Below are positions 1 to 64,000 of a DNA stretch of 64,000 nt, one piece after another. The stretch is from Proteinivorax tanatarense. GTDB lineage: Bacteria; Bacillota; Proteinivoracia; Proteinivoracales; Proteinivoracaceae. The notes beneath the pieces were generated by a model. That model made no database searches. It was given only the letters and a program-made list of their open reading frames with translations, and was not told the DNA's origin. Numbering within the stretch: position 1 is the stretch's first letter; every line of letters starts with the position of its first letter. A program made the translations under genes and the position numbers. The DNA lies in NCBI RefSeq assembly GCF_040267685.1, contig NZ_CP158367.1, positions 2,046,001-2,110,000 on the forward strand, in the 5' to 3' direction.

Positions 1-1012
1 TAATGTCTGAAATGTTAAGAGTTTTAATTTGTGGCTCTTCAAATTGCAAACTATCTCCATATATTTCATCATAGTTCTCTATAGTTAAAAACTCTTTTAA
101 TACCTCATCTAAAGATGATTCTCTTATTTCTTTTCTTTCTAAATTGATAACTTGTGTTTTAAGTTCTCCATCTCTTTGCAAAAATTTTGCTACATTATTA
201 TCATTTAGCCAGATAGAATGTTTAGGTATCCAAATATCCTCAAGGGTGACATGTATAGCATAGCCATGCTCTGAGTATTTTAACTGAGCATTTTCAGATT
301 CCCCTAATTTCAGTTTATCTCCTGTGCTTAAAGATAATGTTACCTTATCCTTATCAGGGGCTATTAGTTTTAAATGATTATTGTAATTCTTTTCTAATTC
401 TAAGGTGATAGGAGTTTCCCCCACCCATCTTCCATTTAACATCACTGATGTATTTTCAGCATTAGAGTCTAACTTAACCATATTTGGATTTGCCGGCATT
501 AACTTCCCCTCTATGTTAACTTGATTGTTGCTAAAGAATATTGAGTACTCATCTGATGATTCAAAACTTTGTATTAGTTCTTCAGGCCCTCCGCATTGAA
601 AATCTCCTTGCCATATTAAATATCCTGGTTTTCTTATAGACATTGAGTTAATGTCTCCTTCATCTTTTTCCATGGTATATGTCATTGGTGTATTGCCAAT
701 TTTTTGGCCATCTAAAAATACCTCTGCACCTTCAATGTTGGAGATTACCTTTAAATCAAATTCATCAACCCCTGTTTGTGGTATTATTCCCACTTTTAAG
801 TTAGCAAAGAAAAACAATAATACCATTGAGGCAACAAACGCTAATGGTTTTATATGGGGCAATAGTCTATGTAGTAAACTGTAATTATTATTTTCTTCCT
901 CTAGTATATTACTTAACATCTTTTCTTTTGTACCTAAAGGGGCTTTTACATCAGGAAGTTCATTTATTTTGTTTATGTGTTTACTGTGAGAGTTTTGCTC
1001 TTTATTACTCAT
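1..1012 (-). CDS. PEGA-domain membrane protein, probable anti-sigma partner (3' part off the window)
   Basis: The reading frame is open from an ATG at 1012 down to base 1, so the C-terminus lies outside the window. Its ATG overlaps the end of the sigma gene (ATGAGTAA, where TAA is the sigma stop), so the two are translationally coupled. About 55 polar residues are followed by one membrane segment (about 57-72, rich in V, L, F) and an extracytoplasmic part. Two PEGA-like units lie at about 86-131 (EVFLDGQKIGNTP) and 177-220 (SVMLNGRWVGETP). PEGA is a small beta domain of surface proteins. A single-TM protein cotranscribed with an ECF sigma factor is often its anti-sigma factor. That role is inferred: no zinc-finger (ZAS) Cys/His motif is visible in the N-terminal part. 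Confidence 0.8.
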   Translation of the reverse strand, partial: MSNKEQNSHSKHINKINELPDVKAPLGTKEKMLSNILEEENNNYSLLHRLLPHIKPLAFVASMVLLFFFANLKVGIIPQTGVDEFDLKVISNIEGAEVFLDGQKIGNTPMTYTMEKDEGDINSMSIRKPGYLIWQGDFQCGGPEELIQSFESSDEYSIFFSNNQVNIEGKLMPANPNMVKLDSNAENTSVMLNGRWVGETPITLELEKNYNNHLKLIAPDKDKVTLSLSTGDKLKLGESENAQLKYSEHGYAIHVTLEDIWIPKHSIWLNDNNVAKFLQRDGELKTQVINLERKEIRESSLDEVLKEFLTIENYDEIYGDSLQFEEPQIKTLNISDI

Positions 1013-1562
1013 AATTTATCACTCCCTTATTTGTACAAAAATCTGCAGAGCTTTTATTCTCTAGATTCTTCATACCCCTGTGCAATAGCGTCTTTACAGC
1101 ACTTTCCTTTACGCCCATAATTTTAGAGGTTTCTTTTATACTAAAACCATGTAATCTTCTTAAAAGAATAACAGTTCTTTGTTCACACTTTAAGGTGCCC
1201 AAAATTTTTAAGGTGCTTTCCAACTCACTTTTATGTTCTAGAATATCTTCTGGAGTTATATTAGTCATTAATTTACCACTATAATCATCTAAGTTTAAAT
1301 GTTTTTTATTTTTTCTATAATGGTCATAAACAGACCTTCTAGCTATGTTAAAGACCCAGCTTTTAATACTACTTTTCCCTTTAAATGATTTCATTTTGCG
1401 ATATACTTTTACAAAAATTTCTTGAGTTACATCTTCACAACATGTTATTCCTACTGAATAAGCAACAAAATTATAAACATCTTGAAAATACATATTATAA
1501 ACCTCAATGAAGGCAGATTGCTCACCATCTATAAATCTTTTAACTAAAACTTGCTCCTCCAA
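1005..1562 (-). CDS. ECF-type RNA polymerase sigma factor
   Basis: A sigma-70 family protein of 185 residues, the usual ECF size. Region 2 spans about 10-75 (DVTQEIFVKVYRKM, the core-binding part, then SWVFNIARRSVYDHYRK). Region 4 is at about 120-170 (LRRLHGFSIKETSKIMGVKESAVKTLLHRG, a helix-turn-helix for -35 recognition). The start is a TTG at 1562 with a GGGAGGG site upstream. A matching ECF promoter lies 30-55 bases upstream on the same strand, so it probably transcribes its own gene. The same promoter type occurs before two other transcription units in this window. The next gene overlaps its stop codon and may encode its anti-sigma factor. Confidence 0.93.
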   Translation of the reverse strand: MEEQVLVKRFIDGEQSAFIEVYNMYFQDVYNFVAYSVGITCCEDVTQEIFVKVYRKMKSFKGKSSIKSWVFNIARRSVYDHYRKNKKHLNLDDYSGKLMTNITPEDILEHKSELESTLKILGTLKCEQRTVILLRRLHGFSIKETSKIMGVKESAVKTLLHRGMKNLENKSSADFCTNKGVINYE

Positions 1563-1589
1563 ATAACTTCCCTCCCGCCTTCATATATA

Positions 1590-1617
1590 TAGACGTAAAT
1601 AAAACAAAAAAGTTTCA
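1590..1617 (-). promoter_or_regulatory. ECF promoter of the sigma operon
   Basis: Read on the minus strand there is TGAAAC (1617-1612), a 16-bp AT-rich spacer and CGTCTA (1595-1590), followed by TATATATG. GAAAC with CGTC is the classic pattern for SigW-type ECF factors. The first codon of the sigma gene is about 20 bases from the likely start site. Close copies are at 21259-21287 and 59792-59819. Confidence 0.82.
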
Positions 1618-1666
1618 TTTTTTAAACTTTATTTTTAGATTAACACAACTTTTTCCTTTTTTCTAG

Positions 1667-1694
1667 TTGACTTAAAAGTTAAATTAAGTATATC
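1667..1694 (+). promoter_or_regulatory. Possible housekeeping promoter for the LmbE-like gene
   Basis: TTGACT at 1667-1672 and TATATC at 1689-1694 are separated by 16 bp. The next gene starts at 1748. This is a plausible sigma-A promoter, diverging from the ECF promoter. Confidence 0.45.
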
Positions 1695-1747
1695 AAATGA
1701 ACTTTTCACAAAACATAGTTATAAGAGTGAAAAAGGCAGGTGCTTAA

Positions 1748-2566
1748 ATGTTTAAAAAAAATAATAAATCAAAAATATCTCATTTAACAAAAAACAAAGG
1801 CCTATTAATCGGGTTAGGAGTAGGTGCAACACTTACTTTCGCAGGGTATTTGGCTTATAATAACTTTCGAAAGAGTGTAAAACCTATGGACCCAGATCTT
1901 GCTCATCAAGCCTCCAAAATTTTATTTGAAGATGTTAAAAATGCGCTAGTTATATCACCACATCCTGCTGATTTTATCTTTTTCGCAGGGGGAACTATTA
2001 AAAAATTAGTTAACCAAGGTATAAATGTAACCGTAGTAGACGTTTGTGAAGGAGAGAAAGGTGCTAACTTAGTTAATTACGGCTCACAAAGACAAGATAC
2101 ACAGTTGAGGTCTCAAAAACATCTGGGATTTGGTGATTTGCGCTTTTTACATTACCCTCAATACAATGTGGACCAGACCAAACTAATGGTGGATTTAAGA
2201 AACATATGGCATGAAATAGACCCTGATTTAATAATTACATTTGATCCACATTTTCCTCTAAGAGTAGCATCTCATCCAGATAATATGGCCGTTGGAAAAG
2301 CCACATTGCAGCTAGCTTCTGATATTGGCGATAACACTAAAGTTTATTTATACGGTAGTAGAAAAAATACCATTTTAGTAAATATCGAGGATACAATAGA
2401 GGAAAAAGTCAAGTCTTATCTATGCCAAAAAGTTGATGTCCCTGTATATAAACACGTATATACAAACAGCATTATGCGAATGGGACGTTACTGTGCCACT
2501 AATAGTAAAGTTAATTATGGAGAATCTTTCAGAGCTTTTCATAATATTCATTCATTCCCTTACTAG
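1748..2566 (+). CDS. PIG-L/LmbE-like deacetylase with altered active site
   Basis: A 272-residue protein with one N-terminal membrane anchor (about 18-40, LLIGLGVGATLTFAGYLAY) and a LmbE/PIG-L fold that begins at NALVISPHPADF. This family consists of zinc-dependent N-deacetylases of GlcNAc-type substrates. The usual motif is HPDDE, in which the first Asp is the general base. Here it reads HPADF, so the Asp is Ala and the Glu is Phe. The second metal motif, normally HPDH, reads SHPDN, so a usual zinc-ligand His is Asn. I infer reduced or lost deacetylase activity, or a different role at the outer membrane face. It ends in a terminator and is monocistronic. Confidence 0.78.
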   Translation: MFKKNNKSKISHLTKNKGLLIGLGVGATLTFAGYLAYNNFRKSVKPMDPDLAHQASKILFEDVKNALVISPHPADFIFFAGGTIKKLVNQGINVTVVDVCEGEKGANLVNYGSQRQDTQLRSQKHLGFGDLRFLHYPQYNVDQTKLMVDLRNIWHEIDPDLIITFDPHFPLRVASHPDNMAVGKATLQLASDIGDNTKVYLYGSRKNTILVNIEDTIEEKVKSYLCQKVDVPVYKHVYTNSIMRMGRYCATNSKVNYGESFRAFHNIHSFPY

Positions 2567-2597
2567 GAACTGTTTTTTATCAGTTCCTTTTTATTTT
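2565..2597 (+). terminator. Rho-independent terminator after the LmbE-like gene
   Basis: AGGAACTG and CAGTTCCT form a perfect 8-bp stem that starts at the stop codon. It is followed by TTTTATTTT. Confidence 0.85.
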
Positions 2598-2649
2598 GTT
2601 GACAAGTACCACAGTTACCTAATAAAATCTAAAGTAAGGGGGCTAGATT

Positions 2650-3519
2650 ATGACTGAACTTATAATTATAGTACTAGTTAATTTATTCTTCATTATCATC
2701 AATAGAAAAAAATTAAGGTTAATGTCATTTAATTGGATATCTCTTAATTTAAACCTATTGCTTTTCTTTGCCGTATATTATATCGGCACTCAGTTAAACT
2801 CCACTTTTCTAAAGTATTTAAGCGGAGGTTACTTTACTTTAATTGTATTTACTCAAATTCCAAAGTTTAGAGAACTAAGATTTAAGCTACCCATAGAAAT
2901 GCAGTTTAATATAATATTGTTGTATTTATGGTTAAGCTATAAAATATCTCCTTCTCTTAAAAAAATGGAAAAATCAATAGTATATCTAAATTTAAGCAAG
3001 CGCTATAAGTTGGCAATTAAATTATGTAATAGATACTTAAAACAGGAAAATAATGTTAAAGTGTTAGGCCATAAAACTTATAGTCTAATAAATATTGGAG
3101 AATATAATAAGGCTAACACAGTGCTAGATAGAATTTTAAAAATTAATCATTCCAATAATTACTACATTACTTTAAAAGCTGACGTTTTGTATAAATTAAA
3201 AGACTATAACAACGCTGCTAGTTATTATAGCAAGGCAGTCCAACAAAAACCAAATTCGCCAGAGCTTTGGTTTAGCTTAGCTAGAACTTATCAAAAATTA
3301 AATCTCTTTGATAAATGTGAACAAACATTCAAAGAAGTTTTAATGAGGAATAAGCGCTATATGCCTGCTTACACCGCTCTAGCGAAGCTATACATGAGCG
3401 AGGATCTTTATGATAAAGCTAAAGAAACACTAGAACAAGCATTAGATAAAATTAAGCACCCTCATTACAGAATTCAAATAAATAAAATGTTAAAGGAAAT
3501 AAAAAACAAAAATAAATAG
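2650..3519 (+). CDS. TPR-repeat membrane protein
   Basis: A 289-residue protein. The first 100 residues hold about four hydrophobic segments (TELIIIVLVNLFFIII, LNLLLFFAVYYIG, YFTLIVF, NIILLYLWLSY). From about 110 to the end there are four to five tetratricopeptide units with the usual spacing of small and aromatic residues (for example ADVLYKLKDYNNAASYYSKA and LARTYQKLNLFDKCEQTFKEV). TPR arrays bind protein partners, so this is probably a membrane-tethered scaffold. The partner is unknown. The start is the ATG at 2650, after a GGGGG-type site. Confidence 0.8.
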   Translation: MTELIIIVLVNLFFIIINRKKLRLMSFNWISLNLNLLLFFAVYYIGTQLNSTFLKYLSGGYFTLIVFTQIPKFRELRFKLPIEMQFNIILLYLWLSYKISPSLKKMEKSIVYLNLSKRYKLAIKLCNRYLKQENNVKVLGHKTYSLINIGEYNKANTVLDRILKINHSNNYYITLKADVLYKLKDYNNAASYYSKAVQQKPNSPELWFSLARTYQKLNLFDKCEQTFKEVLMRNKRYMPAYTALAKLYMSEDLYDKAKETLEQALDKIKHPHYRIQINKMLKEIKNKNK

Positions 3520-3547
3520 CTTCTGTTATGTTATAATTAAATAAATC

Positions 3548-3578
3548 AAACTAGCCTTTTTTTAGGTTAGTTTTTTTT
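3548..3578 (+). terminator. Terminator between the TPR and GGDEF genes
   Basis: AAACTAGCCT and AGGTTAGTTT form a stem with one G-T type pair, followed by eight T. It ends just before the AAGGAGG of the next gene, so it could also act as an attenuator there. Confidence 0.7.
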
Positions 3579-3590
3579 AAGGAGGATTTT

Positions 3591-4412
3591 ATGTTAAAAG
3601 TTAGACTTATTCTTTTGTTATTTAGCTTATATCCTTTTATACTTCTAGCTAACTTTTATTTTTTTGAGAAATATAAAAAAAACATATATTTGCTTACTAC
3701 CGTTGCTTTAATTTGTGTTTTTATAGCCATTTTAAGAAAAATATATTTATTTATAAAACATATTTATAATGATTCCGAAAAAATAGTTAACGGTAATTTA
3801 ACTACTTGCGTAAAAATGAGTGAGGAAGGATATTTCAACACCGTAGCAAAAGCATATAATAACATGTTAGATAAGATACATACTCAACGATTAGATATGG
3901 AAAAGCTTTCCTACCAGGATCATCTTACTGGTTTAGGAAATAGAAGGATGCTTGATAAAGCATTAGAGTTCCAGATAATCCAAAGTGACAAAGCAAAACT
4001 GCCGCTAAGTTTATTAGCTTTAGATATTGATGATTTTAAGAAAATAAATGACACATACGGACATTTATTTGGAGACACGGTTTTAGCTGAGATAGCCAGT
4101 ATTTTTAATGTTTCTTTAAGAAAAAGTGATGTAGCGGCAAGGTTTGGGGGAGAAGAGTTTGTAATATTGCTACCCAATACTAGCTTAAACGACGCTAAAA
4201 GGGTTGCTGAAAAAATAAGAAAGGAAGTTAACCTTCTACACTTTCAAAGTGATAAAAAGTTAGTTAGTATTTCTATAACCATCGGCGTATCTTCAATAAA
4301 CCAAATAGACAATAGCTTACCAATTAAAAGCAGGGCCAAAATACTGTTGGAAAAAGCTGATAAAGCTCTTTATTTTGGTAAAGGATCTGGTAAAAACAAT
4401 GTCTCTGTATAA
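3591..4412 (+). CDS. Membrane-bound diguanylate cyclase (GGDEF)
   Basis: A 273-residue protein that makes cyclic di-GMP from two GTP. Two membrane segments (about 4-26 and 32-58) are followed by a short HAMP-like linker and a GGDEF domain from about 105. Motifs seen are DHLTGLGNRR at the domain start, DIDDFKKINDTYGH for Mg/GTP binding, and GGEEF as the catalytic loop. RKSD sits five residues before GGEEF and matches the RxxD product-inhibition site, so an active, feedback-inhibited enzyme is expected. The sensed signal is unknown because there is no large extracellular loop. AAGGAGG precedes the ATG. Confidence 0.93.
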   Translation: MLKVRLILLLFSLYPFILLANFYFFEKYKKNIYLLTTVALICVFIAILRKIYLFIKHIYNDSEKIVNGNLTTCVKMSEEGYFNTVAKAYNNMLDKIHTQRLDMEKLSYQDHLTGLGNRRMLDKALEFQIIQSDKAKLPLSLLALDIDDFKKINDTYGHLFGDTVLAEIASIFNVSLRKSDVAARFGGEEFVILLPNTSLNDAKRVAEKIRKEVNLLHFQSDKKLVSISITIGVSSINQIDNSLPIKSRAKILLEKADKALYFGKGSGKNNVSV

Positions 4413-4414
4413 GT

Positions 4415-4450
4415 AAAACACCCAGTTTTGAAAAACTAGGTGTTTTGTTT
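4415..4450. terminator. Bidirectional terminator
   Basis: The AAAACACC...GGTGTTTT hairpin with an inner AGTTTT/AAAACT stem lies between the convergent GGDEF gene and the aminotransferase gene. T-runs are present on both strands. Confidence 0.85.
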
Positions 4451-4451
4451 A

Positions 4452-5642
4452 TTATCGGCCTAAAACCTTTTTGACTTTTTCAATAGCCCAATCCAGTTCT
4501 TCCCTGCTAATAATTAAAGGGGGAGCAAATCTAATTACATTTTCATGTGTTTCTTTGCAGAGAATGCCTTCCTCTTTTAATCTTTCACAATAAGGTCTAG
4601 CAGGACCATCAAGCTCTAGACCAATAAACAGACCTTTTCCTCTAACTTCAACAATATTATCATTTTTAATATTTTTAAGTTCTGATTTTAAATACTCACC
4701 AAGTTCAAGAGAGCGTTGTACTAAGTCTTCTTCTATTAAGACATCAACTGCTGCCATTGCACAAGCACATCCTAGAGGGTTACCACCAAAAGTGGATCCA
4801 TGAGAGCCTGGGTTAAATAAATTTAGGAGTTCATCGCTACCTGTAATAGCTGAAACCGGTATCACTCCACCTCCCAAAGCTTTACCCATAATATATATAT
4901 CTGGATCTACTTCTTCCCAATGACATGCAAAAAGTTTGCCTGTTCTTCCAAAACCACTTTGAATTTCGTCTGCCATAAATAGAACATCACTATTTTTACA
5001 TGTATCATAAGCTTGTTTTAAGTATCCTTCCGGCGGGATAATAACTCCGGCCTCTCCCTGCACTGGTTCCATCAAAACTGCCGCTGTGTTAGGAGTTATT
5101 GCATTTTTCAGAGCATCTATATCGCCGTAAGGGACTATTTTAAATCCTGGTGTAAGTGGTCCAAATCCTTTATGGTAGCTTTCAGTAGAGCTAAAAGAAA
5201 CAACAGTTACGGTTCTGCCATGAAAGTTTCCGCTCATAACTATAATCTCAGCTTTATTTTCAGGAACACCTTTAACCTGGTAAGCCCATCTTCTTGCGCA
5301 CTTTATTGCTGTTTCTACAGCCTCTGCTCCTGTATTCATAACTAAAGCTTTATCTTTTTTTGTTAGCTCGCATAACTGCTTTGAAAGCAAGCCCAACTTT
5401 TCATTTTGAAAAGCCCGTGATGTAAGTGTAACCTTATCTAACTGTTCTTTGACTGCTTTAATAATTTTAGGATGCCTGTGCCCTTGGTTTAAAGCTGAGT
5501 AAGAACTTAACATATCCATATACTTGTTTCCTTCAGGATCTTTTACCCACACTCCCTCAGCTTCTGATATAACGATTGGTAAAGGAAGGTAGTTAGGGGC
5601 AGTATATTGATCTGTAATCTTTAAAAGTTGCTCAGTGTTCAT
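4452..5642 (-). CDS. rocD: Ornithine aminotransferase (class III, PLP)
   Basis: Transfers the delta-amino group of ornithine to 2-oxoglutarate, giving glutamate semialdehyde in arginine/ornithine and proline metabolism. Class III features are [44 protein letters not shown] and the PLP lysine in [20 protein letters not shown] is the usual late motif. I chose the ATG at 5642 (MNTEQLL, 396 residues, the usual length) rather than the upstream ATG at 5720, because AGGGAG lies 11 bases before it and homologues start there. Related class III enzymes (acetylornithine transaminase) are less likely because no arg genes are adjacent. Confidence 0.85.
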
Positions 5643-5863
5643 TGAACAATCAACTCCCTCAATGTAATTTTGGCAAACAAATGCCTTTATATAATAGTTA
5701 CTTCTACAACAGGCTTTCATTTCCTGCTGAAAAATTCTAAATTTATAAAATTTTTATCCTTACTAGTAAATTGCTGCTAGCTTTTAAAAAATACCAGTTT
5801 ATTTAAAGGTATGTTTCTTTATACTAATTAATGAAACAGTATTTTTTAAAGGAGGTCATTTAA

Positions 5864-6121
5864 ATGGCACAAAGAGGTGGACAGCAACAGGAAATATATT
5901 GCGCAGTAAGTAACTGCCATTACTATCAGTCTGGGCATAAGTGCAGAGCTGAAAAGATAATGGTCTGTTCTGATCCCATTGCACACAAGATGCCTGACAC
6001 TATGGATGCCACTAACTCACAACAATTTCCAGAAAGCCCATGTAACAGTTGTATGGAAACGGCATGTAAAACTTTTGTGGCTAAAGAAGATCCTACCCGT
6101 GATGGAGTTAATAAACTGTAA
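5864..6121 (+). CDS. DUF1540 cysteine-rich small protein
   Basis: An 85-residue protein with the DUF1540 pattern: IYCAVSNCHYY, then CRAEKIMVC, then a second cluster CNSCMETACKTF. Seven cysteines suggest metal binding or disulphide bonding. The family is common in spore-forming Firmicutes, and its function is not established. AAAGGAGG precedes the ATG and a strong terminator follows, so it is monocistronic. Confidence 0.85.
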   Translation: MAQRGGQQQEIYCAVSNCHYYQSGHKCRAEKIMVCSDPIAHKMPDTMDATNSQQFPESPCNSCMETACKTFVAKEDPTRDGVNKL

Positions 6122-6128
6122 TAAATAT

Positions 6129-6155
6129 AAAAAGGGCTTTGCAGCCCTTTTTATT
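6129..6155 (+). terminator. Terminator after the DUF1540 gene
   Basis: AAAAAGGGCT and AGCCCTTTTT form a perfect hairpin with a TTGC loop. Confidence 0.9.
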
Positions 6156-6245
6156 ATACTAAAGCAGTTTATTTTAAAGTTCTGACTTGCTTTCTAGCTA
6201 ACTTAGGTCTACAATTTATATTAAATATCTAAGTTTAACTAGGAG

Positions 6246-6875
6246 GTGTTGAATATTACAAAAAACATATCAAAAATAATTTCACCTTTTAAAAATAATC
6301 GTCCTAAGCCTCTTGATGCTAGTAAAGAATTTTCTTTAGTTGTTCCTCTTTTTGTCTGGAATGAAAAAATTCACTTTCTTTTTCAAATACGGTCAAAAAA
6401 TTTAAGCCGCCAACCTGGTCAGATTTGCTTTCCTGGCGGTGCACTAGAAAAAGGAGAGTCATTAAAAGAAGGGGCAATCCGGGAGACTTGTGAAGAGCTC
6501 GGTCTTAAGGAAAGTAACATTAATATCATTAGCCAATTAGATTTTTTAGTTAGCCCTTATAATATTGTTTTATATCCCTTTTTAGGTATAATTTATCAAA
6601 ACCCAAACTCTCTAAATGTTAATAAAGATGAAGTCAGCGATACGTTTACAATTTCCCTAAAAGAAGCTTTGTCACTAAAACCTAAGTTATCTATTATGGA
6701 TGTTGAGCCTATTCCTAAGGACGATTTTCCCTACGAGCTAACGGGACAAGGTAATAATTACAATTGGAGTTGTGGAAAATACCCTATTTATTTTTATCAA
6801 TATAAAAATAAAATTATATGGGGTTTTACTGCTCGAATATTTAAGGATGTAATCGAAAAGTTATCCGATAGCTAA
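6246..6875 (+). CDS. Nudix hydrolase, CoA pyrophosphatase type
   Basis: A 209-residue Nudix enzyme. The Nudix box fits GX5EX7REUXEEXGU (GALEKGES...RETCEELGL). Before it is the CoA-diphosphatase (UPF0035) motif, here IRSKNLSRQPGQICFPGG, so the likely reaction is cleavage of CoA to phosphopantetheine and 3',5'-ADP. The start is uncertain. A perfect AGGAGGTG at 6241-6248 overlaps the GTG at 6246 and leaves only two bases before the TTG at 6249. At normal spacing it would serve the ATT at 6255. The last codons are part of a terminator stem. Confidence 0.85.
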   Translation: MLNITKNISKIISPFKNNRPKPLDASKEFSLVVPLFVWNEKIHFLFQIRSKNLSRQPGQICFPGGALEKGESLKEGAIRETCEELGLKESNINIISQLDFLVSPYNIVLYPFLGIIYQNPNSLNVNKDEVSDTFTISLKEALSLKPKLSIMDVEPIPKDDFPYELTGQGNNYNWSCGKYPIYFYQYKNKIIWGFTARIFKDVIEKLSDS

Positions 6876-6899
6876 GCCAATTGGGCTTAGCTATTTTTA
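6868..6899. terminator. Bidirectional terminator
   Basis: ATAGCTAAGCC and GGGCTTAGCTAT flank AATT. The stem includes the stop codon of the Nudix gene and ends at the stop of the convergent lipid kinase gene. A T-run follows on the plus strand. Confidence 0.85.
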
Positions 6900-7777
6900 T
6901 TAATTACTAAAGGAATTTTTTTGTAAAAGGAAATATGAATTGGTAAAGATGGCCCTACTTCGCCGTCAACATCTGTATCCACGGCTTTATCCCCTTCAAT
7001 AGTTATATTCTTTGCTTGAAAATATTCAAGTCTATCATCATTATCATGTTCTCCTCTTAACACTTTAACAAATAAAGATAGTTTCTCTCCCAAATTACAG
7101 TCTTTAATTAATAACACATCGAATAACCCGTCGCTTAAGGAAGCTTTGGAAGCTAATCCTTTAAAACCACCTGCACTACCGCTGTTTAAAACTAAAATTA
7201 AAAAAGCTTTTTCTCGTATTTCATTACCATCTACTGTAATTACAGTTTCGAAAGGTTTAAAAGCTGGAACCTGACCAATCCCTTTGAGATAGTAAGCTAA
7301 GGCTCCTAAATTGTTTTTATAAAGAGTCGCTGTTTTATGAGCGATAGAGGGCAAACTTCCAACGCTAACCACATTTATAAAATATTGATCATTTATTTTA
7401 CCAACATCTAAATTTATATATTCACCCTGAGCAATAATTTTTACATTCGTTTCTAAACAATCAGTCATCCCTATATGTTTAGCAAAGTCATTAGAGGTTC
7501 CTGTAGGTAGAATAGCAAGTGGAGTTTCAACATTATTTTTTTGCATAGCATATATTATTCTACTGACAGTGCCATCTCCACCAGAGACAACAACTATATC
7601 AAACTTTATGTTGTTAAGTAAAAAATCTAATTGCCCACAGTCTTTTATTTTCTTTGTTCTATACAGTGTAACAACAAAGTTTTGTTTTTGAAAAAGCTCG
7701 ACTATATCATCAATTTTCCCCTTAAAAGAAGCTGTACCTGAAACCGGATTATATATTAGCAAAATCCTTTTATGCAT
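6887..7777 (-). CDS. Diacylglycerol/lipid kinase family protein
   Basis: A 296-residue DagK/YegS-type lipid kinase. It begins with KRILLIYNPVSGT (phosphate-binding start of the domain), then has GGDGTVSRII at about 65-75 (catalytic, nucleotide-binding GGDGT) and LPTGTSNDFA at about 90. The family phosphorylates diacylglycerol or related lipids at the membrane, recycling DAG from lipoteichoic acid synthesis. The exact substrate is not readable. It is the last gene of the five-gene minus-strand operon, 17 bases after the CPBP gene, with GGAGGAGGGG before ATG. Confidence 0.88.
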   Translation of the reverse strand: MHKRILLIYNPVSGTASFKGKIDDIVELFQKQNFVVTLYRTKKIKDCGQLDFLLNNIKFDIVVVSGGDGTVSRIIYAMQKNNVETPLAILPTGTSNDFAKHIGMTDCLETNVKIIAQGEYINLDVGKINDQYFINVVSVGSLPSIAHKTATLYKNNLGALAYYLKGIGQVPAFKPFETVITVDGNEIREKAFLILVLNSGSAGGFKGLASKASLSDGLFDVLLIKDCNLGEKLSLFVKVLRGEHDNDDRLEYFQAKNITIEGDKAVDTDVDGEVGPSLPIHISFYKKIPLVINKNS

Positions 7778-7794
7778 CTTCCCCTCCTCCTGCT

Positions 7795-8676
7795 CTAAGC
7801 CAACAATATAAACAAAATAACAAAAATTATAACGGGCAATATCATCATAAACCTTGAACTTTCTTTGTAGTTGCTAAAGTTATATTCGTTATTAGGGGTA
7901 TTTTTAGCTAACAACCGTAAAATTAAAAATGATATAGCACCACAAATTATTGCTACTATAGCTAATATGTACAAGGCTATAAGCATTAACTCTTGGTTTA
8001 CAACTTGGTCATATTCTGCCGCTTCACTAGGTATTACATGCATCAAGGTTAGAGCTATGGTATTGTTTAAAGCGTGGGCATACATCCCAGCCACTAGAGA
8101 GTTAGTTGCTATAACAATATATCCAATAACTCCACCTAAAACCATAGGTCCTAGTAAATTAAGCAAATTAAAGTGAAACATTCCAAAAAGAATCGCAGAT
8201 ATAGTAATTGCTGCAGTTCTTCCAATCTTTTCGTAACTCCTCATTATAAATCCTCTAAACAAAACTTCTTCACATATCCCTGGAAGCACTGCTATAAATA
8301 GTAAAGAAATCAAAAAAGGTGTTTCCATTAGTACTGGAGGTAAGGGAGATTCCGGTAAGGGAACATCTAATCCTACCAAGATATATTGTACTACTGCGTT
8401 AAAAAAAACTCCTACGGGGTAAACAGCTATAATACCGACAGTAATTATAACTAACTGCTTAAAATTAAAAACCTTTAACCTTAAAGTTTCTTTTAACTTA
8501 TACTTTGACAAAGTTAGAAATAATACAGGAGGCATTAAAATTCCAATGGTTTGAGTAAGGAATATAATTAAAAAAAAAATCCCTGTTTCTCCAGCTAGAA
8601 TACCTACTGCCATAAAAACAACTGCTGCTAACAAAAGCATCCAACTACCATGAACGGGTAGCAATACTTTAGACAA
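7795..8676 (-). CDS. CPBP intramembrane metalloprotease (CAAX-protease family)
   Basis: A 293-residue protein with about eight membrane segments. The family motifs EEVLFRGF (EExxxR) at about 137 and FGMFHFN (F-x-x-x-H) at about 165 are present and carry the catalytic Glu and the metal-binding His. The third His lies in YAHALNNT. Family members process membrane peptides or bacteriocins, or act as immunity factors. The target here is unknown. The start is a TTG at 8676 after AGGAGG. It lies between the glycerate kinase and lipid kinase genes, 11-18 bases from each, so it is cotranscribed with them. Confidence 0.88.
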   Translation of the reverse strand: MSKVLLPVHGSWMLLLAAVVFMAVGILAGETGIFFLIIFLTQTIGILMPPVLFLTLSKYKLKETLRLKVFNFKQLVIITVGIIAVYPVGVFFNAVVQYILVGLDVPLPESPLPPVLMETPFLISLLFIAVLPGICEEVLFRGFIMRSYEKIGRTAAITISAILFGMFHFNLLNLLGPMVLGGVIGYIVIATNSLVAGMYAHALNNTIALTLMHVIPSEAAEYDQVVNQELMLIALYILAIVAIICGAISFLILRLLAKNTPNNEYNFSNYKESSRFMMILPVIIFVILFILLA

Positions 8677-8687
8677 TATACTTCCTC

Positions 8688-9839
8688 CTAGTTTTTTAGA
8701 TTTTGCCCAACCTTTATTAACCTAAACATTCTGTGAAGAGAGTCAAGCAAAAACTTTTCTGAATTATTCTGTATTGTTTCAAAATCTACAAAATCGCTTA
8801 CTAAAGGAAAAACTGTATATATTTCTTCGGGAAATGCTTTTCTTTCAGAACACATTTCCAACGCTCCCACAAAACCAATAACTGGTACCTTCATTTCTTT
8901 ACATCTTTTGGCTACCCCGTAAGGAACTTTTCCACCAAACGTTTGACTGTCCATTTTGCCTTCTCCAGTTATGACAAATTTACATCCTTTAATTTGCTCT
9001 TCAAAGTTGATTAAGTCCAAAGAAGTGTTTATCCCTGATTTCACCTCACATTCAAATAAAGCAAGCATAGCTGCAGCTAATCCACCCGCTGCTCCACTAC
9101 CTTCTATAGCCGACACTTTTAGATTTGCATGTCGTTCCAAAACCTTGCTATATTTTTTCATACCCTCTTCCAAATAGTTTAACTCATCTACTTTCGCTCC
9201 CTTTTGCGGCCCAAACACATAGGTAGCTCCATGCTTACCAAGCAGTAAATTATCTACATCACACATTAAAATAATACGGCAGTCAAACATTTTTGGGTTA
9301 ATGTTCTCCATAGATATTTTAGTTACTTTATTAAGCATTTCACCACAATAACTTGTTAATTCATTGCTGGTTTTATCAAAAAACTTTCCCCCTAAAGCGG
9401 CTACAGCCCCTAATCCTCCATCGTTAGTAGCACTTCCACCTAACCCAAGTATTATTTTCTGAGCCCCTTTTTCCAAAGCATTATTTATTAACTGACCTGT
9501 ACCAAAAGATGTAGTTTTAAGAGGATTCCTTTTTTCTCTTTCTATAGTAGATAATCCAGAGGCTTGAGCCATTTCGATAATAGCTGTTTTTTCATTTTGA
9601 AAATAAGCATATTTAGCAGTTACAATTTGTCCCAATGGGTTTCTGACATTCTGATAAACAGTTTCTCCCTCTAAAAAATGTAACAGTGTATCCACTGTTC
9701 CCTCTCCGCCATCGGCAATGGGTATTTTAACTACATCGATTTCTTCAAAGTAATGTATTGCCACCTTTTCAATGTAATCTGCAACTTCTGCAGAACTAAA
9801 AGTACCTTTAAATGAGTCACAAGCAACACCTATCTTCAT
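8688..9839 (-). CDS. Glycerate 2-kinase (GarK/GlxK family)
   Basis: A 383-residue member of the type I glycerate kinase family, which phosphorylates D-glycerate with ATP to 2-phosphoglycerate. It begins MKIGVACDSFKGTFSS and contains IPIADGGEGT, LGGSATNDGG and ITGEGKMDSQT, all typical and in the usual order. Length is as expected. It follows the glutaminase gene by 8 bases. The product feeds lower glycolysis. The hydroxyacid dehydrogenase at 46.9 kb could supply glycerate from hydroxypyruvate, but the two genes are not linked. Confidence 0.93.
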   Translation of the reverse strand: MKIGVACDSFKGTFSSAEVADYIEKVAIHYFEEIDVVKIPIADGGEGTVDTLLHFLEGETVYQNVRNPLGQIVTAKYAYFQNEKTAIIEMAQASGLSTIEREKRNPLKTTSFGTGQLINNALEKGAQKIILGLGGSATNDGGLGAVAALGGKFFDKTSNELTSYCGEMLNKVTKISMENINPKMFDCRIILMCDVDNLLLGKHGATYVFGPQKGAKVDELNYLEEGMKKYSKVLERHANLKVSAIEGSGAAGGLAAAMLALFECEVKSGINTSLDLINFEEQIKGCKFVITGEGKMDSQTFGGKVPYGVAKRCKEMKVPVIGFVGALEMCSERKAFPEEIYTVFPLVSDFVDFETIQNNSEKFLLDSLHRMFRLIKVGQNLKN

Positions 9840-9847
9840 TTTAACCT

Positions 9848-10765
9848 CTAAAAAATGCTCAAATCTAACTTTGTACTTAAATCTTCTAGCATTTTAACTC
9901 CCGCAATACTATTACCTTTTTCATCTAATGCAGGTCCCCATATGCCGATTCCATAATGGTTAGGTGATACTGCCATCACTCCCCCACCTACCCCGCTTTT
10001 AGCAGGTATGCCTACCTTTATAGCAAATTCTCCAGAAGAATTATACATCCCACAAGTTACCATAAAACTCTTGGCGATTTGTGTTATACTTTGAGAAACT
10101 AATTGCTCTTCTGTATTTATAGTTTTTCCTTGATTTGCTAAAAATCCCCCTAAGTAAGCTATATCTTTGCAAGTAACATCTAATGAACAGTGCATAAAAT
10201 AAAAATCTAAAATTTCTTCCACTTCTCCAGATAATATTCCAACATCTTTTAGAAAATAAGCTGTTGCTCTATTTCTATGACCAGTATTTCGTTCTGATTC
10301 AAAAACTTTTTGATTTACTGACAAACGTCTTCCTAGAATAGGTTCAAAAAAATCAATAACCCTTTCAATTTTATGTTGATTACTTTCCCCTTTTATCATT
10401 GAAGAAATAGCTATAGCCCCTGCGTTAATCATAGGGTTTAATGGCTTTGATGGATTTATAGTTTCCAACTTAATTATGGAATTAAAAGGGTCGCCAGTAG
10501 GTTCCATCCCCACCTTTGAAAACACATATTCGGCACCTTTATCTTGCAAAGCCAAAATCAAAGTAAATATCTTAGAAATACTTTGTAGGGTAAAAAATTT
10601 ATCAGTGTCACCTTGATTAAATATTTTGTTACTTTTTAAATCAACTAAACTTATGCCTAAACTTCTCTTATCTTGAGAGGCTAAGGCGGGAATATAGTGT
10701 GCCACTTCTCCATTATCACAATACTTTTTATTGTTTTCTAATATCTCTTTTAACAGTTTTTCCAT
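9848..10765 (-). CDS. glsA: Glutaminase
   Basis: A 305-residue serine-dependent glutaminase with a beta-lactamase-like fold, converting glutamine to glutamate and ammonia. The catalytic Ser-x-x-Lys is in LQSISKIF (about 63-70). Other family motifs are PLNPMINAGAI, RNRATAYFLKD and the late KSGVGGGVMAV. Length fits the short bacterial type. It is the second gene of the operon, with AGGGAGGT before its ATG. Glutaminases of this group are often tied to pH or ammonium balance. No such signal can be read here. Confidence 0.95.
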   Translation of the reverse strand: MEKLLKEILENNKKYCDNGEVAHYIPALASQDKRSLGISLVDLKSNKIFNQGDTDKFFTLQSISKIFTLILALQDKGAEYVFSKVGMEPTGDPFNSIIKLETINPSKPLNPMINAGAIAISSMIKGESNQHKIERVIDFFEPILGRRLSVNQKVFESERNTGHRNRATAYFLKDVGILSGEVEEILDFYFMHCSLDVTCKDIAYLGGFLANQGKTINTEEQLVSQSITQIAKSFMVTCGMYNSSGEFAIKVGIPAKSGVGGGVMAVSPNHYGIGIWGPALDEKGNSIAGVKMLEDLSTKLDLSIF

Positions 10766-10777
10766 TAACTAACCTCC

Positions 10778-11512
10778 CTAATACTTTTTTTTGTTTAACA
10801 ACAATAAAAATACATCACCTCTAATTAAATGATCTGGTTCTTTATTTGCCAAAAGAGGATCATCTGAAAGAATATAATTAAAGCGTCTTTCTTCTAAGTT
10901 TTTTAACGTTGCAAAGGTAAAAGTAGCGGTGCCCCCTTTATAAATTACACAAACCTTTTCTTTATGAATACGACACATACTTTTTATAACATCAAAAGAA
11001 ACTTCCTCTTCTTCCCTTTGCTCTATGCTTTCATTTCTATCTAAATGTAGTTTTTCTAATAAAACTTTATAACCAAATGTATTTCTTAGTTCATAGCTAA
11101 AAGCATCAACTACATCGTCCCAACTTAGAGTTTTTATCCACTTTCCACAGTTTTGTATAGCACTCTCTCCTATAATAACCAAATTGCAATTTTTTATCTT
11201 TTCATCTTGGTTTAACACCTTATCCTTAATATAGTTAAACTTATCTATCTGCCCATCGGCATGATAGCCAGAAATAAATAACAGTCTATCATTAATCCTT
11301 ATAACCAAGGGAAATGGTGGCCTTTTATGAAAAGAATACGAAATCAAACTATAATCTGTTACAATATCTATTTCAGAGATTGTAAAGTTTTCCTCTATAT
11401 CTATGCAGCTTAAAAAGCTTTTTAGTCCAGTAAAATCATCTGTCATAAAAAGATGGGGAAGTAAAGTTTTATATAAGTAATCATCTCCTGTTACTAAGTC
11501 TTTATATGGCAT
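10778..11512 (-). CDS. Unrecognised 244-residue protein, first gene of the glutaminase operon
   Basis: I do not recognise a family. It is a soluble, mixed alpha/beta sequence without signal peptide or membrane segment. Visible patterns are PFPLVIRINDRLLFISGYHADGQ and SYELRNTFGYKVLLEKL, then a charged stretch NESIEQREEEEV at about 162-173, and CVIYKGGTATFTFATL near the end. AAGGAG lies upstream of the ATG, and the next gene, glutaminase, starts 12 bases after its stop. As the operon leader it may be regulatory or an accessory enzyme, but nothing here decides it. Confidence 0.7.
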   Translation of the reverse strand: MPYKDLVTGDDYLYKTLLPHLFMTDDFTGLKSFLSCIDIEENFTISEIDIVTDYSLISYSFHKRPPFPLVIRINDRLLFISGYHADGQIDKFNYIKDKVLNQDEKIKNCNLVIIGESAIQNCGKWIKTLSWDDVVDAFSYELRNTFGYKVLLEKLHLDRNESIEQREEEEVSFDVIKSMCRIHKEKVCVIYKGGTATFTFATLKNLEERRFNYILSDDPLLANKEPDHLIRGDVFLLLLNKKKY

Positions 11513-11796
11513 TAAAAATAAACTCCTTTCAAAAGTAGTTAAATATTAAAATATCCAGTAAAATTCCTTTTAAACCTAATATATTATTTATTCTAACTCC
11601 TTTTATGTTTTCCTGCACACTATAGGAAAATATTGTGCCTAAATTCTAGTAAATGGGGTTTTTAAAATCTGAAGTAAGTATAAACAAAGTTATTTTTCCT
11701 CATGTATACACAAAAGGTTCTATGACTCCCAATAAATTTGACAATCCTGATGATAAATACAAGTTTATGATAGTTTTGCGTTGCTAAAAAATGATG
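11513..11796. other. Intergenic stretch without a supported gene
   Basis: AT-rich spacer upstream of the glutaminase operon. It must hold that operon's promoter, but no convincing -35/-10 pair stands out. A 44-codon plus-strand ORF (11653-11787, MGFLKSEVSINKVIF...) has no ribosome binding site and is not called as a gene. Confidence 0.4.
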
Positions 11797-11833
11797 AAAG
11801 GAGCCTGTAGTTTTTTAGCTACAAGCTCCTTTT
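11797..11833 (-). terminator. Terminator after the UPF0182 gene
   Basis: AGGAGC and GCTCCT with an inner CTGTAG/CTACAA stem form a hairpin. On the minus strand it is followed by TTTCATCATTTTTT. Confidence 0.7.
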
Positions 11834-11837
11834 ATCG

Positions 11838-14564
11838 TTATTCTTCTATGTCTTCACCATCTTCTACTTCACTATCTAATTCTTGCTGAAATTCATCCAT
11901 GTCCACTTCATTTTCTAAATCGGTCAAAAGCTGTGCTAGCCTATCCATATTACTACCATATTCTGACCAGTTTCCTTCTCTAGCTGCTTGCTCTGCTGCT
12001 TTAAACGAAGAATTAATTTCTTCAACTAATTCTCGTAAATTTCTATCTACTATCTCATCAGGATCATATGGTACGTACTCTTCCCCGTCTTCTACTACAC
12101 CAAATAACCTATCTAGAGCCTCATCTAAGCTTCTTTCCATAACCAACACATCATTATAATACAGAAGTACCTGCCTCATTTCTGGGACACTTCTACTTTC
12201 TGAAAGAATATATAGCGGTTCTACATATAACATAGAACCCCCTATGGGAATAGTTAACAAGTTACCTCTAACTACCGAAGAGCCACCCTGTCCCCAGAGG
12301 GTTATTTGTTGAGAAATATCAGGATCCTGATCGATATATGCTTCAACCTGGCTAGGTCCTTCGATATGATCTCCTGGTGGAAAGGTATATAAATATAACT
12401 GTCCATAATTATCCTTATCATTTCCTGCTGCAAGCCATGCATTCATGTTATTTCTATTTTTGGGCGTATATGGGTTAATTAACAGAAATTCCTCTTGTTC
12501 AAAGTTTGGTAGTTGTGCAGTAATATAATAGGGTTCTACCTCAATATCTTCTCCATGATATCTTTCTACCGGTATCTCCCAAACATCATCTGCATTATAA
12601 AACACACGGGGATTATCAGTATGATAAACTGTTAACACATTTCTTTGAACATCAAACAAATCTACAGGATATCTTATATGGTTTTCCAAATATGAAGGGA
12701 ATTCTTCCCTAGGTTGAATCAGATCTGGAAAAACATGCTTCCATGCTTCAATAATTGGTTCTTCTTCAAATTGATAAATATCAACTGTACCATCATAAGC
12801 ATCTACTACAATTTTAACAGAGTTACGAATATAATTAACACCATTTACTGGTTGTGAATATGGGTATTTATCTGATGTGGTGTAACCATCTATTATCCAG
12901 TAAACTCTCCCATTTGCAACTACTGGGTAAGGGTCACCATCTAAAGTAATAAACGGTGCCACCTTATTTACTCGATCCACTATATTACGATTATAAAGTA
13001 TTTTGCTATCATCTGTTATTTGGTTCGATAGCAATAATATGCGTTTTTGATACTTTGTAGTATATAATAACCTTCTTAAAGGATTCAACTCTACTCCATC
13101 TTTTCCTTGATAAACAACTTCTTTTTCATCGAAAGAAATTTCACCATCTTTTGTATTAACCACCGCAAACTCGTCGGTCATTTCTCCAAAGTAAATTTCT
13201 GGTTGCTCTAACTCTATATCAACTTCAGCTTCCACCGGTAAATTACGGAGGTAGTAAGTGGGGTGTCCATTAGATGTCACCTGGTTTACCGGACTCATTA
13301 CCACTCCATGACCATGGGTGAATTTAAAATGTCTATTTAATTGGGTGTCAGTGGGTATAGAGTCGGAATCAAGTTCTCTAACTGATAACATCACTTGTTG
13401 TTGTTCCCCATCAATATCGTACCGATCGATATCTATATCATTAAAATCATAATAAAGCCTTAATGACTGGTTTTGATGGTAATGCTCCTTTAATGGGCGA
13501 TAATCAAGTAGTCTTATGTTATTTAAAGTTTCCTCATAACCACTTAAATCACTTCTGGTAAGCTCCTGTTGGTCTAGAGGAAACACTTCTCTTTTGATAC
13601 TATCAAGCCCGAATCCCTGCTTAGTTCCTTCAAGGTGGTGGGCTATATAAGGATGTTCCCTTGATTCTTCATCAGGAGACACAATTAGTCGTTGATTAAC
13701 ACCTGCATAAATGCCTCCAACTAGGGAAACTATGATTAAAGACAAAGGTATTGCCATGAAAATTTTTTTCTTTTTTAGTTTAATGTTTACCGCCATTCCA
13801 ATTAAAAATCCAATGCTAAGAACTTGTTGAATGCGTAAAAAAAACATCCTAACATTTACGTCAGTATACCCTGCACCATATAAGCTATTGGACTCCGTTA
13901 GTAAAAATCCATACCTCTGTAAGCTGCGGGTTAATATAAACCACACTAAAAATAAACTAACCAAAATTGATAAATGAGCTATGCCTTTAGAGGATAACTT
14001 TAAATCTACATTGTTGGTGGTAGGATTAAAATTTTCAACTACAAAATAAGAAATCCCTACTCCAATAAAAGCTATAACTAAAAGTACTAAAAAGGAACTA
14101 GCTAGTACTTCATATATGGGATAATGAAATAAGTAAAAACTTATATCCATACCATGAATTGGATCAACCGTTCCAGTTGGGTTAGAATTCATCGCTAATA
14201 AGACTCTATCCCATACTGATGGAATAATTATCATCCAAAAAAAAGATAACACAGCTGCTAACAGCAAAGCATGAATTTTTTTGGGTTTAAATTGACTGTT
14301 AATTTTATCAATATCCACAACTCTGAGGTTGTGGCTGAATTTATTAAACAAATTAACTAACGGCACAAAGTTTGCTGCTAAAAAAGCAAAGCCTACTCCC
14401 CAAAATATTAGTTTAAAGGCAACTTCCCACAGTAAAGGTTTTATCATAACTTGAGTTATATCTAGGCTTGAATACCATAAAAACTCAGTATAATAATTAA
14501 CCATCAAAAAAAACAAAACGATTAGTCCTACAATCGCTAAAATAGCTATAGACGTTTTTTTCAT
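11838..14564 (-). CDS. UPF0182 family large membrane protein
   Basis: A 908-residue protein. The first 300 residues hold about seven membrane segments (for example SIAILAIVGLIVLFFLMVNY and ALLLAAVLSFFWMIIIPSVW). A large extracytoplasmic part of about 550 residues follows, rich in aromatic and acidic residues, and then an acidic tail (EVEDGEDIEE). Order, length and motifs such as TDVNVRMFFLRIQQVLSIGF match UPF0182, whose function is unknown. I chose the ATG at 14564 (MKKTSIAIL) because GGGAGAG lies nine bases upstream, against the longer frame from 14597. It has its own terminator and is monocistronic. Confidence 0.92.
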   Translation of the reverse strand: MKKTSIAILAIVGLIVLFFLMVNYYTEFLWYSSLDITQVMIKPLLWEVAFKLIFWGVGFAFLAANFVPLVNLFNKFSHNLRVVDIDKINSQFKPKKIHALLLAAVLSFFWMIIIPSVWDRVLLAMNSNPTGTVDPIHGMDISFYLFHYPIYEVLASSFLVLLVIAFIGVGISYFVVENFNPTTNNVDLKLSSKGIAHLSILVSLFLVWFILTRSLQRYGFLLTESNSLYGAGYTDVNVRMFFLRIQQVLSIGFLIGMAVNIKLKKKKIFMAIPLSLIIVSLVGGIYAGVNQRLIVSPDEESREHPYIAHHLEGTKQGFGLDSIKREVFPLDQQELTRSDLSGYEETLNNIRLLDYRPLKEHYHQNQSLRLYYDFNDIDIDRYDIDGEQQQVMLSVRELDSDSIPTDTQLNRHFKFTHGHGVVMSPVNQVTSNGHPTYYLRNLPVEAEVDIELEQPEIYFGEMTDEFAVVNTKDGEISFDEKEVVYQGKDGVELNPLRRLLYTTKYQKRILLLSNQITDDSKILYNRNIVDRVNKVAPFITLDGDPYPVVANGRVYWIIDGYTTSDKYPYSQPVNGVNYIRNSVKIVVDAYDGTVDIYQFEEEPIIEAWKHVFPDLIQPREEFPSYLENHIRYPVDLFDVQRNVLTVYHTDNPRVFYNADDVWEIPVERYHGEDIEVEPYYITAQLPNFEQEEFLLINPYTPKNRNNMNAWLAAGNDKDNYGQLYLYTFPPGDHIEGPSQVEAYIDQDPDISQQITLWGQGGSSVVRGNLLTIPIGGSMLYVEPLYILSESRSVPEMRQVLLYYNDVLVMERSLDEALDRLFGVVEDGEEYVPYDPDEIVDRNLRELVEEINSSFKAAEQAAREGNWSEYGSNMDRLAQLLTDLENEVDMDEFQQELDSEVEDGEDIEE

Positions 14565-14678
14565 AATCTTTCTCTCCCTTCCTTTTAAAATTAACATAAG
14601 AACATAAAAAAAACCATATATTTTAGTTGATTTTTTATGTTTAGTGTCATTAACTGTTTTATATAAAATATATGAAAT

Positions 14679-15539
14679 TTATTGACTTTGTTTACATTCT
14701 TTTATTACTTGTGAAAAATCATTTGGTAAGCTTGCCTTTATAATAACTTTATCACGTTTTATAGGATGTATAAAATCAAGAGAAAATGCATGCAGTAAAT
14801 GTCTAACCTTTGAAAAGTTGTCTTTGTTATATATTCTATCACCGACAATGGGATGGCCGATATCACTTAAATGACGTCTTATTTGATGAGTTCTCCCTGT
14901 TAATGGCTTTACTTTTAAAAAACTATGGTTTCCCCAGAAATTTAACACTTCATATGCAGTAACAGATTTTTGTTTCATTTTAGTAGTGTGATTGAGTAAC
15001 GGTATATCTATAATTTCTTTTCTACATTTAGGTACCCCTTCTACTATTGTTAAGTAAGTTTTTTCAACCTTCCTTTGCTCAAATAATTCTGAGAAAATTT
15101 TACTGGTATAGGCCGATTTAGCTATCATTATAACTCCCGATGTATCCCTGTCCAGCCTATGTATAGGATGAAATGAGTAAGTTTGCTTATTTGAACTTTG
15201 GATAAACTTAATAACATTCAATAAGGTATGAGTTTTTTCTTTATAGGTAGGATGAGTCAACATTTTGGCTGGCTTGTTAACAGCTATGATATAGTTATCT
15301 TCGTATAGCACCTCTACCTTATAATCATATTCTTCAATAAAAGATTTGTTGCTTGGAAGTAAAATAATAACTTCATCCCCTTTTTTCACCGGCGCAGTAA
15401 TTTTATGTTTAAATCCATTTATATAAATTTCAGCCTTTGACTTTACTCTTCTATAGTGCCTACGGGAAAATTGTAAGTTTTGTTGAAGGTAGTGTCTTAT
15501 ACTTGTTTCCTCTTTTATGGTAAACTGGTATTTTTCCAT
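14679..15539 (-). CDS. RluA-family pseudouridine synthase
   Basis: A 286-residue RNA uridine isomerase of the RluA/RluD type, acting on 23S rRNA or tRNA. The catalytic motif is HRLDRDTSGVIMIAKS, with the aspartate in HRLDRD. An N-terminal S4-like part (SIRHYLQQNLQFSRRHYRRVKS) and the late GRTHQIRRHL motif fit. The start at 15539 (MEKYQF) is preceded by GAGGT. It diverges from the two-P-loop ATPase gene; the two starts are 97 bases apart. Which site it modifies cannot be told. Confidence 0.92.
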   Translation of the reverse strand: MEKYQFTIKEETSIRHYLQQNLQFSRRHYRRVKSKAEIYINGFKHKITAPVKKGDEVIILLPSNKSFIEEYDYKVEVLYEDNYIIAVNKPAKMLTHPTYKEKTHTLLNVIKFIQSSNKQTYSFHPIHRLDRDTSGVIMIAKSAYTSKIFSELFEQRKVEKTYLTIVEGVPKCRKEIIDIPLLNHTTKMKQKSVTAYEVLNFWGNHSFLKVKPLTGRTHQIRRHLSDIGHPIVGDRIYNKDNFSKVRHLLHAFSLDFIHPIKRDKVIIKASLPNDFSQVIKECKQSQ

Positions 15540-15636
15540 TGTTAAAACCTCTTTTTTATACACCTTTAAAGAATACAATCATATAATAATTAGCAGAAAA
15601 TCATTCTTATATTTCTTTAAAAGGTGGAGTTTAAAT

Positions 15637-16734
15637 ATGAACAAAAAAATTAAAAATATATTTGCCGGTGGCAACACGAAAGACGGATTTCATTCATTTT
15701 ATAAAGATGTTCTTTCCCCCTTAAGCAGGCTTTTCATCCTAAAGGGAGGACCAGGTACAGGTAAATCTTCGTTAATAAAAAAAATAGGGCGCTTCTATAA
15801 AGATAAAGGTTATACCCTTACCTTTTTACATTGCTCCTCTGATACAGAGTCTTTAGATGGAGTAATTATAAATGAGCTTTCTTTAGGGGTAGTAGATGGA
15901 ACAGCTCCCCATATTGTTGACCCTGAAATCCCCGGAGTAAAAGATGATATTATTAACTTGGGTGATTTTTGGGACAGAGATGTTTTAATACAAAACAAAA
16001 ATGAAATAATTAGACTTAAAAAAAACATTAACCATTACTTTAATACAGCTTATAAGCATCTTAACCAAAGTTCGCTATTACAAAAAAATATGGCAAACCT
16101 TTATGCCCCATATATTGATAAAGCAATGGTCAAACAAATCAAAGATAAGTTAATATCAATGACATTTGAAGACACAAGTAAAAATGGAAATAAAGGGAAA
16201 GAAAGTCGATCCTTTGCAGGCGCTATAACACCCCGGGGTATTGTGTCCTTTGCTGGGGAGCTCACAGATAAAGCCGCAAAAAGGGTGCTATTGTTGGGAA
16301 GACCAGGAACAAACAAGTCAACCATAATGAAAAGCTTAGCCGCTGAAGCAGTTCTGTTAGGCTATGATGTTGAGCTTTACCATTGTGCTCTTAACCCCCA
16401 AAAGTTGGATGTTGTTATTATACCACAAAAGCAAGTAGCTTTTATAGATGCATCGCCACCTCATAAACTTGAAACAAAAAAAGCTGATGACATTTTAATT
16501 GACATGTTTGCTTTAACAGTCCCTCGAAAAATTGCTAATAACAATAAAGATGAAATATTAAAGTTGCAAGAAGATATAATTATACAAATTGACACTGCCA
16601 GAAATAACATCAGAAATGCAAAAGATAATCATAAAAAATTAGAAAATTTTTATATAAATGCTATGGACTTTTCTAAAATGGATGAGGTTTTTCAACAAAT
16701 CATTTCTTATAGGGAAACAAATTCTTCTGAATAA
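15637..16734 (+). CDS. ATPase with two P-loops (PRK06851-like)
   Basis: A 365-residue protein with two nucleotide-binding halves. The first P-loop is GGPGTGKSS at about 31-39 and the second GRPGTNKST at about 224-232. Each is followed by a similar pattern (LTFLHCSSDTESLDGVII in the first, VELYHCALNPQKLDVVII in the second), so the protein is an internal duplication. This layout fits a conserved Firmicutes family (PRK06851) of unknown function. The ATG at 15637 follows AAAGGTGGAG. The longer frame from 15517 overlaps the divergent gene and is unlikely. Confidence 0.82.
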   Translation: MNKKIKNIFAGGNTKDGFHSFYKDVLSPLSRLFILKGGPGTGKSSLIKKIGRFYKDKGYTLTFLHCSSDTESLDGVIINELSLGVVDGTAPHIVDPEIPGVKDDIINLGDFWDRDVLIQNKNEIIRLKKNINHYFNTAYKHLNQSSLLQKNMANLYAPYIDKAMVKQIKDKLISMTFEDTSKNGNKGKESRSFAGAITPRGIVSFAGELTDKAAKRVLLLGRPGTNKSTIMKSLAAEAVLLGYDVELYHCALNPQKLDVVIIPQKQVAFIDASPPHKLETKKADDILIDMFALTVPRKIANNNKDEILKLQEDIIIQIDTARNNIRNAKDNHKKLENFYINAMDFSKMDEVFQQIISYRETNSSE

Positions 16735-16779
16735 GTGGATTTAAAGAAATCGTTATAAGCATAGCCACACTTTTTATGT

Positions 16780-16785
16780 TATAAT
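16780..16785 (+). promoter_or_regulatory. -10 box of the thiamine operon
   Basis: TATAAT lies about 26 bases before the riboswitch. No good -35 box is visible 17 bp upstream, so the promoter may be weak. Confidence 0.4.
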
Positions 16786-16808
16786 ATATTCAAATTAAAT
16801 AGTAATTG

Positions 16809-16897
16809 ATCTCTAGGGGAGCAGTTTGCTGAGAAAGAGCTTTACACTCTTGACCCTTTGAACCTGAACTGGTTAAAACCAGCGTAGGAAAGAGTAT
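16809..16897 (+). ncRNA. TPP riboswitch (THI element)
   Basis: Conserved blocks appear in the right order: GGGGAGC, GCTGAGAAAGAG, then GACCCTTTGAACCTGA, then CTGGTTAAAACCAGCGTAGGAA. P1 closes by CTCT (16811-16814) with AGAG (16891-16894). TPP-bound RNA is expected to favour the terminator just downstream and so turn off thiD-thiE. Confidence 0.95.
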
Positions 16898-16913
16898 TGC
16901 ATCTTAATACCGA

Positions 16914-16948
16914 AAAGCAATTCCTACATTTTAGGGATTGCTTTTTTA
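16914..16948 (+). terminator. Regulatory terminator of the TPP riboswitch
   Basis: AAGCAATTCCTA pairs with TAGGGATTGCTT, followed by a T-run. It sits between the aptamer and the AAGGAGG of thiD, as expected for transcriptional control. Confidence 0.9.
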
Positions 16949-16964
16949 TATAAGGAGGCCAAAA

Positions 16965-17771
16965 ATGAAAAGGTTGTTTAAAACTATTACGATAGCTGGT
17001 TCAGATAGTGGTGGAGGTGCAGGTGTACAGGCTGATATTAAAACATTTCAAGCTTTTGATGTCTATGGTATGTCTGCCATAACTGCGATTACATCTCAAA
17101 ACACAACTGGAGTAAGCTCAGTGATGAATGTTTCACCTAATGTTATATATGATCAAATTGCCATGGTCAGTAAAGACATTGGTATTGATGCCTGCAAAAT
17201 TGGCATGTTAGCAAATACTGAAGTAATTGATGCAGTCTTTAAAGCTCTTGTGGATTTTAAAATACAAAATATTGTTCTTGATCCTGTTATGGTTGCTAAA
17301 AGTGGAGATTACTTGTTAAGAAGAGGTGATGAAAATTCCTTAGTAAAAAAACTCCTTCCACTTTGCTTTTTAGTAACACCAAATATTCCAGAAGCTGAAC
17401 TAATATCACAAACTTCGATTAAAACAAAAGAAGATATGATTAATTCCATTCTAGAAATTAAAAGCTTGGGTCCTAAAAATGTATTACTTAAGGGAGGACA
17501 TATGCAAGGGGATTTTTTAACAGATATACTTTATGATGGTATAGATTTTTATGAATTCACCTCTAAAAAGGTAAATTCTAAAAACACCCACGGCACAGGA
17601 TGCACCCTTTCCGCTGCCATCACCGCATCACTAGCAAGGGGGAACAGCTTATATGAAGCGGTAAAAATAGCTAAAAAATATACCTTGGAAGCTATAAAAA
17701 AAGCACCAACAAATATAGGTCAAGGACACGGTCCCTTGTATCATAATCTAAACTTTTCAAAGGTAAATTAA
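16965..17771 (+). CDS. thiD: Hydroxymethylpyrimidine/phosphomethylpyrimidine kinase
   Basis: A 268-residue ribokinase-fold enzyme that makes HMP-PP, the pyrimidine half of thiamine. Motifs are IAGSDSGGGAGVQADIKTF at the start, LDPVMVAKSGDYLL in the middle and NTHGTGCTLSAAI with the catalytic region near the end. The ATG at 16965 follows AAGGAGG. The upstream frame from 16938 lies inside the riboswitch terminator. It is under the TPP riboswitch and cotranscribed with thiE 21 bases downstream. No thiC or thiM is seen, so the operon may serve salvage as much as synthesis. Confidence 0.95.
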   Translation: MKRLFKTITIAGSDSGGGAGVQADIKTFQAFDVYGMSAITAITSQNTTGVSSVMNVSPNVIYDQIAMVSKDIGIDACKIGMLANTEVIDAVFKALVDFKIQNIVLDPVMVAKSGDYLLRRGDENSLVKKLLPLCFLVTPNIPEAELISQTSIKTKEDMINSILEIKSLGPKNVLLKGGHMQGDFLTDILYDGIDFYEFTSKKVNSKNTHGTGCTLSAAITASLARGNSLYEAVKIAKKYTLEAIKKAPTNIGQGHGPLYHNLNFSKVN

Positions 17772-17792
17772 AAAACAAATTGGAGTGATAGC

Positions 17793-18428
17793 ATGAAAAA
17801 TTATAAAGTTAGTTACAAATTATATTTAATTGCCAATTACAAAAATGAAGATGTAAACTCTTTCTGTAAAAAAGTTGAACAAGGGCTAATGGGGGGAGCT
17901 ACAATTGTGCAGCTGCGAGCTAAAAAAAGTACTACAAAAGCAATTATTGAAGTGGGTAAAAAAATTAAAGAAATAACTGATAGATATAAAATCCCTTTAG
18001 TTGTAAATGATCGTATTGATATAGCTATGTTGCTAGATTGCCATGGAGTGCATCTAGGCCAAGATGATGCACCTATAAAAGATAGTCGTTCGCTATTGGG
18101 ATCTGACAAAATAATCGGTGTAACCACAAGGACTGTAAAACAAGCACAATTAGCTCAAGAGGAGGGGGCTGATTACGTTGGAGCTGGAGCATTATTTGTA
18201 ACCTCAACTAAATCAGATGCCATTCCTTTACAATTAGAAACTTTAAAGAAAATAAAAGAAACTATTCAAATTCCTGTAGTTACAATCGGAGGTATAAACA
18301 AAGAAAATATCATTAACATTCCCTTTTCTTTAATCGACGGAATAGCTGTTTCTTCAGGAATTCTCCATCAAGAAGATGTCAAAAAAGCAACCCAGTACAT
18401 AAATAGTAAAGTGTCTATGCATTTATAA
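17793..18428 (+). CDS. thiE: Thiamine phosphate synthase
   Basis: A 211-residue TIM-barrel enzyme that joins HMP-PP and thiazole phosphate to thiamine phosphate. Motifs seen are TIVQLRAKKSTTK, VVNDRIDIAM, HLGQDD and GAGALFVTSTKSDA (phosphate contact), then VVTIGGIN. Length is normal. It follows thiD, so riboswitch control extends to it. A strong terminator ends the operon. Confidence 0.95.
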   Translation: MKNYKVSYKLYLIANYKNEDVNSFCKKVEQGLMGGATIVQLRAKKSTTKAIIEVGKKIKEITDRYKIPLVVNDRIDIAMLLDCHGVHLGQDDAPIKDSRSLLGSDKIIGVTTRTVKQAQLAQEEGADYVGAGALFVTSTKSDAIPLQLETLKKIKETIQIPVVTIGGINKENIINIPFSLIDGIAVSSGILHQEDVKKATQYINSKVSMHL

Positions 18429-18438
18429 TCACACACAT

Positions 18439-18487
18439 AAAAACTCAGTCTACAAATTTTTATTAATGTAGACTGAGTTTTTATTTT
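18439..18487. terminator. Bidirectional terminator
   Basis: AAAACTCAGTCTACA and TGTAGACTGAGTTTTT form a 15-bp perfect stem. It ends both thiDE and the convergent CBS-ACT gene. Confidence 0.93.
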
Positions 18488-19193
18488 ACAAATATTGGCT
18501 AGACAGCACTTTATACTGATGTTTTTCCAGTACTTTTTTAGCTCTTTCTCCTTCTTCTACCTTTAATATAACCAGGTATACGTCACGATACCTAGGCATC
18601 GTAGTAACTGCTGAAATAATATTTATTTTAGCGTTCTTTAAAACTCCTGTTATATTCCCTAAACTACCCAGGTCATCGTCAACTGCTAAAGTTATTCTTT
18701 CTCCTTTTTCAGATAATGCAAAAATTTCATCAAAAACTTCTAAAATATCAGTTTTTGTTATCACACCTTTAAGCTCTCCAATATCATTTACAGCTGGCAA
18801 AATATTAATACTGTTTTTTAACATTAATTCTGCCGCCTCTTCGATAGGAGCTTCTTTATCTACGGTAACTATATCTTTTTCCATAAGTTCTTCCACCGTA
18901 CGAAAATGCAAAAACTGCGCAATTCTTCTTTTATTAACATCCAGTTCAAGCTTGCTAGTGCTAAAGGGTAATGGCAAGTCTAAATCCACCCCAGCAGTTA
19001 TGTTTTGCTTAGCACAAAACGCACAAAACTCACGCATAATAACCCGCTCAGTAATAATTCCTTTAAGCACTCCTCCTTCTAAAACTGGCAAACCTTCATA
19101 ATGATTTTTTTCAAACAAAATTAAAGCTTCATAAAGTGATCTTTTTGGCCCAATAGTTACAACATTTTCTGTCATTCTTGTTCTAACAAACAT
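18486..19193 (-). CDS. CBS-pair and ACT domain protein (AcuB-like)
   Basis: A 235-residue protein. CBS 1 is at about 4-55 (ENVVTIGPKRSLYEALILFEKN). After an unusual insert of about 50 residues comes CBS 2 (KDIVTVDKEAPIEEAAELML), then an ACT domain from about 160 (GERITLAVDDDLGSLGNITGVL). CBS pairs bind adenosyl ligands and ACT domains bind amino acids, so a ligand sensor is likely. The AcuB family is the nearest arrangement. I chose the ATG at 19193, since AGGAGGTG lies six bases upstream. Confidence 0.85.
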   Translation of the reverse strand: MFVRTRMTENVVTIGPKRSLYEALILFEKNHYEGLPVLEGGVLKGIITERVIMREFCAFCAKQNITAGVDLDLPLPFSTSKLELDVNKRRIAQFLHFRTVEELMEKDIVTVDKEAPIEEAAELMLKNSINILPAVNDIGELKGVITKTDILEVFDEIFALSEKGERITLAVDDDLGSLGNITGVLKNAKINIISAVTTMPRYRDVYLVILKVEEGERAKKVLEKHQYKVLSSQYL

Positions 19194-19390
19194 TAAGTAC
19201 ACCTCCTCTTTTTTCTAATATTCAATTAAAATGTTGCATTTCCTTCTTTTGAGCTTAAATTTTCCGGCAAAGTAAAAAAGCAATCATTTATATATATGCT
19301 AAAATAAACAATTTAGAAGCAGAAAAATACTTCCACACTCTATTCTTTTTGTACCCTAAATGATATAATATATTTATTGGGGTGATAATT

Positions 19391-20812
19391 TTGAAATCAA
19401 AAAAACAATTGTTAACACAAGACAAAAGTATTTTGACAGGGATATTACTTCTAGCTTGGCCTATAGTGTTGCAATCTCTTTTACAGGTTGTTATCGGTAC
19501 TGTTGATATTAAAATGGTAGGCTCATTTGGCGATCATGCTATAGCCGCCGTAGGATTTGGCCGCCAAATTGTTATGATTGCTATGGTGCTTGTTATGGCA
19601 ATTTCCACTGGGACTACAGCAATGGTGGCAAGATTTATTGGTATGGGTGACCAGAAAAAAGCTGCTTCTGCCGCAGGTCAGGCCTTTATCTCAGCTCTTC
19701 TAGTGTCTGCAGTAATGGTGCCCATTGGGCTTCTAACTCAAACCCATATACTTAATATAATGGGAGCAGGACCCGAAACTTCTGCCTTAGCTGAAGGTTA
19801 TATGACAGTGTTTTTTTTAAGTGTCCCTTTCTTTTTACTAAATTTTGTAGCTCGCTCTATTTTTCAAGGAGCTGGTGACACCGTTACCCCACTTATAATA
19901 GATATTATTATGAATATATTCAATGTTATATTTAATTATATATTTATATTTGGCTATGGCCCTATTCCATCCTTAGGTGTAACCGGAGCCGCAATAGGTA
20001 CTGCTTTGGCAAGAGTAGTTGGCAGCAGTTTAGGATGGGGAGCATTATTAAGTGGTAAGTTCGTACTTTCCTTATCTATAAAACAATTATTAAATCCAGC
20101 TTCTGACATGATAAAACAAATGTTTTCTATAGGTCTACCCGCTGGGTTACAAGGCTTATCTAGAAACATTAGTACAGTCATTATTTTTGCTTTGCTGGCA
20201 CGAACTACAGCTCAAGATTTAGCAAATGCAACTTTTACCATTGGTATGAATCTTAATCAGTATGCACTAATGCCAGGACTTGCAATTGGAACAGCAGCTG
20301 CTACCCTTTCTGGAATGAATTTAGGAGCTGGTAAGGTTAAAAGAGCAGAAAAGTCCGGATATATATGCACACTTTTAGCTGCTGGATTTATGTCCAGTGT
20401 AGCTCTCATTTTTGTAACATTTTCAACTCAGCTACTAACTTTCTTTTCTGCCGATGCTTCACCAGAACTTATATCCATGGGACGAACATTGTTGATATGC
20501 CTAGCAGTAGCAGAACCTTTTCACGCAATGGCCATCATATTCTCAAAATCGATGCAAGGAGCTGGCTATACTACCATGCCTTTTCTTACAACATTATTTA
20601 GTTGGCTTGTTGTACGAGTGCCATTAGGTTATTATTTAGCTTTCCAACTTAACATGCAAGAAACTGGCATATGGATCGCAATTGCATCAACTAATATACT
20701 TGCCGGTATGATAAACTTGCTTTTATTCAAATCTGGCAAATGGAAAACTGTGAAAATTGAATCTAGTATGAAAAATAAAACACCCACTACTACTTTCAAA
20801 AAAGCTATTTAA
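19391..20812 (+). CDS. MATE-family multidrug exporter
   Basis: A 473-residue polytopic protein with about 12 membrane segments and the MATE two-fold pattern (GILLLAWPIVLQSLLQVVIG near the N-terminus and GLPAGLQGLSRNISTVIIF at mid-protein). MATE proteins export drugs or metabolites using Na+ or H+. The TTG at 19391 fits a GGGGTG site six bases upstream better than the in-frame GTG at 19382. A TATAAT at 19364-19369 may be its -10 box. It is monocistronic, and its substrate is unknown. Confidence 0.92.
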   Translation: MKSKKQLLTQDKSILTGILLLAWPIVLQSLLQVVIGTVDIKMVGSFGDHAIAAVGFGRQIVMIAMVLVMAISTGTTAMVARFIGMGDQKKAASAAGQAFISALLVSAVMVPIGLLTQTHILNIMGAGPETSALAEGYMTVFFLSVPFFLLNFVARSIFQGAGDTVTPLIIDIIMNIFNVIFNYIFIFGYGPIPSLGVTGAAIGTALARVVGSSLGWGALLSGKFVLSLSIKQLLNPASDMIKQMFSIGLPAGLQGLSRNISTVIIFALLARTTAQDLANATFTIGMNLNQYALMPGLAIGTAAATLSGMNLGAGKVKRAEKSGYICTLLAAGFMSSVALIFVTFSTQLLTFFSADASPELISMGRTLLICLAVAEPFHAMAIIFSKSMQGAGYTTMPFLTTLFSWLVVRVPLGYYLAFQLNMQETGIWIAIASTNILAGMINLLLFKSGKWKTVKIESSMKNKTPTTTFKKAI

Positions 20813-20817
20813 ACCAT

Positions 20818-20855
20818 AAAACAGCCTGCGCTATTGCGCTAGGCTGTTTCCCTTT
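20818..20855. terminator. Terminator between the MATE and PEGA-like genes
   Basis: AAACAGCCT with AGGCTGTTT around an inner GCGC/GCGC stem. The T-run is weak, and the hairpin lies between convergent genes. Confidence 0.65.
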
Positions 20856-20878
20856 AACAAAGCCATGCTAAAATTGTC

Positions 20879-21223
20879 TTAAAAACTTATTTTCAAATCT
20901 AAACTTCCTGTTCTTCTTTGTTCTGAAAAAAAATCTCCACTAGCTTCAACATTTTGCAAAAATTCTTCAGCAGTACCCTGTTTTGCTTCCCATTCTCCTA
21001 TCCAATACATTCCTTCACTATTTTTTACCACAATCCTATTAATTCCCTTATTTACCTCAATTGCTGCATTATTTGCCCCTACAACTTTTCCATTAAACAT
21101 AACAGTACTTTCTTCATCTGTGTCAATGTTTATAGTAAGCCACGGTTCTCTATTGCTTATCCCCAAAATACAAATAACCAGTACAAAAGCAATCCCCATT
21201 AACGTTACTGATTTTTTATCCAT
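20879..21223 (-). CDS. Small single-TM protein with PEGA-like domain, ECF regulon member
   Basis: A 114-residue protein with a TM or uncleaved signal at about 7-24, then a PEGA-like unit at about 28-70 (LTINIDTDEESTVMFNGKVVG... GINRIVVKN). It resembles the PEGA units of the protein encoded next to the ECF sigma factor. I prefer the ATG at 21223 over the one at 21229, because AGGGG lies directly against the latter and six bases from the former. An ECF-type promoter 36-64 bases upstream links it to that sigma factor. It is probably an envelope-facing stress protein. Its exact role is unknown. Confidence 0.78.
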   Translation of the reverse strand: MDKKSVTLMGIAFVLVICILGISNREPWLTINIDTDEESTVMFNGKVVGANNAAIEVNKGINRIVVKNSEGMYWIGEWEAKQGTAEEFLQNVEASGDFFSEQRRTGSLDLKISF

Positions 21224-21258
21224 TACCATCCCCCTAATTTATTCCCTATTTATATATA

Positions 21259-21287
21259 TAGACGATTTATATAGCCAAAATGTTTCA
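21259..21287 (-). promoter_or_regulatory. ECF promoter of the small PEGA-like gene
   Basis: On the minus strand there is TGAAAC (21287-21282), a 17-bp spacer and CGTCTA (21264-21259), followed by TATATATA. It matches the sigma-operon promoter in both boxes and in the discriminator. The spacer is one base longer. Confidence 0.72.
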
Positions 21288-21335
21288 CTTTTTTAAATAA
21301 ATATTAACTTTTTTAAAAAATTATCAAAAAGCAAA

Positions 21336-21376
21336 ATAAAACTACATTTATGAATAAATCATAATTGTAGTTTTAT
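21336..21376 (-). terminator. Terminator after the GDPD gene
   Basis: ATAAAACTACA and TGTAGTTTTAT pair perfectly. On the minus strand a TTTTGC-type tail follows. Confidence 0.75.
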
Positions 21377-21387
21377 GTTTTACTATT

Positions 21388-22128
21388 TTAATAATTAACT
21401 ATTTCTGTTCTTATTCTTTTTGCTTTTTGAACACAGTTAGTAATAAGAATGTCTACCCCCCAGTTAATAAACCTTTTAATATCCTTTTCTTTATCGACTG
21501 TATAAACATTCACCTTTATATTGTTTTTATGAGCTTGCTTTACTTCATTTTCGCTTATACTAAAATAATTAGGGTGAATAGCATCAGCATTTATTAACTC
21601 TTTAGCATACTCCCATGACTTATAAATTTTAGCCCTGTATAATAATCCTGTTTTAATTTCAGGCTCTACCTCTTTAACTTTTATAAGACTTTTCTGATTA
21701 AAAGTTGATACTATTGTTCTATCCATTAATTCAAAGCTTTTAATTAACTTTATCACTTTTTCCTCAATATTAGGGTATTTCACCATACCATTTTTCAGTT
21801 CTATGTTAAGATATATGCCTTCAGTATTTTTAAAAAAATCTAGTGTTTCCTCTAAACTAGATATTTTGCTATCAATAAATTTATCGGAGAACCAAGCCCC
21901 ACAATCTAGTTCTCTAAGTTGTTTATATGTATAATTCTTTAGATAACCTTTAGCCCCTGTGATACGATTCAGCTTTTCATCATGAAATATAACTGGCACA
22001 CCATCTTTGCTTAATTGCACGTCCAACTCTACACCATCAGCACCAGCATCTACAGCACTTTTAAATGCTGCCATCGTGTTTTCTGGTGCCACCTCACTGT
22101 TGCCTCGATGGGCTAATATTTTAGTCAA
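21388..22128 (-). CDS. Glycerophosphodiester phosphodiesterase
   Basis: A 246-residue GDPD-family enzyme that cleaves glycerophosphodiesters from lipid turnover to glycerol-3-phosphate and an alcohol. Motifs are LAHRGNSEVAPENTMAAF at the start (catalytic His and Arg), GADGVELDVQLSKDGVPVIFHDE (metal-binding Glu, Asp and second catalytic His) and NIELKNG. No signal peptide is seen, so it is cytoplasmic. Start at 22128. It diverges from ogt. Confidence 0.94.
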   Translation of the reverse strand: MTKILAHRGNSEVAPENTMAAFKSAVDAGADGVELDVQLSKDGVPVIFHDEKLNRITGAKGYLKNYTYKQLRELDCGAWFSDKFIDSKISSLEETLDFFKNTEGIYLNIELKNGMVKYPNIEEKVIKLIKSFELMDRTIVSTFNQKSLIKVKEVEPEIKTGLLYRAKIYKSWEYAKELINADAIHPNYFSISENEVKQAHKNNIKVNVYTVDKEKDIKRFINWGVDILITNCVQKAKRIRTEIVNY

Positions 22129-22293
22129 AATAACTTCCCCTTTCCGCTTTATGTTTTCATTGACATCATTTAAAGCAATGCATAGAATTATGTATAAAGT
22201 AAAACTGCAATCTTCCTATCCCCAAATTGTAGTTAAACCATCCACAATTGACCAGCTACAATTATGGTTAAATTATAAAAAGGAGGCTAAAAG

Positions 22294-22755
22294 ATGTATT
22301 ATAAAATTATGGATAGTCCTTTAGGAGACTTAATTTTAATAGCTAATAAACAGGCTTTACATAGAATATCTTTTGAAAAAAAAACTCTACCAACGTTAGA
22401 GAAAATAAACACACCTATACTTCAATTAGCTGAACATGAATTACAAAAATATTTTAAAGGGTCTTTAAAAGTGTTTTCAGTCCCTATTTTTTTACATGGC
22501 TCTAATTTTCAAGTGGCTGTGTGGAATCACCTTAAACTATTACCTTATGGTAAAACAACCTCTTATGGTGAAGTTGCAAAAGCTATAGGTAATCCAAAAG
22601 CTGTGAGAGCTGTAGGACAGGCAAACAATAAAAATCCAATACCTATTATAATCCCTTGTCACAGAGTTATTGGCAAAAATGGATCTTTGACAGGATACTC
22701 TGGAAAAATGGAGAACAAAAGAACACTTTTAAAATTTGAAGGAATAAAACCGTGA
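22294..22755 (+). CDS. ogt: Methylated-DNA-protein-cysteine methyltransferase
   Basis: A 153-residue suicide DNA-repair protein that removes O6-alkyl groups from guanine. The active site PCHR lies in IIIPCHRVIGKNGSLTGY at about 124-141. The DNA-binding turn GEVAKAIGNPKAVRAVGQANNKNP is complete. There is no N-terminal AraC part, so it is the Ogt-type short form. AAAAGGAGG precedes the ATG, and a strong terminator follows. Confidence 0.95.
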   Translation: MYYKIMDSPLGDLILIANKQALHRISFEKKTLPTLEKINTPILQLAEHELQKYFKGSLKVFSVPIFLHGSNFQVAVWNHLKLLPYGKTTSYGEVAKAIGNPKAVRAVGQANNKNPIPIIIPCHRVIGKNGSLTGYSGKMENKRTLLKFEGIKP

Positions 22756-22777
22756 GTACTGGGGACTCACGGTTTTT
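22746..22777. terminator. Bidirectional terminator after ogt
   Basis: AAAACCGTGAGT and ACTCACGGTTTTT form a stem around ACTGGGG. Confidence 0.92.
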
Positions 22778-22792
22778 AAAATTACCCTATCC

Positions 22793-23500
22793 CTATCTAA
22801 ATTGTCTATATCCTGAAAATAATAGACCTCCAACCGAATGTAAGTTTTCCTCAATAAACCTAATAAGTTGTTTTTTGTCTTGTTCAGAATAAAAGGAGAC
22901 AAATGCTTTGTTAAATTTTTCGGCGTAACTTGGGTCAAACTCTATCAGCTCTTTATACACCCACTTCCCTTCCCCTATCCAATGTTTATTTAATCTCATT
23001 ACAAATTCCGATAACAAGAAAGATAGTCGGTTTACAATAAATATTGATTCAAGATGATCATCTGACCCTTTAAGATCCTCTACCAACTCGGTTATTTTAA
23101 AGCGATACTCTTTTACCTCATCTTCAGTTAATGATTGAGGTCCGCTATTTAAAATTTCTTCAAAACGTCTTTTTATCAAATTTATGTCTTTTTTAGAGTC
23201 AATAATAGGTATACCTTCCACAACCATACTAATCAAAAATGGTCTTGCTTTGTCCACTCCCAACTTACAGTGCTTTTCAAAACTTTCCTCATCATAAACA
23301 AAAACTTCAATAGGCCATTTATCGAAAATTAGAGACTTACGATAGGGAGCTGTTTCTATGTCATTAACAATAACAATATCTAAGTCAGAGTTGTCATTAG
23401 CCTCTCCCCTAACAACACTACCTGCCAAAATAGCAAGCTGACAATCTGGATAGCTTTTTTGGACAAACTTCCTAGCAGCAACTAAAGCATTTCCCAGCAT
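22793..23500 (-). CDS. Nucleotidyltransferase-domain protein
   Basis: A 235-residue protein with a pol-beta type nucleotidyltransferase core: LAGSVVRGEANDNSDLDIVIV at about 25-45 (GS, then DxD metal ligands). The rest is helical, with no recognised domain. Such proteins include antibiotic adenylyltransferases and MNT-type toxins or antitoxins. The C-terminal part does not let me choose. It follows pgi by 63 bases, across an inverted repeat, and may be cotranscribed with it. GGGGG precedes the ATG. Confidence 0.78.
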   Translation of the reverse strand: MLGNALVAARKFVQKSYPDCQLAILAGSVVRGEANDNSDLDIVIVNDIETAPYRKSLIFDKWPIEVFVYDEESFEKHCKLGVDKARPFLISMVVEGIPIIDSKKDINLIKRRFEEILNSGPQSLTEDEVKEYRFKITELVEDLKGSDDHLESIFIVNRLSFLLSEFVMRLNKHWIGEGKWVYKELIEFDPSYAEKFNKAFVSFYSEQDKKQLIRFIEENLHSVGGLLFSGYRQFR

Positions 23501-23517
23501 TTTAATTAATCCCCCTA

Positions 23518-23553
23518 CCTTATCATTTTCTAAGTATTTCTACAATGATAAGG
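23518..23553 (-). repeat. Inverted repeat between pgi and the nucleotidyltransferase gene
   Basis: CCTTATCATT (23518-23527) and AATGATAAGG (23544-23553) form a perfect 10-bp stem with a 16-base loop. There is no T-run on the minus strand, so it is more likely an mRNA processing/stability hairpin or operator than a terminator. Confidence 0.55.
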
Positions 23554-23563
23554 AAAATCCTGC

Positions 23564-24913
23564 TTATTTTAGCCTATTTTCTAAAACTTCTTTTTCTTTT
23601 TCATATCCTTCTTTTCCTAATAATGCAAACATGTTCTTTTTATAAGCTTCTACACCTGGCTGATCAAAGGGATTAACTCCTAATAGGTAACCACTAATAC
23701 CACATGCTTTTTCAAAAAAGTAAATTAGATAACCAAAGCTATGCTCACTAATATTATCAAGCTTTAAAACAATATTAGGCACATTGCCGTCGGTATGTGC
23801 CAACAAAGTTCCCTTTAAAGCTTTATCGTTGATAAAATTTACTGTTTTACCTGAAAGATAGTTTAACCCGTCAAGATTTTGCTGATCATAGGGTAAAGTA
23901 ATATCCTCTTTTGGACTTTTAACCTCTATAACTGTTTGGAACAAGTTTCTCATGCCGTCTTGAATATACTGTCCCATAGAATGCAAGTCTGTGGTAAAGT
24001 TTACACTGGCTGGGAAAAGGCCTTTATGGTCTTTTCCTTCACTTTCTCCGTATAATTGCTTCCACCATTCAGAAAGGTAAGCTAATGATGGTTCATAATT
24101 AGCCATGATTTCTACGGTTTTACCTTTGCGATAAAAAATATTTCTTATGACAGCGTACTGGTAGCAGTAGTTATCCAGCAGTTTGGGACTATTAAAGTCA
24201 TTATATGCACTTTTTGCACCTTTAATTATCTCTTCGATATCTGCACCACTTACTGCTATTGGTAAAAGTCCAACAGCGGTTAAAACAGAAAATCTTCCTC
24301 CGATATCATCTTCAATAACAAATGTTTTATACCCTTCTTGATCTGCTAATGCCCTTAAAGCACCTTTGCTTTTGTCTGTAGTAGCAATAATCCTTTTTTG
24401 TGCCCCTTCTTTACCATACTTCTTTTCTAGTAACTCTCTAATTATTCTAAAAGCCACCGCCGGTTCTGTTGTAGTGCCTGATTTTGAGATAACATTTACC
24501 ATCACTTCTTTACCCTCTAAAACATCAATTAAGTGCTTAAGGTACGTACCACTAACATTCTGACCAACAAAATAAATTTTAGGAGCTGTTCTCTTTTCAT
24601 CACTCAGTTCATTATAAAATGAATGATTAAGCATTTCGATAGCAGCCTTTGCACCTAAGTATGACCCACCAATCCCTATCACTAAAAAAACATCACAATT
24701 ATTTTTTACATAATCTGCTGTTTTTTTTATATCGCTAATTTCTGTCTCGCTTATTTTTTTAGGTAAATCTACCCACCCTAAAAATTCATTACCAGCGCCT
24801 GTTTTTTGGTGAAGTTGATTGTGGGCTTGCTCAACATACGGTTGAAAATATTTTAGTTCATCCTCACTAAAAAAAGAACTGGCATTTTTATAGTCTAAAC
24901 TTAATTTTGACAT
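23564..24913 (-). CDS. pgi: Glucose-6-phosphate isomerase
   Basis: A 449-residue glycolytic enzyme interconverting glucose-6-phosphate and fructose-6-phosphate. Motifs are [48 protein letters not shown] and the late [10 protein letters not shown] with the catalytic Lys. Length fits the bacterial short form. AGGAGG precedes the ATG. It lies 64 bases downstream of murG, so the two may be cotranscribed. Confidence 0.97.
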
Positions 24914-24977
24914 GTAAAGTTCCTCCTATTTTATGTTTAAAGTAAATTATAATAAATTTATAAAATATTTTCCATAT

Positions 24978-26042
24978 CTAACGTCGTTTTTTTTCGATAA
25001 GTTCCAATATTTTTTCTAACCCCAATGCAGATTTAGCTTTTTCCATTTTTTCTATATAATCAGCTCTATTGTCATAAACATTCTTAATTTTTTTTAGCAA
25101 AACTTCATCAGAAAGTTTTTCCTCATAAATGACTTGACTAAACCCCTGTTTTTCAAATGAATTTGCATTAAGTATCTGGTCCCCTCTACTGGCAGCCTTA
25201 GAAAGGGGTATTAAAACATTTGGCTTTTTTAGTGCAAGAAACTCATAAATTGAGTTAGCCCCAGCTCTGGAAACAATCACATCGGTTATTGCAAATAGGT
25301 GGGGCAACTGCTCTTTAACATAAGGGTATTGTTTATACCCATCAATCTCCATCAAACTTTGATCCACTTTCCCTTCTCCACATAAGTGAATTACATTAAA
25401 CTCTTCAAGCAATGACGGGAGAATACTCCTAACATGGCTATTTATTTTTACTGCTCCTAAGCTTCCACCCATAATCATAACTACCGGTTTTGAGGTAGAA
25501 AAACCTACCTCTTTATACCCCAATTCGCTATTCCCTTTTAATATTTCCTCTCTTATTGGGGGGCCTGTATATACCCCCTTCCCTTTAGGAATGGCGTCTA
25601 AGGTTTCAGGAAAGGTTACGCAAACATTTGAACAAAATGGCATAGCAATTTTATTAGCCAGTCCTGGAGTAAAATCTGATTCATGAATTATAGTAGGCAC
25701 TTTTTTTAACTTTGATGCAATAATTACTGGTACCGTCACAAAGCCACCCTTGGAAAAAACTATATCAGGCTTTATTTTTTTTATAATTGATGCTGCTTGC
25801 TTTACACCTTTTAATACTCTAAAAGGATCTGTGAAATTATCTTTATGAAAATATCTTCTTAATTTCCCTGATGAAATAGGATAATACTTTATATTTAAGT
25901 CTTCAATTAACTGACGTTCTATGCCATTTTTACTACCAATATAATAAATCTCATACCCTAACTCCTTAAGTTTCGGTATTAAAGCTATATTAGGTGTTAC
26001 ATGCCCCGCCGTTCCGCCACCGGTTAAAATAATTTTTTTCAT
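24978..26042 (-). CDS. murG: MurG-type UDP-GlcNAc transferase
   Basis: A 354-residue GT28-fold glycosyltransferase that adds GlcNAc to lipid I at the inner membrane face, giving lipid II. The N-terminal [17 protein letters not shown] loop, the middle [14 protein letters not shown] and the late [11 protein letters not shown] and [10 protein letters not shown] motifs are all present. It stands apart from any mur/fts cluster in this window. A second copy may exist elsewhere, as is common in clostridia (inference). AAAGGAG precedes the ATG. Confidence 0.93.
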
Positions 26043-26300
26043 CTAACATTCTCCTTTTTCTTTCCATTCAATTTTTAAATAACCCAAATTGAATAGCCAA
26101 CATAATTTTCAACCTTAGAGATTTCTCAAATCCATATTTCCTTTTTGACCCCAATATCCACTATTTTCTAACATTTATTATCACCCTAGAAAAAAATTTA
26201 ATTAAAAAATTATCATCTGTAAATAATATAATATACTATTATTCTTTGTAAACAAAGACTTTTCCTTTATTAAACTTATAAAGTTTTTTTGCTAAGATGT
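26043..26300. other. AT-rich spacer between divergent murG and csp
   Basis: Very AT-rich. No ORF or strong hairpin seen. It must contain the murG promoter, but I cannot place it. Confidence 0.4.
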
Positions 26301-26329
26301 TTGACTTTTTAAAAGATAAATGATAATAT
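26301..26329 (+). promoter_or_regulatory. Sigma-A promoter of the cold-shock gene
   Basis: TTGACT (26301-26306), a 17-bp spacer and TAATAT (26324-26329). It is the best housekeeping promoter in the window. The predicted start near 26336 gives a leader of about 85 bases. Confidence 0.75.
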
Positions 26330-26335
26330 AAAATT

Positions 26336-26416
26336 AATATGAGGTAAGGGTCGAGCCTTATAGGTAAAATATTTATCGACCAAGCCCTGACAAAAGGGTA
26401 GATTTTAGGAGGTTAT
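26336..26416 (+). ncRNA. Structured 5' leader of the cold-shock mRNA
   Basis: Two exclusive folds are visible. TAAGG (26345-26349) can pair with CCTTA (26356-26360). Alternatively GGTCGA (26349-26354) can pair with TCGACC (26376-26381), alongside a CCCT/AGGG hairpin (26385-26398). Leaders of csp genes are known cold-sensing switches. This one is inferred from sequence alone. Confidence 0.5.
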
Positions 26417-26623
26417 TTGAAAGTGCAAGAAGGTACAGTTAAATGGTTCAACGCTGAAAAAGGTTATGGTTTTATTTCAATTGAGGGTGGCGACGATGTT
26501 TTCGTTCATTTCTCAGCAATCAACGAAGAAGGTTTCAAGACCTTAGAAGAAGGAGCTAGAGTTAGCTTCGAAATTACTGAAGGTAGCCGTGGTCCTCAAG
26601 CTTCTAATGTAAGCAAGATCTAG
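26417..26623 (+). CDS. Cold-shock protein (CspA family)
   Basis: A single cold-shock domain that binds single-stranded RNA/DNA and melts mRNA structure in the cold. RNP1 is KGYGFI and RNP2 is VFVHF. Two starts are possible: TTG at 26417 (68 residues, four bases after GGAGG) or GTG at 26423 (66 residues, [10 protein letters not shown], the family's usual beginning, ten bases after GGAGG). I keep the longer frame, though the shorter fits the family better. It has a long structured leader, its own promoter and a terminator. Confidence 0.95.
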
Positions 26624-26645
26624 ATAATTAATACATTAGACAATT

Positions 26646-26678
26646 AAAAAACAGTTCCTTTATAGGAACTGTTTTTTT
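26646..26678 (+). terminator. Terminator after the cold-shock gene
   Basis: AAACAGTTCC and GGAACTGTTT around TTTATA, followed by seven T. Confidence 0.93.
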
Positions 26679-26740
26679 GTTTGTATAATTACTTCTTTAT
26701 ACTAGAATACTAATAAAAAACAAGGAGGTTTATTATTAGT

Positions 26741-27355
26741 ATGTTTACTTTGAGCCAGAAAGAAAAAAGCTTACTTAATGAGCTGCTTCAACATGAAGAA
26801 TTATGCATTCAGAAGTACACAAACTACGCTTTAAAGGCCCAAGATCCACAGCTTACCCAATTGTTCCAAAACTTAGCACAGAAGGAACAGCAGCACTATG
26901 ACAGCGTGGACACTCTATTACAAGGAGAAATACCCCAAGGAGCCCAACAAGGTGGTGGACAGCAGGATCAATCTCAACAAAGTGGGCAAAGTCAATCACA
27001 GGGCCAACAAAATCAACAAAGTCAAGAGCAAGGGAGCCAAAATGAGCAGCAAAGTCAGGGCATGCAAAACAACCAACAAGAAAATATGCAAAGTGCTCAA
27101 CAGCAAGGGAGCATCATGTCACAACATAAGCAAGACAATCAAAGTCCCTCACAAAACCAACAAAATAACCCTGATTCTTCTTTACTTGAAGACATGCTAA
27201 TGACAGAAAAATATATATCAAGCTACTATGATACAGCAGTATTTGAAATGAGCAACAGCGAAGTAAGACAGGTTCTCCAGCATATCCAGCAAGAAGAACA
27301 GCAACATGGAGAGGAAATTTATAATTACATGAGTGAAAAAGGGCTTTATAATTGA
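26741..27355 (+). CDS. CotF-like spore coat protein with long Gln-rich insert
   Basis: A 204-residue protein. Residues 1-65 and 145-204 each form one helical half of a ferritin-like/CotF bundle (LLNELLQHEELCIQKYTNYA; LLEDMLMTEKYISSYYDTAVFEM; then HIQQEEQQHGEEIYNYM). Between them, about 66-144 is low complexity, almost only Q, S, G and N. CotF-type proteins are inner-coat proteins of spores. The insert is unusual in length and may be a flexible linker or cross-linking segment. AAGGAGG precedes the ATG. Monocistronic, with a terminator. Confidence 0.75.
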   Translation: MFTLSQKEKSLLNELLQHEELCIQKYTNYALKAQDPQLTQLFQNLAQKEQQHYDSVDTLLQGEIPQGAQQGGGQQDQSQQSGQSQSQGQQNQQSQEQGSQNEQQSQGMQNNQQENMQSAQQQGSIMSQHKQDNQSPSQNQQNNPDSSLLEDMLMTEKYISSYYDTAVFEMSNSEVRQVLQHIQQEEQQHGEEIYNYMSEKGLYN

Positions 27356-27400
27356 GTTGTGAGAAGTGGGTAGCTGAGGCTAGGACAAAACTAAGCAAAT

Positions 27401-27443
27401 AAAAAAGGTTCCATCATCGATTTTTGATGATGGAACCTTTTTT
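27401..27443 (+). terminator. Terminator after the CotF-like gene
   Basis: AAAAAAGGTTCCATCATC and GATGATGGAACCTTTTTT form a long perfect stem. Confidence 0.93.
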
Positions 27444-27612
27444 ATTAAATAGCTAGTATAGTTAGATAGAAGATGGTTGGATTGTTGGATAGAAAAATCG
27501 TAAGATCAAAGTTTTGTTTTTGGCAGTTGGCTGGTAGCAAAAGATAGAAGGCAAAGAGCCTTGGCCACTAAGTATTAGTAGTTAGTAATCAGATGTCAGA
27601 GGTTAGAAAAAT
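27444..27612. other. Spacer left of the IS481 element
   Basis: No ORF. It contains degenerate tracts of TTAGTAGTTAGTAATCAG type, similar in style to the spacer right of the element (GCGGTTAGTAAA). Nothing functional is seen. Confidence 0.4.
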
Positions 27613-28950
27613 GTACAGGTTGTTCGGTCAGGACATGGTTAACAAAAATGGTCCAACACATGGTTAACAAATCATATAAAATGTTAGGTGAAAATTCATA
27701 AGGAGGTTTCACCTAATGCCATGGGAGGAGAAAAGTAAAGTGGATCAAAGAGAAGAGTTTGTTAACCGTGCACTAACCGAAAAAATATCTTTTACAGACC
27801 TATGTGCTGAATATGGCATAAGTAGAAATACAGGTTACAAGTGGAAACACAGGTATGAACAATATGGGCTTCAAGGATTAAGGGACCTAAGTAAAAGGCC
27901 CAAGGAGAGCCCCCAAAAGTTATCAGAAGACTGCATTATAAAAATACTAAATATTAAACATGCTCACCCCTCCTGGGGAGCCCGTAAGATACAAAAGATT
28001 TTCGAAAAAAATTATCCTTTTGAAAGCGTACCTTCTGAAAGTAGCATAAAAAGAATTTTTGAAAAAGCTGGGTTAGTTAAAAAAAGAAGAGTTAAAAGAG
28101 CTGATACTAACCAAGATGCGCTTAGGCAGCTTATCCAGCCTGAAAAACCTAACGATGTTTGGTCGGTCGACTTTAAAGGTTGGTGGTACTCCACTGATAA
28201 CAAAAAATGTGACCCCTTAACTATCAGAGACGACGATAGTAGATACCTTCTTGCGACACGATTATTGCAAAGACAAGCCACAGAACCTGTAAAAGAAGTG
28301 TTTGAAGAGGTATTTAAAAAGTATGGCCTTCCAAAAACCATTAGAAGTGATAACGGCACACCTTTTGCGCATAGAGGGAGTTTATTAGGACTAACTAGGT
28401 TATCAGCTTGGTGGATGTCACTGGGAATTATTCCAGATAGGACAGAAGTTGCCAAGCCTCAGCAAAATGGCGGTCACGAAAGAATGCACAGAGATCTAAA
28501 AGCTGAGGTCCAAAAAATTAATAACAGTACTTATTCCCACAACCAAAAGATAGTTGAAGAATGGAGAAGAGAGTTTAATCATGTAAGGCCTCATGAGGCA
28601 CTAGACTATCAAACGCCAAGTGATAGGTACACGCCATCTGAAATTAAATATAATGGCAATGTGGATGAGATTATTTATCCGGTCAGTTTTGAGCGAAGGA
28701 AGGTAAATTCAAACGGTGCAGTGAAAATCAAATCCATAGAAATAACATTAAGTTATGCGTTATATGGCTATCACGTTGGCTTGAGTCAAAAAGATGAACA
28801 TAACAGACTAAATGTTTGGTTTAACAGATTTTTATTAGGTGAAATTGACTTGCAAACCTATAAGTTTTACACTATTCAAAATGAAGAAAATAACAAGAAG
28901 TGTTAACCATGTCCTGAACCAAAAGTGTTAATCATGTCTTGAACCTGTAC
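27613..28950 (+). mobile_element. IS481-type insertion sequence, apparently intact
   Basis: The ends share GTACAGGTT (27613-27621, complement at 28942-28950). Inside each end are two copies of ACATGGTTAACA-type boxes spaced exactly 25 bases apart: 27633 and 27658 on the left, 28901 and 28926 inverted on the right. They are probably transposase binding sites. One complete transposase gene fills the interior. I could not find a target-site duplication. Just outside the right end (28960-28971) lies another box, ACATAGGTAACA, in left-end orientation, a probable remnant of a second copy. Confidence 0.82.
27716..28906 (+). CDS. IS481-family transposase (DDE)
   Basis: A 396-residue transposase. An N-terminal helix-turn-helix (FTDLCAEYGISRNTGYKWKHRY) is followed by an HTH_29/32-like part and an rve integrase core. 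The catalytic triad is visible: D in SVDFKGWW, D in RSDNGTPF and E in NGGHERMHRDLK, with HVRPHEALDYQTP at the core end. No frameshift or stop, so it is likely active. AAGGAGG lies upstream of its ATG. The stop codon overlaps the inner right-end box TGTTAACCATGT. Confidence 0.95.
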   Translation: MPWEEKSKVDQREEFVNRALTEKISFTDLCAEYGISRNTGYKWKHRYEQYGLQGLRDLSKRPKESPQKLSEDCIIKILNIKHAHPSWGARKIQKIFEKNYPFESVPSESSIKRIFEKAGLVKKRRVKRADTNQDALRQLIQPEKPNDVWSVDFKGWWYSTDNKKCDPLTIRDDDSRYLLATRLLQRQATEPVKEVFEEVFKKYGLPKTIRSDNGTPFAHRGSLLGLTRLSAWWMSLGIIPDRTEVAKPQQNGGHERMHRDLKAEVQKINNSTYSHNQKIVEEWRREFNHVRPHEALDYQTPSDRYTPSEIKYNGNVDEIIYPVSFERRKVNSNGAVKIKSIEITLSYALYGYHVGLSQKDEHNRLNVWFNRFLLGEIDLQTYKFYTIQNEENNKKC

Positions 28951-28972
28951 CGGTTCAGGACATAGGTAACAC

Positions 28973-29249
28973 TTTTGACTTCCGCACTAATTGGCAGACT
29001 GCTTAAAAGTGCTTAGATTCGAGGCGCAAAAAAATCCCAGGCCCACAGCGTATCCTTAATACGTGGGTCTAATAGTAATAAGAAGTGAGAAGTTGGCGGT
29101 TAGTAAAGTTACTTTAGCTTTTCGACCCCAGGCGTAAGACTGCTCAAAAGCGCCCAGGTTCTAGGCGTAAAATAAGTCCAGGCTCACAGTGTATCCTTAA
29201 TACGTGGGTCTAATAGTAATAAGACGTGAGAAGTTGGCGGTTAGTAAAA
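28973..29249. repeat. Two tandem truncated copies of the hairpin repeat
   Basis: Copies at about 28973-29106 and 29119-29249 both end GGGTCTAATAGTAATAAG...GGCGGTTAGTAAA. The left half of the first copy (to 29062) is nearly identical to the full element at 29275-29399, including GATTCGAGGCGC and the CGTAT/ATACG hairpin. The right half of the element is replaced. The second copy is more diverged. Confidence 0.75.
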
Positions 29250-29274
29250 TGCTTTTGACTTCTGCTCTAATTGG

Positions 29275-29399
29275 CAGGCTGCTTAAAAGTGCTTAGATTC
29301 GAGGCGCAAAAAAATCCCAGGCCCACAGCGTATCCTTAATACGTGAGGAGTCTGGGATTTTTTTTGCAACAAAGAAGATGAGTACTTTTTAGCGGCCTG
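29275..29399. repeat. Complete long-hairpin repeat element, copy at the end of the methyltransferase gene
   Basis: A 125-bp near-palindrome with three helices. The outer one is CAGGCTGCTTAAAAG with CTTTTTAGCGGCCTG. The middle one is AAAAATCCCAG with CTGGGATTTTT. The inner one is CGTAT with ATACG. Conserved linkers are GATTCGAGGC, CAG, GTGAGGAG and AACAAAGAAGATG. Its right end supplies the last three codons and stop of the methyltransferase gene and probably ends its transcription. A sister element lies at 32201-32329. Confidence 0.82.
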
Positions 29400-30522
29400 A
29401 TGGTTTGGGACCGTAATATTGGTAATATTGACAAGCAATCCTCCCATTATATAACTTTCTTCTTTTGGTAGCTTCTTTGCCAAACAGTTCTTCAAAATCT
29501 CTATTTGAGGTTAATACATAAAAAGACCATGTTTCTAATTCTGAAAATACATCTCCCATAGTTCTATATAGCTCTTCCACCTGTTCTTTTTCCCCTATTC
29601 TTTCACCATAAGGTGGATTTGTAACAATCATTCCATACTTATCTTTTGAGCTTAAGTCTTTTACATCTCTTTTTTGAATATGAATTACATCGTCTAACAT
29701 CGCTTCCCCTATATGCTGTTGAGCGATTTTAGTAATCCTTCCATTGACATCATAACCTTGTATAGATAGTTGTTTGTCGTATTCTGCTACGTCATGGGTC
29801 TCTTTTCTAGCTTTCTTCCAACTCTTTTTAGATATGTTTTCCCAACTTTCAGAAACAAACTCTCGATTCATACCTGGTGCTATATTTTGACCTATCATGG
29901 CTGCTTCTATACAAATTGTTCCGCTACCACAAAAAGGGTCAATTAAAGTTCTTTCAGAATTGTACTTAGCCAGTTTTAGCATGGCAGCGGCTAATGTCTC
30001 TTTTACGGGAGCTTTACCCTGCTCTGTCCGATAACCTCTTTTGTGCAATCCTGGCCCTGTTGTATCGATGCTCAGCGTCACAGTATCTTTTAATATTGAG
30101 ACTTCTATCTTATAAGTGGGGCCTTCTTCAGAAAACCACTGATCTCCATATGTATCTTTCAACCTATCAACAACCGCTTTTTTTACGATTGCTTGGCAGT
30201 CAGAAACGCTATACAACGTAGATTTTATTGATTTTCCTTCTACTGGGAACTTAGCATCTTGGGTTATCCACCACTCCCAAGGTAGAGCTTTGGTTTGCTC
30301 GAAAAGCTCTTCAAAAGTAGTCGCTTTAAATTCACCCATCTTAATTTTTACTCTATCTGCAACTCTAAGCCATAAATTAGAACGGCATATTGCTTTTTCA
30401 TCACCTAAAAAAGTGACTTTCCCATTTTCAACACTCAATTTTTTGTAACCTAAATCCTCAACTTCATCAGCTACTATAGACTCCAATCCAAAGGTAGAGG
30501 TAGCTATTAGCTCAATTTTCAT
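29389..30522 (-). CDS. THUMP-domain 23S rRNA guanine N2-methyltransferase (RlmL type)
   Basis: A 377-residue SAM-dependent RNA methyltransferase. An N-terminal ferredoxin-like part and THUMP domain (to about 160) are followed by the methyltransferase core: LIDPFCGSGTICIEAAMIG (SAM loop) and VTNPPYGERIG (catalytic NPPY). It resembles B. subtilis YpsC, the N-terminal half of E. coli RlmL. The last three codons and the stop lie in a hairpin repeat, so the natural C-terminus may have been altered. AGGAG precedes the ATG. Confidence 0.92.
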   Translation of the reverse strand: MKIELIATSTFGLESIVADEVEDLGYKKLSVENGKVTFLGDEKAICRSNLWLRVADRVKIKMGEFKATTFEELFEQTKALPWEWWITQDAKFPVEGKSIKSTLYSVSDCQAIVKKAVVDRLKDTYGDQWFSEEGPTYKIEVSILKDTVTLSIDTTGPGLHKRGYRTEQGKAPVKETLAAAMLKLAKYNSERTLIDPFCGSGTICIEAAMIGQNIAPGMNREFVSESWENISKKSWKKARKETHDVAEYDKQLSIQGYDVNGRITKIAQQHIGEAMLDDVIHIQKRDVKDLSSKDKYGMIVTNPPYGERIGEKEQVEELYRTMGDVFSELETWSFYVLTSNRDFEELFGKEATKRRKLYNGRIACQYYQYYGPKPSGR

Positions 30523-30669
30523 TATCTCACTCCTACTTTTATAATTGCTATATTGATAGTTTACCTTTTGTTAAGCCTTAAGGCAAATAAAACAACGATT
30601 TATTAAATATTTTTTCCAAAGGATGTTAAATATAAGTATAGATTATTCAATTACTAAGGAGGAATTATC

Positions 30670-30873
30670 TTGACTAAACGAACTTTCAAATCCCCTAAAT
30701 ACCTATTTTGGGACAAAGGAGAATGGCAGGAGGCAGCTGAAACTTTAGCCAACAGCAATCCGGAGTTTGTTGACCTAACTGGCAAAGAGCAGGTTTCACA
30801 GATGATTGGTTGGCTATCAGATCAATATCCTGTAGAGCAGGAAGAACTAGATAAAGCTAAAACTAAGGTATAA
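30670..30873 (+). CDS. Small unrecognised protein
   Basis: A 67-residue acidic soluble protein, MTKRTFKSPKYLFWDKGEW... with helical C-terminal half (EQVSQMIGWLSDQYPVEQEEL). No family recognised. It looks real because AAGGAGG sits seven bases before the TTG at 30670 and a strong terminator follows the stop. Monocistronic. Confidence 0.75.
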   Translation: MTKRTFKSPKYLFWDKGEWQEAAETLANSNPEFVDLTGKEQVSQMIGWLSDQYPVEQEELDKAKTKV

Positions 30874-30878
30874 AGCGT

Positions 30879-30922
30879 AAAACCTATAAGAAGGATTCTC
30901 CCCTTCTTATAGGTTTATTTTT
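30879..30922. terminator. Bidirectional terminator
   Basis: AAACCTATAAGAAGG pairs with CCTTCTTATAGGTTT, followed by T-runs. The right arm contains the stop codon of the convergent gene. Confidence 0.92.
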
Positions 30923-31727
30923 TTTTCCATTGCCAATCACTTTCTGTTACTATTTTATATAATAAATTTTCGGATAGTATTTGGTATTCCTCATCAATAA
31001 TTATCCATTTTTTACTTAATTCAGCAGTAACTACATTGTTATCTTCTTTAGTATACACTAATATTTCATAGCTATCATCATTATAAGGAATAAATTCGCT
31101 TTTAAAAAGTTTCATGTCTGCAGGCTTTTTTAAGATATTTTCTAGCTCACTGCCTTTTATAGTAGTGTAGTAAGTAGCAGCATCGAGGTCTATAGGCATA
31201 GAAACTTTGTTAATTTCTATTTTGCTTACTTTATCATGTTCTTCCAAAAGGTCAGAAATAACCTCTCCATAAGTAGTTACCTTATAGCTATTATAAATAG
31301 CACCTATGGAAACTAAACTAATCAATAAAATAACATAAAAAAAAGCAAGATAAGTCAGCTTTTTCTGATGGCTTTCGTCAATCTCTACCACCTCTTTTTT
31401 CCAGGCAACAATTTTAATAATAATACTTATTAAAGCAGCTAATACCCCAGATAAAACCCAAAAAAACCTGCTATTCAACAGAAGGAATAGATATTCTTGT
31501 AACTGTATTAATCCCCCTATCCCTACTATAAGTAACAAAGACAGAAATATTACAAATAACTGTATCCTTCTATAGTCCCATTGTTTTCCTTCTACCACTT
31601 TAGCGTTTACCAAAAACCATTTACTTTCTTTACCATTAAAACAAAACCAAAAATAAAAATATATTAATGCCCCTATAATTGCTGCTCCTACTAAAATAAC
31701 GCTCAACAAAATTATAATTTCTCTCAA
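30915..31727 (-). CDS. Unrecognised membrane protein
   Basis: A 270-residue protein with four membrane segments in the first 150 residues (IIILLSVILVGAAIIGALIYFYFWF, LFVIFLSLLLIVGIGGLI, FWVLSGVLAALISIIIKIV, LAFFYVILLISLVSIGAI). A soluble C-terminal domain of about 120 residues follows (KVSKIEINKVSMPIDLDAATYYTTIKG...), which may be extracytoplasmic. No family recognised. The start is TTG at 31727 after AGGAGGAG. A decayed partial copy of its 3' end lies upstream at about 32018-32092. Confidence 0.75.
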   Translation of the reverse strand: MREIIILLSVILVGAAIIGALIYFYFWFCFNGKESKWFLVNAKVVEGKQWDYRRIQLFVIFLSLLLIVGIGGLIQLQEYLFLLLNSRFFWVLSGVLAALISIIIKIVAWKKEVVEIDESHQKKLTYLAFFYVILLISLVSIGAIYNSYKVTTYGEVISDLLEEHDKVSKIEINKVSMPIDLDAATYYTTIKGSELENILKKPADMKLFKSEFIPYNDDSYEILVYTKEDNNVVTAELSKKWIIIDEEYQILSENLLYKIVTESDWQWKKK

Positions 31728-32017
31728 GTAATCTCCTCCTCTCGCCTCTTAAAGATGAGGTTTAAACCAGTTCATTTGATATAGTTATATATAAGTGATA
31801 CTACCACTTTCTATATCTAAAAATATAATTCCTTCCACTTTTTTTGAAAATTTTGGTTTAACTGTAATTTATTTACTTTGTTTTTATACAAAACAACTAT
31901 CTTTAAATGTCATTAACCCGTAGACCTTTATTTACCTCTTTCTAGGTAAAGGCTTAAAAAGAGCAGTTCAAGAAAAAACTATTAGATAACAATGTGGCCT
32001 TGTTAATAGGTTATTTT
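31728..32017. other. Spacer upstream of the membrane-protein gene
   Basis: AT-rich. No ORF, RNA motif or strong promoter is seen. Confidence 0.35.
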
Positions 32018-32092
32018 CTTTCAATTGCCAATCGCTTCTATCACTATATCTGCAGACTTTTTTAAGATTTTCTCTATCTCACCGCCTTTTAT
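32018..32092 (-). pseudogene. Remnant of a paralogue of the 30915-31727 gene
   Basis: The stretch at about 32050-32090 matches 31115-31160 (the LENILKKPAD region) at roughly 40 of 48 bases. The stretch at about 32025-32047 matches 30932-30955 (the ESDWQW end). The piece of about 150 bases between them is missing, so this is an internally deleted fragment of a former tandem copy. It is cut off by a hairpin repeat at 32093. Confidence 0.6.
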
Positions 32093-32181
32093 CCGAGACG
32101 CAAAAAAATTCCAACCCCGCAGTGTATGTTGTGATACATGAGGAGTTGGAATTAGTTTAGTAACGAAGAAGATGGGCGCTT
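32093..32181. repeat. Hairpin repeat lacking its outer left arm
   Basis: Its core is practically identical to the element at 32201-32329 (AATTCCAA/TTGGAATT stem, TGTAT/ATACA hairpin, TAACGAAGAAGATGGGCGCTT). The left outer arm is replaced by the gene remnant. Confidence 0.75.
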
Positions 32182-32200
32182 ACCTATTGTCCCTAGCTGG

Positions 32201-32329
32201 TTCAGAGGGGTTTAAAGTGTCCAGATTCGAGGCACAAAATAATTCCAACCCCGCAGTGTATGTTGTGATACATGAGGAGTTGGAATTAGTTTAGTAACGA
32301 AGAAGATGGGCGCTTTAAATCCCTCTGAA
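32201..32329. repeat. Complete long-hairpin repeat element
   Basis: A 129-bp near-palindrome. The outer helix is TTCAGAGGG with CCCTCTGAA plus TTTAAAGTG with CGCTTTAAA. The middle helix is AATTCCAA with TTGGAATT, and the inner one TGTAT with ATACA. Linkers GATTCGAGGC, CAG, ATGAGGAG and AACGAAGAAGATGGG match the element at 29275-29399 although the stems differ in sequence. Confidence 0.82.
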
Positions 32330-32332
32330 ATT

Positions 32333-32381
32333 ATTTTTGCCCTCCTTGGGGCCAGAAATCCCAAAGAGGGCAAAAACTATA
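32333..32381. repeat. GC-rich hairpin after the repeat pair
   Basis: TTTTTGCCCTC pairs with GAGGGCAAAAA, with an inner CTTGGG/CCCAAA stem. It is a stable hairpin of unclear role, probably terminator-like. No gene is adjacent on its left. Confidence 0.55.
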
Positions 32382-32642
32382 GGGAGTCATATTTGGCAAG
32401 GCCTAGCACCAAGCCAAAGTTATGGCATATTTAAAAACATATCATCTCAACATTTTCATACTATATTTATTCTAGTTATATTGTAAAACTCCTTCTTTTT
32501 ATGACAAAAATATTAATATTTTTTTAATAAATTTTTAATTATTACATTGTTGTTGCATTTTGTTTGTTTCCACCCCTCTTAGAAGGAGTTTGTAAGAAAA
32601 AGGATGTTAACTTTTTCATTACAATAATATTACTCTATGGGG
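32382..32642. other. Spacer downstream of the DUF368 gene
   Basis: AT-rich. No ORF or clear signal. Confidence 0.35.
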
Positions 32643-33395
32643 TCACCTTTTAGTTCCAATATATGCCAAGGTCCCTCCTAAAGCAAAGAAAATTATTTCA
32701 TATACTCCTACCGACTTTGGCATTACCATGGTTGCAGAACCCACTATTAATCCTGATAAAAATAACATCACCTTTGATCTATTATTATTAAGCAGAAATG
32801 TAAGGATCCAGCTAAAAAGTACTAACCCAATTACTACCCCAATTGCAAAAAATAACAACATTTTAACATCAAAACTATTTACTGCTGCTAGCACTTCATC
32901 GTAAAGTCCCAACATCACTAATACAGTCGCACCACTAATCCCTGGTAAAATCATAGCACTACTGCTTAACATTCCACTAAATACTAAAGCTAGTGTTATA
33001 GGCAAAAATGACATTACACCGTGCTCTAAAGCTTCCTTACCAAAAAAATAGGCCATAAAAAAACCTACAATTAAAAGTAAACTGTCAGTACCTTTAAAAC
33101 ATTTAACTTCTCTTAATGTAACTCTAACAGAAAATAAAATCATCCCAAACAAAAAAGCATAAGTAAAGTTTTGATAATTTGCTAAAATAAAGGCGATAAA
33201 ACGACTAGAGATCAATATTCCTCCAGTCACTCCTACTCCAATTGGCCATAAAAAAGTTATATTAAATTCTTTGATTGCAGCTAAAATTTCGTCATAAATC
33301 TTAAGTATCAACGCTACAGTTCCAAAACTTAACCCAGGTAACACTAGTGATACACCTAATGGAATTCCCGCTAAAATTTTCCTTATTTTTGTCAT
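32643..33395 (-). CDS. DUF368 membrane protein (polyprenyl-phosphate transporter type)
   Basis: A 250-residue protein with about eight membrane segments. The two-fold DUF368 repeat is clear: LVLPGLSFGTVALILKIYDEILAAI near the start and MILPGISGATVLVMLGLYDEVLAAV at about 140-170. DUF368 proteins (PopT) are reported to bring undecaprenyl phosphate back across the membrane for wall synthesis. Family-based inference. GGGGGAG precedes its ATG, 12 bases after the PHP gene, so the two are cotranscribed. Confidence 0.9.
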   Translation of the reverse strand: MTKIRKILAGIPLGVSLVLPGLSFGTVALILKIYDEILAAIKEFNITFLWPIGVGVTGGILISSRFIAFILANYQNFTYAFLFGMILFSVRVTLREVKCFKGTDSLLLIVGFFMAYFFGKEALEHGVMSFLPITLALVFSGMLSSSAMILPGISGATVLVMLGLYDEVLAAVNSFDVKMLLFFAIGVVIGLVLFSWILTFLLNNNRSKVMLFLSGLIVGSATMVMPKSVGVYEIIFFALGGTLAYIGTKR

Positions 33396-33407
33396 CTAAC
33401 TCCCCCG

Positions 33408-34202
33408 TTAAATCTTAACAAAATATGGTTCCATTTTATCAAATCTAGTAATGTATTTTATCCCGATTTCTTTAAGATAGTAATTTATTTTTTGGAAGTT
33501 ATACCCTAATGTATCAGCAGTATGTGAATCAGAGCCTAGTGTTATTATTTCCCCACCCATATCTTTATACATTTTTAAAAGTTTTAAAGATGGTAATGGT
33601 TCACCAAGATTATATCTATATCCTGAAGTGTTTATTTCTATGCCTTTACCACTATATATTAATAGCTTAAAGATTTCTTCTAGTATATCTAAATGGTTTT
33701 GAATTTTTCCAGTGGCTATATCTTCATTATATCGTTTTAATAAATCTATATGACCTATAACGTTAAACGTATCAAATTTTTTTATACTTTCATAAAGTTC
33801 TAGATAATAAACCTCATTAGCTTCGCTAGCACTTTTATTGTCAAAAAACTTTTTAGTATGTATATCCATACGTTGAGCGGAATGTACTGAAGCTATTACA
33901 AAATCAAAGTTTCCTTTTTCAGTTAGATTTTTACATTTCTCATGAATATGAGGTTGAATTCCAAGTTCAACCCCCTTTAAAAGAGATATATTTCCTTTGT
34001 ATTTATTTTTGTAAAAGTCGATAGCTTTTATATACTCATCTAAGTCAAATTCGAAACTTTTCCCTTCTACACAGAAATCATAATCTACATGATCTGTAAA
34101 ACATATTTCTTTTATACCCAACTCTATACCTTTTTTTATGATATCTTCCATACAAACTTGACAATCTTCCGAAAAAGAAGAGTGAACATGATAATCAAAC
34201 AT
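33408..34202 (-). CDS. Histidinol-phosphatase-like PHP phosphoesterase
   Basis: A 264-residue PHP-domain protein of the HisJ/HisK type. Metal-binding motifs are MFDYHVHSSFSEDC (HxH), CFTDHVDYDF, ASVHSAQRM, IGHIDLLKRY and GSDSHTADTLGY. It probably hydrolyses histidinol phosphate. No his genes are nearby, so another phosphate monoester is possible. AGGAGGT precedes the ATG. Confidence 0.85.
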   Translation of the reverse strand: MFDYHVHSSFSEDCQVCMEDIIKKGIELGIKEICFTDHVDYDFCVEGKSFEFDLDEYIKAIDFYKNKYKGNISLLKGVELGIQPHIHEKCKNLTEKGNFDFVIASVHSAQRMDIHTKKFFDNKSASEANEVYYLELYESIKKFDTFNVIGHIDLLKRYNEDIATGKIQNHLDILEEIFKLLIYSGKGIEINTSGYRYNLGEPLPSLKLLKMYKDMGGEIITLGSDSHTADTLGYNFQKINYYLKEIGIKYITRFDKMEPYFVKI

Positions 34203-34286
34203 TATTATACCTCCTAAAAGATTCTTTTAATATTGTAAGGTAAAGCTAGCCACTTAGCAAGCTTTATCCATATTTACTGGCTAAAT

Positions 34287-34329
34287 CACAAAAACTAGCC
34301 AGAGCTTATCCCTCTAGCTAGTTTTTGTG
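34287..34329 (-). terminator. Terminator after cadA
   Basis: CACAAAAACTAGC pairs with GCTAGTTTTTGTG, a 13-bp perfect stem. Confidence 0.88.
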
Positions 34330-34330
34330 T

Positions 34331-36406
34331 CTAAGCCTTTAAAACTCTTATTGAGTTTAGTACCGCTAGTAAAGAAACACCTACATCTGCAAATACAGCT
34401 TCCCACATAGACGCTAACCCAAGCGCTCCCAATATCAATACTACTCCTTTTACTCCTAAAGCCAAAACAATATTTTGCCATACTATCCTTCTTGTTTTTT
34501 TAGCTATCTCCATAGCTTCCACTACTTTATAAGGATTATCTTGCATAACTACCACATCTGCTGCCTCAATAGCAGCATCGGAACCTAGCCCCCCCATAGC
34601 AAAGCCTATATCACTCCTTGCTATTACTGGCGCATCATTTATCCCATCTCCTACAAAAGCCACATTACCTTTCGCTTGATTGGATATATCCTCAAATTTC
34701 TCTACTTTCTGGTGTGGAAGAAGTTCAGAAAAAATACGTTTAAATTTCAAGTCCCTTGCAACTTTTTCTGCTACATTGCTGTTGTCACCAGTTAGCATCA
34801 CTGTGCTTATATTTTTTTTATTTAGTTTTTCAATTGTTTTAAAGGAGTCTGCTTTAATCTTATCTCCAATCAATATGGCGCCTACAAAAGTTCCATCTAC
34901 AGCTACATAGACAACTCCTTTACCGTCAACATCTTGGTAATCTTTAACATCAATTCCCTCATCCTGCAGGAAAGTTCTTTTTCCAACAATAACTTTGTGT
35001 CCTTCAACATCAGCTTTTACTCCCTTCCCTGCTATTTCTCTATGCTCCGATACTAAAGCCTCATTAATTTCTTTATTGTATTCTTTAACGATTGATTTAG
35101 CAATGGGATGGTTTGAATAAAACTCTACATGTGCGGCATAGTAAAGAACATCTTTTTTCTTTCCAGCCTCACTAACAATTTTATTAACTTTAAATACTCC
35201 TTCAGTTATTGTACCTGTTTTATCAAAAACAACTGTATCGATGGTATTTAGTCCTTCTAAATAATTGCTTCCTTTAACAAGTACTCCTTTTTTTGAGGCA
35301 GCACCAATCCCTCCAAAAAAGCCTAAGGGTATTGATACAACTAGAGCACAAGGACATGATATTACCAAAAATACTAAACTTCTATAAACCCATATAGATA
35401 AATCTTGTGAGAAAAACATCACTGGAATCAAAGTAAGAAGAACGGCTACACCAACTACTGCTGGAGTATAATACCTTGCAAATTTAGTGATAAAGTTTTC
35501 TGTATTAGCTTTTTTGGAGCTTGCATTTTCCACAAGTTCCAATATCTTATGCACAGTAGATTGAGAAAACTCTTTCTTTACTTCTATTTCCAATAAACCG
35601 TTTTGATTTATACTACCACTTAAAACATCTCTTCCTGCTTTTACACTAACTGGTACCGATTCACCAGTTAGTGCCGATGTATCTAACATGGAGTTTCCCT
35701 TTAATACAATACCATCCAAAGGAACTTTCTCACCCGGCCTAACAACAATGGTGTCTCCTATATTAACTTCTTCTGGCTTAATTTTTTTGGTTTTTCCATT
35801 TATCTTTAGATGAGCATATTCTGGCTTTATATTCATAAGTGCTGTTATTGATTTTTTAGAGTGATTTACCGCTAAGTTTTGAACAAGAATCCCAATTTTA
35901 TAAAATAACATAACAGCAACTGCTTCCGGATATTCAGTAATGAGTATTGCTCCTATGGTAGCTATAGACATTAAAAAATTTTCATCAAATATTCTTCCTT
36001 TTATTATATTATTACCAGCCTTAAATAACACATCATGTCCTACCACTAGGTAGCTGCTAATAAACAGTACAATTCTCACAGTTTCTTGACTAATGAGAAC
36101 GGCAGATACAAACATTATAATGGCAACAATTAACTCAATAAATTTACCCTTTTCTGCCCAATCCCAAAAACCATTACCTTTACTTGAATTATATTGAGTT
36201 ACCTTTATATGAGGTTCTAAGTCTTTTACAATCCTGTTTATATCATCAAATGGATTTATATCTTTTGTAACCTCAATAGTTAATGTTTTATTAACAAAGT
36301 TAACATTAGCCTTTTCTATGTTAGATAATTTATCAACTCTCTCTTCAATTTTGTTAGCACAATTAGCACAATCTAAACCATTAAGATTATACTTTATCTT
36401 CACCAT
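34331..36406 (-). CDS. cadA: Heavy-metal P1B-type ATPase (Cd/Zn/Pb exporter)
   Basis: A 691-residue ATP-driven exporter of divalent soft metals. An N-terminal HMA domain carries CANC (about 14-17). The membrane motif is CPC in VISCPCALVVSIPLG, typical of Zn/Cd transporters. Phosphorylation site DKTGT, TGES actuator, MLTGDN and GDGINDAP are all intact. It lies 11 bases after the ArsR-family gene, so it is in one operon under metal control. The operon's operator is now cut by an IS21 element, which may have changed its regulation. Confidence 0.95.
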   Translation of the reverse strand: MVKIKYNLNGLDCANCANKIEERVDKLSNIEKANVNFVNKTLTIEVTKDINPFDDINRIVKDLEPHIKVTQYNSSKGNGFWDWAEKGKFIELIVAIIMFVSAVLISQETVRIVLFISSYLVVGHDVLFKAGNNIIKGRIFDENFLMSIATIGAILITEYPEAVAVMLFYKIGILVQNLAVNHSKKSITALMNIKPEYAHLKINGKTKKIKPEEVNIGDTIVVRPGEKVPLDGIVLKGNSMLDTSALTGESVPVSVKAGRDVLSGSINQNGLLEIEVKKEFSQSTVHKILELVENASSKKANTENFITKFARYYTPAVVGVAVLLTLIPVMFFSQDLSIWVYRSLVFLVISCPCALVVSIPLGFFGGIGAASKKGVLVKGSNYLEGLNTIDTVVFDKTGTITEGVFKVNKIVSEAGKKKDVLYYAAHVEFYSNHPIAKSIVKEYNKEINEALVSEHREIAGKGVKADVEGHKVIVGKRTFLQDEGIDVKDYQDVDGKGVVYVAVDGTFVGAILIGDKIKADSFKTIEKLNKKNISTVMLTGDNSNVAEKVARDLKFKRIFSELLPHQKVEKFEDISNQAKGNVAFVGDGINDAPVIARSDIGFAMGGLGSDAAIEAADVVVMQDNPYKVVEAMEIAKKTRRIVWQNIVLALGVKGVVLILGALGLASMWEAVFADVGVSLLAVLNSIRVLKA

Positions 36407-36417
36407 AATTTCCCCTC

Positions 36418-36777
36418 CTACTCCCTTACATGTTCCAGACCTTGCATAAAAATTTGCTCTACATGGTTATCAGACAATGAATAATATACAACTTTACCAG
36501 CCCTTCTAAACTTAACAAGTTTTGAATTTTTTAGAACTTTTAATTGATGAGAAGTAGCTGACTGACTAATATCAAGTAAAGCGGCAATATCACATACACA
36601 CATCTCTTGCCGCCACAAAGCAAACAAAATTTTAATCCTCGTTGTATCCCCAAAAACTTTAAATAGGTCTGATAACTCAAAGATTTCTTCCTCCATCGGC
36701 AACTCATTTTTGACTTTATCAACAACTTCTTGGTGAATCACCTTATTTATACATTTTTCAATTTTAGTTTCCTTCAC
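36418..36777 (-). CDS. ArsR/SmtB-family metal-sensing repressor (CadC/CzrA type)
   Basis: A 119-residue winged-helix repressor. The alpha-3 metal motif ELCVCD is present as MCVCDIA. The alpha-5 zinc site is present too: DNHVEQIFMQGLEHV (D, H, then E/H). The recognition helix is SQSATSHQLKVLKNSKL. It should release its operator on binding Cd or Zn and so derepress cadA. GTG start at 36777 after AGGGGG. The left half of its probable operator is at 36794-36812, where IS21 begins. Confidence 0.93.
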   Translation of the reverse strand: MKETKIEKCINKVIHQEVVDKVKNELPMEEEIFELSDLFKVFGDTTRIKILFALWRQEMCVCDIAALLDISQSATSHQLKVLKNSKLVKFRRAGKVVYYSLSDNHVEQIFMQGLEHVRE

Positions 36778-36793
36778 AAGTATCCCCCTTTCA

Positions 36794-36812
36794 TATGAAC
36801 ACCTGAGCAGAT
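36794..36812 (-). promoter_or_regulatory. Left fragment of the split cad operator
   Basis: TATGAACACCTGAGCAGAT ends at the IS21 junction. Joined to the right fragment at 39318 and counting CAGAT once, it restores TGAGCAGATATTCA, a 6-2-6 SmtB-type inverted repeat, and flanking CATATGAA/TTCATATG arms. Confidence 0.65.
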
Positions 36813-36873
36813 TGTAACTGGCAAGTAGAATTGGAGAAATTTTGGCAATTAATTTTCCCTATCCTTTTTCCAG

Positions 36874-37635
36874 TTAAAACCTAGAATTTTCTTCAAAAAA
36901 TGATTCTCTGTGTGCTAATCTATAACTTTTACCTGACATATTAAATAACTCACATCTATGAGTGATTCTATCTAAAACAGCTGTAGTTAAAGCTGGGTCA
37001 CCCAATAGTTCAGTCCAGTCTTCTAGACCTTTATTTGAGGTAATAATAAGTGATGCTTGTTCATGAAGTGCCGTTATGAGTTGGAAAAACAGGTTAGACT
37101 CTTCCCTAGATATCGGCAAGTAACCTAGTTCATCGATGATTAGTAAGCTAGAGGACAAAACCTTATTTATTTTGCCTTTACTTTTTCTTGATATCTCTTG
37201 GGTTTTTAAACAGTGCATAAGGTCGTTCATAGTAACAAAGCTAACCTTGTACCCCATCTCAACAGCCCTGTAGCCTAGTGCTATTGCTAAGTGAGTTTTA
37301 CCGACCCCAGGAGGGCCCAAAAAAATTAAATTATACATACGGTCTATCCATTCCAATTCCGATAAACTGTTAACTTGTCTTTGAGTTATGGACTTTTGAA
37401 AATCTAAATCAAAATCTTCTATAATTTTAAGTGTAGGAAAACCAGCGTTTTTTAGCCTTCTTGCCTGTGCTTTTTCTTCTTTTAGTTTCATTTCTTCCTG
37501 AAGTATGTTTAACAAAAATTGCTGATATGAAATGCTTTTTCCATCTGCATCTTGAACGACTTGAGAAGCGTTTGTATTTAAGTAGTCAAGCTTTAATTTT
37601 TTAGCATTTTCTTTGATTAGCTCCAATTTCTCCAC
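36874..37635 (-). CDS. istB: IS21 helper ATPase
   Basis: A 253-residue AAA+/DnaA-like ATPase that assists IstA transposition. Walker A is GPPGVGKTHLA and Walker B is LLIIDELGYLP. TTAVLDRITHRCEL is the usual late motif. GTG start at 37635. It overlaps the end of istA by 35 bases, normal for the family and typical of translational coupling. Confidence 0.95.
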   Translation of the reverse strand: MEKLELIKENAKKLKLDYLNTNASQVVQDADGKSISYQQFLLNILQEEMKLKEEKAQARRLKNAGFPTLKIIEDFDLDFQKSITQRQVNSLSELEWIDRMYNLIFLGPPGVGKTHLAIALGYRAVEMGYKVSFVTMNDLMHCLKTQEISRKSKGKINKVLSSSLLIIDELGYLPISREESNLFFQLITALHEQASLIITSNKGLEDWTELLGDPALTTAVLDRITHRCELFNMSGKSYRLAHRESFFEENSRF

Positions 37636-39190
37636 TGTGACTGTCCCCTTTCAAAGAATTAGTATACTCTTCAATACTTCTTATTTCAGGCTTTAAATCC
37701 TGATACTTTGAAGGGGTAGAAATGTCTGCCTTAAAGTACTTTTTATTAAGTTGTCGTTTTTCTTCCTCCTTAAAGTATTGGATTGTATCCTTAAGCATGC
37801 CAGCGCTGTAGAGTTTTCTTTCAACGCAGTAATCAATAGCTTTTTGTACAAGTGACGGGTTTTCAGATGTCACTGTTTTAATTATTAGGTTAGATTGATC
37901 TTTAAAGTATCTAGATTTTTCAGCCCTAATGATATCAACAAACGTTATTGCCTTATCAGTTTCTCCTAAACTTTTTAAAACTTTCTCACGCATTTCGTCG
38001 CAACTGTACTTTCTTGATTTTTGCCTATCTGGGTGGTCTATTGTTACTAGCTGACCTTTTCCTTTAGCAATTTTATGTGTGATAATCAACTCATTAGTAT
38101 CTTTATCAATTATTTCGATACAATCTTTTTTAACTGATAAATTAACTTCTTTACCTGGTGAATAAGTCCCTATGGGTACTTGATATCTGTTTTGTTTGTA
38201 AAATACTGTATTGTTTTTTCTTACTAGATAGGTTAAAATTTTAGTATCAGTTGATTCAGCAAAGAGGGTAGGTATTGGCATTAAGTGTTCCTTTTCCAGA
38301 GCAAACACTTCTGCCGGTACCTTCTTTGTTGTTTCATGGACTTTTTTATTGCCGGTTCTTTCTAGCCATTTTAGATTATCATCATTAAAGGATTCAATAT
38401 CTACAAATTTTCTATGTTTAGCGAAGTTATTCTTGGCATACTTTACTACAGCTTCTACTTTGCCTTTGCTTTCAGGATCAGCCTTTCTGCAAAGGTACAC
38501 TTTAAACTTAAGAGAGTTAAGATAATTTTGAAATCCTTCGGTATATAATATATCTCCATTGTTTTCAGAAACTACTAGTACTTTATCTTGATCATAAACT
38601 ATCTCTTTGGGTCTGCCGCCAAAGTACTCAAAAGCTTTGTTGTGGGCTTTGATGAAACTTGATGTTGTAAATGGCTTGTCCGACCACCATACGAACTTGT
38701 ATCTTGAATGGGATAAAACCATTCCAAAACAATATGCTTTTACTCTTTTATTATCATGTGTCTTAAGCCATATCTCTCCTAGATCAACTTGAGCTTGATA
38801 CCCCATAGGAAGATTTTCTATTTCTTCATACTGCCTAACTGATGTCACTTTGGGCAAGTCATATTCTTTTCTAAGCTTGTTTACATAGAGCCTTAGAGTT
38901 CTTTCCTTAAAATCTAGCTCACCATGTTTTTCTAAAAGCCAATCATAAATCTGAGCGGCTGACATATCTCGGTATTCTTTAATCCATTCTAAAATTTGCT
39001 TTTTGTATTTATCCACCTTCTTTCTCCGTGATTGAGCTGTATTATGGAGCTCTGAAAACTCATCAAACTCCATATCCCAGTACTTTGATACGGTCTTGTA
39101 GTCAATCTCTAGTAGCCTTGCAACTTGGGATTTATTTAATCCCCTAGACCTATTTTCTTTAATTTTGGCAAACATATCCCACCTCTTCAA
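37601..39190 (-). CDS. istA: IS21 transposase
   Basis: A 529-residue DDE transposase. An N-terminal helix-turn-helix (LNKSQVARLLEIDYKTVSKYW) is followed by the integrase core. Candidate catalytic residues are D in AQVDLGEIW, D in EIVYDQDKV and E in SKGKVEAVV. The chain is uninterrupted and of normal size. The start is probably TTG at 39190 after GGAGG; an in-frame ATG (MFAKI) follows five codons on. Together with istB it fills the element. Confidence 0.95.
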   Translation of the reverse strand: MKRWDMFAKIKENRSRGLNKSQVARLLEIDYKTVSKYWDMEFDEFSELHNTAQSRRKKVDKYKKQILEWIKEYRDMSAAQIYDWLLEKHGELDFKERTLRLYVNKLRKEYDLPKVTSVRQYEEIENLPMGYQAQVDLGEIWLKTHDNKRVKAYCFGMVLSHSRYKFVWWSDKPFTTSSFIKAHNKAFEYFGGRPKEIVYDQDKVLVVSENNGDILYTEGFQNYLNSLKFKVYLCRKADPESKGKVEAVVKYAKNNFAKHRKFVDIESFNDDNLKWLERTGNKKVHETTKKVPAEVFALEKEHLMPIPTLFAESTDTKILTYLVRKNNTVFYKQNRYQVPIGTYSPGKEVNLSVKKDCIEIIDKDTNELIITHKIAKGKGQLVTIDHPDRQKSRKYSCDEMREKVLKSLGETDKAITFVDIIRAEKSRYFKDQSNLIIKTVTSENPSLVQKAIDYCVERKLYSAGMLKDTIQYFKEEEKRQLNKKYFKADISTPSKYQDLKPEIRSIEEYTNSLKGDSHSGEIGANQRKC

Positions 39191-39317
39191 TTCTCATACC
39201 TCCTCTGATAAATTAACTCTTTAATTTTATCAGAAGGGGTATTTTTTTAGTAGATAACTGGAAAAAATTCTCCGTTTCTATTTGCCAAAATCTCTCCATT
39301 TTAGTTTACCATTTACA

Positions 39318-39335
39318 CAGATATTCATATGTTTA
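39318..39335 (-). promoter_or_regulatory. Right fragment of the split cad operator
   Basis: CAGATATTCATATG directly follows IS21. It carries the second target copy and the other operator arm (TATTCA, TTCATATG). The original promoter of the cad operon probably lay in or beyond this part, so it is now about 2.5 kb away from arsR-cadA. Confidence 0.6.
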
Positions 39336-39391
39336 CTAATAGTATATGACTAACTCATAATTTCGTCAATGATTTTTAATTAAAATTTTAA

Positions 39392-39436
39392 AAGATCGTA
39401 TTCTTATTTTTTGATTTTCTAAAAGAATACGATCTT
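39392..39436 (-). terminator. Terminator after the 39.5-kb membrane protein gene
   Basis: AAGATCGTATTCTT pairs with AAGAATACGATCTT, a 14-bp perfect stem. Confidence 0.85.
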
Positions 39437-39475
39437 CACTGTATAAAACTTGCTTATTTATCAAAAAAACAGGAC

Positions 39476-39991
39476 TTAAGGTTGTCTTTGTTTTTTATGT
39501 AGATGCTCATTTAGTTGGATTACTTTTTTTTCTTTTTTATCTTCTTCTTTTATTTCTTTAACCTCGTCAGAGAAATCAAGACCTAAAAACACAAAAAAGA
39601 TAATTATAACAAGAGATATGGGAATAGAAAATGTCCTAAAATAATAATAGCCCGATTTAATTCCAAAAAGGTAAGGCATTCCATACTTTACCTCTAAGGC
39701 CCTACCATATAACACATATAAGTTAAAGATAGTTAGTAGTGCTATTACAACCAGCGTAACTATAGTCCAGTTCTTAAAATTATCATGCATCTTTAGAAAT
39801 TTACATATCTTTGTTCTAACCCTTAACTTTGGCTTAGGAAACAATTGTATAATATAATCTGCAATTTCATTTATCTGCAGCTGAGGCTTTTTAGACACTT
39901 TTCCTTTAGTGTACAAAAAGTACCATGATAAAATAGCAACACTTACTAGAACAGCTATTACGAATATAATATTTACTAATAAAGTGCTCAT
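39476..39991 (-). CDS. Unrecognised three-TM membrane protein
   Basis: A 171-residue protein. Membrane segments are at about 3-25 (LVNIIFVIAVLVSVAILSWYF), 75-95 (TIVTLVVIALLTIFNLYVLY) and 118-138 (IPISLVIIIFFVFLGLDF). A charged tail is rich in K and E. No family recognised. The ATG at 39991 (MSTLLVN) follows GAGGAGG, against a longer frame from 40054 without a site. Monocistronic with a terminator. Confidence 0.7.
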   Translation of the reverse strand: MSTLLVNIIFVIAVLVSVAILSWYFLYTKGKVSKKPQLQINEIADYIIQLFPKPKLRVRTKICKFLKMHDNFKNWTIVTLVVIALLTIFNLYVLYGRALEVKYGMPYLFGIKSGYYYFRTFSIPISLVIIIFFVFLGLDFSDEVKEIKEEDKKEKKVIQLNEHLHKKQRQP

Positions 39992-40255
39992 GTCATCCTC
40001 CTCAGCAACTAATGATTTATCTATCATACATAATTTTTCTATACCAATTAGCAATCCTCCTTTAATTTAGTTATAATTAATTATTTTTTATAGATTATTA
40101 TTTTTAAGTAGATAAAATAAAACTCCTATCAGCGTTCTTTTATCTCCACCTAGTAGTTAATTAAATTGTTGTGATTTTACTGCTAATGGATCTCCAACGA
40201 CAACCCCTTTGCTTAGCTATATCATGGTCGGTTAAATTCTAGTCTTTAACAGAAA

Positions 40256-40298
40256 AAATGGCTGTCTCATGCAGAAGAGAAAGACAGCCATTTTTATT
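40256..40298 (-). terminator. Terminator after the 40.3-kb gene
   Basis: AAAATGGCTGTCT pairs with AGACAGCCATTTT. On the minus strand the stem is followed by TTTTTTCTG. Confidence 0.88.
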
Positions 40299-40815
40299 TT
40301 ATAATTTTATTATTATTTACAACACCATCAAGGGTTATAGTAGCGTTATGGTATACTTTATTAGAGTGTCCTTGAAATAAAAAATAATGCAGGTCGTGAA
40401 TAATTTTATGAGCTTCAAGTATTTTTTCCATATCTTTGTTTTCATCGGCTTCTTTCATTATTTTTTTTAAATATTTAAAATCTGCTTTTAGGGGCTCATA
40501 AGTAACTTGGTTGGCAATTTCTAAAGTAGTATTCTTTTTTTCGGCAAATTTATCCCATTCAATTAACGTCATATCTTGGTAATTATCATTCTCAACAATT
40601 TTAGTAAAACTTCTATTTAGCATTGACACAGATTTTGTTATTTCATTTAAGTTTTCTTGATTAACTAAAGCAATATTCCTTGTTTGAGTATACTCTGACA
40701 TAAAAAAATTTGTGATACCCATATAGCCTAGTGAAGCTATGAATAAAATAAATACACATGCTAAACCCCATCTTAAAAAAATAGAATTTATTAATTTAGA
40801 AAAAATACAAATCAC
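40294..40815 (-). CDS. Unrecognised membrane-anchored protein
   Basis: A 173-residue protein with one N-terminal membrane anchor (about 14-35, WGLACVFILFIASLGYMGI) and a helical extracytoplasmic part. The latter resembles the four-helix sensor part of chemoreceptors (ENLNEITKSVSMLNRSFTKIV... LKKIMKEADENKDMEKILEAH), but no signalling domain follows. It may be a decayed or stand-alone sensor. The GTG at 40815 abuts a GAGGGGTGA site, so a start at the ATT a few codons later is possible. Confidence 0.65.
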   Translation of the reverse strand: MICIFSKLINSIFLRWGLACVFILFIASLGYMGITNFFMSEYTQTRNIALVNQENLNEITKSVSMLNRSFTKIVENDNYQDMTLIEWDKFAEKKNTTLEIANQVTYEPLKADFKYLKKIMKEADENKDMEKILEAHKIIHDLHYFLFQGHSNKVYHNATITLDGVVNNNKIIK

Positions 40816-41095
40816 CCCTCTGCTTTTACTTAAGAAAATGACACTTCAATAAAAGGAAGTCAAGCAACCTGATATTGGCATCATAGAATCCAAAAGTTTA
40901 CTTTGGCATCACTTCAAAAGCACTAAATAATTATTCATGTTCTAATTATATCCATCCCTCTACTTTATAAAATTATACCACATGGGGAGAAAAGACAAAA
41001 GAAAAGTCTTTGGGTGTCAATCAGCTGAGTTTTCTCCACCATTGAACTTGTCCCATCACAACCTTGATGTGGAGAGTTCATTAGAAAGTACAATA
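40816..41095. other. Spacer without a supported gene
   Basis: A 41-codon plus-strand ORF (40982-41107) has no ribosome binding site and runs into the next terminator, so it is not called. No other signal seen. Confidence 0.35.
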
Positions 41096-41134
41096 AAAGA
41101 GGTATAGAGTTTTGTTATCAACTCTATACCTCTT
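41096..41134 (-). terminator. Terminator of the downstream opuC-type operon
   Basis: AAGAGGTATAGAGTT pairs with AACTCTATACCTCTT around TTGTTATC. On the minus strand TTTTATTG follows. Confidence 0.92.
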
Positions 41135-41140
41135 ACTATT

Positions 41141-42022
41141 TTACTCTATCAATCCTTCTGATTGTAACCAATCTCTTGCAACGTCTCTAGCTTGTTCATC
41201 TTCTAAATCCACCCTCGCATTTAAGCTTGACATTGTCTCATCATCTATGCGGCCTGCTAACAAGTTTAATACTTCCTCTAACTCAGGATGAGCCTCTAAA
41301 GTATCTTTTCTAATAATTGGAGCTGCGTAATACGGTGGAAAGAAATTTTTGTCATCTTCAAGCATTTTTAGGTTAAACGCAATTATTCTACCATCTGTAG
41401 CAAATGCATCATTTACATCAGCATTTCCATCTCTTACTGCAGCGTATGTTAAACCAGGATCAAAACCTGCAGTGCTTCCAAACTCAAAACCATAAGTTTC
41501 TTGCAATCCTTGATAACCATCAACTCTCTCTAAAAATTCATGGGTCGCTCCTAAGGTTAAATCATCAGCATGCTCTTTTAAGTCGCTAATAGTTTCTACA
41601 CCTAACTGTTGTGCCTTATCTTCACGCATAGATAATACATAGGTATTGTTAAAGCCCAGAGGTTCTAGCCACTTGATACCCATCTCTTCATACTCACTAG
41701 CAACGATGTCATAAGCTTCCTGCGGATCATTAACTAACTCTAAGTCAAGTAAATTAATTAAAGCGGTACCTGTATATTCAACATACATATCTAAATCTCC
41801 TCGCTGCAAGGCACCATCAACTACATTTGTACCTCCTAACCATGTTTCATAGTTTACCTCAAGATCAGTTTGTTCTTGTATAAGCTCTCCAGTAATATAA
41901 ACTAGAATGTCCTGTTCAGTAAAATCTTTACCTCCAATAGAAATAACATCCTCATCATTACTTGAACACCCTATAAAAATTAAAGGTAATGCTAAAATTA
42001 ATATAAAAGTAAGTTTACGCAT
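41141..42022 (-). CDS. Glycine betaine/choline-type ABC transporter binding lipoprotein (OpuCC-like), copy 2
   Basis: A 293-residue lipoprotein. Its signal peptide ends at the lipobox LIFIGC (Cys about 19). The mature part is an OsmX/OpuCC-type solute-binding fold (ISIGGKDFTEQDILVYITGELI, WLGGTNVVDGALQRGDLDMYVEYTGTAL, FFPPYYAAPIIRK). It should bind a quaternary-ammonium osmolyte. Third gene of the operon after ATPase and permease, paralogous to the protein at 44114-45007. AGGAGGAG precedes its ATG. Confidence 0.92.
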   Translation of the reverse strand: MRKLTFILILALPLIFIGCSSNDEDVISIGGKDFTEQDILVYITGELIQEQTDLEVNYETWLGGTNVVDGALQRGDLDMYVEYTGTALINLLDLELVNDPQEAYDIVASEYEEMGIKWLEPLGFNNTYVLSMREDKAQQLGVETISDLKEHADDLTLGATHEFLERVDGYQGLQETYGFEFGSTAGFDPGLTYAAVRDGNADVNDAFATDGRIIAFNLKMLEDDKNFFPPYYAAPIIRKDTLEAHPELEEVLNLLAGRIDDETMSSLNARVDLEDEQARDVARDWLQSEGLIE

Positions 42023-42048
42023 AAATATAACTCCTCCTGAAATAATGT

Positions 42049-42696
42049 TTATTTTCTCAACCCTTTAGGGGTCGATAAAATTTCTAGCTGTTTTATGCCA
42101 GTATCAAAAGCTATAGCCAATAGAGCTGCAGGTATTGCGCCTGCTAAAATTAAACCATCTCTACTTGTTGAAATCCCTCTAAAAATAAATTCACCAAGTC
42201 CGCCAGATCCCGCTAAAGACGCTAAAGTAGCAACTCCAATTATAAGAACTGTAGAAGTCCTAATCCCTGCCATTATAACTGATAAAGATAACGGAAGTTG
42301 TATTTTAAAAAGAATTTGCATATCCGTCATTCCCATACCTCTTCCAGCCTCAATAATCGAGGGGTCAACTTCCGAAATTCCAGTATAAGTATTTCTTAAT
42401 ATAGGAAGTAATCCATACATAGTAAGAGCTACTATAGCGGGCCAAATTCCCAAGCCTAAAATTGGGATCATAAATCCTAGTAACGCTAGTGATGGTATAG
42501 TTTGAAAAATGGCTGTAATGCCTATAACTGGCTCTGCAAATCTTTTGTATCTTGTTAAAACAATCCCCAACGGCACTGCAATTACAACTACAATTGCCAA
42601 TGAAATCATTGAAAGTTGCAAATGTTGAAGTAAGTACAATATCAATTCATCTGTTCGTGTGGTCACTATTTCAAAAAAATCTAGTAATCCATCCAT
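42049..42696 (-). CDS. OpuCB-like ABC permease, copy 2
   Basis: A 215-residue inner-membrane protein with six predicted segments and the BPD_transp_1 fold (VIGITAIFQTIPSLALLGFM, then IEAGRGMGMTDMQILFKIQLPLSLSVIMAG, the EAA loop contacting the ATPase). Forms the channel of the osmolyte importer. The GGAG site is unusually far (about 14 bases) from the ATG. Close paralogue of 45022-45669. Confidence 0.93.
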   Translation of the reverse strand: MDGLLDFFEIVTTRTDELILYLLQHLQLSMISLAIVVVIAVPLGIVLTRYKRFAEPVIGITAIFQTIPSLALLGFMIPILGLGIWPAIVALTMYGLLPILRNTYTGISEVDPSIIEAGRGMGMTDMQILFKIQLPLSLSVIMAGIRTSTVLIIGVATLASLAGSGGLGEFIFRGISTSRDGLILAGAIPAALLAIAFDTGIKQLEILSTPKGLRK

Positions 42697-42721
42697 TTAA
42701 AATATATACACTCCTTTCTAA

Positions 42722-43831
42722 TTATAAATACTTATCCTCCATAACCTCTACAAGACTGGCTCTAGTTACAACACCAACGACAAATTGTTCTTCATCAAGT
42801 ACAGGTACAAATGACATATTATGCTTGTTAATTAATTCAACTACGTCTTCAAGAGGCTGATTAACTTGTACAGTTGGAATATCTGAGTCAACAATATCTC
42901 CTAAATTTTTTGTCTCATCTGTAAAATTTTTCTGCACACTCCAAACACTAGCTACTCCTTTAAACTTATTACGTTCTGTAACTATTAAACTATCAACCTT
43001 ATTTTTTCGCATGGTTTTCAAGGCTCCAGCCAGGCCTTTTGAAGGCCTTTCTTTAATTGGTTTATCCATAACTTTATTAATAGCTGGAAGATGCACGTCA
43101 TCTTTTAACCTATCTTCACCAATAAACTCGCTTACAAATTGGTTAGCTGGTCTACGCAAAATATTTTCAGGGGTATCAACTTGAACAATCTCGCCCTCTT
43201 TCATAAAGCAAATTCTGTCAGCTATCTTTAGGGCTTCGTCCATATCATGAGTGACAAAAACTATTGTCTTTTTTATTTCCTCCTGTAAGTTAACAAGCTC
43301 ATCCTGTAACTGCTCCCTACTAATTGGATCTAAAGCACTAAAAGGTTCATCCATTAAAATAACCGGTGGGTCAGCTGCCAGTGCCCTAATAACACCAATA
43401 CGTTGTTGCTGCCCTCCACTTAACTCTGTTGGGTAACGTTCCTTATATGTATCTGGTTCCAAACCTACCATTTTTAATAATTCATCAACTTTTTGTTCAT
43501 ATTTCTCTTTGTGGGTTTTCTTTAATTTAGGAACCAACGCTACATTCTCACCTATTGTCATGTGGGGTAATAGTCCAATACTTTGTATTACATAGCCTAT
43601 ATCCCTTCTTAAAAGAACTGGATCTGATTCTTTTATATCCGTACCATTTAAATAAATAGCCCCTTCTGAAGGTTCTGTAAGCCTATTTATCATTCTCATG
43701 GTAGTGGTCTTACCACAACCACTTGGTCCTATTAGCACAAGTAATTCTCCCTTTTTAACATCAAGATTTATACCTTTTAGCGCTTCGAATCCATCTTCGT
43801 ATATCTTTCGTACATTTTGAAATTTTATCAT
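42722..43831 (-). CDS. OpuCA-like ABC ATPase with CBS pair, copy 2
   Basis: A 369-residue ATPase. Walker A is GPSGCGKTT, signature LSGGQQQR, Walker B VILMDEP, H-loop VTHD. Two CBS domains follow from about 245 (KVDSLIVTERNKFKGVASVW and MSFVPVLDEEQFVVGVVTRASL), which in OpuA/OpuC gate transport by ionic strength. The ATG at 43831 follows AAAGGAGGT; the longer frame to 43897 is not needed. First gene of operon 2. Confidence 0.94.
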   Translation of the reverse strand: MIKFQNVRKIYEDGFEALKGINLDVKKGELLVLIGPSGCGKTTTMRMINRLTEPSEGAIYLNGTDIKESDPVLLRRDIGYVIQSIGLLPHMTIGENVALVPKLKKTHKEKYEQKVDELLKMVGLEPDTYKERYPTELSGGQQQRIGVIRALAADPPVILMDEPFSALDPISREQLQDELVNLQEEIKKTIVFVTHDMDEALKIADRICFMKEGEIVQVDTPENILRRPANQFVSEFIGEDRLKDDVHLPAINKVMDKPIKERPSKGLAGALKTMRKNKVDSLIVTERNKFKGVASVWSVQKNFTDETKNLGDIVDSDIPTVQVNQPLEDVVELINKHNMSFVPVLDEEQFVVGVVTRASLVEVMEDKYL

Positions 43832-43921
43832 CTTTGACCTCCTTTGACCATTATTATGGTAACATAAAGAGTTTACTATATACAAACTTAATCTCATCTA
43901 GTTATCTAAGTATATCTGTAC

Positions 43922-43939
43922 TGACAACACTTGTTGACA
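43922..43939. promoter_or_regulatory. Near-perfect palindrome upstream of opuC-type operon 2
   Basis: TGACAACACTTGTTGACA is an inverted repeat with one mismatch per arm, about 90 bases before the ATPase gene. It could be an operator for a repressor such as a GbsR/OpcR-type regulator (inference). No similar site is seen before operon 1. Confidence 0.4.
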
Positions 43940-44050
43940 TAATGTCTATCTTTTCCTTATAAATAGTAGGGCATCCTTTGTATTGCGTGTTATAACTTCA
44001 AAAAGCGGGTGTCCAAAACAATAATCTAAATAATTTTTATTTTTATGAAT

Positions 44051-44080
44051 AAAAAAAAGCTGTCTCAAAGTTGAAACAGC
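44051..44080 (-). terminator. Terminator of the upstream opuC-type operon
   Basis: GCTGTNTCAA and TTGANACAGC form the stem. On the minus strand it is followed by TTTTTTTTATTC. It separates the two operons. Confidence 0.88.
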
Positions 44081-44113
44081 CCTCTTCTTTAATATTATCT
44101 TATTGATGCTAAA

Positions 44114-45007
44114 CTACTGGATTATATCATTTTCTCTCAAATATTCTCTTGCAACGTCTCTGGGGTCTTCTCCCTCCAAATCAACCCTTGCATTAAGTTC
44201 TGACATTGTGGTATCATCCAACGAACCACCCAGTTTATTTAATGCGTCCTCAAGTTCTGGATGCTGTTCTAAAGTGTCCTGCCTTACTATTGGCGCTGGA
44301 TAATATGGAGGAAAAAAATTTCTATCGTCATCTAAGGATTTTAAATCAAAAGCTACTATTCTCCCATCTGTGGAGAAAGCATCATTTACATCACCTTCAC
44401 CATCTCTGACAGCAGCATAGGTAAGACCTGGGTCTAATCCCCTTATATCTCCAAACTCTAAGTTGTAGGCTTCTTGTACTCCCGCATAACCATCAGGACG
44501 CTCTAAAAACTCATGGGTCGCTGCCAAAGTCAAGTCAGGAGCATATTCAGCTAGGTCACTTATGGTTTCTATATTAAGTTCTTCTGCATGATCTCTTCTC
44601 ATAGATAGTGCGTAGGTGTTATTAAAACCCAATGGTTCAAGCCAAATTAGGTTTTTCTCATCTGCATATATTTCACTAACAGTATCATAGACTTCCTGAG
44701 GGTCGGTTATAGTCTCCATTTCTAAAATATTAATTAAAGCTGTGCCAGTATATTCTGGGTAGATATCTAAATCTCCTCTTTCAATTGCTTGTGCGACTAC
44801 GTCAGTCCCACCTAAGAAGGGCCGGGTTTGAACTTCTAAATCTGTGTGTTCCTCAATTACAGCTTCCATCATAAAAACTAAAATATCTTGCTCAGTAAAA
44901 TTTTTCCCTCCTATAACAACGTCTGGACCACCACCAAAAAGTCCAAAACATCCTCCCAACATCAAAACACATAGCAACACGCTTAATATTTTTACATAAG
45001 TTTTCAT
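44114..45007 (-). CDS. Glycine betaine/choline-type binding lipoprotein (OpuCC-like), copy 1
   Basis: A 297-residue lipoprotein with lipobox MLGGC (Cys at about 17). The mature protein has VVIGGKNFTEQDILVFMMEAV, FLGGTDVVAQAIERGDLDIYPEYTGTAL and FFPPYYPAPIVRQ, parallel to copy 2. ATG at 45007 with AAGGAGG; the frame to 45064 reaches into the permease gene. Small differences around the ligand pocket might give a different osmolyte preference. Confidence 0.92.
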   Translation of the reverse strand: MKTYVKILSVLLCVLMLGGCFGLFGGGPDVVIGGKNFTEQDILVFMMEAVIEEHTDLEVQTRPFLGGTDVVAQAIERGDLDIYPEYTGTALINILEMETITDPQEVYDTVSEIYADEKNLIWLEPLGFNNTYALSMRRDHAEELNIETISDLAEYAPDLTLAATHEFLERPDGYAGVQEAYNLEFGDIRGLDPGLTYAAVRDGEGDVNDAFSTDGRIVAFDLKSLDDDRNFFPPYYPAPIVRQDTLEQHPELEDALNKLGGSLDDTTMSELNARVDLEGEDPRDVAREYLRENDIIQ

Positions 45008-45021
45008 TTTATGCCTCCTTT

Positions 45022-45669
45022 TTATTTCCTTAATCCTTGAGGTGTAGCACGTAGTTCCAACCATTTAATAGTGAAATCAAAAAACAGAGCTAATAATGCT
45101 GCTGGTATAGCACCACCTAAAATCAAACCGGGATCAGATGTAGATATCCCTCTAAAAATAAATTCACCTAATCCTCCGCCTCCTATAAGTGAAGCCAATG
45201 TAGCTACTCCCACTATCAGTACCGTAGAGGTTCTTATGCCGGCAATTATAAATGACATTGCTAGAGGAATCTGAACCATAGTAAGCACCTGCATTGAAGT
45301 CATCCCCATACCAACTCCTGCTTGAACTGCTGCTTCATCAACTGACATTATTCCAGTATAAGTGTTACGAAGAATTGGTAGTAAGCCATATATAGTCAAG
45401 GCTACAATAGATGGTAAAAAGCCAATACCTAAAAACGGTATCATAAACCCTAATAAAGCTAACGATGGAATGGTTTGGAATAAAGCCGCCACTCCTATTA
45501 CCGGCTCAGCTAATTTTCTACTTCTTGTTAAAGCTATACCTAAGGGCACAGCAATAATAACTGCAATAAACAAAGCTACCAATGTTAATTGTATATGCTG
45601 AATAAAATAAGTAACTAATTGGTCTGTCCTAGTTGTCACCACTTCATAAAATGCTCTTATTTCATCCAT
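45022..45669 (-). CDS. OpuCB-like ABC permease, copy 1
   Basis: A 215-residue permease, same length as copy 2, with VIGVAALFQTIPSLALLGFM and VQAGVGMGMTSMQVLTMVQIPLAMSFIIAG. Its ATG directly follows the stop of the ATPase gene with no base between, so translation is probably coupled. Confidence 0.93.
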   Translation of the reverse strand: MDEIRAFYEVVTTRTDQLVTYFIQHIQLTLVALFIAVIIAVPLGIALTRSRKLAEPVIGVAALFQTIPSLALLGFMIPFLGIGFLPSIVALTIYGLLPILRNTYTGIMSVDEAAVQAGVGMGMTSMQVLTMVQIPLAMSFIIAGIRTSTVLIVGVATLASLIGGGGLGEFIFRGISTSDPGLILGGAIPAALLALFFDFTIKWLELRATPQGLRK

Positions 45670-46797
45670 TTATAACTCTCCTCCATCTTCAAGGTACATA
45701 TTAGTCATAACTTCTACTATACTAGCCCTGGTAACTACACCTTTTATACTTTTTGACTCATCTAAAACTGGCAAAAAAGAACTATCATGTTTATTGACAA
45801 GTTCAACCACCTCTTCTGTTGGAGTATTTACATTAACTGCTGGATACTCCTTATCCATTACATCTCCTAAATTCATTTCTTCATTTCTATAATGTTTTTG
45901 GATTTGCCAAACCCCTGCTACTCCTAAGTATTTGTCTTTTTCTGTGATTACTAACTTATCCACTTTGTACTTACGCATTTTTTTAACGGCTTCAAAAAAA
46001 CCCTGGTTAGGTTTTGCAGTAATTGCCTTATCTATAAGTTCACTAAGTTCAGGTAACGTTTCGGATTCCTTCAATCTATCTTCACCTATAAATGACCTAA
46101 CAAACTCATCTTTGGGATATCTTAGGATTCTCTCCGGGGTGTCAAGCTGAATAACTTTACCATCTTTCATGAGACAAATTCTGTCAGCAATTTTTAAGGC
46201 TTCATCCATATCGTGAGTGACGAAAACTATAATCTTTTTAATTTCTTCTTGTAATTTAACGAGTTCTTCTTGGAGTTGTTCTCTACTAATAGGGTCTAAC
46301 GCGCTGAAAGGTTCATCCATCAAAATTATGGGAGGATCAGCTGCTAATGCTCTTATAACTCCTATTCTTTGTTGTTGCCCACCGCTAAGTTCAGTAGGAT
46401 ACCTATCTTTATAAGTTTTAGGATCTAGTCCTACCATATCCAATAGTTCATCTACTTTATCTGTATAATCTTTTTTGTCCATTTTTTTTAATTTTGGAAC
46501 TAGTGCTACATTGTCAGCTATAGTCATATGCGGAAGAAGACCGATATGCTGTATAACATATCCAATATTTCTTCTTAAATATACAGGGTCTATTTTAGTT
46601 ACATCATCACCATCAATAACTACCCTTCCTTCTGTAGGCTCTATAAGTCGATTTATCATCCGCATGGTAGTGGTTTTCCCTGACCCACTTGGTCCTATAA
46701 GTACCATAAGCTCACCTTTTTTAACTTCAAAAGATATAGAGTCTAAAGCTCTAAATCCATCAGCAAAAACCTTTGAAATACCTTCAAATTTAATCAT
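45670..46797 (-). CDS. OpuCA-like ABC ATPase with CBS pair, copy 1
   Basis: A 375-residue ATPase. Walker A is GPSGSGKTT, signature LSGGQQQR, Walker B IILMDEP, H-loop VTHD. Tandem CBS domains fill the C-terminal third (KVDKLVITEKDKYLGVAGVW; SSFLPVLDESKSIKGVVTRASI). First gene of operon 1, AGAGGAGGG before ATG. Together with the permease and lipoprotein it forms a complete importer. Confidence 0.94.
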   Translation of the reverse strand: MIKFEGISKVFADGFRALDSISFEVKKGELMVLIGPSGSGKTTTMRMINRLIEPTEGRVVIDGDDVTKIDPVYLRRNIGYVIQHIGLLPHMTIADNVALVPKLKKMDKKDYTDKVDELLDMVGLDPKTYKDRYPTELSGGQQQRIGVIRALAADPPIILMDEPFSALDPISREQLQEELVKLQEEIKKIIVFVTHDMDEALKIADRICLMKDGKVIQLDTPERILRYPKDEFVRSFIGEDRLKESETLPELSELIDKAITAKPNQGFFEAVKKMRKYKVDKLVITEKDKYLGVAGVWQIQKHYRNEEMNLGDVMDKEYPAVNVNTPTEEVVELVNKHDSSFLPVLDESKSIKGVVTRASIVEVMTNMYLEDGGEL

Positions 46798-46855
46798 AGC
46801 TACCCTCCTCTAGTTATCTTTATATTTTCCTTGGATAATAAAAGCTATTCAAAAT

Positions 46856-46895
46856 AAAAAAACTGCCGACAAAGATTTGTCGGCAGTTTTTATTT
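46856..46895 (-). terminator. Terminator after the hydroxyacid dehydrogenase gene
   Basis: AAAAACTGCCGACAAA and TTTGTCGGCAGTTTTT form a perfect stem. T-runs occur on both strands. Confidence 0.93.
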
Positions 46896-47850
46896 AGTTT
46901 ACTGGTGTTAATGGTTCTTCACCATTCAAAATCCTCACTAGATTATTCGCAGCAATTTCAGCCATTTTTCTTCTTGTATCATAAGTAGCACTTCCTGTAT
47001 GTGGAGTAAGCACTACATTGTCTAAGGTGTTTAGGTCTTCCTCTAATTTGGGCTCCCTTTCAAATACATCAAGACCAGCCGCCCAAATTTTCTTTTGTTT
47101 AAGGGCTAAAACCAGCGCCTTTTCGTCAATCATTGGACCCCTAGCAGTATTAATTAATATGGCGCTATCTTTCATCATTTCTAACTCGTTTTCGCCTATC
47201 ATATGATAAGTTTGCTCAGTTAAGGGGGCATGTAAAGAAATAAAATCCGATTCTTTTAAAAGGGTCTCTTTATCAACATACTGAGCGTTAAGTTCATCTT
47301 CAAGTTGCCTGTTGCGGCTACGATTATGATACAAAATCTTCATGTCAAAACCTAAACTTCTTTTTGCAAAAGTTTGACCAATGCGGCCAGCTCCGATAAC
47401 TCCTAGAGTTTTGCCTTTGATATCAGCACCTAAAAAAAGATTGGCACCCCAGCCTGTAAACTTACCTACTCTGGTAAATTCATCGGAAGGAACTATCTTC
47501 CTTGCCGCTGCCATAAGCAATGCCCAGGCTAAGTCTGAAGTTGCATCTGTTAACACTTCAGGAGTATTTGTTACTGTAATGTTGTGTTCATTAGCTGCTT
47601 CGATGTCTATGTTGTTGTATCCTACTCCATAATTAGCTATACCCTCTAACTTTTTACTTGAATTTATAACCTTTTTTGTTATGGGGTCTGTGATTAATGA
47701 TAGCAATCCATGAATCTCTTTTGAGTTTTCTAATATCTCATCCTCAGTTAAGCTTTCTTTCGCGCTTACCTCAACATCAAAATGCTTACTTAAAATTTCC
47801 TTCGCTTCTGGAAAAATTTCTGCTGTAATGAATACTTTTTTTCTAGACAT
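46894..47850 (-). CDS. D-2-hydroxyacid dehydrogenase (glyoxylate/hydroxypyruvate reductase type)
   Basis: A 318-residue NAD(P)-dependent dehydrogenase. The nucleotide loop is VIGAGRIGQTFAKR. Catalytic residues are seen as R in NTARGPMIDEKAL, E in AGLDVFEREP and H in LTPHTGSAT. It lacks an ACT domain, so it is not the long SerA type. Glyoxylate or hydroxypyruvate is the most likely substrate (GyaR-like). It lies 12 bases after a VOC-family gene and is probably cotranscribed with it. Confidence 0.88.
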   Translation of the reverse strand: MSRKKVFITAEIFPEAKEILSKHFDVEVSAKESLTEDEILENSKEIHGLLSLITDPITKKVINSSKKLEGIANYGVGYNNIDIEAANEHNITVTNTPEVLTDATSDLAWALLMAAARKIVPSDEFTRVGKFTGWGANLFLGADIKGKTLGVIGAGRIGQTFAKRSLGFDMKILYHNRSRNRQLEDELNAQYVDKETLLKESDFISLHAPLTEQTYHMIGENELEMMKDSAILINTARGPMIDEKALVLALKQKKIWAAGLDVFEREPKLEEDLNTLDNVVLTPHTGSATYDTRRKMAEIAANNLVRILNGEEPLTPVN

Positions 47851-47862
47851 TAACTTGCACTC

Positions 47863-48222
47863 CTAATCTAAGAATTTTTGTATTTCTAGAGAATAACCAT
47901 TTGGGTCTTTTGTGAAAAAGTGGTATATGTTAAATTTTGGGTTAACTTTTGGTTTGGGAACATCTAAGCCAAAATTTATAAGACTTTTATAAACTTTGTC
48001 TACATCATCGGTAAGTAAGGTTATTATAGGGCTTTTCTCTTTAGTTAATACCTCTAAGTGACTACAAAAGCCTATTTTACCCCCTTCTCTTACTGAGTAA
48101 ATCTTACATAAACCTTGATCTTTGTAAAGATTAAGACCAAGAAGTTCATGATAAAATTTATGTGTTTTCTCTAAGTCATCGGTTCCATAAAAAGCTACCA
48201 TTCCAGTCCAGTTTGTAACCAT
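47863..48222 (-). CDS. VOC-family (glyoxalase-like) protein
   Basis: A 119-residue single VOC domain (FYGTDDLEKTHKFYHELLGLNLYKD at the start; KFNIYHFFTKDPNGYSLEIQKFL at the end). Glyoxalase I, dioxygenase and fosfomycin/bleomycin-resistance proteins share the fold. The activity cannot be told. The final Glu of SLEIQ is a usual metal ligand. GGAGG lies 12 bases before ATG. Confidence 0.82.
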   Translation of the reverse strand: MVTNWTGMVAFYGTDDLEKTHKFYHELLGLNLYKDQGLCKIYSVREGGKIGFCSHLEVLTKEKSPIITLLTDDVDKVYKSLINFGLDVPKPKVNPKFNIYHFFTKDPNGYSLEIQKFLD

Positions 48223-48279
48223 AATACTCGCTATCCTCCTTTGAAGTCTTCCAATAGACTCTTTTTTAATAGTAAGTAA

Positions 48280-48312
48280 GAAACTAGAAAACTGACATCT
48301 TCTAGTTTCCTT
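48280..48312 (-). terminator. Weak terminator after tldE
   Basis: GAAACTAGAA pairs with TTCTAGTTTC. The minus-strand tail (TTACTTACT) is only moderately T-rich. Confidence 0.6.
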
Positions 48313-48337
48313 TAATATATTATTTGTTTGCTGTTTA

Positions 48338-49630
48338 TTATTTTGATGAAATCACTGCATTTCTAAGTTGTATATACGGCATTAGTGTTTGACCATTATT
48401 TAAGCGTTCTTTGGAAATAGCTTTAATGTCCTTTAGCATATCAAACAGGTTCCCTGAAATCATCGTTTCCTTTATGGGATATTGAATTTTTCCATCCTTA
48501 ACATAGTAACTATTTTTTGCTATGCCAGAGAAGTCACCATTTGGTGCTGGCTGCCCTCCTGAAAATCTAGCTAAAATGATTCCCTGATCCATAGATTTAA
48601 CCATTTCATCAAAACTCTTATCTCCCGGTTCAATTACTATACCTGAATAAACAGAGGTTGATGGTCCTCTTTCAAAGCCAGTTTTAAGAGCGCCGTAATA
48701 ATTTAAGAGATAGTTTTTTAGCACCCCAGCTTGAAAAAGATAGTCGTTTCTATTAACAAAGCCATCTTTTCCGAAATAGTCTTTAAGTGCAAGCTTTCTT
48801 GAATCTGGCTCAGTTTTTATAGTAAGCTTTTCATCTAGTAGTTTTTCTCCAATTTTTCCTTTAAACTTAGATATTCCGGAAATCATATACTGGTTAGATA
48901 AATGAGATAACAAAAAGTACGTCATTGCACTCATGCAGTCGGGAGTTATGATAACATCACCCGTAAATTTTTTCTGCTCAATAGCCTTTGGTTCTAGATG
49001 GTCAATTGATTGTTCTAACAAATTACTTAATGCCCCTAATTGCAATATAGCTCTATCTAGATCCTTAGTTGTTTGAACCGTGTAGTTAAAAGAAGACGTT
49101 TTTTTATTTTCTTTGGCAAAGAACATTACAGTAAAGTTATACTGACTATCCTCAGAATACAGCTCTACTCCACCTGTATTTTGATAATAACTTTTTATTT
49201 TATTATGCTCTAAAATAGCTTCCTCGATGACTAACCTATCATATTGCTCATTTACATCCTTTATAAATTCCTTAAGTCGCCTATGCATCATTTCTACATC
49301 TAATTGTGTTTCGCTATCCTTAAATTCCTTTTTTAATTCTCCATTTGGAATATCATTAGCTGGGTCTGGTTCTGAGTTTTTAGCATTTTGTGTAACTTCC
49401 ATTGCAGCTTGTTCTATAGAAAGCTCATCAATTTTATTAAGCTTTATAACATCTTTTTTTTGATCGATAAAAGCTGTCATTTCTATGTTGTATTCTTCTA
49501 AACTCCTTAACAGGCTAACCTCTCCTGAGTTAATATTCATCTCTTCTTTAATTTCTTTGCTTACATTAACCTCTGCCTTTTGAGCACCTTTGTCCTTTAA
49601 TTGATTTAAACATAGTTTAAGTAGCTCCAT
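48338..49630 (-). CDS. TldE/PmbA-family metalloprotease subunit
   Basis: A 430-residue TldE-type partner (PmbA family) without the HExxxH motif, as expected for this subunit. Typical parts are VIITPDCMSAMTYFLLSHLS and GILARFSGGQPAPNGDFSGIAKNSYYVKDG. TldD/E heterodimers degrade unfolded peptides and mature some microcins. ATG one base after the TldD stop (TAAATG), preceded by AGGAGG inside tldD's end, so the two are translated together. Confidence 0.9.
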   Translation of the reverse strand: MELLKLCLNQLKDKGAQKAEVNVSKEIKEEMNINSGEVSLLRSLEEYNIEMTAFIDQKKDVIKLNKIDELSIEQAAMEVTQNAKNSEPDPANDIPNGELKKEFKDSETQLDVEMMHRRLKEFIKDVNEQYDRLVIEEAILEHNKIKSYYQNTGGVELYSEDSQYNFTVMFFAKENKKTSSFNYTVQTTKDLDRAILQLGALSNLLEQSIDHLEPKAIEQKKFTGDVIITPDCMSAMTYFLLSHLSNQYMISGISKFKGKIGEKLLDEKLTIKTEPDSRKLALKDYFGKDGFVNRNDYLFQAGVLKNYLLNYYGALKTGFERGPSTSVYSGIVIEPGDKSFDEMVKSMDQGIILARFSGGQPAPNGDFSGIAKNSYYVKDGKIQYPIKETMISGNLFDMLKDIKAISKERLNNGQTLMPYIQLRNAVISSK

Positions 49631-49631
49631 T

Positions 49632-51011
49632 TTACCGTCCTCCTATATTGATTTTACATTTTATAGCAGGTCCACCCATTCCTACAGGAATACCTTGTTT
49701 TTTACCACACATTCCTGAATTGCTCCAAGACATTTCATCAGAAACCATGGTTATTGTTTTTAGCATGTCAAATGCTACTCCAGAGATTGTTGTATCTTTG
49801 ATAGCTCTTGTGATTTTGCCTCTTTTTATCTCGTATCCATTTGGCACTCCAAACATAAACTCACTAGTAGAATCTGCCTGACCGTTACTTGGTTTGGTTA
49901 AATAATATCCATCATCTATAGACGCTATCATATCTTCTAAGTTATCTTTTCCTGGCAAGATTGCTGTGTTTCTCATTCTAACTAGCGGCTCGTCAGAAAA
50001 TGCATATGCTCTTGCATTACCGGTAGGCTGATGCCCTAAATCTACAGATAGGTCTTTATTATTCATGAAGTTTTTCAAGATACCATCTTGTATGATAACG
50101 GCATCTTTAGGCTTTGTACCTTCATCATCAATATAAACGGGAACTGGGCAAATATCACCATTATACTCATATGCAAAATCCACTAGGGTAACTAGCTCGC
50201 TAGCCACTTTTTGACCTAAATAATCTTTTGCAACTGAACCGCTTTTAACCATATCAGCTTCTGTGGTGTGGCCAATTGCTTCATGGGCTAAAATCCCCGC
50301 AAGATTTGAGTCTAAAATAACGTCTCTATAACCAGCTTCAGGATATACACCCTCTGATTTTTCCCGCACCTTTTTATAGGTTTCATCAACTTTTACAAAT
50401 AAATCTTTAGGGTTATCAAAATAATCTTCGTATTGCCCTAGCCCTCCTAAAACTTCATAGGAATCGTACGTAACTCCATCTTTTTCAAGGGATAGACTTA
50501 TCATGACTATGGTCCGAGGGGTTAAGGTATAACCTGCAGCCCCAAAAGAAGTTAACAAACTTTTTTCCATATCCAGGTTATTTATTACAAAAGTGGATGA
50601 TTTTAAGTCTTTATAAGTGGAAGTAGCATATTGATGTAAGGCTTTTAAAAAATCAATCATTTCTTTGCGCGACACTAAGTTTTTCTTGGTGGAAAAATCC
50701 TTAGTTACCTCAAATGATTCATGGGGTAATGGGCCTTTATTTTTCTTTTCTAAGCTAGAAAGCCTGTAGGCATTTTCTTTAGCTTTATTTAAAACTTTTT
50801 TCACCGATTCCTCATCAATTTTGGGGCTGGCTGCAAACCCAAATACACCCTTGTGATAAATTCTAGAAGAAATCCCACTTGATGTGTTTTTCTCGTTGCG
50901 AACTAGATTTCCATTTACAAGTGCTATAGCTACATTAGAGTTTTTTTGAAGCCGTAGCTCGGTATGGTCTGTGAAACAGTCTTGAAAACCCCTTAAATAA
51001 TCTAACTTCAC
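49632..51011 (-). CDS. tldD: TldD-family metalloprotease subunit
   Basis: A 459-residue catalytic subunit of the TldD/E protease. The zinc motif HEAIGH is in AGILAHEAIGHTTEADMV at about 245-262. The late GGPAIKCKINIGG and MCGKKQGIPVGMGG match the family. GTG start at 51011 after AAGGAGGAG. No ribosomal-peptide (RiPP) precursor gene is seen next to it, so a general role is likely. Confidence 0.93.
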   Translation of the reverse strand: MKLDYLRGFQDCFTDHTELRLQKNSNVAIALVNGNLVRNEKNTSSGISSRIYHKGVFGFAASPKIDEESVKKVLNKAKENAYRLSSLEKKNKGPLPHESFEVTKDFSTKKNLVSRKEMIDFLKALHQYATSTYKDLKSSTFVINNLDMEKSLLTSFGAAGYTLTPRTIVMISLSLEKDGVTYDSYEVLGGLGQYEDYFDNPKDLFVKVDETYKKVREKSEGVYPEAGYRDVILDSNLAGILAHEAIGHTTEADMVKSGSVAKDYLGQKVASELVTLVDFAYEYNGDICPVPVYIDDEGTKPKDAVIIQDGILKNFMNNKDLSVDLGHQPTGNARAYAFSDEPLVRMRNTAILPGKDNLEDMIASIDDGYYLTKPSNGQADSTSEFMFGVPNGYEIKRGKITRAIKDTTISGVAFDMLKTITMVSDEMSWSNSGMCGKKQGIPVGMGGPAIKCKINIGGR

Positions 51012-51159
51012 ACGCCTCTCCTCCTTATTTTTCTTTATTTTCTGGCTAATAAAATAATTCTACAAAAGAAACTAAGTTCCCTTTATTTAACTCATTTTTT
51101 CGCCATTACTAATGTATGTGACTTTTTAATAGTAGTATGACTTAAAGTTACCTCTAGCA

Positions 51160-53742
51160 TCAATCTGTTCTTTCTAAATCTACTGACTTAAAGCGCCTAA
51201 TCCGTATATGTGGTTTTGTTAAAATTATATATCCTACTAGGATAAGTAAAACAGTTAACCCCAACAATAAAATAATTCCGTTAATAAGATTGACTTTGGG
51301 GTTGTTTAACAAAGTGGCATATTCCCCGCTGACAACCTTATGGATATTTAAGTAGGTAAAAGGGGATATATGAGCAGTCTGTCTTAAAAATTGAGTAAAC
51401 TGATAACCTAGTACACCGATTATCGTTGTTAAAGTCATTACTCCAACCTTATGTTTTATAAACAGAGCCAATACATTTGTTATAGCGGTAAAAAACAAAG
51501 CAAGTGCTATAAACAAACCTAAGCTTTCCGCTAAATGTCTAGCAAGGGAAACAAAGTGAAAACCCCGGTTCCAGTTTGAAACAAAAACTTCTGTTCCAGC
51601 ATAATCATCTGCACAAACAATCGCCTCAGGATCATATCGCAAAATAGGGTAGTTCCAATCCCCAAAACGATCTCCCACAGTGGATACCACCATAGCTATC
51701 AAAAAAAACAGAATGCAACTTGACACAATGGCTATTTTAGAACTTATTAGTTCTCCTAAAAAAAGGTTTTTCTCTGAAAGTGGCTGTGTTTTCAAAAGAG
51801 CAAAAGTAGATTTTTTACCTTTTTCCGAAGCAAAACCGCCTCCTAAGATAAAGATAAATATCACTAAAGGCAAGAAAAAGATATACCTCTCAAAGTAATG
51901 GTAGAGTATAAACAATCCATTTGAATCTACCATCTGGATGTGATTTTCTTTTAAAAACTGCGAACGCTCCTTTGAGGAATGCTCAAATATATTTGGTATT
52001 TGATTTTGAGGAAGAAATATGGGGTTAATATCCTTTTTTAGAAGCAAATTAGTTTCTTCTAAACCAACTTTTGTAGAGAATTGGGCTGGATTCCCCCTTT
52101 GTTCCACAATGGCCTTAGCTCTGCCAGTTTCTATTTTACCGGCACTTGATTTAATATCAAAAAGCTGATATTCGTATAAGGGAACCCAATTCCCCTGGTT
52201 ATACCCTTCAACTGCAGACTCTAATTTTTCATGCTTTAAATTTAAGTATTCTATACCAACGTTCCATTCATTTTTAGCGGCATAATAGCTAACCTCATCA
52301 TATGCATTTTCTAAACTTATTTTCTTGCTTTCCTTTGCTTCAGGTATTTTTTCAAGTTGAATAATATCTTTTTTTTCTTCTAACATATTAATGTATGTGA
52401 GCTCAACTTCTCCAGCCTGTTTTGAGATAGTTGAATATATAAAAAGCACTACTAATATAAGCAATCCAAAAGCTTTGAGTAGCAAACCCTTTCTCACAAT
52501 TTTACGCCACTGGAAAACAGCTATGTTCCACTTTTTTAATTGAATACTACTTGTTTGTCCTTTGATAAATGGTTTTTTTATATTAGAAGTATAGAGAAAA
52601 CTAAGCTGTTTTTCTGGTAGATAAATTGCTAATAGGATAAGTAAGCTACTCCAAACCACCAATATTATAGGGAACACCAAATCAGTCAATTTCGGTGTGT
52701 GGGCTAGAAGATTGTAGTAAAAATGATAAAAAGGGTTTATCGCATGCTGAAGTGGGGATATCCAATCAGTTAAAAAATACCCTGTAAGCAAAATTAAACT
52801 TGTTAAAATTATAGTTGTAAAAGCATTTTTACATAGTTTGTTAGGTATCATTGCTATGCTAAAAGCGAAAAAACTAACAAAGCTAAAAAAAAATGAAGCC
52901 CTAAGCAAATACATACTTGTGGGAATTATGATAAATGAATCATCACTTTTCAATACCTGAGGATAATTAAGTTTTATTGAATAATCGCTAAATATAGCTG
53001 GAAGTATAATGCCTACTACCATAACCATAACTAAAAATATAATAATTATCACAGATAGACTAATATATTTTGAAACAATTATCTTCCATATTGGGATAGG
53101 CTGAGTTTTTAATGTTCCCCATGTTCCTTCGTCTTTTTCATCTGAAACCCCAGCTCCAAAAAAGAGAACTAAAATCAAAACTCCAGCTATTCCAAATAAA
53201 AAAGATGAACTCTGAATTAAGTTTAGATGCGGTGAATCGGGGTATATTTCATCTTCATAAAACATATCATTCTCCCTCAGCCAAGCATTTTTACTTATTG
53301 CTATTTCTTTATCAACTCCTTGAAAGTACTCAAGAGGAGCTCCCCCCAATTTTTCATATGCTTCAAGTTCCTCATAAAATTCCGCCTCAGAAGCTAAAAT
53401 ATCATCCCATTCTCGATGGTCCCAAGCAATCCTCCACTTGCCAGCTACTAATCTTCTCCATTGAAAAAGAGTTCTTAACATATCTTGACTATGCTGATAT
53501 AATTCTGCTTCTTTTTCAGTAAATTCACGATTATTTCTTATATGTGCAAATTCCTCTTGTTGAATTCCAATCGACCTTGAATAAGTACCTATTTCTGCCA
53601 AAATTTGATGCTTAACTTTTGAAAATTGAGATATATTTTGATAATATACCCCCGCTGTAACTGCAGTTATAACTATTAAGAGCCAAACTAGCTTTTTCCT
53701 TTTCATTAACTTTTTTACTTCAAACTTAATAGTTCCCCCCAT
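51160..53742 (-). CDS. Double-length ABC-2-type permease, third of three
   Basis: An 860-residue polytopic protein, about twice the usual length for ABC-2 permeases. Each half starts with a basic stretch and membrane segment (KKLVWLLIVITAVTAGVYY; WRKIVRKGLLLKAFGLLILVV), then an extracytoplasmic loop and then a cytoplasmic SDEKDEGTWGTLKTQPIP or SEKGKKSTFALLKTQPLS motif before further segments. So it is an internal duplication or fused permease pair. Homologous end to end to its two upstream neighbours. AGGAGG precedes the ATG. Last gene of the ECF-controlled exporter operon. Confidence 0.88.
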   Translation of the reverse strand: MGGTIKFEVKKLMKRKKLVWLLIVITAVTAGVYYQNISQFSKVKHQILAEIGTYSRSIGIQQEEFAHIRNNREFTEKEAELYQHSQDMLRTLFQWRRLVAGKWRIAWDHREWDDILASEAEFYEELEAYEKLGGAPLEYFQGVDKEIAISKNAWLRENDMFYEDEIYPDSPHLNLIQSSSFLFGIAGVLILVLFFGAGVSDEKDEGTWGTLKTQPIPIWKIIVSKYISLSVIIIIFLVMVMVVGIILPAIFSDYSIKLNYPQVLKSDDSFIIIPTSMYLLRASFFFSFVSFFAFSIAMIPNKLCKNAFTTIILTSLILLTGYFLTDWISPLQHAINPFYHFYYNLLAHTPKLTDLVFPIILVVWSSLLILLAIYLPEKQLSFLYTSNIKKPFIKGQTSSIQLKKWNIAVFQWRKIVRKGLLLKAFGLLILVVLFIYSTISKQAGEVELTYINMLEEKKDIIQLEKIPEAKESKKISLENAYDEVSYYAAKNEWNVGIEYLNLKHEKLESAVEGYNQGNWVPLYEYQLFDIKSSAGKIETGRAKAIVEQRGNPAQFSTKVGLEETNLLLKKDINPIFLPQNQIPNIFEHSSKERSQFLKENHIQMVDSNGLFILYHYFERYIFFLPLVIFIFILGGGFASEKGKKSTFALLKTQPLSEKNLFLGELISSKIAIVSSCILFFLIAMVVSTVGDRFGDWNYPILRYDPEAIVCADDYAGTEVFVSNWNRGFHFVSLARHLAESLGLFIALALFFTAITNVLALFIKHKVGVMTLTTIIGVLGYQFTQFLRQTAHISPFTYLNIHKVVSGEYATLLNNPKVNLINGIILLLGLTVLLILVGYIILTKPHIRIRRFKSVDLERTD

Positions 53743-53827
53743 TATTTTCCTCCTTAACCTTAGTGATGATTACCGCTACATATAACCTGAAACTTTATGG
53801 GAAATTACTGTACCTTTTTGTGTTAGA

Positions 53828-56284
53828 CTAACCTTTATTACTCTGAACTGAAATATTATACCCCACTATGACCAGTGCAGCTGTTAAAGTTAAAAGCAAT
53901 ACATTTCCTGTCCAAAGATTAATTTTAGGGTTATTCATTAACGTTGCAAACTCCCCACTAACAACTTTAGGGATGTTTAAGTAAATAAATGGTGAAAGAT
54001 GAGCTGTACTCCCTAAAAATTGACTTAATGCATAACCTCCAGCGTTAATACCCAACGTTAAGGTGAAAATTCCAGTTTTACTTTTTATAGCTAACGCCAG
54101 CAAATTGATTATCGAGATTAAAAACAAAGTAATTGAAAAGAATAATCCTATACTTTCTACTAGATGCCTGCCAAGATTAACAAAGTGGAAACCCCTATTC
54201 CAACCAGCCACAAAAACTTCTGTTCCAGTATAATTGTCTTGGCAAACAACTGGCTCTGAGTCATAACGCAGGATTGGATAATTCCAATCTCCAAATTGGT
54301 TTGCTATTGTAGAAAACAACACCACTACCAAGAAAAACACTACACAACATAATACCACCGTTGAAATACCGCTTAACACCTTCCCTAAAAAAAGTTTATT
54401 TGTCTTTATCGGCTGACCTTTTAAAAAGTTAAATGTAGGCTTTTTTCCCCTTTCTGATGCAAATCCTCCTCCTAACAAAAATAAGAAAGTCGACAATGGT
54501 ATAAAGTAAATATACTCTTCAAAGTAATGATTAAACGTAAATAATCCATCACTACTTATCGTCCTATTTTGGTTTTGGTACCATTGGTAGTTATCCTCTT
54601 GAAATATATTTTTTGCCTTGTGCTGAGGAATAAAGATTGGAGATATATCATTTTCCATCATTAACTGGACTTCCTCGACACCAGTTTCTATGGTAAATTG
54701 TGTAGGATGACTAAAAGCGTCTCCTTTACTAGTTAAGTTAAAGATTTGATAGTCATACAGAGGTGTCCAGTTTCCACTATAATATCCTTCAATAGCTTCT
54801 TCTTTTTTTTGTATTCTATTATTTAAGTTCATTATGGTTGTTTCCAAACTGGGTTGGTCCTCTAGCCTTTCTTCCATATCAGGAATAACATCATTCTCCA
54901 ATCTACTGATCTCATTTTCTAAATTATTAATATATGCTTTTTCTGTTTCAAGTGATAGTTGTGATAATGTTGAATACAAAAAAATAATTAAAATAAAAAG
55001 CAAACCAAATGCTTTTAGTAGCCATCCTTTTCTAAAAATTTTCCTCCACTCAAACACATATAAACTCCAAAAACTAGATTGAAACCTTCTTGTTTTTCCT
55101 TTGCTGAAGGGATGTTTAAAGTTAGAAGTATTAAAAAGGCTTATTTGCTTTTGTGGCAAATATATAGCTAAAAAAACACAAAGCATACTCCACCCTCCCA
55201 TCACTAGAGGATAAAGAAGGTCAGAGGAGCTTGGTATACGTGACAATGTATCATAGTAAAAATAGGAAAAAGGGTTTATAGGGTGTTGAAGTAGCGAAAT
55301 CCAATCAGTTAAAAAGTAGCCTGATAACAATACAGCGCTGGTGCACGCTAGTGTGGTAAGTGAGTTTTTACAAAGCCTATTAAGTACCATAGCTATACTA
55401 AAAGAGAATAAACTAACAAAAATAAATAAAAAAGATGCCCTAAGCAAGTACATACTGGTTGAAACAATTAAAAATGATTCCCCTGTTTTTAGAACCTGGG
55501 GATAGTTAAGATTTATTGAGTAGTCACTAAATATTGCTGGTATAATTAATCCTACCGTCATTACCATAATTAAAAATACAACAGTTATTACAAACAAACT
55601 GATATATTTTGAGACAATTATTTTCCAAGGTGGAACAGGTTGAGTTTTTAATGTATACCAAGTTCCCTCTTTTTTTTCATCAGTAATGCCAGTTCCAAAT
55701 AAATAAACGAGGATTAAAACCCCAGCTATGCCGAATAAAAAAGCGGAAATATGAACCAAATTTAGGTGTGGAGAGTTAGGATATTTTTCATCCTCATAAA
55801 ATATATTATTTTCTATTAGCCAAGCATTTTTTTCTATTGCCATGTCTTTTTCAGTTCCCTGGAAATATTCCAGCGACCCACCTCCAAGTTCTTGATACTT
55901 TAAAAGTGAGTTATAAAAACCTTCTTCATAGGCTAAAAAATCATCAAAATCTCCAGAGTTTAACGCCCTAGACCAGTGATTTTCTAAGGCTATCCTCCAA
56001 AACATCAAATCCCTTAACATTTCTTGAGTAAGGTCGTATTTTTTTGCATGATGCTCCTGATATTCACCTTCTCTTTTTAGTGTTATAAGATCACTTTGTA
56101 AATAGCCAACCGATATCTCCAGTTCTTCTTCTACCTTATAGAGCACGTCATTTCTAACATCATAGTATTGAGATACATTTTGATAGTATATTCCCACTGA
56201 GGCTATAATTACAACTATTAACAACCAAATTAACTTTTTACATTTATATAATTTTTTAAGTTCAAGTTTAAGCAACCCAAACAT
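53828..56284 (-). CDS. Double-length ABC-2-type permease, second of three
   Basis: An 818-residue paralogue. N-half signature is TDEKKEGTWYTLKTQPVP and C-half signature is SERGKKPTFNFLKGQPI. Loop between them is rich in E and N (NNLENEISRLENDVIPDMEERL, coiled-coil-like). I chose the ATG at 56284 (MFGLLKLEL), with GGAGG seven bases upstream; the longer frame adds seven residues. It lies 42 bases after the first permease gene. Confidence 0.88.
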   Translation of the reverse strand: MFGLLKLELKKLYKCKKLIWLLIVVIIASVGIYYQNVSQYYDVRNDVLYKVEEELEISVGYLQSDLITLKREGEYQEHHAKKYDLTQEMLRDLMFWRIALENHWSRALNSGDFDDFLAYEEGFYNSLLKYQELGGGSLEYFQGTEKDMAIEKNAWLIENNIFYEDEKYPNSPHLNLVHISAFLFGIAGVLILVYLFGTGITDEKKEGTWYTLKTQPVPPWKIIVSKYISLFVITVVFLIMVMTVGLIIPAIFSDYSINLNYPQVLKTGESFLIVSTSMYLLRASFLFIFVSLFSFSIAMVLNRLCKNSLTTLACTSAVLLSGYFLTDWISLLQHPINPFSYFYYDTLSRIPSSSDLLYPLVMGGWSMLCVFLAIYLPQKQISLFNTSNFKHPFSKGKTRRFQSSFWSLYVFEWRKIFRKGWLLKAFGLLFILIIFLYSTLSQLSLETEKAYINNLENEISRLENDVIPDMEERLEDQPSLETTIMNLNNRIQKKEEAIEGYYSGNWTPLYDYQIFNLTSKGDAFSHPTQFTIETGVEEVQLMMENDISPIFIPQHKAKNIFQEDNYQWYQNQNRTISSDGLFTFNHYFEEYIYFIPLSTFLFLLGGGFASERGKKPTFNFLKGQPIKTNKLFLGKVLSGISTVVLCCVVFFLVVVLFSTIANQFGDWNYPILRYDSEPVVCQDNYTGTEVFVAGWNRGFHFVNLGRHLVESIGLFFSITLFLISIINLLALAIKSKTGIFTLTLGINAGGYALSQFLGSTAHLSPFIYLNIPKVVSGEFATLMNNPKINLWTGNVLLLTLTAALVIVGYNISVQSNKG

Positions 56285-56326
56285 CAATGCCCCTCCTCTA
56301 CACATCTTTTAATGGTAAATTTAGAT

Positions 56327-58885
56327 TTATCCCTCGATAGTTTTCTCCTCAGAAGGTTTATATCCTTTATTGCTCTTAATAAAAAATAAATATCCGATTA
56401 TCATTATCATCGTTGAGAGCGTTATAAGCAATATACTACCGGTAAGAAGATGAATTTTAGGATTATTCATCAATGTTGCAAATTCACCGCTTATAGTTTT
56501 AGGAATGTTTAAGTAAACAAATGGTGAAAGGTGAGCTGTTTTTCCTAAAAATTGGCTGAATGCATATCCACCAGCGCCAATAACAGCAGTTAACGTAAGT
56601 ACTCCAATTCTATTTTTTATATATAACGACAGGATGTAAGAAATTGTTGTTAAAAATATGGTAATTAACATAAACAGAACTGTACATTCTGCCAAAAATC
56701 TAGCGATAGATATAAAGTGAAATCCTCTATTCCATCCCCTCACATAAGTCCTAGTTCCTGCGTAATCAGGAGAATCAACGACAGGCTCAGAATCATAGCG
56801 CAGTATAGGATAATCCCAATCTCCAAATCCATTTAAAGTTGTGGATACTAAAACTGCAGTCATAAAAAAAATTAAACAGCACATTATAATCATAATTTGT
56901 CCATTTAACATTTTACCGAAGAATAGTTTGCTATACTTTATAGGTTGGGTCATTAAAAAATTTATAGTAGGTTTATTTCCCCTTTCTTGAGTAAGTCCGC
57001 CGCCAAAAATAATTATAAAAATTATAAGAGGGATCAAATAAATGTATCTTTCAAAATAATGATAGAAAGTAAAAACACCATTTTGACCAATTCTACTTCG
57101 GATATTCCTAGACCTTGCTTCATCATCCTCAAAAATATTTGGAAGATGATATTGAGGTATAAAAATTGGTTGAATGTCGTTTTCCTTTTTTAACATAACC
57201 TCTTCCAAACCAGAGTCTACAGAAAATTGTCTAGCTGTTCTCCTTAAGCTTCTGCCGCCTCTGCCAGTAGGGATGTCTCCATTAGATACTTGAAGGTTAA
57301 AAAGCTCATTTTCATAAAATGCTGTCCAGTCACCTTTATAATATCCTTTTACAGCAGCCTCCTTCTTTTCTAAACTTTTATAAAGATACTCAAGTTGAAT
57401 TTCCCAACTTTCCTTAGTTGTTTGGTAAAAATCTTCATGGACATTTTCTAACTCTGTTTCCATCATTTCCTTTGATTCGGGGATGGTTTGTTGCTTGTTA
57501 ATTTCTATCCTTTCTTCTAAATTCCCAATATATTCTTTCTCTGCTTCGGTAGCTCTTTGTGATAATACAGAGTAAATAAAAAGAGTTAAAATAAACAATA
57601 TAGCAAAGGTTTTTAAAAGTATTCCTTTTCTTCTTATTTTTCTCCATTGAAAAATATTAACAGTAATTATCTCTGAACTTTTATCTCTTGTTATGCCTTT
57701 TTTAAAAGGTGATTTAAAGTTCTGGCCATAAAGGAGATTGATTTGCTTTTCAGGTATTAATATCGCTAACAAAATAAATACTCCACTCCACAGTACTAAT
57801 ACCATAGGATAAATAAGATCCATTATGTTAGGAAGTTCTTTCAAGTTTGGATAGTAAAAATGATAAAAGGGGTTAATTGCAGTTTGAAAAATCTCTAACC
57901 ACCCTGTTAAAACGTAACATAAAGACATAACTACAATAGTCATTATCAACGACGTAAAAGAGTTCTGAGCTGTTTTATCAAATACCAGTGATATGCTAAA
58001 AGCAAAAGCAGCAACAAATAAAAACTGAAACGCAGCCCGAGCTATAAGAACGCTAGTTGATACTAAAGTAAAAGATTCTCCTGTTTTTAAAACATGGGGA
58101 TAGTTAAGATTAATAGAATAATCACTGAAAATAGCAGGTACAAGTAGCCCAACTATTACAACCATAGTTATAAATAAGGTTAGAGCCACTGATAAACTAA
58201 CATATTTTGCCAATACTAATTTTGATATTTTTACTGGTTGTGTCCTTAAGGTAAGCCATGTATGTTTACTCTTTTCTTCGCTAATCCTGCCTCCAAATAA
58301 AGCAATTAAAATGGAAATTCCAATAATACCAAAAAGAAAAGAAGAACTTTGAACTAGATTTAAATGTGGTGAATCAGGGTAGGTTTCGTCCTCATGAAAA
58401 AAGTTATATTCCATTAACCAATTATTCTTAGCTATAGCTATTTCTTTCTCAACCCCCTGAAAGTGAAGTAAGGGTTCTCCCCCTAGCTCCTCTTCGTATT
58501 TTGCTAAATCATCGTAGAATTCTTTTTCAAATATTAATAACTCTTCCCAGTCTCCAAAGTAAAAGGCTCTACTCCACCTGTTAGCTACGGTGTTATACCA
58601 TCTTTGAACTGACCTTAACATATCCTGGGTATGTTGGTATTGTTTTTGTTGAATATCATCTAGGCTACCTTTTTTCTTTCTTTCATGAATGAACTCATTT
58701 TGGTGAATACCTATAGATCTCCTATAAGCTCCAATCTCATCTAATGTATCTCTTCTAACATTTGAGTATTGCGAGATATTCTGGTAGTAAACCCCAGCTG
58801 TAGCTACAACTACAACTACCAACAGCCATAAAAACTTTTTCCCTTTTAATAGTTTTTTTACTTCAAATTTTAAAAGTCCAACCAT
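56327..58885 (-). CDS. Double-length ABC-2-type permease, first of three
   Basis: An 852-residue paralogue of the next two proteins. N-half signature is SEEKSKHTWLTLRTQPVK and C-half signature is TQERGNKPTINFLMTQPIK. Its ATG overlaps the stop of the ATPase gene by one base (TGATG), so translation is coupled and this copy is the best candidate to pair with the ATPase at 1:1. Three copies could form alternative exporters for different substrates. Confidence 0.9.
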   Translation of the reverse strand: MVGLLKFEVKKLLKGKKFLWLLVVVVVATAGVYYQNISQYSNVRRDTLDEIGAYRRSIGIHQNEFIHERKKKGSLDDIQQKQYQHTQDMLRSVQRWYNTVANRWSRAFYFGDWEELLIFEKEFYDDLAKYEEELGGEPLLHFQGVEKEIAIAKNNWLMEYNFFHEDETYPDSPHLNLVQSSSFLFGIIGISILIALFGGRISEEKSKHTWLTLRTQPVKISKLVLAKYVSLSVALTLFITMVVIVGLLVPAIFSDYSINLNYPHVLKTGESFTLVSTSVLIARAAFQFLFVAAFAFSISLVFDKTAQNSFTSLIMTIVVMSLCYVLTGWLEIFQTAINPFYHFYYPNLKELPNIMDLIYPMVLVLWSGVFILLAILIPEKQINLLYGQNFKSPFKKGITRDKSSEIITVNIFQWRKIRRKGILLKTFAILFILTLFIYSVLSQRATEAEKEYIGNLEERIEINKQQTIPESKEMMETELENVHEDFYQTTKESWEIQLEYLYKSLEKKEAAVKGYYKGDWTAFYENELFNLQVSNGDIPTGRGGRSLRRTARQFSVDSGLEEVMLKKENDIQPIFIPQYHLPNIFEDDEARSRNIRSRIGQNGVFTFYHYFERYIYLIPLIIFIIIFGGGLTQERGNKPTINFLMTQPIKYSKLFFGKMLNGQIMIIMCCLIFFMTAVLVSTTLNGFGDWDYPILRYDSEPVVDSPDYAGTRTYVRGWNRGFHFISIARFLAECTVLFMLITIFLTTISYILSLYIKNRIGVLTLTAVIGAGGYAFSQFLGKTAHLSPFVYLNIPKTISGEFATLMNNPKIHLLTGSILLITLSTMIMIIGYLFFIKSNKGYKPSEEKTIEG

Positions 58886-59760
58886 CAGCTATCCTCACCA
58901 AAAATCATTTTATACCTTTCTTCAGAGCCCCATACCTTTTTTTGAATATCGTCAAGCACAATTTTATTTTTTTCCAACTCTTTAAATACAAGGTATAAAT
59001 CAGATGCCTCTTTAAACACCCTTAATTTATCATCTACAATTTCTACAGGTATTTCATAGCCTTCTAAAACTTCTTTCGCCTTTTTTGAATCACTTATACT
59101 TAAGTCATAGCAAGTTTTTTCATATACCGAAATATCTTCTTTTATGAGATTTCCATCTTTCAAAAACATAATTTGTGAAGTTAAACGATCTATTTCATCT
59201 AAGTTGTGGGATGATAGTAGAATGGTTGTTCCATCTTTATATAATTTGAGCATAATTTTGCGAATTTTTATTGCATTAGACGGGTCCAATCCATTTAAAG
59301 GTTCATCTAATATTAATAGCTTGGGCTGATTTACTATAGCCATGGCTAAAAGTAAGTGCTGCTTCATACCCAATGAATATTTACCTACTTTTTTGTGCAT
59401 ATAAGAATCAATTCCAATCCAGTTAACAACTTCTAAAATTTTTTCTTTTGTTATCCCTTGTACGTCTCCTATAAATTGTAAATGATCATAACCAGTGAGA
59501 TAATCATAAAGCACAGAATTGTCTTGCATATATGATATTTCTCTAAATATATTGGGATCTTTATTACTTTTGCCCAACACTGTTACATTGCCAGTATCGG
59601 CAGAAAGTAAGTTAGTTATTACATTTAAAAGTGTAGTTTTTCCTGAACCATTAGGTCCTACAAGGGCTATAATCTGTGGTTGGGTTATTTCAAATGTTAT
59701 ACCTTTAAGTACCTCTTCTTTCCCATATGATTTTCTAATTTCTTTAACTGATAAAATCAT
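58885..59760 (-). CDS. ABC exporter ATPase, first gene of an ECF-controlled operon
   Basis: A 291-residue ATPase. Walker A is GPNGSGKTT, signature YSLGMKQ (a degenerate LSGGQ, usual for this export group), Walker B LLILDEP, H-loop LLSSHN. A C-terminal part of about 90 residues follows. It resembles ATPases of antimicrobial-peptide or envelope-defence exporters. The ATG at 59760 (MILSVKEI) follows AAGGAGG. The longer frame to 59820 would start inside the promoter and is excluded. Confidence 0.93.
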   Translation of the reverse strand: MILSVKEIRKSYGKEEVLKGITFEITQPQIIALVGPNGSGKTTLLNVITNLLSADTGNVTVLGKSNKDPNIFREISYMQDNSVLYDYLTGYDHLQFIGDVQGITKEKILEVVNWIGIDSYMHKKVGKYSLGMKQHLLLAMAIVNQPKLLILDEPLNGLDPSNAIKIRKIMLKLYKDGTTILLSSHNLDEIDRLTSQIMFLKDGNLIKEDISVYEKTCYDLSISDSKKAKEVLEGYEIPVEIVDDKLRVFKEASDLYLVFKELEKNKIVLDDIQKKVWGSEERYKMIFGEDS

Positions 59761-59791
59761 GTTTTTCCTCCTTAGTAGCCTTTTACATATA

Positions 59792-59819
59792 TAGACGTAA
59801 CAAAATAAAAAAAGTTTCA
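59792..59819 (-). promoter_or_regulatory. ECF promoter of the ABC exporter operon
   Basis: On the minus strand there is TGAAAC (59819-59814), a 16-bp spacer and CGTCTA (59797-59792), then TATATG. Box sequences, spacer length and even most of the A/T-rich spacer match the promoter at 1590-1617. Confidence 0.8.
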
Positions 59820-59942
59820 ACTTTTTAGTTATTTTTTAACGTAATTATAATCTTTTTTATACAAATTTAGTAAATGGAAACAATAAGTTATATAAACCAT
59901 CATTTGAATATCAGTTTAGAAAATTATCTTCAGGAGGTTTTT

Positions 59943-61319
<1,377 letters not shown>

Positions 61320-61324
61320 TACAT

Positions 61325-61370
61325 CAAAAAAAGTTAGGAGAGAGCTATCTGCTCTTCTCCTAACTTTTTT
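61325..61370 (+). terminator. Terminator after the aspartase-like gene
   Basis: AAAGTTAGGAGAAGAGC-type arm pairs with GCTCTTCTCCTAACTTT. Long stem, followed by T-run. Confidence 0.93.
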
Positions 61371-61446
61371 GTTAAATACTTTAATTAAAAATAAAGAAGC
61401 ATATAAGGTTTATTTCCTTATATACTACTTTATCTTTTTAACACTC

Positions 61447-61581
61447 TTATAAGATTCCCAAGGTTAATAAAACTACTGCTGCTACAGCTGCAAAGATCAC
61501 TAGCTTAAATAGCTTTTTCATAATCCCCAAAACAACTATTCCCAAAGCTAAAAAAATCGCTACTGAAATTAAGATATCCAA
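61447..61581 (-). CDS. Small hydrophobic protein (44 residues, two membrane segments)
   Basis: An ORF from a TTG at 61581, with GGAGGTG six bases upstream. Translation is MDILISVAIFLALGIVVLGI, then MKKLFK, then LVIFAAVAAVVLLTLGIL. Two hydrophobic helices joined by a basic turn suggest a hairpin membrane peptide with the loop inside. No family recognised. It is convergent with the lyase gene and divergent from the leader-yidC pair. Function unknown. A phage-type holin or toxin cannot be excluded. Confidence 0.65.
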   Translation of the reverse strand: MDILISVAIFLALGIVVLGIMKKLFKLVIFAAVAAVVLLTLGIL

Positions 61582-61682
61582 TATGTACACCTCCATGTCC
61601 AAATGCACTTGTTCCACACATTCACCATTATTCTATATTATATCACTTTTATCTTCTTGCAAGTGATTAATTTAATATTTTC

Positions 61683-61711
61683 TGGCAAAAATCATCTACA
61701 TAATATATAAT
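61683..61711 (+). promoter_or_regulatory. Possible promoter of the leader-yidC unit
   Basis: TATAAT at 61706-61711 with a weak -35 TGGCAA at 61683-61688 and 17-bp spacing. The start would be near 61718. Confidence 0.4.
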
Positions 61712-61754
61712 GTTAATAATGAAAAATATATTCGAGTAAAGAGGGAGTGATTAC

Positions 61755-61988
61755 GTGAGTTTTGATATTAATATAGCATGGATTTTTTCCCTTTTTGTTC
61801 TTATGCCATTTTTTAGTTTTACTACTATATTCTTTATAAGTAAGTTGAAAAAGTCTTCTATTGACCACAATTTTGATAACACTAACTTAGTTCCTTTAAT
61901 TAACGTTGACTTATACAAAAAATTAACAGTAGTTAATTATGAAGCTTTTAACAAATATCAAGTGTGGAAATTATACAACCAATATTAA
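61755..61988 (+). CDS. Single-TM leader peptide upstream of a yidC paralogue (candidate MifM-like sensor)
   Basis: A 77-residue protein. GTG start after GAGGGAGTG. One hydrophobic segment at about 7-29 (IAWIFSLFVLMPFFSFTTIFF) is followed by KLKK, predicting N-out/C-in, the topology of YidC-dependent substrates. A soluble tail of about 45 residues ends VWKLYNQY. The stop lies 47 bases before a short yidC gene, whose Shine-Dalgarno site is paired in a hairpin beginning at 61994. In B. subtilis, MifM is a similar small membrane protein whose translation arrest opens such a hairpin when insertion fails. No sequence match to the MifM arrest motif is seen. Role inferred from architecture. Confidence 0.72.
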   Translation: MSFDINIAWIFSLFVLMPFFSFTTIFFISKLKKSSIDHNFDNTNLVPLINVDLYKKLTVVNYEAFNKYQVWKLYNQY

Positions 61989-61993
61989 TTTTA

Positions 61994-62035
61994 GTTAATC
62001 TCTTTCACAAACTAGAATAAAAAGGAGAGATTAAC
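61994..62035 (+). promoter_or_regulatory. Shine-Dalgarno-sequestering hairpin before yidC paralogue
   Basis: GTTAATCTCT (61994-62003) and AGAGATTAAC (62026-62035) pair perfectly over 10 bp, extended by two G-U pairs (62004-62025, 62005-62024). The right arm contains the whole GGAGAG ribosome site (62024-62029) and abuts the TTG start at 62036. The left arm begins six bases after the leader stop, within reach of a ribosome halted at the leader's end. Confidence 0.85.
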
Positions 62036-62590
62036 TTGTCACTTTTTACACATATATTTGATTTATTTTATTCCGTTACCAATGATTATGGTTTAACTAT
62101 TATTGCATATACTTTATTAGTCCGTTTAGCTATGCTTCCCCTTACAATAAAACAGAAAAAATCTATGGGAAAGACAAAAAACTTAGTTAATAAAACTAAA
62201 CTACAGAGTGATAATAAGCAACCTAAGCCGAGTTTAGCACCTCTTTTACTATTTGTACAAGCACCTATATATATAATGATGTTTAGGGTTTTTTCAACAA
62301 ATGTAGTTAGTACTGGGTCATTTCTTTTGCCTTGGATAACAAATTTGTCCTCACCTGATCCATACTATATTTTACCTATTCTTTACATTATAATACAACT
62401 TATGCCCAACTTTTTGGTTTCATTGGATATAATAAAAAATGCCTCTGTACCCAAATTTTCTAAATCAATGATTGTACTACCAGTTATTATGTCAGTGTTA
62501 TTTATTTCAAAACTTCCAGCTTCATTATGTCTTTATATGCTTACAAATAATTTTGCCTCAACATTAGAAAAAATTTTTATCAATGTTTAA
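62036..62590 (+). CDS. Short YidC/OxaA-type membrane insertase paralogue
   Basis: A 184-residue YidC/Oxa1-family protein. The intramembrane Arg of the hydrophilic groove is seen in LLVRLAMLPLTIKQKKSM (about 27-44). Core segments LLLFVQAPIYIMMFRVF, ILPILYIIIQLMPNFLVS and SMIVLPVIMSVLFISKLPASLCLYMLTNN follow. It has no lipoprotein signal, and the cytoplasmic helical hairpin is shortened, so it is smaller than SpoIIIJ-type YidC (about 250 residues). Probably a second, inducible copy. TTG start at 62036, hidden in a hairpin. Controlled by the upstream leader (inference). Confidence 0.85.
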   Translation: MSLFTHIFDLFYSVTNDYGLTIIAYTLLVRLAMLPLTIKQKKSMGKTKNLVNKTKLQSDNKQPKPSLAPLLLFVQAPIYIMMFRVFSTNVVSTGSFLLPWITNLSSPDPYYILPILYIIIQLMPNFLVSLDIIKNASVPKFSKSMIVLPVIMSVLFISKLPASLCLYMLTNNFASTLEKIFINV

Positions 62591-62662
62591 TGGGTTATAG
62601 CTTTACAAAAAGTGGTAAAGGCTTCTTTCAGAAAATACACCGTCAATAACTTATTATAAGCC

Positions 62663-62705
62663 AAAATCCTAAGAAAGTTTTTAACTACTTTCTTAGGATT
62701 TTTAT
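62663..62705. terminator. Bidirectional terminator
   Basis: AAAATCCTAAGAAAGT and ACTTTCTTAGGATTTT form a perfect stem between the convergent yidC paralogue and cobO. Confidence 0.93.
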
Positions 62706-62713
62706 TGTAATGT

Positions 62714-63241
62714 TTATTTTTCTATACCCTCTCGAGATGTTACTCCACTATCATAATAATGTCTGATTTTATTCATTTCTGTTATTAAGTCTCCCCGTTC
62801 TTTAATTGCTGCAGGGACATTTCTTCCTGTTAGGATAATTTCTAAACTTTCCGGCTTGTTATCCAAAAAATCACAAACTTGTTCTTCTGATAATAGTTCA
62901 TTTTTTAGAGCACCCATAATCTCATCCAGTATTAACACATCACAGTTTTGTTTTTTGATGTATTCCACAAACTCAGCCCATTCTTTTTGGGTTTGCTTTT
63001 TTAGGTCTTCCTGTTCTAATTCTGTAAGATTCCAAAAAAGTTTTTTTGCTTCTGCAAGTCTATAAAGTCTAATATTCTCAAAGCGCTTTATACTTTCCTC
63101 TTCACCTGTATACATTCCTTTTAAAAACTGTACAAAAGTTACGTGAAACCCTCTTCCCGCCGCTCTAAAAGCTAAACCTAATGCAGCAGTTGTTTTTCCT
63201 TTCCCTTCACCGGTATAAATTTGAATATACCCTTTTTCCAT
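62714..63241 (-). CDS. cobO: Cob(I)alamin adenosyltransferase (CobO/BtuR type)
   Basis: A 175-residue enzyme that adds the adenosyl group of ATP to corrinoids. P-loop GEGKGKTTAALGLAFRAAG (about 9-27), VLILDEIMGALKNELL and ILTGRNVPAAI are family motifs. ATG at 63241 with GGAG seven bases before it; the longer start at 63259 adds six residues. Its start overlaps the end of the ABC ATPase gene by 35 bases, so the two are coupled, which suggests that the transporter imports a corrinoid. Confidence 0.93.
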   Translation of the reverse strand: MEKGYIQIYTGEGKGKTTAALGLAFRAAGRGFHVTFVQFLKGMYTGEEESIKRFENIRLYRLAEAKKLFWNLTELEQEDLKKQTQKEWAEFVEYIKKQNCDVLILDEIMGALKNELLSEEQVCDFLDNKPESLEIILTGRNVPAAIKERGDLITEMNKIRHYYDSGVTSREGIEK

Positions 63242-64000
63242 ATTGAGTCTCCTCTCCATGTTTCCCCATTGGTATGATATGTGGCTTATTAGTTATGGGA
63301 TTTTTTATTATACAGCATTTTGCCTTATAAACCTTTTCTATAGCCTCCTCAGTAATCACCTTTTCAGCAACACCAAGGTCCCTTATTTTACCCTCGTTAA
63401 GTAAAATTAAAAAATCACTATATTGTGCTGCCATATTAATATCATGCAACACAGAAATTACCGTTAACTGCTTTTCTTTGCATAAATATGAAATTGTATC
63501 TAGCAGTTCTAGTTGATGATGTATATCCAAGTGAGATATTGGCTCATCTAATAGCAGAATGTCCGTTTGTTGAACTATTGCTCTGGCAACAACTACCCGC
63601 TGTCTTTCCCCACCACTTAGTGTTTTTACTGATTTATCTTTAAACTTCCATGTGTTAGTCATTATCATTGCTTCTTTAGCTATTTCAAAATCTTTTTTTC
63701 CTTCTACCTCAAATCTTTTTAGATACGGTGCTCTTCCCATCATTACAATATCTAGTACAGTAAAGTCAAAATCAATTTTTGTTTCTTGCGGTACGCAGGC
63801 TACTCTAGTCGCCATATCCTGCGAGGACATAACAGTTATATCTTTATTATCTATATATATTGATTCTTTATCAGGTTCCAAAATCTTTAATATATTTTTA
63901 AGCATGGTAGTCTTTCCAGACCCGTTTGGTCCTAAAATACTATAAAACTTGCCTTTTTCAACCTTAAAACTAACCCCGTCTAGCACAATTTCTTGCCCAT
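63207..64000 (-). CDS. FecE/BtuD-type ABC transporter ATPase (5' end outside the window)
   Basis: The frame stays open through base 64000 (..GQEIVLDGVSFKVEKG), so the start lies beyond the right edge. The GTG at 63986 is internal. Walker A is GPNGSGKTT, signature LSGGERQR, Walker B ILLLDEP, and LHDINMAA is the H-loop. LDIHHQLELLDTI is typical of iron-siderophore/B12 importers. The overlap with cobO makes vitamin B12 or cobinamide the best substrate guess. Permease and binding-protein genes probably lie further right. Confidence 0.9.
   Translation of the reverse strand, partial: GQEIVLDGVSFKVEKGKFYSILGPNGSGKTTMLKNILKILEPDKESIYIDNKDITVMSSQDMATRVACVPQETKIDFDFTVLDIVMMGRAPYLKRFEVEGKKDFEIAKEAMIMTNTWKFKDKSVKTLSGGERQRVVVARAIVQQTDILLLDEPISHLDIHHQLELLDTISYLCKEKQLTVISVLHDINMAAQYSDFLILLNEGKIRDLGVAEKVITEEAIEKVYKAKCCIIKNPITNKPHIIPMGKHGEETQYGKRVYSNLYR

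What the first reader, a model, noticed from the sequence alone, without database searches (positions are those of the whole stretch)
61755..62590. A MifM-like nascent-chain sensor in front of a short YidC paralogue
A 77-codon ORF with one N-out/C-in membrane segment stops at 61988. Six bases later a 10-bp perfect stem begins (61994-62003 with 62026-62035) that hides the whole ribosome site GGAGAG of a 184-residue YidC paralogue. A ribosome stalled near the leader's stop would cover the left arm and free that site. This is the logic of MifM-YidC2 in Bacillus, but the C-terminal tail (VNYEAFNKYQVWKLYNQY) shows no resemblance that I can recognise to known arrest motifs, so it may be a new arrest peptide class that senses membrane-insertion capacity.
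Basis: partly seen in the sequence, partly recalled or inferred. Interest (0 to 1): 0.88.

Follow-up and report, generated by a model that had tools for sequence, protein, structure and literature searches.

The report
CliM-type arrest leader controlling yidC2
A short membrane peptide encoded just before a second YidC insertase gene is a divergent relative of CliM, a known peptide that jams its own ribosome when membrane insertion is slow and so turns on more YidC; it is real and interesting, but the class of peptide was already described.

Summary
A 77-codon GTG-start ORF (61755-61988) with one N-out/C-in segment lies 47 nt before a 184-aa YidC paralogue. A stem (10 perfect pairs, 13 with two G-U and one A-U) runs from just after the leader's stop to the paralogue's ribosome site.

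The MifM-like logic is well supported, but the peptide is not a new arrest class. Its tail ...NYEAFNKYQVWKLYNQY* carries the KYx[I/V]W motif of CliM (formerly uC_KYxIW), a published YidC-monitoring arrest peptide with a solved stalled ribosome (9FY1). Spacing from motif to stop matches C. difficile CliM exactly, predicting termination arrest at Tyr77.

An iterative profile started only from C. difficile-family CliMs reaches the leader (E 2.9e-4 at Z=10^6). A model lacking it finds it as the only hit in its genome. All CliM-associated YidC2s, this one included, form one clade (98/94).

What is new: CliM outside the class of C. difficile, in two lineages (this one and G766), in a form lacking several tunnel-contact residues, and with a YidC2 lacking most of the cytoplasmic C1 hairpin. 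The pair is absent from the sister species. Stalling itself is inferred, not measured.

The parts
61682..61711 (+). possible promoter: CTGGCA, 18 nt, TATAAT
   Evidence: consensus scan, 10 of 12, no more sites in the region than shuffles give; weak
61743..61749 (+). Shine-Dalgarno GGGAGTG of the leader
   Evidence: sequence, 5 nt before GTG
61755..61988 (+). cliM homologue: 77-aa leader peptide, GTG start, TAA stop
   Evidence: iterative profile from C. difficile-family CliMs, E 2.9e-4 at Z=1e6; only hit in own genome with a model lacking it, E 1.2e-4
61776..61838 (+). codons of the transmembrane segment (about residues 8-28), N-out/C-in
   Evidence: hydrophobicity and flanking charges read by eye; aligns with the TM segment of other CliMs
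61938..61985 (+). arrest module Y62..F65-N-K67-Y-Q-V-W71-K..Y77, predicted P-site codon 61983-61985 with stop 61986-61988 in the A-site
   Evidence: alignment with PDB 9FY1 chain 5 and 11 other CliMs
61993..62005 (+). left arm of the masking stem
62024..62036 (+). right arm: GGAGAG ribosome site, spacer and first base of the yidC2 start codon
62036..62590 (+). yidC2: 184-aa YidC/Oxa1 paralogue, TTG start, shortened C1 hairpin and C-tail
   Evidence: PF02096 E 1.2e-18; sits in the CliM-associated YidC2 clade; alignment
62663..62702 (.). probable bidirectional terminator shared with convergent cobO: AAAATCCTAAGAAAGT / ACTTTCTTAGGATTTT
   Evidence: read from the sequence; not listed by the consensus scan

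Best explanation
The locus is a cliM-yidC2 operon. The leader is a divergent CliM: its N-terminal segment is inserted N-out/C-in by the YidC pathway. [quoted passage not shown] difficile CliM). The stalled ribosome covers the first bases of the left arm (61993 to about 61999), so the stem that masks the yidC2 ribosome site cannot form and YidC2 is made. When insertion is fast, pulling releases the arrest, the ribosome leaves, the stem closes and yidC2 stays off. Shown here: the ORF, the stem, homology to CliM, co-inheritance with YidC2, and recurrence of the leader-to-yidC2 stem in relatives. Inferred: stalling, its site, its release by insertion, and the change of yidC2 translation.
For: KYxVW motif with the same distance to the stop as C. 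difficile CliM, and identity at Y61, F64, K66, Y67, W70 with conservative I69V, R71K and F76Y. Iterative search from Peptostreptococcaceae CliMs alone picks up the leader at round 3, E 2.9e-4 at Z=1e6, with decoys at E 60 and above; a 14-row model without it gives E 1.2e-4 and no other hit in its genome; with a 16-row model without it, it beats all 20000 whole-sequence shuffles (25.3 against 14.5 bits) and all 20000 with the TM part kept (20.0). The recovered leaders outside the C. difficile family (L077, L078, L079, L091, L124, L128) also lie directly before a yidC. CliM-associated YidC2s, the window's included, are one clade, 98/94, in one change of label, with L128 as sister at 97/92. In 11 of 12 distinct loci a modelled stalled ribosome lowers the cost of opening the yidC2 start region (window 11.9 to 6.2 kcal/mol); combined against shuffled spacers p about 1e-11, with relatives not independent. 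The mechanism is shown for C. kluyveri CliM by reporters, and the arrest for C. kluyveri and C. difficile CliM in vitro.
Against: No stalling data for this peptide. Several residues important in C. difficile CliM (R49, Y52, S53, R56, P58, Q60) are not matched, R71 is Lys, and the penultimate Leu/Tyr that blocks the A-site is Gln76; arrest could be weak or lost. With the ribosome modelled, mean SD exposure barely changes (0.24 to 0.21, start codon 0.17 to 0.56), because weak pairings replace the stem. In its sister L128 the hairpin abuts the SD instead of covering it and the model shows no effect. Only one sequence exists from this genus, so selection on the leader cannot be measured.
Confidence: 0.86

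Rival explanations
1. A decayed CliM: homologous and still co-transcribed, but no longer arresting strongly; yidC2 is expressed at a low constitutive level, perhaps by translational coupling.
For: Loss of PTC-distal contacts and of a bulky hydrophobic penultimate residue; the YidC2 itself has lost most of the C1 hairpin and the C-tail; the pair is absent from the sister species G001.
Against: The motif core, TM-to-arrest spacing, exact stop position, and a strong stem on the SD are all kept on a long branch.
Confidence: 0.1
2. A new arrest peptide class, convergent with MifM and unrelated to CliM.
For: Low overall identity to other CliMs (12-24%); a single-sequence search of the PDB does not reach CliM.
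Against: Profile homology built without it, shared motif and spacing, and the downstream YidC2 in the CliM-YidC2 clade.
Confidence: 0.02
3. An ordinary small membrane protein followed by yidC2, with the stem acting alone (for example as a plain translational attenuator or a temperature-sensitive stem).
For: No experiment on this peptide; the stem alone could lower yidC2 translation.
Against: The conserved arrest module at the C-terminus and its fixed distance to both TM segment and stop.
Confidence: 0.02

Closest known systems
CliM (Clostridium insertase monitor; formerly uC_KYxIW), C. difficile and C. kluyveri (PMC13183943, PMC10987492; PDB 9FY1-9FY3)
   Same: About 75-80 aa leader directly before a yidC2, N-out/C-in TM segment, Y..[FY].KYx[IV]W[RK] module, six residues from W to stop as in C. 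difficile, stem from after the leader stop to the yidC2 start region.
   Different: Lineage outside the class of C. difficile; lacks counterparts of R49, Y52, S53, R56, P58, Q60; R71 is Lys, penultimate residue Gln; stem pairs the SD itself where C. difficile's pairs the start codon and codons 2-6; YidC2 lacks most of the C1 hairpin.
MifM-YidC2 of Bacillus subtilis
   Same: Logic: YidC-substrate leader, arrest near its C-terminus, stem masking the yidC2 SD.
   Different: MifM arrests at several codons through an acidic DEED cluster, absent here; the published view is that MifM and CliM share no sequence similarity.
ApcA (actinobacterial, upstream of yidC2)
   Same: Arrest leader before a second yidC.
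   Different: Uses a C-terminal RAPG motif, absent here.

Membership tests
CliM | Found by jackhmmer-type iteration from C. difficile CliM (five rounds or fewer, E up to 1e-3) | tested here: met
   Round 3, E 2.9e-4 at Z=1e6, started from Peptostreptococcaceae CliMs; E 1.2e-4 in own genome with a model lacking it. Database and start set differ from the paper's.
CliM | Encoded directly upstream of yidC | tested here: met
   47 nt before a PF02096 gene
CliM | KYxIW motif with arrest-essential K and W | tested here: met
   K67-Y-Q-V-W71; V for I also occurs in other CliMs (L105, L107)
CliM | N-terminal localisation segment, N-out/C-in, about 50 residues from the arrest site | tested here: met
   TM about 8-28, 49 residues to Y77; read by eye, no topology predictor
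CliM | Stem-loop masking the yidC2 start region | tested here: met
CliM | Further tunnel-contact residues of C. difficile CliM (R49, Y52, S53, R56, P58, Q60, L75) | tested here: not met
   Not matched in the alignment; L128, L078 and L091 also miss several of them, so they do not define the family
CliM | Stalls the ribosome; arrest released by membrane insertion | not testable with these tools
   needs toeprinting and reporters
MifM | DEED acidic cluster near the arrest sites | tested here: not met
   No acidic residue in the last 14 residues (motif); no MifM sequence was aligned
RAPP/RQH, ApcA, SecM-type arrest peptides | C-terminal R-A-P-P-like motif | tested here: not met
   No proline in residues 48-77

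The most novel reading that the evidence does not exclude
The window leader and L128 are a distinct CliM branch that arrests with only the PTC-proximal half of the module (Y..[FY]NKYx[VI]W), without the Y52/R56/Q60 contacts and, in the window, with Gln as the A-site-blocking penultimate residue, and that in the window controls a YidC2 nearly without its C1 hairpin.
Probability: 0.35. Interest if true: 0.5.

Novelty: new member of a known kind. Interest (0 to 1): 0.36.

Why it matters
It gives a highly diverged CliM that shows which parts of the arrest module persist, places CliM in two lineages outside the class to which the published homologue search was limited, and ties its history to one clade of YidC2. 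It offers a natural test of whether the PTC-distal contacts and the hydrophobic penultimate residue are really needed for termination arrest.

Tried and rejected
Single-sequence look-ups of the leader found nothing useful: Pfam, NCBIfam, PDB phmmer (the G1-ATPase subunit D match at E 0.02 is taken as unrelated) and relatives' genomes (chance-level matches). A two-row seed profile (A1) found only C. difficile strains and chance matches. YidC loci of relatives not of the CliM type hold no CliM on either strand. Hits around E 0.001-0.01 inside long or broken frames (for example L126, L127, L135, L157) were rejected as chance. Rfam: nothing above gathering score. Mean SD exposure proved a poor measure of release, so opening energy was used as well.

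Full report
What is there. The leader ORF (61755-61988, 77 aa, GTG) and the YidC paralogue (62036-62590, 184 aa, TTG) are as described. The genome is 3.09 Mb in one contig and has two YidC genes, this one and a copy near the chromosome end. The leader follows a fumarase/aspartase-family gene with its own terminator-like inverted repeat, and the operon ends in an inverted repeat shared with convergent cobO, so leader and yidC2 look like a two-gene operon; promoter matches in the region (best 61682-61711) are no more frequent than chance. The stem is 10 perfect pairs, 13 with two G-U and an outer A-U. An exact 10-bp complement to the start region appears in 29 of 20000 shuffles.

What it is. The literature search led to two papers: the survey that found uC_KYxIW upstream of yidC in Clostridia (PMC10987492) and the study that renamed it CliM, showed that it monitors YidC, and solved the stalled ribosome (PMC13183943). 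The window's tail reads Y62-E-A-F65-N-K67-Y68-Q-V70-W71-K72-L-Y-N-Q-Y77-stop; C. difficile CliM reads Y61-I-V-F64-Q-K66-Y67-D-I69-W70-R71-Y-C-S-L-F76-stop (PDB 9FY1 chain 5; alignment). The register to the stop is identical. C. [quoted passage not shown]

Tests of homology. From a C. difficile locus I collected CliM leaders in the same family and class. A model of 16 of them, without the window, scores the window leader at 25.3 bits; 20000 shuffles reach 14.5, or 20.0 when only the C-terminal part is shuffled. A Peptostreptococcaceae-only model does not separate it from shuffles (9.3 bits), so the intermediates matter. Started from those sequences alone, iteration brings in L077, L079, L124 and L078 in round 1, L091 and L128 in round 2, and the window leader in round 3 at E 2.9e-4 for a database of a million. 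That database contains the loci I had gathered, some with a seed that included the window, so the route is non-circular in the model but not in the collection. The six-frame search of whole genomes with a 14-row model lacking the window gave it E 1.2e-4 as the only match in its genome, and nothing in its genus, family or class neighbours. L078 shares KLTV.NYEAF.KY..W with the window.

Co-inheritance. The recovered leaders outside the C. difficile family lie just before a yidC. In a tree of 53 YidCs the CliM-associated ones, with the window's, are one clade (98/94, one change of label; shuffled labels need 16.6 on average), and the window's YidC2 pairs with L128's (97/92). The other YidC of the same genome lies elsewhere. 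The species of the same genus (G001) has a single yidC match, and its cobO neighbourhood carries no cliM-yidC2: the pair was gained in this species or lost in that one.

The stem in relatives. In the loci folded, bases at or just after the leader's stop pair with the yidC2 start region: with the SD in the window and L091, with the start codon and first codons in most others. Arms differ in sequence between lineages while complementarity is kept. Modelling a ribosome at the last sense codon lowers the cost of opening the start region in 11 of 12 distinct loci; the exception is L128, whose 20-bp hairpin abuts the SD. The window also has a weaker alternative hairpin (left arm about 61988-61997, right arm about 62010-62018, -4.3 kcal/mol) at the place of L128's stem, with a 17-base identical stretch (AATATTAATTTTAGTTA); whether it matters is unknown.

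What differs. R49, Y52, S53, R56, P58, Q60 and L75 of C. difficile CliM have no counterpart, and R71 is Lys. The YidC2 lacks about 19 residues of the C1 cytoplasmic hairpin, including KYKND, and the basic C-tail. The window's genome is in the phylum but not the class of C. difficile: genome G812, called 'same phylum', carries the identical match to G341 in the C. difficile class. G766 (L128) belongs to yet another class, with 15 genomes held. The published homologue search was confined to GTDB class Clostridia. GTDB releases differ, and NCBI taxonomy may place this organism in Clostridia, so this is an extension of range, not a surprise in kind.

Verdict. The anatomy is right, the mechanism is probably right, and the claim of a new arrest class is wrong: it is a divergent CliM. 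No arrest has been measured for this peptide.

Noticed in passing
62036-62590 (+): The YidC2 lacks most of the C1 cytoplasmic hairpin (about 19 residues, including the common KYKND turn) and the C-terminal basic tail, unusual for a YidC; it keeps an Arg at the groove position where C. difficile YidC2 has Lys and L128 Asn.
   Followed up: partly
61447-61617 (-): Divergent 56-codon ORF (a TTG start after GGAGGTG would give about 43 aa) encoding a very hydrophobic two-segment peptide (...LDILISVAIFLALGIVVLGIMKKLFKLVIFAAVAAVVLLTLGIL); no family match.
   Followed up: no
61988-62018 (+) and L128 1695-1750: Window and L128 share AATATTAATTTTAGTTA at and after the leader stop; in L128 it forms a 20-bp hairpin next to the SD, in the window only a weak alternative to the SD-masking stem.
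   Followed up: partly
L013, L019: Two YidCs without a CliM leader branch next to the CliM-YidC2 clade on a long branch (2.09); whether they have another kind of leader was not examined.
   Followed up: no
L141 (G002:C1:749500-753500): A family relative has its own second YidC without CliM, on a branch with ordinary YidC1 sequences.
   Followed up: no
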